28,350 nucleotides of DNA from Ectocarpus siliculosus (Eukaryota > Sar > Phaeophyceae > Ectocarpales > Ectocarpaceae). The position numbers and the translations under genes are program-made. How positions within the stretch are numbered: position 1 is the first letter of the stretch; the number at the start of each line of letters is the position of its first letter. The DNA lies in assembly GCA_000310025.1 (NCBI GenBank), contig FN648379.1:4863-33212 (forward strand), given 5' to 3'. Of this stretch, positions 1 through 28,350 are shown one piece after another. The notes beneath the pieces are model-generated. The model ran no database searches and was not told the origin of the DNA. It saw nothing but the letters and a program-made list of their open reading frames with translations.

Positions 1-333
1 GAGAAGGAAAAATGCACAACGGGCCCCTTGGTGCGCTTGCTTGCCCCGTGGCTTTCGCAATAGGAAAAAAAGAATCATCTTTTTGTGCTTTTGGAAGAAA
101 TGGTGGTAAAAAGAACCGGTTTGGGAGGGTAATTTCCCTTTCCCGGGCCTTTCCACATCCTTTTCAGAACCCTGTTTTTTTTTTTTTAATCCAAACCGTC
201 ACTTTCTCCCGGAAAATATTGTTCCCTTCCTACAGAGGACTACACCGACGTGCGTGGGGGGCCAAGAAAGGGTCCAAGGGAAAACAAAATCCGGACACAT
301 AGATGGCCCCCCCCCCCCCCCTAGCCCCCCCCT
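1..333. other. Low-complexity 5' stretch, no gene seen
   Basis: No coding region is supported. Short open frames on both strands have no recognisable domain and are disrupted by homopolymers. A T-run lies near 175-188 and a long C-run at about 306-330. The C-run gives proline- or glycine-rich translations that are artefacts of composition. Confidence 0.5.
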
Positions 334-455
334 GGTGTTTGCCATCGGGGTTGGGCTTTCGTCGCTTGGCAACGACGTTGTAAAACATGCCACCGCCCCC
401 GGTGTTTGCCATCGGGGTTGGGTTTTCGTCGCTTGGGCAACGACGTTGTAAAACA
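334..455. repeat. Two-copy tandem repeat, period 67 bp
   Basis: A segment of about 54 bp beginning GGTGTTTGCCATCGGGGTTG occurs at 334-387 and again at 401-455. The copies differ by one substitution (GGGC/GGGT) and a one-base indel (CTTGGC/CTTGGGC). They are separated by a short C-rich spacer. Each copy holds the small inverted motif CGTCGCTTGG-CAACGACG, which could form a hairpin. The frame is not preserved between copies because of the indel, so this is read as non-coding. Confidence 0.8.
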
Positions 456-2317
456 AGACAATTCACTTCGTGAAATCGGCAACCAGGTTACCGTTTTTTT
501 TTTTTACCTCTGGCTTTTTTTTGGCGGTAACCATAATGGTGGTCGAGTAGATCATGTTGTGCGGGGTCGAGAACCCTCAGTACGCGCAAGGGGGATGATC
601 GCACCACGTTGTGTTAAATTGGTCAAGCATCCTCGAGGCAGTTACACAGTGCTTACAACTGTCTCTGGAAGTGAAAGCACCAGAAAATAAATTAAGTCAT
701 ACGCGGCTGTCATCCGTACGCAAGGAAGTAAACACAAGATGCCGAACACCCTTAGCAGGATGCAGCGCACCCTTCATGTGACTCGCCGAACACCTCACGG
801 CGCTTCGCGCTTGGTGATGTGAGAGCCTGGTCCGGTGAGAACCCGGCGTGCTCCGTCCCGGCTTCGTAGGGATGCGAGGTTAATGGTCTAACTAACGACT
901 ACGGCATGCACGACTATGAGTACACCCCCCCCCTCCGGGGAGGGCAATTTCGATTTTGGTTTATATTGGAATTAGTATAGGGGGCTTTGTTCACTAAATT
1001 AGTCGTTACCCCCAACCATATAGAAATCAAAGTCCCCCCCCACCAAATCACCACCCGCCCCCCGCGCGGCCTCCGATTTCGACTAATGTACACTGTAGGC
1101 TTATGTGTCTTGTTTTGTTTTTCGCGTGTACCATTGCCGGGGGAAGAATATTCGACGGGCACAAGAAAGGCGACTACTGCAAGGAAGTGTCGCCGTCTCT
1201 TGCCGACATTTTGCTTGCTGCGGGCATTCGACAACTGGCCGCGCATCCCTGCCGAGACGTAGCATGAGTAGGCCGCACTTTCCCTTAATACACGTCACGT
1301 ACAGGAACGCACCACTATTCTTATTATTATATGTGTAGCTCGAAACAGCTTTGTTATTTTGTTCACCCACGTCAGTCTGCTTTATTGTCTGGCCGAAACG
1401 ATCCAAGAGCCACAAAAAACACGTGAAGACGCAGTTTGAACGAAGACACATTTGTCTACAGTACATAGCTACAGATAGAGAGAACTCAATCTGAGCCTGT
1501 TTTTTTGGGCTGATAGGGTAACATGAAGAAGGAGAACGTACCGTCAAGTTCCCCAGAGCGTCGCCTCACTGTTCCCGCCGTGAAAAGCGCGCCTAGGTAG
1601 GCCAGGATCCCCGCCAGGCCGGTCATGCACCTGCGATGAGGACATGATGATGATGGTATTTGGACCCTTGGGATTAGTTCTGGCCCACGTCGCTTTCCCC
1701 TCTCGCACCCCCCCCCTCTCCCCCCTTCCCCCCCCCCCCCGCCTACGCCCAGTTCCATTTCACAGGACGCCTTCGCGCGATTGTTTTAGGAAATAGGGGG
1801 GGGGACACGCAGACCGTATTCCCTAACCATAACCGTAACCATAACCCAACTTCCCCGATTGCATGCTTTATCCAACATGTTTGCTTAATACAGTAACGTG
1901 CCGGCTACGATTTCACAAAAAGGGACGAAACGGAAGCACCACGCGATCGATCGACCTCGTAGCTGCATGTATGTGCAGACAAGCTGTAAACGCCCTTCCT
2001 GCCACTGAACGCATTTAAGACGCCCTCGGCGCAGTGATAAAAATATATGAAGGTTGAAAAAAAGTAATGCAGCTCGGGCCCGGAGGGATCCCCGCTCCGT
2101 TATTCCCGGACACCACCACCCGCGGTTCGGAAATCGCTTGTTCGTCTGCTTGCTCAGGCTTGATCGCCCCCGCGAACAGAAGACCCGTCGACGGAGAATG
2201 GTCTGCCGTAGACTACACGCCGTGGTCCCCCTGTTTTTTCTTGTTGAAAAAAGGAAAGACTGATCAACGGTACATGGCATGTACATCGGCTGTGCACTAC
2301 AAAGAGAGATACTACTG
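456..2317. other. Intergenic region, no supported gene
   Basis: I see no recognisable protein domain, tRNA or rRNA. Open frames on either strand (for example the minus-strand frame 1101-1547 and overlapping frames at 1885-2336) have no family motif and overlap one another, as expected by chance. Composition features are C-runs near 926-940 and 1708-1740 and a degenerate run of CCATAAC/CCGTAAC units at 1818-1850. That run loosely resembles decayed telomere-type repeats. Confidence 0.45.
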
Positions 2318-2589
2318 CAGTCGTGCCTCGCTTTAGGACAACAATATTAAGGAAACTCCCTCGGCGAAGGACATCATTTTTCTCACGGGAAGTATGGTGG
2401 CTCGCAGAATATAAAACATAAGGAGGGGTATCAACCTATTAATATTTAACGGCACTTCCCCGGCTTAAGGCTGATTCTTAAACACCTGGATTCCTAATCC
2501 AAAAGCTTCACTTTGCAGGATCGGCAAAATTCCGGCTGGACAAAAGTCCGGCCGTTCTTACAGTGAACCGGATTTCTCAGGCGGATTCT

Positions 2590-2950
2590 TGGGGGGTAGG
2601 TGTAGATCGAGCCCAGACGAGATAATCGGTGAGTGCGACCTGAGTTCTTGACGTATCGCTCCCATCAAGGGCTCCGAGCAACCCTACGCTGAAGTGCTTG
2701 CTATTCTGCACGCTGACTGTTGATGGTCGCTCGGCGCGCAAGCGCAAAAAAAACTTGGCGCATCACACCAAGCATGGAGACGCCGAAACAGGCCAAACCG
2801 GTATAGACAGCAAAAAGAGCCGTTTTTGTCAGAGAGGGGAGGACACCGCAACTGGTTTCTCGCTCCCTAGGCCACCGATCGAAGCCAGACCGGTCAGGGG
2901 GTGCCCTCTATTCCTCGCTCTCTGCAGGAGTAGATTTGCTCAGCAGCTCG
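2590..2950 (+). repeat. Left inner arm of the fold-back element
   Basis: This segment pairs with the reverse complement of roughly 3130-3490. Landmarks shared by both arms are the GTCAAGAACTCAGG/CCTGAGTTCTTGAC block, the GACTGTTGATGGTCGCTCGG block, the CATGGAGACGCCGAAACAGG block and the GAGTAGATTTGCTC block next to the spacer. Differences are scattered substitutions and A/T-run length changes. Confidence 0.8.
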
Positions 2951-3129
2951 TTGATTCAATCATTCGAAATCGTTGTCTGTGTGTACACAAGCTGTCGGTG
3001 AAAATTGTTTCCAGGCCTTCAACTCATCATCAGTCTATCTATGCTCGAATGAAGCAGACCAGAAAAAAACACAATTCGAAAAAGCAACGGGGCACCACGC
3101 ACATGCTTCTCTCCGTCAATCGAGAGTAC

Positions 3130-3490
3130 GCGCTGCCGAGCAAATCTACTCCAGCAGAGAGCGAGGAACAGAGAGCTCGCCCTGACCGGTCTGGCTTCGA
3201 TCGGGCCTAGGGAGCGAGAAATCAGTCCCGGTGTCCTCCCCCTCTGACAAAAAAAGCGGCTCTTTTTATTTTTCTGTCTCGTGGCGGTTTGACCTGTTTC
3301 GGCGTCTCCATGCTTAGTGTGATGCGATATTTTTTTTTATGGTGGCGTGCCGAGCGACCATCAACAGTCAGCGTGCAGAATAGCAAGCCTTCAGCCGAGG
3401 GTTGCTTGGAGCCCTTGATGGGAGCGATACGTCAAGAACTCAGGTCGCACTCGCCAATTATTTATTATGTCGTCTGGGTTCGCCAGCGGT
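3130..3490 (-). repeat. Right inner arm of the fold-back element
   Basis: Reverse-complement partner of 2590-2950. With the opposite arm it would give a single-stranded hairpin with a stem of several hundred bases and a loop of about 180 nt. Confidence 0.8.
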
Positions 3491-3741
3491 GAACTTTTTG
3501 GGATAAGAAATCCGGCTGGGAACCATCCTGATTTCTGCCAAACTTTTCGGGTGGGGGCAACCCAAAAAGCTGAACCCGGATTCGTCGACCCAAAAAAATA
3601 ATGTGAAGAATTCGGCTGTGTAAGAAGCCGTATTTTTGCCCATCCTGAGAAAAAGGGTTAGGGATCCGGATGTATAAGAAACAGCCAATGTTTCTTTTTA
3701 GGAAAAAACAGGTAGGTGTGTCCTTAGCCGAGGTTCGACTG

Positions 3742-3812
3742 TATGTAGTCTAAAAAGTGGACGCTCAAGACAACGGGTAGCGCTGTCACTCTCACACACA
3801 TTTTTCTTCTGC
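3742..3812. other. Short spacer between the fold-back element and the LTR relic
   Basis: About 70 bp of unassigned DNA with a CACACACA motif. No feature recognised. Confidence 0.4.
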
Positions 3813-4078
3813 TGTGGTGGTATGCACGCGTGATGAAGTCTGGTAGACCCGTGAAGAAGTACTCACTTGTTATTACTCTTGACTGTAGAACAGCAGCAGC
3901 AGTAGCTGTTGCCCTGGGTATCGGTAAAATGACACCAAGGGGCGCAGGATCCTCAGTACAAGCAGGGCCTACTAGATCCTGTCCCCTGTTTTATCCTTCC
4001 ACGGGGAGTGACATCTCTCCGCCGCTCTCCGCGCCTTCTATAAGGAACCATTCTCTTTTATGTTCCGTCTACACATCT
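3813..4078 (-). repeat. Relic gypsy LTR (minus strand), larger part
   Basis: The sequence is an inverted, diverged copy of the 266-bp LTR of the gypsy element at 12823-24439. It starts at the LTR end (TGTGGTGGTATGCACGCGTG, reverse complement of the CATACCACCACA terminus) and follows the LTR body in order (CAGCAGCAGCAGTAGCTGTTG, GGGGCGCAGGATCCTCAGTA, CCTGTTTTATCCTTCC) up to ACACATCT. Differences include a small insertion in the CTCTCCGC stretch. At ACACATCT the LTR is interrupted by a LINE insertion, and the LTR resumes at 5291. The 119-codon plus-strand frame over this segment is not a gene. Confidence 0.92.
4071..4078. repeat. Target-site duplication, left copy (LINE insertion)
   Basis: ACACATCT here is repeated at 5291-5298. 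Between them lies non-LTR retrotransposon DNA. Removing one copy plus the insert restores continuity of the surrounding LTR, so this is read as a target-site duplication of 8 bp. Confidence 0.85.
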
Positions 4079-4080
4079 AA

Positions 4081-4716
4081 GACCACTACCGGACGTTGCG
4101 GACGATACACCACCGACTGCTCCTGCGAGTTATCGGTTACCAACGCAAGAAGGGCACCTATCGGCAGCTTTCCTACGCCCATACCCTGAAGAGGGTAGGG
4201 TGCCAGAGCGTGCAAACCACTATCCGGCAACGGCGCCTGCTGTTCGCGGGAGCGCTGGTAAGGCAGCCAGACGGACGACTCCCGAAACGGGTGATGCTTG
4301 GCGAACTGGTGGGGGGGGAGGGCCCAGGCAGGGGGAAACCGGAGCAAAACTGGCAGATGTGCCTGAAGGACGACCTCAAGATGTTCGAAGTAGAGCACGG
4401 ATCTACGGACGCCGAGCCATGCTTCTTCGGAGTCCCGGAAACAACTTGGATGCAAGCAGCGAAGAAGGTGGACCGGGGGGTACGGTGGCATACAGGGGTA
4501 CTGCAGGGAGCTAAGAGGTTCATGGCCTCCTGGCATGAGAAGGAAGAGGAGGCTAGCCGACAACGAGCGCTCAAACGAAACAAGAAGCCCGACAACAACA
4601 AGGACACGGCAACAACCACGGGGGTGGGAGGGGTACAGCAGGCGGACGAGACTGCGAGGAAAGGCAGGAAACGCGAAGAGGCGGACCGAGTGGCGCCAAA
4701 CACCGTGCCGAAATGA
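4081..4716 (+). pseudogene. LINE ORF2 C-terminal fragment (downstream of reverse transcriptase core)
   Basis: The frame is open from the truncation point to TGA at 4714-4716, about 211 codons, without a genuine start. It begins with HYRTLRTIHHRLLLRVIGYQ, then a region containing RRLLFAGALVRQPDGRLPKR, followed by a G/P-rich stretch and LKDDLKMF. This pattern (LLLRVIG, then R-LLFAG-V-RQ-RLPKRVM, then G-GRPE-NW--CL-DDL) is typical of the region after the RT domain in many LINE-type polyproteins of protists and algae. The tail (about residues 150-211) is charged, rich in K/R/E. The RT and endonuclease domains are missing because of 5' truncation, so the fragment cannot be functional alone. Minus-strand frames over the same DNA are shadows. 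Confidence 0.82.
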
Positions 4717-5255
4717 ACCTCTTGCTTGACTTATCCCCCCCCCCCCAGCACTGCACCATTGCACCAACCCCCCGCGAGCGATGACGTGCATGGGCTGGCT
4801 CGAGTGGCTCGCTTTGCCTTGTGTTGTTTTGTGTTGTTCTGTTTGTTTGTTTGTTGTTTGTCGCTAAGGCGTGTGTCTTTCTCTGTTTGTGTCTCTTTCC
4901 CTGTGCTTCTCTGCTCTAGACTATTCCTTTCTTTTTTTCTTGTCTTTTTCAGGTTTCTTTTTCTTTTCCCCTTTCTCTTTCTCTTTCTTTTTCTTTTTCT
5001 TTTTCTTTTTACTTTTTCTATCTTTTTCCGATCTAGGGTTACCTCGCAAAGCGTGCAGAGAGGCGAGCGGAATGGCCTAGACTATCTGTCGTGGACTTTT
5101 ATTGGCTTGCGGACCCTTCGGGTCCATTTTATTTTCGTATACCTTTTGTTGGGTAAGTTAGCCTGTGACCACGGGAATCGACCCCGTCAAGTGTTAGACT
5201 AGTACGGACAGAAGAAGGTACTGAGCAGAGAGAATGGAACGGTTTTTTAATGTGA

Positions 5256-5256
<1 letters not shown>
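4717..5256 (+). other. LINE 3' untranslated region with pyrimidine tract and hairpin
   Basis: Between the ORF stop and the (CAA)n tail lies about 540 bp of non-coding DNA. It has a C-run at 4736-4746, T/TG-rich DNA around 4815-4860 and a nearly pure pyrimidine tract at about 4915-5030. A perfect small hairpin GGACCC-TTC-GGGTCC sits at about 5111-5125. LINE reverse transcriptases often bind 3'-UTR structures, so the hairpin may be a recognition element (inference). Confidence 0.6.

Positions 5257-5290
<34 letters not shown>
5257..5290 (+). repeat. (CAA)n microsatellite 3' tail of the LINE
   Basis: Eleven or so CAA units follow GTGAAAA and end directly at the right target-site duplication. The position shows this is the 3' tail of the LINE rather than an independent microsatellite. 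Confidence 0.9.
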
Positions 5291-5293
<3 letters not shown>

Positions 5294-5316
5294 CATCTGA
5301 ATCCTACAGTCTAACA
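5291..5316 (-). repeat. Relic gypsy LTR, remaining end (after LINE insertion)
   Basis: ACACATCTGAATCCTACAG resumes the LTR broken at 4078. It reads, in reverse complement, as the 5' end of the LTR (TGTT..TAGGATTCAGATGTGT). Its first eight bases are the duplicated target site. A few extra bases (AGAC) near the LTR start distinguish this relic from the intact LTRs. Confidence 0.85.
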
Positions 5317-5545
5317 CTACTGTAGCCCACCCGGGAGGTTCTCATACTACGCAGATGTTAAAAAACCTCAGAGTCGGCAAGCAATTGTCGAGTCTCTAAA
5401 TGAAAGTATCGAGGATGTGGAGCTCCAAAACAGTACAATTCACCCCACACGTCTCACTCGATGGGTCGCAAGAACATCGTTTGACTTCTAAACGACAAGA
5501 ACACACCGAAAGGAACTGACGGGGCTAAGAAAAGCCTACGATCGT
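5317..5545 (-). mobile_element. Relic of the gypsy 3' untranslated region (minus strand)
   Basis: The reverse complement matches about 23950-24173 of the intact element. Shared blocks include the GGTGGGCTA stretch next to the LTR, GAGACTCGACAATTGCTTGCC, CATCGAGTGAGA, and CTTAGCCCCGTCAGTT. Homology fades near 5545, so the relic keeps only the 3' LTR and about 230 bp of internal DNA. It shows that this gypsy family inserted here before, in the opposite orientation, and is older than the LINE inserted in it. Confidence 0.88.
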
Positions 5546-6310
5546 CTCCGCTGTGTACACAGACAGCCAAATTGTCGAACTGTATGTATGTGCTAGTCAC
5601 AGGTAGGAGACCGCAATCGATCATTCTATAGCAGCAGCAGCAGCAGCGTTCGCTCTACTGCTGTACCTTCAATTTACAAACTTCGGGGACCTGTGAGCAC
5701 GCGTCTTGTATGAGTGTGCATGAGCGATGATTGAGATAGCGACGATTGAGGAGGATAGAGGAGGATTTTTTGAAGTACTTCATTTTTCAGAGAAAATAGT
5801 TCGACCGCAAGCAAAGCAAGAGGAGGGGGTCCACGGATACGGAGAGAAGAAGGCAGGCACAATCACCCACCTGGTTGAGCGTGTGTCGCGGCAAGCGCGA
5901 ACGAGTGAGTATGAACGCATGGAGGACCACTCCATCCTATTATGGCGAGCTACAGCAGTATGTACGAACCTATACCCAAACACGCACTCGCACACATACA
6001 TACCAGAACCACCGAACGTGGCAGCGGGACGTAGAAGGGGGGTGATAAGACGCAGGATACGAAGGAGGAGGGCGCGAGCAACCCAATGCAAATCTGAAGA
6101 TATAAGTGTTACTGCTCGCAGCGAAGGCCCGACGATTGTTTGCCATCGAGGGCACACCCTGGAGCCCTGGAGGCGAATTGTCGTGGCGGTTTGGATCTTT
6201 CAGACGATGATACATAAATACACACACCAAGACGTATCGAAGCTGACTCTTCGTCTCAGCTGTGGCCTCTCTGTCTCTGGCTTTTCTCGACACCCAAGTT
6301 TACCATCCAC
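5546..6310. other. Intergenic, no supported gene
   Basis: The only repeat seen is (CAG)n at 5631-5648 and short CACA/CATA runs at 5978-6002. Open frames on both strands (5727-6329 plus; 5780-6157 and 5970-6293 minus) overlap in several frames, have no domain I recognise and no homologous counterpart in the window. Confidence 0.4.
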
Positions 6311-6537
6311 TCACACGAGGGAGATCTGACGAGGGCAGTAAGGCGGCCACGAGCGCTGCCTCCACAGGTGCATGACCGCCACGAACACGACAAGTTGATA
6401 AAGCCCGGTCAGGGCGATATGCACCCAGTCCTTCATGTTGCTAGGATCGAGCTCTGTCCACTGGTCATCGTCTTCGACGATGTCCTCCGAGCTGTCGTGT
6501 TGCTGTAGACTCCTGCTACCAAACCCCAACATCCTGG
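6311..6537 (-). CDS. Possible exon with one transmembrane segment, unidentified
   Basis: On the minus strand an open stretch begins with ATG at 6530-6532 and reads an acidic N-terminal part (SSEDIVEDDDQWTELD), then a hydrophobic segment around residues 36-56 (VHIALTGLYQLVVFVAVMHL) followed by basic residues (WRQRS). A CAG precedes the ATG by one base (a possible splice acceptor) and a GTGAGT (a possible donor) lies near 6311-6316. The composition is protein-like: acidic cytosolic part, one membrane helix, positive flank. I do not recognise the family, and no continuing exon was found in the neighbourhood. It may equally be a chance frame. Confidence 0.25.
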
Positions 6538-6715
6538 TGTCGCGGTCGCGCTGCCGTTGTGTGTCTCAAGATTCTAATCCTGCGTTCCACCCTCCTCCGC
6601 CGCTTCTTGTCTCTGGTGTGTGGACGGTTGCCGAACGGGAGCCTCGAGCGTACACAAGTACACGGTACTCCAGTACGAAAGAGTAAAACATTCGGAATTG
6701 TTATTTTGTTTATCC

Positions 6716-6911
6716 GAGCCTTGGTTACACATTGATAGTAACTCTTTAGGACTAACCGATGTTGAACGTAGCAAGGCTAGGTTCTTCAAACGAGCAAGGC
6801 TAGGTTGCTCACCCCACATCTACCCTAACCCTCACCCACGGCCAAAGCACGGCCTAGCGGCCGCGAACTGGGCGGCACGCGGCTGCGCCGCGCGCTCGGA
6901 ATGCGGAACGG
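6716..6911 (+). repeat. Dispersed repeat, copy A (with one telomere-like unit pair)
   Basis: The block from GAGCCTTGGTTACACATTGA to ATGCGGAACGG is present in reverse complement at 12453-12664. This copy holds CCCTAACCCTCACCC where the other copy has a longer CCCTAA run. It also carries the direct repeat AGCAAGGCTAGGTT (two copies) and a GC-rich inner palindrome-like stretch around GCGGCCGCGAACTGGGCGGC. The surrounding DNA is unrelated in the two locations, so the boundaries are those of a mobile or duplicated unit. Translated frames are conserved only because the DNA is. Confidence 0.88.
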
Positions 6912-8580
6912 GGAGAGGGCGCTGGAGAGGAATCGGCCGCCAGAACCAACGCCGAACAACGCCCGACCGACTCTGTCTGTTTGTAGACTAACATCTCTCT
7001 CGTTCTTTCTTTGGCACAAAAAAAAGAGAAGAAGGACCAACGGTTTGCTATCATCAACGTGCCCGAGTGCCAACATACAGAGTATCAGCTAGCGTGGGTT
7101 GGGGGAGCTCTTGGCAGAGACGAACGCGCCTTGTCCGCTGTTTGTTCACTACGTAAGGGTGTGCAGAGGATCCCCAAGCCCCAAACATATTTTTGCTCAC
7201 GATTCATGCTTTTTGCCCAAAAAAAGTCCCCTCCGATGGATGATATAGAAAACTCGCTTCATCCACTTTTCGGGCTCCACTGGCGTCATGCATTTATTTT
7301 AAACTCTAGTAGACCGACCCAACGAATCAATCTCTACTATCGAAAGAGTCAAAGAAAGATTATTAGTCCATAATAACGTCAGCGAAAGTTCTGTTAGTTA
7401 TCCACGATTGATTTCCCTAGCTGCACATTTCCGTGTTTTTGAGAACTTGAAGTGACGTGTGTGGTATGTTGTTGCTGTTGTTGTGCATCGTGCACTGCAA
7501 CACGCATCTGTGCATGTATGCACTACTGTATGTGGCAATATGTTGTTGTGTGACCGCTTTAGGCATGGCGCGTTGAAAGATGCAACTTTGCTGTGAGTGG
7601 TGCTGCCGGCATTTTTTTCTGCAGCTGCGTGATGCTGCTGGGATTGCTCATGCGGCAAGCTGTTGACCTCAAAGAATACAGACGGACGTGTGTTCTTTTA
7701 TTCTTCACCATGCTGTCGGTATTTTTTGATGACTTCAACCTATCTCGGAACATGAATTTTGAAGAAGAAATGACACCCGCATGCATGTGACGCACGTTAC
7801 TGCATGCATGTATCGCGGATCGTGTACGTATACCTATAGCAGGTAACATACAAATGATACATACATGCAGTACATCCCCATGTTCCTACCTTTCGTGCAC
7901 TTACTTTATTTAGCGATGATGCGGAAGAGTGTGTTTGGTGGACTGTTTACCGTTTACCACCTGTGTGTAACGGTAGCGGACAAACATTTCTTCCGGAAAT
8001 AAATGAGAAGACGGAAACAACTTGCGGCATTCATTGTGTCAGAAAAAACTGGCTCTCGGAACTCGGAACACATCACATGCATCTCGCTTGATCTCGCTCA
8101 TGTTTGTTTCTCATGATCAGCTAGCTCTGTGTGCTGGATCTCTCTGCGGTATGTATGTATGTATGTGGTCCGGAGGACGACAGACACCGGGTGTGTGTGT
8201 AGTGTGCGAACATTAAACTCTACGGAGTACTGATGTTGCTGTATTGTATGTAGTCTCACGGCTGTATATAGCTATGGTAAGCCACACTTGCACACACACA
8301 CAACAAACAGACAGCAGCAGGTCAAAGCGCACGCCACGCGCACCCAAACAAAGTAGTAGCAGCCTAACAAGGCAAACAAGTAAGTGCAGTTTTCTTCTTC
8401 TGATGCTATACGGTATCTATCTGTCTTGAATCCGGAGAGTAGCGTAGACTCCCCCCGTGACACTCGGTCACAGGGTCCCAGATTGTTTACTGTCGAAGAA
8501 GCGCATTGTGTGTTTTCCACCGCACTGAGACTGACGACGTCTGTCTTCATTGGTCAGCCGGTTGGCGCGGTCAGATGATG
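6912..8580. other. Intergenic, microsatellite-rich, no supported gene
   Basis: Features seen are CATG/TGCA-rich runs near 7785-7810, (GTAT)n at 8150-8166 and (ACAC)n near 8290-8300. A 65-codon frame at 7593-7790 has a hydrophobic N-terminal part but lacks an ATG at its beginning and has no family motif. I see no RNA gene. Confidence 0.4.
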
Positions 8581-9250
8581 TGCGAAGGTGTACCGATTCA
8601 CCGATTCTGGTAAAAATCAATCGACGGATACCCTGCGAATCGGGTCCTCCTTAACACTCTCCACCCACAGAATTTACCCTCAACTGGGAACCTCTTGTGG
8701 CCAGGACGGGTAATTCGATGGAAGTGTCACAAGGTTCTTCATAGGTATATATATATAGGATCGATTCCAAGAGGAGGTGTTCTCAGGACTGACGACACAC
8801 ATTGTGCCATGCATGGGAAAATGTCCACATACATGTCAGGAGAAAAAACGTGCACCCGAGGAGATTCGAACCAGTATGTATGTATGTATGTATCCTGCTG
8901 ACGCCGTATGTATGCGAAGGTGTACCGATTCTGGTAAAAGTCAATCGACGGATACCCCGCGAATCGGGTCCGTCCTCCTTAACACTCTCCACCCACAGAA
9001 TTTACCCTCAACTGGGAACCTCTTGTGGCCAGGACGGGTAGGAATTCGATGGAGGAAGTAAGTGTCACAAGGCAAGGTTCTTTAGGATCGATTCCAAGAG
9101 AGAGGTGTTATTATCAGGACTGACACACATTGTGTCCATGGGAAAATGTCCAAGTCAGGAGAAAAAACGTGCACCCAAAGAGATTCGAACCAGTATCATC
9201 ATCCTGCCGCTGACGCCATATTGATATGCGAAGGTGTACCGATTCCGGTA
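8581..9250 (-). repeat. Tandem repeat of about 315-330 bp, SINE-like on the minus strand
   Basis: The start TGCGAAGGTGTACCGATT occurs at 8581, 8913 and 9227. The first two units are full length and the third is a stub. Units share CCACCCACAGAATTTACCC, AACCTCTTGTGGCCAGGACG, GATCGATTCCAAGAG and GTGCACCC-AGAGATTCGAACC in the same order, with several small indels and different microsatellite lengths. On the minus strand each unit has GGTTCGAATCTC (8861-8872 and 9180-9191), close to the RNA polymerase III B-box, followed about 15 bases later by a T-run. An imperfect A-box-like GGCGTCAGC lies upstream. This suggests a tRNA-derived SINE ancestry, but the T-arm does not pair as a tRNA would. Confidence 0.75.
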
Positions 9251-11401
9251 AAAGTCACAGCACGGGTCCGCAATTAAGAAACATCCCGCAAAGAAAAAAA
9301 GGCTCAACTTTTTAGTAAAAATAAGCAAAAAGGACTAAGAAACACAGCTCAATCTCGGCCACAACATAAGAAACGTCCTAACAAGAAACAAACAAACATG
9401 ATCGTGCGATACCCCCAATACATGAGAAACAAGGGTTGCTGGGGGACGAGCGTATTATTATCCAGTATGAAACGTTCCACTGCTGCTGCTGCTCCTTCCG
9501 TGTGCTCCCACTCCCCCCGTACCTAGCTAGCTGGACAACGTTTTTTTTTCGCAGGGGGAGAGATAGTTTTTTTGTTTCAGTGAAAGAAAGAAGAAGAAAA
9601 GACGTAAGAGGATAAGGAAAGGAGCACGATGACGCATCATGCATGCATGCTTCTCTCGACTTGAACCTGCGTCTGTCTGTCTGTCTGTCCATCGTTCTTT
9701 TCAGCTATATTGTTATATGTATGTATGGCGGCTGCACGCAGAATCTATCTACACAAAATACTATAATGGGCCGTGACTATCGGATGGTTACGGCGCTAGG
9801 GGTCTGGGGGCTATATTCAGGAATCGAAGTATCGAACACTTCCCTGTTTGCCCTCTAGATAGAGAGATAGAGTGATCGAAGAGGCGGCGGATATGCCGCA
9901 TCTACGAAGAAGAGGACAACTTCAACTTGTCCCTTCGCGAGACGTTCTCACGAACGTTGTCAACAACCACCGGTGTTTATTAAACACCCCCAATGTGGAT
10001 GAAAGGTAATAAAGCCCGTTAAAGTGCATATATCACCCGTCAACCCGCTAACAACATGTCTATCACATGCCTCACTATGCATGTCAACATGATGAGCGAA
10101 CGGGTGATTACCGTGTGGGCCGTTGGTGAGTAAATGACGGTCGACTTCGGCACGACGGCCGTCAGCAAGCTGCTACATTGCTGCCAGATACCGTACGTAC
10201 GAGAAGTGGAGACCATAATCATGGGAGGAGAGACACGTGATCCAGGTAAGCGCCCTGCCCCTCCCACCTTGCCCACACTGATCCCAGCCCCGAGGAATAC
10301 GGTCTACGCACGAACTGTACTCAGCTACGAAAGGTGAGAGAAGTCTACTTTCTATGAGCGCTTTCCTTTTTAGCTGTCTTAACAGTATGTAGCGAACAAC
10401 AACCGTCCCACTTGGTATGTATGTGTTGCAAGTGTTACCGTTCGTTTCGTATGCACATACTACATGCACTCCAAACGGGGGACGAAGGGGGCGGTAGCCC
10501 CCCGCGTCCACCGATGATAGTAGTAGCGTCAAATGTTGGCGCGCGACGCAGGGGCCGCCGCTCGGCCTCCCGCTCCGCGATGCCCGCCGAGAGCCCTCTC
10601 TCAGCGAGACGCCGCCGCTCGGGGCTCCGAGCGGCCAGCGACGGGCGAGCTGCACGCGCCGGCGGGACGGCTCAAAACCACGTCGTCGTCGCACCTGCGT
10701 CTCCACCTCGGACCCCTCCCTCCGCTCGGGACTGTAAAGAACAAGCGATCTTACTGGACGGAACTGTCTTCACCACCTCAGGTCTTCTTCCTCCAACGAT
10801 GCTCTTGCTACCAAGGCAGGAATCCTCTTCAACAGCACGGAAGTAGACCAACAACGCTACGAATTGTGAATGCTGTGTGACAAGCCTGATCTTCGTTTTT
10901 CTGTGTCTTTCGGTGTTGCACGTCTCCGGCTTCGCAACACGTATTATGTAGCCAGGTAAACTCCAGGCACGCCGTGTCACTGCCTGACCTTTCTATTTCT
11001 TTCTTGTTTAGTTCTTTGTGCAAATTAAATGCCTCTCGGTATCGTTCGGTTTCCCTCTTAGCTTTGCGTACTACCACCTATCTTCTACACGAACGATTAT
11101 CCGCGACTTAGACATGTAAGTAACCACGTAGTAAATACATCACATTCAGAGTACCTTATGTTGCCACGTACCACAATTAGACAAGCGGCTTAGACATATG
11201 TATGTACGTACGTGTAGATGCCAAGTACATTTAGAGTGTCGGCTACCACTTTCAAGATGAGTGTGTGTGTAAGTGCTGGCTACATTTTGAGTGTACGCTA
11301 ACGATTGGTTCCCAAGGGACCCGTTTGCCGTTCCCGATTGCGTCTGAACAACTCTGTCGCTCTACATTGTAAGTTGTACATTTTCAACTTTGCATGAATA
11401 C
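9251..11401. other. Intergenic, no supported gene
   Basis: Contains (GCT)n at about 9480-9493, (GTCT)n at 9671-9690, a small palindrome GGTGTTT-ATT-AAACACC at about 9972-9988, and a GC-rich block at about 10535-10740. Open frames through the GC-rich block (10412-10880 plus, 10173-10706 minus) are biased toward Ala, Arg, Ser and Pro in every frame, which is a composition effect. No domain recognised. Confidence 0.4.
10481..10509. repeat. GC hairpin repeat, copy 1
   Basis: GACGAAGGGGGCGGTAGCCC followed by CCCGCGTCC can fold into a stem of G-run/C-run with a GGTA-type loop. A near-identical hairpin is at 12032-12061. Both copies lie 75-80 bp downstream of CGTCCCACTTGGTATGT (10404 and 11963), so they belong to a short dispersed repeat. 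Confidence 0.7.
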
Positions 11402-11870
11402 ATAGCGCCGAAGAAAGTTCCGGCCTAGATTACGCCTTAGTCTGGAGTATCACATTAGACTTCATAGAGTATCACATTCATTCGAGTTGGGACTGTGTCG
11501 TTTCCTTCTTACCGTGTAAGAGCCGTCTTCTGAGCTCTACTTCACGGTAATGGTTTGAACACCGAACGCCGAGTAATGCTTCCGGCGTACATTGCAAGTG
11601 CGAAAATCTCGCATATATATCGAGATTGTAAGACCGTAGTCTAGAATAATATCACATTTTAGACTACATACACAGTAGTAGAGTTGCGACTGTGTCGTTT
11701 CCTTTGCAACATATAAGAGCCACCTTCTAAGCTCTACTTTACGGCAAAATGGTTTCACACGGTACGCCGCGTAATGCTTCCGGTGTACATCGCAAGTCCG
11801 AAAATCTCGCATATCGAGATTGTATGTACTTCACGTTGCGCCGAAGAATAGTTCCGGTCAAATCTTCAGT
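11402..11870. repeat. Two-unit tandem repeat, period about 197 bp
   Basis: Units starting GAGTTGGGACTGTGTCG (11484) and GAGTTGCGACTGTGTCG (11681) share GTAATGCTTCCGG, the GAAAATCTCGCATAT block, and the ATCGAGATTGTA block. Upstream TAGTCT-ATATCACATTAGACT segments are also repeated (about 11437 and 11638). A GCGCCGAAGAA-AGTTCCGG motif flanks the pair on both sides (11405 and 11838). The minus-strand frame 11537-11812 reads the unit twice and shows no known domain. Confidence 0.75.
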
Positions 11871-12452
11871 TTGTGGTGTTTTTTCTTTCGTGTTCCACGA
11901 GCTGCCTTCGCAGCTAGCTTCTTCGGGAAAATAATTAAATCATATTCTGACCACATCAAGCACGTCCCACTTGGTATGTGTTTCAACGCCCCGACGTTTC
12001 CCTCTCCGCATAGAGCACCAGCCAAAACGAAGGACGGGGGGGGCGGTAGCCCCCCGCGTCCGGAGCCCTTGTATATATATACGTTTTCTCTGCCCCTTCC
12101 TCTGGTACATGTATGTGCCCTACACAGCAGTTTGTAGTATACAGTAGTAGATGTTTAGAAACAATACTCAACAGCTACATGTAATGCATAGAGCAAGTTA
12201 TTGCGGTGTAGTCTATGTATGCGCTGCCAGTTAGCGCGTTGTTTTGTCTTAGTATCAATGGTATCTGTTCAAAGAGGCGCTGCCAGTGAGCACCTTTTGG
12301 GATCTTAGTGCGCAGGCTGAAAAGGTCAAGATGGGCAGACCTGAACAGAGTTATGAACAACAGTGGATTGTTCACGTACGTCAAGAAATAATCCCTCTTT
12401 ATCATTACAAAGCGGTTGAAGAGTTCCTCCGTTAGCATGACTCCGCTCGAGT
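11871..12452. other. Intergenic, contains second GC hairpin, no supported gene
   Basis: No coding region recognised. The minus-strand frame 12175-12648 is translated partly from the dispersed telomere-containing repeat and has no known domain. The GC hairpin at 12032-12061 lies here. Confidence 0.4.
12032..12061. repeat. GC hairpin repeat, copy 2
   Basis: GGACGGGGGGGGCGGTAGCC followed by CCCCGCGTCC is almost a perfect inverted repeat (GGACG...CGTCC arms, GGTA loop). It is a second copy of the hairpin at 10481-10509. Confidence 0.72.
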
Positions 12453-12664
12453 CCGTTCCGCATTCCGAGCGCGCGGCGCAGCCGCGTGCCGCCCAGTTCG
12501 CGGCCGCTAGGCCGTGCTTTGGCCGTGGGTTAGGGTTAGGGTTAGGGTTAGGGTAGATGTGGGGTGAGCACCCTAGCCTTGCTCGCGTGAAGAACCTAGC
12601 CTTGCTACGTTCAACATCGGTTAGTCCTAAAGAGTTACTATCAATCAATGTGTAACCAAGGCTC
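12453..12664 (-). repeat. Dispersed repeat, copy B, with (TTAGGG)n tract
   Basis: Reverse complement of the block at 6716-6911. Copy B differs by a 4-bp duplication (ATTGATTG), a few substitutions and extra telomere-type units. The outer ends are the same (CCGTTCCGCATTCCGAGC to CCAAGGCTC), so both are copies of one mobile or duplicated unit. Confidence 0.88.
12527..12554 (+). repeat. Interstitial telomere-type repeat (GGGTTA)4
   Basis: Four perfect GGGTTA units followed by GGGT inside the dispersed repeat. TTAGGG is the telomere repeat of many eukaryotes. Copy A of the repeat keeps a shorter, mutated version, so the telomere-like tract belongs to the repeat and expands or contracts within it. 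Confidence 0.9.
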
Positions 12665-12745
12665 CAGCGAAAGGCCCAAAAAAGTCCCGCCGGTCCATGA
12701 ATCGAGTTTTAAATAACTCTATATGTACTCCCCAAACCCTATGTA

Positions 12746-12818
12746 CTCCCCAAAGCCAAAAACATTTAATTAAATCAAACACCCCATATATATATACTTG
12801 ACACCCTCTTATTTATTG
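12746..12818. repeat. AT-rich flanking repeat, left of the gypsy element
   Basis: CTCCCCAAAGCCAAAAACAT, then an AATTAAATCAAACACCCC stretch and ATACTTGACACCCTCTTATT, recur on the right of the element (24468-24502 and 24543-24606) in altered order. The target region was therefore already a short tandem array before the gypsy element inserted. Confidence 0.75.
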
Positions 12819-12822
12819 CGTG
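12819..12822. repeat. Target-site duplication CGTG, left
   Basis: CGTG immediately precedes the 5' LTR (TGTTGTAGG) and also immediately follows the 3' LTR at 24440-24443. A 4-bp duplication is in the usual Ty3/gypsy range. Confidence 0.8.
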
Positions 12823-13088
12823 TGTTGTAGGATTCAGATATGTAGACGGAACATAGAAGAGAATGGTTCCTTCTAGAAGGCGCGGAGAGATGTAACTCCC
12901 CGCGGAAGGATAAAACAGGGGACAGGATCTAGTAGCCCCTGCTTGTATTGAGGATCCTGCGCCCCTTGGTGTCATTCCTACCGATACCCAAGGCAACAGC
13001 TACTGCTGCTGCTGTTCTGCAAGAGTAATAACAAGTGAGTTCTTCTTCACGGGTCAACCAGACTTCATCACGCGTGCATACCACCACA
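12823..13088 (+). repeat. 5' LTR (266 bp)
   Basis: Begins TGTTGTAGGATTCAG and ends CATACCACCACA. It is the same length as the 3' LTR and differs at about four positions (positions 5, 17, 63 and 81 of the LTR, approximately). It holds GGATAAAAC as the only TATA-like motif, and AACAAGTGAGT near its end, which resembles a splice donor. A frame continuous with gag is open from 12914. Confidence 0.95.
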
Positions 13089-13089
13089 C

Positions 13090-13108
13090 TTGGCGTCGTC
13101 GGCAGGAC
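13090..13108 (+). other. Candidate primer-binding site
   Basis: TTGGCGTCGTCGGCAGGAC starts one base after the 5' LTR, where minus-strand priming occurs in LTR elements. TGG at its beginning would pair with the CCA end of a tRNA. It resembles the tRNA-Asp-type sites of plant Tat/Athila elements (TGGCGCCGTT-CCGGGG), but several positions differ. The identity of the tRNA cannot be decided without the host tRNA set. Confidence 0.5.
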
Positions 13109-13312
13109 CTCCGCGAACGTGAGGAGCGGTCGTCCCGCGTCTCGGGAGCCGGCGGGCGAGCTGCTTCTGCACCGACCACCTCTGCCGCTTCGTCTCGAAC
13201 GTATGCGGCTGCAGCTTCGACAAGCCCGGTCACCCGCTCCTCGTCGTCGCGACGTGGCCCTATCACTTTCGAGTCTGGTGATTTCAGGTTCACCCCGGCC
13301 AAACTAGCTGAT

Positions 13313-14830
13313 GTGGCCCAATATCAGCAATTTAACTTCCTTCCTGGGGATAGCCAATCGGTCAGGGACTTGGCCACGGAACTGGCCGTCGCGTTGCCGG
13401 TGGTCGCCACCATCCAGGAGGCGGTGGATGTGGCCACCACCTCCCGTCCGGATCTTCGGGATCTGGCCGGCCGTTTCCTCGCTGGGATGCGCACGGCCAA
13501 CGCCCACGCCACTGCTCCCGTGGTGTACCCTGGCTGCAGCGGCTCGTCTTCGGAGGCCTCCTATGGGTTCCAGCAGCCGGCGCCGGGTCGTGTCAAGCAG
13601 GCGCAACCGTCGCGTTCGAGTCGGGAGAGTGGTCCTGGTAGCTCGGGCGAGGAGTCTGGCTGGAGCTCGGCCGGAGCATCGCGTCGACCCCCGAAGCCCT
13701 CGTCCTCTTCGGTGGGTGGGAGCCGGGAGAGAACGGCGGCCAAGCGTGGCGGGGACGGCGCTCGTGGCTCCAAGAGCAAGAGCGGGACCGGGTCGGGCTC
13801 GGACACGAGCTTGTCCCGCAAGTTGGGCCGCCAAAGGCAAGTAGTTCCGTCTCTTATGGACGCGACTTCGGGTGCCCGTTTCTTTTTGCGTGATGATTTT
13901 GTTCCTCCGGCTTCGGCCCCCCCCGTTTCTTCGGAAACTCGTGTTGCGTTTTCGAACCTTCCGGCTTCGCCCCTCCCCGTTTCTTCGGAAACTCGTGTTG
14001 CGTTTTCGAACCTTCCGGCTTCGGCCCCACCCGTTTCTTCGGAAACTGCTGCACCCCCTGTTTTTTCTACCGCTCACCATGCTGTAGATTCAGGAATTGT
14101 GCAGAACTCTGGGTTTTCGAACCCAACCCCCCCCTCGGCGTTTGTACCACTTGTGCCGGGTGTTCCGCATGTTGTGTTGTCTTCGGACTATGCTCCCCCT
14201 GCTGGTTCGGTAGCTGCTGTCACACCCCCCGTTGTTATTGATGATCGTGTTTTGCCACTTTCTTCGAACATCGCACATGCTCGTCAAGCCACGATTGATG
14301 AGACCGATGCTCATGCACGTGCGGTTCATGTCACCACAGTGAAACGCGCGTACATCACCCTCAACTTGAAAAAAATCGAGAGTGTCGCTACCATGCCCTT
14401 TCCTGCAACTCTGTTGCCGGGAGATGGCTATCAACAGCTTCTTCGCACAACACGTACGGCCTTATCCGATATTTTGTTGTTGTGTGATGAGCAGAGTGAT
14501 GGGTTGCACGGTACCGATTTCGTGCGTGGGTGGGAACGACCCCTCGAAAAGAAACTTTTGAGTGCGATCACCCCTGACAAGCCCTCCACTGCCGATCTCG
14601 TCCTCTCCATCACTGATTACTTTCAGCAGGTGAAGAGAAGCTTGGACGGCGGTGCCACTGGACCAGAAGCTTTTCAGTTGCTGTTGCGTCATCTTGCAGA
14701 GCAATTTGATGTCAGCGACCGTCGAAGAGTCGTTTTTGCGGCTACAACAATTTGGCGTAGCAGATGGTACTTCTTTCGCGGATTACCTTCGTGCTTTCCG
14801 TTTGTTGGTTTCGTCTGTGACTGGCTCTGA
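13313..14830 (+). pseudogene. gag: Gag polyprotein, N-terminal and central part (frameshifted)
   Basis: Codes for the structural (capsid) precursor. The first in-frame ATG is only at about 13487; the listed start is a GTG, and the same frame is open upstream into the LTR (to 12914), so the true start is unknown. The first 60 residues look structured (NFLPGDSQSVRDLA). Then comes a Ser/Pro/Gly-rich disordered region with three 18-residue repeats containing PVSSETRVAFSNLPAS (13911-14045). The capsid-like part around 14330-14720 contains FVRGWERPLEKKLLSAI and ITDYFQQVKRSLDGG. Around 14710-14730 the natural sequence moves to another frame (+1), and from there this frame is nonsense until the stop at 14830. 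No cleavage sites can be assigned. Confidence 0.8.
13911..14045 (+). repeat. gag: Three tandem 54-bp repeats inside gag
   Basis: GTTTCTTCGGAAACTCGTG recurs at 13925, 13979 and 14033 (the third diverges after AAACT). The period of 54 bp keeps the frame and encodes an 18-residue repeat. It lies in the disordered region of gag. Confidence 0.85.
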
Positions 14831-15833
14831 GCGTACTCTGGCTCCTAGTGTATCCATGGTTCTAGAAATAGTGCGGCATTCGGTCTGCAAGCAGTTTCCG
14901 AGTTTGTCTCCGATTTTGTACCCGGGTGCTCTGGCCACGGCCGTCACTCCCTTTGCGTCGATTGCGGATATGTGGGAGGCGTTCGCGCCTCTAGCGACAA
15001 ATAAAACCCCGGCTATCGGCGGTTCATCTTATTTTTCGTTGCCTTCGACGCGTGGCTCCTCGCAGCCTCGACGGTCCCAACACCGCGCCCCCGCGCCTTC
15101 GGGCCAGTGGGCACCAGGTTCTGCTCAGAACCCTGTAGTTTTGCCGGTACAATCGCACGATGCCGACCCTTTCACACGCAACTATAATTCTTGGCCTGCC
15201 TCGCAAGCCGATTGGTCTGATGTATACGCTCTCACTTCTAGTTTTCGTAACACGGATGGTCCTTTTTTGTGGACTCCTTTGTTGACACAAGAGGCTCGCT
15301 CGCAAGCCTTCCGCGAAAACAAGAATCGCTGTCTGAACTGCTCGGGTGAAGACCATTCCATGAAGCAATGCGTTGCACCGTTCACGAATTCTAGTGGGTT
15401 GTTGAACCCCGAGTTGGGCCTCCTCAATGACGATTCTGCTGCTTTTAGACGTTGGCAAGGCCGTATGCGGTCTTTTCGCCGAAAAAGTGCGGACAACCGC
15501 CAAAACAATCAGGATAGACGCCACCAGCGCTCTTCCTCTTCGTCCTCTCAGCGTCGAAACCACGCTGGGAATCGCCGTTCCGACGGTGGTAGTTCCCCTC
15601 ACACTCATCAGACACAATCGCACAACAGTGGGCATGCCCCGGGAAATTCTGCGGGTAACTCTCACCCTCAGCAACACCCTTCGATCAACACCCACCACAC
15701 TGGTGCTCTGTCCCTCTATCAACCACAAACACATGCACACACCGGTCCTTTGTCTGGCATCATGGTTACGACCAATCACAATGCCCGTCAACCTGGCAAC
15801 TTCCAAAATGGTGGTCGTTCTCGCAGCGGATGA
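14652..15833 (+). pseudogene. gag: Gag polyprotein, C-terminal part with zinc knuckle (nucleocapsid)
   Basis: Continuation of gag in the next frame. Meaningful sequence begins near 14715 (VEESFLRLQQFGVADGTSFA), completing the capsid-like domain. A retroviral-type zinc knuckle CLNCSGEDHSMKQC (C-x2-C-x4-H-x4-C) is at about 15330-15371 and would bind RNA. A basic stretch (RRWQGRMRSFRRK) and a His/Asn/Gln/Ser-rich tail follow, ending at TGA 15831-15833. The first codons of the listed span overlap the upstream gag frame and are shadow. The tail overlaps the start of the pol frame by about 400 nt, and moving from gag to pol requires a +1 shift, as in Ty3. Confidence 0.85.
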
Positions 15834-18800
15834 CTCATCGGCGGTGGTTCGCCTACTTCCCCCGGACCGCCTTCAGCATCTTCGGGGACTTCGTCTTTCG
15901 GGGACTTCGTCTCGTTCATCACAAGACGCTCGTGTGTCACGCTCTGTTGTCCCTAATACTTCGGTTTTATGCAACAGCGACAATACTTCGGTATCTGTCG
16001 CGCCGTCACACACTGTTGCCTCTAGCACTTCGGTCCTACGCAACGATAACCTCACTTCGGTGAATGTTATCCCTTCTGGTACTTCGGTGCCGCACAATAT
16101 CAACCATACTTCGGTATCCGCTGTTTCCCCCAGTGTTGATCAGGTCGGTATCCAGACATATGCTCTCGTCCCACCTTCTTCATCGCACTCATCGTCTGCC
16201 ACCTCTGCGTCTCTGCCTCTTCGGGCTGGCGCTCCGTCAGAAACTAACCAGTCTGGCGCGAGTGCTGTCTTGAGGTGCGGGAACAGAACCGTAGGACCTT
16301 CGGGGCCATCGAGTACCGCTCGTTTGTCGGGCACTGCTCGTTCGCTCCCCCCGTCGTCTGCAGATCAGACCGGCCGTAGCCATGCGCTTTGGACGATTGA
16401 AAAGGAATCGCCTGAATTGGTTACCTCGGGTGAATCTTCGGATACGCTCAACTCGTCTGTGCTCGCTTCCGTTGAGGGTTCGCCCTCGATTGTTGCACCG
16501 GTAGCTAACTTAACTGGTTCCAACCGGCAAGTTGCAGGTTCAAATTCGCCTGGCTTCGAATCACATTGTTCTCTTGGTCCTGACCGCCGAACACCATCAG
16601 ATTCCGCCACGAGATATTTCGACCATGGATCGTTTTCGAGCGCTCCATCTCTTCCGACGCACGCTCGCCCCACGGCGCACCATACCAGGCCGCCGCGACC
16701 GACGTCGACAGTGTTGACACCACCGCTTCGGGAGGACCCTCCCGGAGTGACCTCCGAACAGCCGGCGGTCTCGCGTACCTTGTCACGGAGGAATGGCCAG
16801 GAGCACGCCCGGTTTGGTTCTTTAACCGACCCGGCCTTGGCGGCCGTTCCTAGCGAAAGCGGCCTGTTCAATGACACCTTACGAGGCGTTTTTTCAGGTT
16901 TAGAATTGGGGCGCACCCAGCGTATTGTCGCTGGCCCAATTATTGCGAACAATTCGGCTCCCGTCGATTCTTCGCCGGTCTCTGACATACCCGAGACTGT
17001 CCCCATGGAAGTCCATGCCGTAAATTACGATGCGGGCGTTTCGACTGCCTCCGCTTCGGCTACACCAGCTTCGGCTGCCACCTCAGCTTCGGCTGACCGC
17101 ACTCCAGGCGTTTCGACTCCTGCAGTTCCCGCTGTCTTTGACCCGTCTAACGAGTATTGTACTCCTGACATGGTCTTCTTTTGGCAGCCCCCCTCTCCCT
17201 TTTCCCAGTGGACACCGTCGACTTTTGTGGTCGATGGAGTGGTGTACTCGTGTGCTGAGCAGTTTTTCGCTGCGGAAAAAACTCGTCTTTTCGACGACCA
17301 TAGCGCATTACAGCACGTCATGCGCGTATCCGATCCTGCCTTGCACAAGAAGTTTGGCCGCGGCGCCCGTGGTTTCGACCCACTTCTTTGGAAACGCGAG
17401 CGCGAAAATATTGTGCTCACTTGCTCTTACGCAAAATTTAGTCAAAACTCCGAGTTGCACGATCACCTTCTCGGATCTGGTGACAAAATCCTTGCCGAAG
17501 CCAGCCCCCACGACCGTATTTGGGGTATTGGCCTTCAAGCCGATGATCCTGACGCTCAATACACCTCCCGATGGCGTGGTCTCAATTTGTTGGGCAACGC
17601 CCTTCAACGAGTACGCAGTCTTTTGCGATGCAACGCCCCGCCACCCGAGCGCAGCTCTCGTTTGCTACCCCCCAACGACCACGTTTCGACGTCGTCTCAA
17701 CATAACGCGGTCTATGAAGTTAGCCCTTCCACACACCAGCGTCTTCGGACGGCCTCAAGCCCTCCGTCGACTGAACGATTCACGTCGTTTTCACAATACG
17801 CTGCGAATGTTCCATCGGATCATGACACCGCTGTTTGGGCCGTGTCTTCCGGGTACACCCCGCCATCCTCTTCCTCTTCTTTGCTTCCTGAGCAAGATCC
17901 GGATTTGATTGATGGTGTTGTTACCATCGATGATGACTCTTTCACCACCCAAATCCTCACTCACAGCGGTTCAGCTTCTGTTCAGTTTGGATGTGTTGCT
18001 CTTTTGGACACGGGTTCCCCGCGGTCTTTTATTAGTGCATCTGCGTGGGAATCCATGAAAGCCGCTTCGGCCGGTTCGTCGTTGTCTGAGAAACAAACCC
18101 AACCTCGCTGTTGGGGAGGTTTCGGCGAATCTGCTCCGCTTCAAACTTCGACTATTGTCCGTTTGAGCGTGCAGTTTCTTCGCAAGCGCCTTCCTACTTC
18201 CTCTCTCGCTGTTTGGGCATACGTTGTTCCTGATGGTGTTACGCATCATGACGTACTCCTCGGGAGAGACAGTTGGATGCGGTTTAGCGACCGCTCTTAC
18301 CGCACTTTGCGTACGAAACGCCCTGGTGACCGTGTTTTTGGTGAGCTCACTCTGGCTCAGCATGGCAGTTGCGGTGCCACCGCATTTGCTCACGATTTGT
18401 CTTCCACAGATGGTAACTGCCAACTTCGCTATGCTGGGAAACATTCCGTCCAACTTCACCCCGATCATAGCCTTGTTCCGGTTAATTTGGTACGCAGCGA
18501 TGGCTCTCCAGCTCTCGTAGGTAACTATCTCGTGGATATGCTTCCACAATGTGCTATGTTTTCTTCCGAGGAACATTTTGTGCAAAATGGTTGCCAAAGA
18601 CTCCCGCTCGCGGGTATCTCTTCTCTCGAACCAGGCGACATTCTGGGTACAGCTTCGGCTCCCCTTCTTCGCGTGCCTCTCAGTGCTGTGTCTCGCCACA
18701 GTTTGAGCGATGGTCTTCAATCTGCGGCTCAAGATCCCACCATTGCTTCGGGCAACTTGGTTCCGGGTCCTGTTTCGACAGGTGGCATTGATTCGCCTGC

Positions 18801-19515
18801 CGAGCGTCGCATTGATGACCCCTTCGTGTATAATTTGCATGAGCGACCCACGCCGTCGCCACGCGGCAAAGAGGACCCTGGTTCTGCCAGTGCTTCTCTT
18901 TCGTCGCCTCCGCCTGCTCTTCTCGAGCGGTTGACGTCCGAACAACGTCAAAGTTTTTCCCGCGTGTGGGATAAGCTCCCCTGCCATCTCCGTGAGATTT
19001 CTTTTGATCTCCATGGTCCGGGTTGGACTCCAGATGTCATCACTCAGCTTGGTAACGTCCTGTGCGACTATCATGATGTCTTCTCGAAGTCCCCCACCGA
19101 TTTTGGATCTTGTTCGCTTTTTCCTTCGAAGCTTACAGTTCCTCCAGGCAGTGCACCCGTCACGTCTCATCCATACCGCGTTAACCCCCCGGTGGCGAAA
19201 CAAGTTGACGCGATCCTTGATCAATATCTTGCGGCTGGTCTGATCCAACATTCGACCTCGCCCTACTCGAGCCCCTTGGTAGTCATACCAAAAACATCTG
19301 GTGGTGTTCGCATCACGGTCAATTATCGCAAGCTCAACAAGCTTTGTGCTTTGAGCCAGCTTCCGATTCCTCGAGTTGATGATACTTTGGACAAGTTGTT
19401 GAAAGGGCGAATTTATTCCCTTTTCGATATGAAGTCTTCGTTCCACCAAATCACGGTTCACCGTGACACAATCCCTTTGACGGCGTTCGTGACGTCTCCT
19501 GGGCTTTTTGAGTAG
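15427..19515 (+). pseudogene. pol: Pol polyprotein part 1: Ser-rich linker, NADAR, aspartic protease, RT N-terminal half
   Basis: One long frame of 1,362 codons. The first ~135 codons overlap gag and are probably not translated as such. Then come a Ser/Thr-rich linker with TSV-type repeats (about 15830-17150, residues 135-575), the NADAR domain (residues ~582-733), a second disordered linker, an aspartic protease with LLDTGSPRSFIS (catalytic Asp at about residue 861) and LLGRD near 18259, and the start of reverse transcriptase (from about residue 1232: GSAPVTSHPYRVNPP, SPYSSPLVVIPK, VNYRKLNKL, FDMKSSFHQI). The usual VDYR is VNYR. The frame ends at TAG 19513-19515, where the conserved motif F-E-W is expected, so a TGG-to-TAG nonsense mutation is the simplest reading. 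Protease, RT and NADAR would be released from the polyprotein by the protease. Confidence 0.92.
17170..17625 (+). other. NADAR (YbiA/DUF1768-like) domain embedded in pol
   Basis: Residues about 582-733 of the pol frame match the NADAR fold along its whole length. Seen motifs: FFW then PFSQW, VDGVVYSCAEQFFAAEK (the glutamate and lysine of the family's G-x-x-Y/W-x-S/C-x-E-x-x-x-x-x-x-K signature), YAKFSQN, LLGSGDKILAEASP, DRIWGIG, and RWRGLNLLGNALQRVR (the N-x-LG motif). Family knowledge: YbiA-type enzymes hydrolyse N-glycosidic bonds of riboflavin-pathway intermediates, and others bind ADP-ribose and remove it from guanine in DNA (DarT-NADAR systems). The segment has no stop or shift and has all expected motifs. 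It lies between the disordered linker and the protease, where Ty3/gypsy elements normally have nothing. Enzymatic function in the element is inference. Confidence 0.9.
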
Positions 19516-20734
19516 TTGAAGATGCCTCAAGGCAGTTCTGCTGCCCCTGGGTGGTTTTGCAAGGTGGTCAACGAAGTCATCAAAAACTCTCCACGGTGTT
19601 GCATCGTACTTGGATGATTTGATCGTTTTCGACGACAACCCTGCTTCTCATGTTGATACCATGCGCGCTCTGTTTGAACGTTTGCGTACACACAACTTGA
19701 AACTCACCCCACCGAAGGCCACCATTGGCGCTACCGAAGCGGACTTCCTCGGCCACACCATCTCTCCCGACGGTGTTCGGCCTAACGGGGCCAAGGTTGC
19801 GGCCCTCACCAAAATGCCCATGCCCAAGGATGTTAAACAACTTCGCTCTCTTCTCGGCGGCCTCAGCTTCTACCGCAAGTTCCTTCCCAACATGGCTACG
19901 CGAATTCGACCTCTGACCACTCTTCTCAAGAAGCAGGCGACGTTCGTCTTCACCCCTGCCATGGAGCAAGCTGTTCGCGTCCTGCTGTCGGAGTTGGCCA
20001 ACCCTCCTATCTTGGTTTATCCGGATTGGGATGCCGTTTCGGACGGCTCGCGACCTTTTCGTCTCTACTGTGATGCTAGTCGCGATGGGTTTGGCGGGAC
20101 TCTCGAACAAGAACAGCCGGATGGCTCCATCCGACCCATCGTTTTCATCAGCCAGGCCACTTTGGACTCCGAACGTCATTGGAATTCTCTCGACCTTGAG
20201 GCGGGTAGCATCGTGTGGTGTATCAAACGACTTCGCGGTTATTTGTGGGGTACCAAATTTCGCATTTTTACCGACCACAAATCTCTTGAGCATTTTGCCA
20301 AGGTGGGGGAGAACAATGCCCGCGTTCAGCGTTGGCTCGAATTTCTCACCGCCTACAATTACACTCTCGAGTACTGCAAGGGTTCCGCAAATGGCAACGC
20401 TGATTTCCTCTCTCGCCTTCCGATTGATGCGGCGGAATGTGACCGATCTGGTCGCAGCCGCTTAACACCGAATGACGATGAGGAGGGCGTGTTCTTCATC
20501 CGTTCTTGTGGCCTTACGCCTTCTGGCCATCGCGCCGTGGGTGTTGGCTTGGGTGGGCTCGTCCCCACTTCCCCGACTTCGGTCTTGGGTGGGCTGGTCC
20601 CCTCCGCAGATGATTTCGTCGACTTCCGTCGGCATGGTCCACGTCTCTCGCCGTCAGGCCTTTCGTCTCCGCCTGGCATCTGGAACATCGCACCCCAAGC
20701 AACTCCGCGGGTTGTCTCCTTCGCGCCTGCGTAA
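19516..20734 (+). pseudogene. pol: Pol part 2: RT C-terminal half and RNase H
   Basis: After the TAG the first frame still reads LKMPQGSSAAPGWFCKVVNE, the RT region just before the catalytic YLDD box. The A-run at 19582-19586 then carries one base too many, and the sequence continues in the next frame as YLDDLIVFDDNP (19607 on). RT then has the usual connection residues (FLGHTISPDGV, LLGGLSFYRKFLPNMA). RNase H of the Ty3/gypsy type follows with catalytic residues visible: D in LYCDAS (about 20070), E in LDLEAGS, D in FTDHKSLEHF and D in GNADFLSRLP. This long frame ends with TAA at 20732-20734 after a Gly/Pro/Ser linker. The open stretch alone lacks the RT N-terminus. Confidence 0.9.
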
Positions 20735-22940
20735 GCGGACCCTCGATTGGTCTGACTCCTTACATTCTTCGGTGGAGGACATTTTGGCTCTCGAGCCCGA
20801 GTCTTCGCAGGCCGTCTCGCCGACTGCCGCATCACGACCGACTCTCGGCCCTACTCAAGTGATTTCCACGCGGACTCGTCGCCGCACGGCGGTTGTGGCA
20901 GGCAAGCCCCTCCCGCCCGTGGATTATGGCTTCTCTGAGGACCCACCTGCCCCCACTCGGATTTCCGCTTCGCCCCGATCGTTTCGACGTTCTTCGCCCG
21001 CGTCTTCAGTATCGACTACGCCCCCCGTTTTGACCAGGTTGGTTTCGACTCCTGGTGCTGACGCTTCGATCCCAGACCTTCATACGCCTCTGGCTCGTGG
21101 AAGGGATCTTGCATCTTCGACGCATCCCGCAACTTCGGTTGCTCCTGCCCAGCAGTCTTCTGCTGCCCCCGGTTCTTCGGAATCTCCGACGCGTTCGGTT
21201 TCAACCACTCGTACGCCTTCGTCTTCGGCTTCCGCTGCTACTCGGCCTTCGGGTGGATTGCAGTCGGAGTCTCCTGAATCGGCCCCCTCTTCTATCGAGG
21301 CGGCTTTACATTCTTCGGCAGATTTAGCCTTCCGGGCGTCTGTCGAACGTTTCTCGCATGCTGATTGGGCTCGCGAGCAACGTAACAAACCTGTTTGTGA
21401 TGCAGCTGCTCGTTTCATCCTTCTGGGTCGGCCTTCGGCTCTCCCTTCGGATTTCCTGGATCACCTTCCGTCCGCTCGTCGACCTCCTCTGTCGGAGATC
21501 CGTGACCTGTCTAACAAAGGCCGGTTACATGTTGACGATGATGGTTTGGTCTTGCTTGTTCGCAAGCAAACCGCGACCCCGTCGTCTACGACCACACGTC
21601 CTGGCGGGCGTGCTGCTCGCCTTCTCAACGACGAACCTGTTCGGATTTACGTTCCCATGCTCATGCGTCCCTGGATCATGCAAGCCTGTCACGCTGATGC
21701 ATCCTGCCACCTCGGTGCCGCTCGCACGCTTAGCATGCTGGAACGTTTCTATTGGTGGGTTGGCATGAGTGTTTGCACGAAGTGGTGGGTACGGCATTGT
21801 TTGCGATGCCAAGCCCGCAAATCATCTCGTCAAACGCCTCGATGGCCTACTTTGCGCCTTTCGCTGCCTTCGGGCCCTGGTGTGTCGGTGAGCGTCGATT
21901 ATTTCGGTCCCCTCCCGTTGACACCGCGTGGAAACACATATATTCTGCTTTTCACTGATCGTGTCAGCCGCCGTGCTGATATGTACGCGGTTACGGCTGC
22001 GGAATTCACCGCCGAAGGCACCGCTGACGTACTTGTCAATCGGTATATCCCTTTGTGGGGTTGCCCTTTGAGTCTCTTGTCTGATAATGGCTCTCAGTTT
22101 TGTTCTACACTGTCGCAGGCTGTGTACGCCCGTCTGGCTATCCGCAAAGTGGCTACTAGCTCTTACCATCCCAACGGCAATGGGGGTGTGGAGCGCGTCA
22201 ATCACACTATGGCTCAGATGATGGCTATGGTCGTCAATGAGAGGCAAGATGATTGGGACATTCATCTGCCGCACGTTGAGTTTGCCTACAACAATTCGGT
22301 TAGTGCCGCTACTGGTTTGGCGCCCAACGAGGTGCATATGAACCGACTGCCACGCATGCCGATGACGGTTTTTGAGCATCCATATGCTCGAGGCCACCAA
22401 AGCTGGCATCGCGATCAACTTGAGTATTGCGATCTTGCTGCTGATCGCCAAGGTCGTTCTTACGATTTAGTTCGCGAACAGCACAACCTGTCCGTTTCGC
22501 GGATTGAGCGGCGTAACTCCGCTCTGTCGGATGTTTTGCGCAAGGTTCCCTCATACACCGTCGGTGGATGGGTTTGGGTGTACAACACCGAATCTACCAT
22601 TCGCCAAGGTGTTCGTTCAGGCACGGATGACAAGGTTCTCAAGGCTAAGTTGTCTTTCCTTTGGACTGGTCCGTTCAAGATCTTGGCCGTGGGTCCGTGT
22701 CCTGACGCCCCCGGCGGTTGTCCTCTGGCTTCCAAGTTACTGTATTTGGATCTTCCATCGGATCTGCCGGGTCCGGACTCGAAAAACCGTGTGTCGGTTG
22801 CGCGTTGCAAGCCTTGCGCTAATCCGCATGACACTGAAGACTTGCCTCGGTTCCTGCCTGCCGGCCTTACACCGTATGTGCTAAACTCCTATGCGAATAA
22901 ATCTCCTCCCTACCATGTTACGGAAGACGACGTGTCGACT

Positions 22941-23110
22941 CCGGTCGAACGTCTCGAGGTTGACCGCATTAGTGGCCATCAGTCTGTTCGTGGCCGTGGT
23001 GGCACCATCGCTGTTTTATACGAAACGCATTGGAAAGGTCTTCTTCGTCCTTCTTGGGAACGTGAGATGGACCTCCAGCATTCCAAGACCCACATTCTCT
23101 GGTACTGGAC
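22941..23110 (+). other. Chromodomain-like segment of the integrase
   Basis: Reads VERLEVDRISG, a spacer, then VLYETHWKGLLRPSWEREMDL. This follows the chromodomain pattern V-E-x-I-x-D-x-R, Y-x-V-K-W-x-G, W-E-x-x-x-x-L, with LYETHWKG at the place of YLVKWKG. Chromoviral Ty3/gypsy integrases carry such a module at their C-terminus to direct insertion to marked chromatin. Confidence 0.7.
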
Positions 23111-23271
23111 GGGTTCGCCTGATCAACACTGCCAAACGAATCGCCGCTATCGGGCGATGCGCATTGGTGCGGCCACCCGCGAGATGGCGCGCGTTAAAGG
23201 TGAGCGAGCCTTGCTTTCGGGCTATTCGCTCGTCTCTCGTTCAACATGGGACCGTCGCTTCGCCAATACTC

Positions 23272-23430
23272 CGCTACCTGCAGGCGCCGTCTTCTGGTAC
23301 AAAGCTCGCGATGGATTCTGGTGGTTGGGCAAGATTACTGGACCGCCTCTACCGTCCGACTTCTACGTCGTCCGCTTCTTGGACGATCCTGGCCCTGTCA
23401 AGCTCGCCCTTCCTGATGTTCGCTACTCCA
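23272..23430 (+). other. Tudor-like segment after the chromodomain
   Basis: LPAGAVFWYKARDGFWWLGK, then GPPLPSDFYVVRFLDDPGPV, fits a Tudor/Agenet-type barrel: a small residue and V, aromatic WY/WW cluster, then Y-V-V-x-F-x-D-D. It lies beyond the usual integrase and chromodomain. Assignment is by eye only. Confidence 0.5.
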
Positions 23431-23576
23431 CCGCTGAAACCGCCGTCTCCGGATCCTGGTGCCTCCAAGTTCACAGCGGCAGCGCCCTTTTTAAGGGAAT
23501 CCTTCGCAACGTCGACATGTCGCGTGGTGACCCTGGGACTGATTCGTTGCCTCATAACGTTGCGCGCCCCCATTAA

Positions 23577-24173
23577 GACCACATGCTGGGTTGTATTGGC
23601 TTTCTGTTGCTTTTCGCGTTGTTGGGTCTTCTTTTAGCACTATTTGGATTGTTTTCAGCGTTGTTTGGGTTGTTTTTAGCCTTGGTTGGTTTTCCCTTTT
23701 CCCTCGCTTTCTTTAGTGCCTTTAGGGTTTTGTCCCGACCTGTAGGTGTTTCGCGCCCATTGTTGTCGCTTATTCGCTGCCGCGGCGACTGCGTGAGTGG
23801 CGTATCTTCTCGGTTTTTTTTTCGATACCGGTCTGTCTTGTCGTTCCGGCTGTGATCCTTCCTTTTTGTCGTTCCGACGACCTTTGTTTTCTTCTGGCTT
23901 TCTTGCTTTCTTCGTGTTTTCCTTTCTTCGGTTTCGACCTTGTTCTGGTCGTCCTCGGCCTTCTTAGCCCCGTCAGTTTCGTTAGGTGTCTTCTGGTTGT
24001 TTAGATGTCAAACGATGGTCTTGCGACCCATCGAGTGAGAGGTGTGGGAGGGTGAATTGTGCTGTTTTGGAGCTCCATATCCTCGATACTTTTCATTTAG
24101 AGACTCGACAATTGCTTGCCAAAACTCCGAGGCTTTATAGTAGCTGCGTATGAGAACCTCCAGGGTGGGCTAG
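23577..24173 (+). other. Gypsy 3' untranslated region
   Basis: T-rich DNA between the pol stop and the 3' LTR. A 90-codon frame at 23583-23855 begins with a very hydrophobic stretch (GLLLALFGLFSALFGLFLAL), which arises from TTTGG/TTGTTT-like repeats. It has the form of a membrane segment but no recognised family. The last ~230 bp match the relic at 5317-5545 in reverse complement. Confidence 0.6.
24161..24170 (+). other. Weak polypurine-tract candidate
   Basis: CAGGGTGGGC lies a few bases upstream of the 3' LTR start (24174), where the plus-strand primer is expected. It is short and interrupted by a T, so it is only a positional candidate. Confidence 0.35.
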
Positions 24174-24439
24174 TGTTATAGGATTCAGATGTGTAGACGG
24201 AACATAGAAGAGAATGGTTCCTTCTAGAAGGCGCGAAGAGATGTAACTCCCCGTGGAAGGATAAAACAGGGGACAGGATCTAGTAGCCCCTGCTTGTATT
24301 GAGGATCCTGCGCCCCTTGGTGTCATTCCTACCGATACCCAAGGCAACAGCTACTGCTGCTGCTGTTCTGCAAGAGTAATAACAAGTGAGTTCTTCTTCA
24401 CGGGTCAACCAGACTTCATCACGCGTGCATACCACCACA
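24174..24439 (+). repeat. 3' LTR (266 bp)
   Basis: Begins TGTTATAGGATTCAG, ends CATACCACCACA, and is the same length as the 5' LTR with about four transitions between them. The minus-strand frame over it is a shadow. Confidence 0.95.
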
Positions 24440-24443
24440 CGTG
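24440..24443. repeat. Target-site duplication CGTG, right
   Basis: Directly follows the 3' LTR and matches 12819-12822. Confidence 0.8.
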
Positions 24444-24467
24444 CACTTGCCCGGAAATTATTATTAT

Positions 24468-24606
24468 ACCCCATATAATATACTTGACACCCTCTTATTT
24501 ATAGACTGTGAACGGGACTGTGTAGAAGACTGTGTAGTATCGTCTCCCCAAAACCAAAAACATTCCCCAAACCAAAAACAATTAATCAATTAAACAAACA
24601 CACCCA
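24468..24606. repeat. AT-rich flanking repeat, right of the gypsy element
   Basis: ACCCCATATAATATACTTGA and a CACCCTCTTATTTAT stretch repeat those at 12781-12816. CTCCCCAAAACCAAAAACAT with ATTAATCAATTAAACAAACA (24543-24600) repeats 12746-12780 loosely. It shows a short tandem duplication at the insertion site. Confidence 0.72.
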
Positions 24607-24832
24607 ATATTTATGGTGTTTGTCTCTCACTTCCCGAAAAATGCCATTTTTTTATGATTGTGTCGCCGCTCAAAGGCCGGGTCTTGGAGGTGGAACTCTC
24701 CCCCTCCCTCCCGGCCCTTAAGCCTACTAAGGAATCCACACGCTTCCTTTAAGTAATAAGAACCAGGCTGACGACATTCCGCTGGTCGCCCAGCTTGGAC
24801 ACAAACCTTCCCATCGCGAAGTCTTGTTCTTC
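24607..24832. other. Region between the flanking repeat and the YR recombinase, no gene seen
   Basis: Probably the 3' end of the minus-strand tyrosine-recombinase element and its junction. No terminal repeat could be assigned because the partner end lies outside the window. Confidence 0.35.
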
Positions 24833-25222
24833 TTACTTCTGGATCCCTCTTCCCGATTTTTTCCCCGTTCCGTCCCTTGCCCCGGTTGTCTCTCCAATAC
24901 CACTTCCCCTTCTTCCAACACCGCCGACACCCATCCATGCTGGGTCTTGCATATTCGCCCTTACGTATGCCATGAATGCGTTCGACGACCACCTCCCTTC
25001 CTTCTTCATCACAGCCTCCGGTACCCCTTTCGCGGCCAGCCTCGTCGCCCCACCTATCCTTCCCGAATGTAACGCAAACTCTTCCGGTTTTAGCTTCGCC
25101 CCTGCCCCTTTCCCTTCCTTCGACCACATCTTTGACACCGCTCTTATCCCCTTCCTCATTTGTTCTGTCGCTTTCCCTCTCTGCCATACCTCCCACTTCC
25201 CTTTCCTTCTGTGTACCATCAA
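24833..25222 (-). pseudogene. Tyrosine recombinase, C-terminal catalytic part
   Basis: Contains HSGRIGGAT (the H-x-x-R box, about 25058-25069) and GRWSSNAFMAYVR, with the tyrosine nucleophile at about 24965-24967. Those motifs are the signature of DIRS/Ngaro recombinases, which circularise and insert element DNA. The frame ends at 24833 after a Gly-rich tail. It is separated by frame changes from the rest of the enzyme. Confidence 0.85.
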
Positions 25223-25237
25223 TGGTGCCGTTGCACT

Positions 25238-25513
25238 TTATCCTTCACTTCCATAAATAATCCCGAATAGTTCCAGCATCAATTCCACCGCCGCTCCATT
25301 CGCCCTCCCCCTCTCCCTGACCATCCCCGCTCCCTTCCTCCCTTGGTCTCCCTTCGAGCCTCTCATGTGCACTTCTATCTTATCTGCCCTTAACCTCTCC
25401 GATCCTTCCAGCTGCTTATCGCCCTCGAAGAATGCCACGTCCCCCCTGCATAGGCAGTACACTTCGTGGATTTTTTCATCCTTTTCCGCAAACAACTCTG
25501 ACGCCCTCAACAT
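25238..25513 (-). pseudogene. Tyrosine recombinase, central part
   Basis: Begins LRASELFAE, with the conserved first catalytic Arg, and continues through CRGDVAFFEG and RADKIEVHMRGSKGDQGRKG, where the conserved Lys of the recombinase (SKGDQ) lies. It is in a different frame from the fragments on either side. Confidence 0.82.
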
Positions 25514-25569
25514 CAGCAGATATATATGTCAAAGCCAGTCCGATCCATAGCACTCTTCCCCCTGCACCC

Positions 25570-25878
25570 TCACCGCCAACACTCTGCTACATTGCACTCA
25601 CTCAACATTCCCCATGTCAGAGGTCTCCTCACTCTTGCTTGTGTACCTTTCTCCACGTGCCCTCTCTTAATACCTTTCGCTACCCCCTTGATGTATGGGT
25701 TACTCAACGGCAAAGACATGTTCTGAAACTGTTGATAGAAATTTACCGCCACGAGCTTTCCCATTATCGTCGAATACCTATTTCCTAGGAATGCACTACA
25801 GTAAGCCATGTACTCCGCCAGCTCCTCCACTACCTCCCCTTCCTCCGACCCCTTCGCTATCCATGGGCTCTTCTGCAC
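25570..25878 (-). pseudogene. Tyrosine recombinase, N-terminal DNA-binding part
   Basis: Reads FLGNRYSTIMGKLVAVNFYQ, then PLSNPYIKGVAKGIKRGH and RVRRPLTWGML, the conserved core-binding segment of DIRS-type recombinases (STI-GKLVAV-FY, GIKR-H, RVRRPLTW-ML). The frame stops at 25570, before the catalytic part. Confidence 0.82.
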
Positions 25879-26100
25879 TCCACTTTATCCACATGTATGT
25901 ATGTTCCAAGCCCCCATGTAAGTTTTTCTAGTCGACGCTGCAACTCTTCCAAGTGCGTAGCTTCGCGCAAAATCTCTGCACATAGCTGCTGCTCCTCGGC
26001 CTTCAGCTCCTGCACCTTCCAACGTGTTCCGGGCGATTCCGATTGCAAGTTGTCAGCGATCTCCTCTTCCTTCCTTCTCGTTATGCCATCTGCTAGCTAG
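25857..26100 (-). pseudogene. Linker between RNase H and recombinase, coiled-coil-like
   Basis: The reading frame 25857-26048 has a heptad-like pattern rich in L, E, R and K (VQELKAEEQQL, LEELQRRLEKL). Just upstream on the minus strand, ADGITRRKEEEIADNLQ looks like the end of RNase H. It links the two enzymes. Confidence 0.6.
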
Positions 26101-26649
26101 CCTATTCTCCACGCCCGGTACATGCCTCGCCTGAAAACACCAACCCCCAATCGTCTCCAAAGCTCCCATGATCCTCATCAGTGCCCCTCCCTCGCCTTCT
26201 TCTTTCCCCGCCTCCCACACTTCTTCACACACGACACGGCGCTCTCGTTGTCCGCCCTCATCATCACCGCCTCTCCTTCCTGCTCCAGCCTATCCCCCCT
26301 CGAAATTACCATCACATAATACACGCCCCGTCATCACCATCGCCATCAGTTCTAGCACGTTTATGCATATAAAGTTTATATGCATAAACGTATATAAAGT
26401 CCCCTTCTCCCCTTCTGCCTCGCCCTGATCGCCCTTCCTTGTACCTCCTCCGGCAACTCGTACCTCCAGAACACCCTCGTTTCCATGCAACCCCCCCCCA
26501 ACGCTCTCTCTCGTTGACGCATCCGAAAACCAGCTCCTCGAAGGAGCTTGCTTGGCAAAGCTGAACGACGCCGCCGTCATCTTACGGCCTCCCCCGCCCC
26601 TCCCCCTAGATACGACCGCCACCACCCCACCTCTGCCATAAACTCCCAT
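26101..26649 (-). pseudogene. RNase H domain of the YR element
   Basis: Order on the minus strand: SDASTRESVGGGL (first Asp), then INVLELMAMV (Glu), RADNESAVSCV (Asp), and, after a frame change, HVPGVENRLA followed by the ADG-IT-R motif (last Asp, near 26090). This is the DIRS-type RNase H. A perfect 17-bp inverted repeat with one-base centre (26357-26391) interrupts the sequence before INVLEL, and the GCTAGC stretch near 26093 looks like a 4-bp duplication. Confidence 0.75.
26357..26391. repeat. Perfect 17-bp inverted repeat with single-base centre
   Basis: ACGTTTATGCATATAAA - G - TTTATATGCATAAACGT: the two arms are exact reverse complements. It lies inside the RNase H part of the YR element, between two copies of a TATGCATA-type motif. 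Confidence 0.88.
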
Positions 26650-26685
26650 GTCAGCTTCACTACCTTGCGTGCTTGCGCCTTCTTC

Positions 26686-26943
26686 CTATGTCTGCCCCAC
26701 GCGTCCCCCCCTCCGGCCCGTTCCACCCCCATTTAGATGCAGCCCGGCAAGCTGCAGAAGCCTATGTACGAAGTAACGGCCGGGTCTGATAACGAAGGCC
26801 GCGTGGTGCAGCTTACCTGCCAACACCAATACCTCGCGCACGGTGGCCTGCTTCCTGTGCTCTGGCCTTTCCGCTAACATCTCTCTCAAATCCTGCACTT
26901 TCTGTTCCGGCAATCGATGAAATCGCCCCTGCTTCGGTATCAA
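26686..26943 (-). pseudogene. RT thumb/connection region of the YR element
   Basis: LPEQKVQDLREMLAERPEHR, then ATVREVLVLAGKLHHAAFVI and RPGRYFVHRLLQLAGL, match the post-palm region of DIRS/Ngaro RT. It is in a frame different from the RT palm upstream, the shift lying near 26925. Confidence 0.8.
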
Positions 26944-27463
26944 CCAACCACCCTAACACCACATGTTCCGTACTCCAGTCTGTCATCTTCTTTGCGGGTG
27001 GGTCCTCCTGCTCATCCCTCTCCCCTAATAATACATGGTGGGTGGACGCAAGCCCCTTCGTCAACTCCAGACACCGCTCACCCTTGTCTTCCCGCTGCAC
27101 TTCCACACAAATCGCATCGTCCACGAAGAACCGCACAAACGCCGGATCATTCTTCCCCCCCCCTACCGCCGGCTGCACCTTGCACTGCGGTGGGATCGGC
27201 ACTATCCCTTTACCCGTTGGCGGAGCCATCTTTACTTGTGCCGCTGCGCGTACCCCAGAAGGCGTTACCCGTACTGTGTCTCTCGTCGTCTGTCGGTGTA
27301 CGTGTTCTATCGCCGACGCCACCAGCCCCCACCACCCAGGACTGCCCCGCCATCCGAACTGCAACCGAAAGTCTACTACCAGGAATTCCCCTACCACATA
27401 CCCGAAAGCCGGCGCCCCTGCTGGGTCTACTGGAATTTGGCGAAACGCGCTCTTCACGTCCAT
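26813..27463 (-). pseudogene. Reverse transcriptase palm of the YR element
   Basis: Begins MDVKSAFRQIPVDPAGAPAF (first catalytic Asp), then VVDFRLQFGWRGSPGWWGLV, and FFVDDAICVEVQ with the FVDD box at 27116-27127 (the usual x-x-D-D). VVLGWLVDT follows. The sequence beyond about 26925 in this frame is no longer RT-like. The domain is otherwise complete. Confidence 0.88.
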
Positions 27464-28116
27464 TTTTGCAACAAAATCGTCCTCCTCGGATACCTAGCTC
27501 TCAATCCCAGGAACCGTTCTAACACCTCCTTCATTACAGTCGCCATCCCGCACGCCGGAGTTTCTTCAAAAAAAGTGGTGGCATTCACCGGCCGCCCTTC
27601 CCCCCCCGTTGCTTCCGCTACTGATATAGTCAGATCGTGTATCACCCGAAGTTTCTCTTTCTCTTCCACCACCCCGACCGGGGACATGCGCAAACCCGGA
27701 TTTTTTTCTGTAACTTCTCTCCTGAACAACACCGCCCTGCCTGCTTCCACGTCCTCTACCACCTTCTGCCAAATCGCTCCGTGCCACTTTTGCTCGCTCG
27801 GATGATTCCCGTACGCTAACTCATGCTTCAGGTCTCCCCCCGGTCCTACTGCGATGGGTACCCCCACCTCTGCAATTTTTACCAGCACGTCCACGTGTTC
27901 AAAGCTCCCAAAACTCCCGGCAATCTTTTTCGCATCCTTATGAGGCGCCAACAAACGCCCACCCAGACTCCGCACGACATGTCCGATACCACCTCCGCTA
28001 GCATCTTTCATCTCTTCCCTCGGGGGGGGGGGCACTCCAAAGGGGTTCACTCCCTGGTTCAGTTTGTGCATGGGGGAAAAAAGGGCACGGGGCGGAAACC
28101 GGGGCCAAACTCTCAA
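27454..28116 (-). pseudogene. RT fingers and N-terminal region of the YR element
   Basis: The C-terminal half reads LRMSPVGVVEEKEKLRVIHD, then SVAEATGGEGRPVNATTFFE, typical of the RT fingers. The N-terminal part (LLAPHKDAKKIAGSFGSFEH and others) is the region before RT. The frame ends just where the palm begins: an A-run at about 27465-27469 has lost or gained one base between LLQK and MDVKSAF. Confidence 0.82.
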
Positions 28117-28306
28117 AAAACACGGCCCACGCCATATCGGCCAACACTGTCATCAATTTCAATTGTTCCGGTGACCCGGTTTTCGTTTTCCCGAGCCTCG
28201 AAAGCGCTGCTCGCCACCTTGCTTTTCTCTCAGCCGCGCCACCCGGTGCTGTACCTGCTGCTCCGGAAGCCACCGAACCCGGGACCGGCCCCGTCTCTGC
28301 GCCCAT
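27998..28306 (-). pseudogene. Upstream coding piece of the YR element (gag-like, partial)
   Basis: Open stretch RKARWRAALSRLGKTKTGSP, then LKLMTVLADMAWAVFFESL. It lies upstream of the RT fingers and would join that frame by a shift near 28100. The true start is beyond the window. Family not recognised. Confidence 0.5.
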
Positions 28307-28350
28307 GAACCACTCCCCGCTCGCGCGCGCGCGCCATCCTGTAACCTCCC

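What the first reader, a model, noticed from the sequence alone, without database searches (positions are those of the whole stretch)
17170..17625. A NADAR (ADP-ribose/NAD-linked glycosidase-like) domain captured inside a Ty3/gypsy Pol polyprotein
Seen: an uninterrupted stretch of about 150 residues in the same frame as the aspartic protease and RT, with the full NADAR motif set (FFW/PFSQW; VDGVVYSCAEQFFAAEK; DRIWGIG; RWRGLNLLGNAL). Known: NADAR proteins include YbiA-type N-glycosidases and enzymes that remove ADP-ribose from guanine in DNA, acting as antitoxins in DarT systems. Inference: the retrotransposon may use it to reverse ADP-ribosylation of its cDNA or RNA by a host defence, or to handle NAD-derived signals. 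I cannot confirm whether this arrangement has been described before.
Basis: partly seen in the sequence, partly recalled or inferred. Interest (0 to 1): 0.92.

Follow-up and report, generated by a model that had tools for sequence, protein, structure and literature searches.

The report
NADAR enzyme domain in brown-algal retrotransposons
A brown-algal jumping gene of the Ty3/gypsy type carries, near the start of its enzyme polyprotein, a well-preserved enzyme domain known elsewhere for removing ADP-ribose from nucleic acids; the arrangement was briefly reported in 2025, and here it is found to be kept by selection and probably gained once.

Summary
Window 17176-17628 encodes a full NADAR (YbiA-type) domain (Pfam E=1.9e-42) in one frame with the aspartic protease and the first part of RT, inside an 11.6-kb Ty3/gypsy element (LTRs 262/266 identical, CGTG duplication). 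It is no one-off: 150 NADAR matches pass Pfam's cut-off in this genome, and 123 of 129 protease matches examined have NADAR upstream. Eight active-site residues mapped from Phytophthora NADAR are all present; five are invariant in 38/38 intact copies, a sample biased to intact ones. Omega is 0.13, as for the protease (0.12; RT 0.04).

The arrangement is published: Dinatale et al. 2025 report YbiA-type NADAR at the N-terminus of Pol in one Ectocarpus Gypsy lineage. Not found in my six literature searches: the selection test; an in-frame UGA-C between Gag and NADAR-Pol (16/16 same-frame copies, four families); an early-branching NADAR-less relative, suggesting one gain; and intron-containing host NADAR genes as nearest cellular kin in the best tree, which weakens but does not exclude a bacterial origin. 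Function is untested; a Pol-packaged de-ADP-ribosylase is my best guess.

The parts
12819..12822 (.). target-site duplication CGTG, left copy (right copy 24440-24443)
12823..13088 (+). 5' LTR (TGTT...CACA), 266 nt
   Evidence: 262 of 266 identical to the 3' LTR; repeat D1
13091..13106 (+). putative tRNA primer-binding site starting TGG, just behind the 5' LTR (tRNA not identified)
   Evidence: sequence; inference
13313..15833 (+). gag region, split over two frames in this copy (ORFs 13313-14830 and 14652-15833); zinc-knuckle region 15192-15551
   Evidence: Cys/His motif read by eye, no Pfam match
15831..15833 (+). UGA stop at the gag/pol boundary followed by C; same context as in other family-A copies
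15427..19515 (+). pol ORF: linker, NADAR, aspartic protease, first part of reverse transcriptase
17176..17628 (+). NADAR domain (YbiA subfamily)
   Evidence: PF08719 E=1.9e-42; TIGR02464 E=2.8e-40; 8bau, 2b3w
17257..17523 (+). span of the active-site codons: E 17257, K 17278, R 17359, W 17389, R 17401, E 17497, D 17512, W 17521 (P. nicotianae E43, K50, R79, W89, R93, E125, D130, W133)
17917..18441 (+). aspartic protease region (ALLDTGSPRSFI), recognised by eye; no Pfam match at E 0.01
   Evidence: a homologous match in 41 of 41 copies, 34 of them full length in one piece
19087..20419 (+). reverse transcriptase and RNase H (frame break between 19512 and 19610)
   Evidence: PF00078 (two pieces, each below cut-off), PF17917, PF17919
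21582..22751 (+). integrase
   Evidence: PF17921 over cut-off, PF00665 just below it
22782..23501 (+). C-terminal chromodomain-like part (weak Pfam match) and a further conserved domain of Tudor-like appearance (no Pfam match)
24174..24439 (+). 3' LTR

Best explanation
The window holds a partly decayed copy of a brown-algal (Ectocarpus-type) Ty3/gypsy LTR retrotransposon of a lineage that probably gained a YbiA-type NADAR domain once and has kept it. Shown by sequence: the domain lies at the N-terminal side of Pol, behind a Gag stop codon and in front of the protease; it is intact, keeps its active site and is under purifying selection. Inferred: Pol, NADAR included, is made at low level by reading through the UGA-C that ends gag; the protease frees NADAR inside the particle; there, next to the RNA genome and nascent cDNA, it acts as an ADP-ribose/N-glycosidic hydrolase, most likely removing ADP-ribose from guanine bases put there by a host enzyme or toxin, so that reverse transcription is not blocked. 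The confidence given covers the whole statement; for structure, membership and selection I would say 0.9, for a single gain 0.7, for enzymatic activity 0.75, for the nucleic-acid substrate 0.35-0.4.
For: Profile and PDB matches. The same order of conserved regions wherever they are present in the 20 copies fetched with up to 10 kb (some lack ends or hold N). NADAR about 240-480 nt in front of the protease in 116 of 129 protease matches, and found in 7 more on inspection. Active site: E43, K50, E125, D130, W133 in 38/38 intact copies; R79, W89, R93 in 37/38, the deviant being L027, whose low protein identity (71%) against 97% DNA identity to its family points to frame changes inside the domain. 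Glu at 125 marks the YbiA subfamily. Omega over 27 copies: NADAR 0.131, protease 0.120, RT 0.040. Window against L017: 24.5 synonymous changes (pS 0.223), 18.5 nonsynonymous (pN 0.050), Fisher p=4e-7. In-frame TGA followed by C between zinc knuckle and NADAR in 16 of 16 same-frame copies, families A, B, C, E; the same device, TGA-CT, is described for fission-yeast Ty3/gypsy elements (PMC10085805, passage). In PMC11833690 NADARs were the only hydrolases of those tested that cleared guanosine ADP-ribosylation from RNA; P. nicotianae NADAR and E. coli YbiA act on guanine-ADPr in vitro; a myxobacterial YbiA-type protein is the antitoxin of an ART toxin, YarT.
Against: No assay. No DarT (PF14487) or KptA (PF01885) profile match in this genome, searched exon by exon, so no obvious nucleic-acid ADP-ribosylating writer is known there; PARP gave four short exon matches over the cut-off, best E=4.5e-6. 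The active-site residues also bind ADP-ribose, so their conservation fits a reader. E. coli YbiA acts on riboflavin intermediates and, though active on guanine-ADPr in vitro, does not rescue cells from DarT1. In the wider set P0200 has Asp at E43 and P0022 Thr at K50. Family B alone gives pN/pS 0.78 for NADAR, from few changes. The copies analysed were picked for long frames or high scores, which favours intact domains. Readthrough and protease release are inferred.
Confidence: 0.4

Rival explanations
1. Metabolite damage control: NADAR hydrolyses free ADP-ribose derivatives, NAD-derived signals or damaged N-glycosides, as E. coli YbiA does with riboflavin intermediates, and shields the particle or the cell rather than editing nucleic acid.
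For: TIGR02464 (riboflavin intermediate N-glycosidase) E=2.8e-40; the viral survey PMC9503650 prefers soluble ADPr derivatives for phage NADARs (passages).
Against: Placement in Pol argues for work in the particle, and the same survey favours macromolecular ADPr for eukaryotic RNA-virus polyproteins. Not excluded.
Confidence: 0.25
2. One reading: NADAR binds ADP-ribose and steers the preintegration complex to ADP-ribosylated chromatin or DNA breaks, alongside the C-terminal chromodomain-like part.
For: ADPr-binding residues kept; a chromatin-reader-like part in the same Pol.
Against: The glutamates needed for catalysis in studied NADARs are invariant in 38/38 copies; the element already has a reader-like part next to integrase, while NADAR sits at the other end of Pol.
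Confidence: 0.15
3. Passenger: a captured fragment without function.
For: A few copies lack it (L054 remnant; L052, L053, L055, L059).
Against: Omega 0.13, invariant active-site residues, presence in all six families sampled, A-F, NADAR and RT trees alike in their main groups.
Confidence: 0.03
4. Origin: direct capture from bacteria, as suggested in print.
For: Outer relatives are bacterial, such as planctomycete MAG proteins; AU tests do not reject it (p=0.28 with all planctomycete-type relatives, 0.18 with P0027/29/39 only).
Against: The best ML tree puts intron-containing brown-algal host NADAR genes (L063, L062) and two standalone proteins (Pylaiella P0026; P0028) within the retrotransposon clade (P0026 and P0028 also); trees that keep them out of it with bacterial neighbours are 11.8 and 14.6 log-likelihood units worse, and the second is excluded by bp-RELL and c-ELW though not by AU.
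Confidence: 0.3

Closest known systems
NADAR-bearing Gypsy lineage of Ectocarpus sp. 7 (Gypsy-12_Ec32 and kin; Dinatale et al. 2025, PMC12477816)
   Same: YbiA-type NADAR at the N-terminal region of a Ty3/gypsy Pol, C-terminal chromodomain, brown alga
   Different: Their library is in supplements I could not see, so identity of families could not be checked. The main-text passages naming NADAR give no selection, active-site or host-gene result; they suggest horizontal, bacterial acquisition and RNA processing
Pol proteins of Ectocarpus sp. CCAP 1310/34 (among them P0006-P0009, P0158, P0162)
   Same: NADAR and RT of the same lineage; 87% and 91% identity to the window's NADAR region in the closest two
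   Different: Not identical, so another strain or species than the window's genome; often fragmentary gene models
Phytophthora nicotianae NADAR (I take PDB 8bau to be it, from matching residue numbers) and E. coli YbiA (2b3w)
   Same: All eight residues mapped from P. nicotianae; sequence match to both
   Different: Solved as NADAR proteins, not as parts of a retroelement
Myxobacterial YarT-YbiA toxin-antitoxin pair (PMC11125620, passages)
   Same: YbiA-type NADAR opposing an ADP-ribosyltransferase
   Different: Bacterial operon with a toxin; none seen here
NADAR in ORF1 of Crassostrea gigas Tx1 LINEs
   Same: A retrotransposon with a YbiA-type NADAR (PMC12477816)
   Different: Non-LTR element, ORF1; divergent domain; not analysed here
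DarT-NADAR toxin-antitoxin systems
   Same: Domain superfamily and likely chemistry
   Different: Those use BC4488-type NADARs with Asp; here Glu, and no DarT

Membership tests
NADAR superfamily, YbiA subfamily | Profile match over the whole domain | tested here: met
   PF08719 1-163/163, E=1.9e-42
NADAR superfamily, YbiA subfamily | Glutamate at the E125 position (Asp in BC4488, His in phage NADARs) | tested here: met
   E at 17497; 38/38 intact copies
NADAR superfamily, YbiA subfamily | Conserved E43/K50 and phosphate-binding residues | tested here: met
NADAR superfamily, YbiA subfamily | YbiA fold | not tested
NADAR superfamily, YbiA subfamily | Hydrolysis of guanine-ADPr or riboflavin intermediates | not testable with these tools
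   needs protein
Ty3/gypsy (Metaviridae) | LTRs with target-site duplication | tested here: met
Ty3/gypsy (Metaviridae) | Order protease - RT - RNase H - integrase | tested here: met
   (protease by eye)
Ty3/gypsy (Metaviridae) | RT in the Gypsy clade | tested here: inconclusive
   trees had only this clade and 8 other RVT_1 Pol proteins as outgroup; no Copia or Pao sequences were included
Ectocarpus NADAR-Gypsy lineage (PMC12477816) | NADAR at the N-terminus of Pol | tested here: met
Ectocarpus NADAR-Gypsy lineage (PMC12477816) | C-terminal chromodomain | tested here: inconclusive
   PF00385 below cut-off: window E=0.023, best of 9 copies 0.0017
Ectocarpus NADAR-Gypsy lineage (PMC12477816) | RT in the same lineage as Gypsy-12_Ec32 | not testable with these tools
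   the consensus library is in supplements, which I could not look up
DarT-NADAR toxin-antitoxin | DarT partner | tested here: not met
   no PF14487 match in the genome
DarT-NADAR toxin-antitoxin | BC4488-type Asp | tested here: not met
   Glu

The most novel reading that the evidence does not exclude
A retrotransposon lineage captured a host NADAR gene (or gave one to the host) and has since used it as a particle-borne de-ADP-ribosylase that counters a host defence marking retroelement RNA or cDNA with ADP-ribose; brown algae would then have an undescribed nucleic-acid ADP-ribosylation defence, with host and element NADARs as competing copies of one enzyme.
Probability: 0.2. Interest if true: 0.88.

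Novelty: already known. Interest (0 to 1): 0.45.

Why it matters
The gene arrangement is in print, but in the main text only as a short passage without functional tests. That the domain is kept under selection with an intact active site in an abundant element makes a concrete question testable: does a eukaryotic retroelement carry its own eraser of nucleic-acid ADP-ribosylation, and if so, who is the writer? NADARs also sit in polyproteins of some RNA viruses and in oyster LINEs (PMC9503650, PMC12477816), so an answer would reach beyond algae. The host NADAR genes offer a comparison: a stress-induced Ectocarpus NADAR protein, Esi0017_0056, is already known (PMC7922944; start of abstract, passages); whether it is one of the two genes seen here was not checked.

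Tried and rejected
Domain swapping of NADAR between copies: L027's NADAR looked foreign by protein (71%) but is 97% identical by DNA to its family; rejected. The window's own NADAR has more synonymous divergence from L017 and L028 (pS 0.21-0.22) than protease, RT or integrase (0.09-0.15), perhaps recombination; left open. NADAR-less families in the genome: L052 and L053 belong by protease to a family whose other copies (L029, L036, L040) and P0158 have NADAR. A first check of this was void because an indexing fault of mine left the query file empty; one search is the repaired run. Database Pols without NADAR: of 71 clade proteins 36 have a NADAR match (my count; the weak P0163 match, not confirmed, is left out). 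Of the other 35, most start in the NADAR-protease linker, in the protease or behind it; exceptions are P0144 (gene model with a Helitron-like start), P0160 (163 residues before its protease match, no NADAR), P0195 (360 residues before RT, neither protease nor NADAR match) and P0185 (273 residues, no NADAR). Viral source: the 80 best of 504 relatives in IMG/VR, with up to 3 kb on each side, had no other domain of the element. Long open frames of 6365 and 10887: L021 (the 10887 one) holds 5345 N; the other was not examined. An SSU rRNA search for host identity did not complete twice and not tried again; the host is inferred from protein identity.

The sample is therefore biased to intact copies. 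Three of the 41 have a stop in NADAR (L012, L029, L040). Omega used 27 copies with NADAR, protease and RT all intact, without L027.

Full report
WHAT IS THERE. The window lies in a 189-Mb, 492-contig genome. The nearest named proteins are from Ectocarpus sp. CCAP 1310/34, the closest two 87% and 91% identical over the NADAR region, so the host is very probably an Ectocarpus or close relative; which one is not shown. Positions 12823-24439 are an LTR retrotransposon with LTRs identical at 262 of 266 positions and a CGTG duplication. Conserved regions follow in the order gag, zinc knuckle, NADAR, aspartic protease, RT-RNase H, integrase, chromodomain-like part, and a further conserved C-terminal domain (zinc knuckle and protease by eye, as Pfam did not list them). 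In this copy the domains stand in several frames, so it is probably not functional; three other copies checked have one long Pol frame.

THE DOMAIN IS REAL AND COMMON. Profile matches are beyond doubt. The genome-wide search scored 150 of 230 candidates; all 150 pass Pfam's cut-off and 129 have no stop inside. Starting from the protease instead: of 129 protease matches used, 116 have a listed NADAR match about 240-480 nt upstream, 108 of them at about 260-300 nt. I inspected 12 of the 13 others: 7 have a NADAR match, 1 has a remnant with an internal deletion (L054), 4 have none within 1 kb (L052, L053, L055, L059); the thirteenth lies at a contig start. For L053, 2 kb more upstream was read: gag and zinc knuckle follow with no NADAR between; its protease start is 96% identical to that of P0158, an Ectocarpus protein that has NADAR. 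I read these as rearranged copies.

ACTIVE SITE. PMC11543638 (passages) gives the ADP-ribose contacts of P. nicotianae NADAR: E43, K50, R79, W89, R93, E125, D130, W133. The numbering fits chain 8bau minus two, so I take that chain to be this protein. All eight are identical in the window, as is K75. Among 38 intact copies, E43, K50, E125, D130 and W133 are 38/38; R79, W89 and R93 are 37/38, L027 being the exception; in the same set 43 of 160 columns are invariant. The copies were picked for long frames or high scores, so they favour intact domains. In a wider set (38 retroelement-type, 116 other NADARs) W89, D130 and W133 never vary; E125 shows only one gap (P0158); E43 is Asp in P0200 and Thr in P0127; K50 is Thr in P0022; R79 is Gln in 4 others; R93 varies often, Cys in 9 of the 38.

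SELECTION. Codon-model omega over 27 copies with all three domains intact: NADAR 0.131, protease 0.120, RT 0.040. Synonymous sites are near saturation between families (pS 0.69-0.91), so I also give the close comparison: window against L017, pN/pS 0.22 for NADAR (Fisher p=4e-7), 0.16 for protease, 0.10 for RT. Within-family pooled ratios for NADAR are 0.26 (A), 0.78 (B, few changes), 0.16 (C), 0.28 (D). Recent dead copies push such ratios up; the choice of intact copies works the other way.

PROBABLY ONE GAIN. NADAR and RT trees show the same main groups: an ENA group (P0011, P0014, P0164); a group of P0016/P0159, D, C and P0154/P0156; and A, E, B, F, though the third group is weakly supported for NADAR (69.4/69 without the host genes) and not resolved as one group for RT. 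An RT-RNase H tree of 34 proteins puts P0185, which has 273 residues before its protease match and no NADAR by a sensitive search, as the first branch of the clade (96/98), then P0173 (truncated, so uninformative), then a 100/100 clade with every NADAR-bearing member included. By eye P0185 keeps the linker beginning YEVSP that follows NADAR in the window. The simplest reading is one gain after the P0185 split. This rests on one metagenomic protein; a deletion in it, or NADAR further upstream, is possible.

HOST GENES. Two loci encode NADAR in pieces outside any element domain that I saw: L063 (C24:2124900-2127100) with four coding segments and an N-terminal Cys-rich motif, its last two segments about 75% identical to the Pylaiella littoralis protein P0026; and L062 (C24:330900-331900), partial, with a similar Cys-rich match (E=0.002) 1.4 kb upstream. 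In the ML tree of 60 sequences L062, L063, P0026 and P0028 fall inside the retroelement clade, joined to families A, B, E, F (SH-aLRT/UFBoot 95.6/99), and the joint clade has 85.7/87. AU tests reject no alternative: retroelements monophyletic without host genes p=0.24-0.32; retroelements with planctomycete-type bacteria and no host genes p=0.28; host genes with the eukaryotic set of animals and others p=0.26; retroelements with P0027/29/39 only p=0.18, the last excluded by bp-RELL and c-ELW. So capture from a host gene, donation to the host, or separate bacterial transfers remain possible; the published suggestion of bacterial transfer is weakened, not refuted.

EXPRESSION. Of 20 copies fetched with up to 10 kb, 19 have both zinc knuckle and NADAR matches; in 16 they share a frame, and all 16 have a TGA followed by C at a place that is nearly fixed within each family (A, B, C, E); for L026, which has three stops there, I took the one whose context resembles the other families'. 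L012, L015 and the window, where the frames differ, have the same TGA-C; L018 was not looked at. L011, L022, L026 and L027 have additional stops. The stop is followed by similar GG-rich sequence. Ty3/gypsy elements of fission yeasts with TGA-CT between Gag and Pol are described, and C after TGA favours readthrough (PMC10085805, passage). The terms readthrough, stop codon and frameshift do not occur in the main text of the Ectocarpus paper. If read through, NADAR is made at Pol level, as an enzyme would be, not at Gag level as a structural part would be. This is inference.

LITERATURE. Six searches. The only paper in which I saw NADAR in Gypsy Pol is PMC12477816 (outline with abstract, passages, and section 5 part 1 read; [quoted passage not shown] it suggests horizontal, bacterial acquisition and a role in RNA processing, and notes NADARs in oyster Tx1 LINEs. 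Its supplements were not seen. PMC9503650 (passages) discusses NADARs in RNA-virus polyproteins and does not use the words retrotransposon or reverse transcriptase. PMC11543638, PMC11125620 and PMC11833690 (passages) establish guanine-ADPr hydrolysis in DNA and RNA. PMC7922944 (passages) describes a stress-induced Ectocarpus NADAR protein. PMC5009743 (passages) gave background on recoding. Preprints and most subscription papers are not in the library.

VERDICT.

Noticed in passing
15831-15833 in the window; junctions in L009-L028: Conserved in-frame UGA followed by C between Gag and NADAR-Pol in four families, suggesting stop-codon readthrough.
   Followed up: partly
L063 (G000:C24:2124900-2127100) and L062 (G000:C24:330900-331900): Probable host genes in several exons with an N-terminal Cys-rich motif and a NADAR domain, close to the retroelement NADARs in the tree.
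   Followed up: partly
23232-23501: A second conserved C-terminal Pol domain behind the chromodomain-like part, Tudor-like to the eye, without any Pfam match; invariant DDPGP and GSWCL motifs in nine copies. The published Tudor is reported from another Ectocarpus Gypsy lineage.
   Followed up: partly
17167-17646 against L017 and L028: In the window's copy NADAR has more than twice the synonymous divergence of protease (and of integrase, L017 only); possible recombination with a diverged relative.
   Followed up: no
3813-4022 (-): Two inverted pieces 96-97% complementary to this element's LTRs, probably a further LTR of the family.
   Followed up: no
whole genome G000: No match to PF01885 (KptA/Tpt1) or PF14487 (DarT); four short PARP exon matches. 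Introns may hide genes from this search.
   Followed up: no
window in the PADLOC library: The NADAR domain also matches the candidate phage-defence model PDC-M42C (E=2.1e-38); meaning not examined.
   Followed up: no
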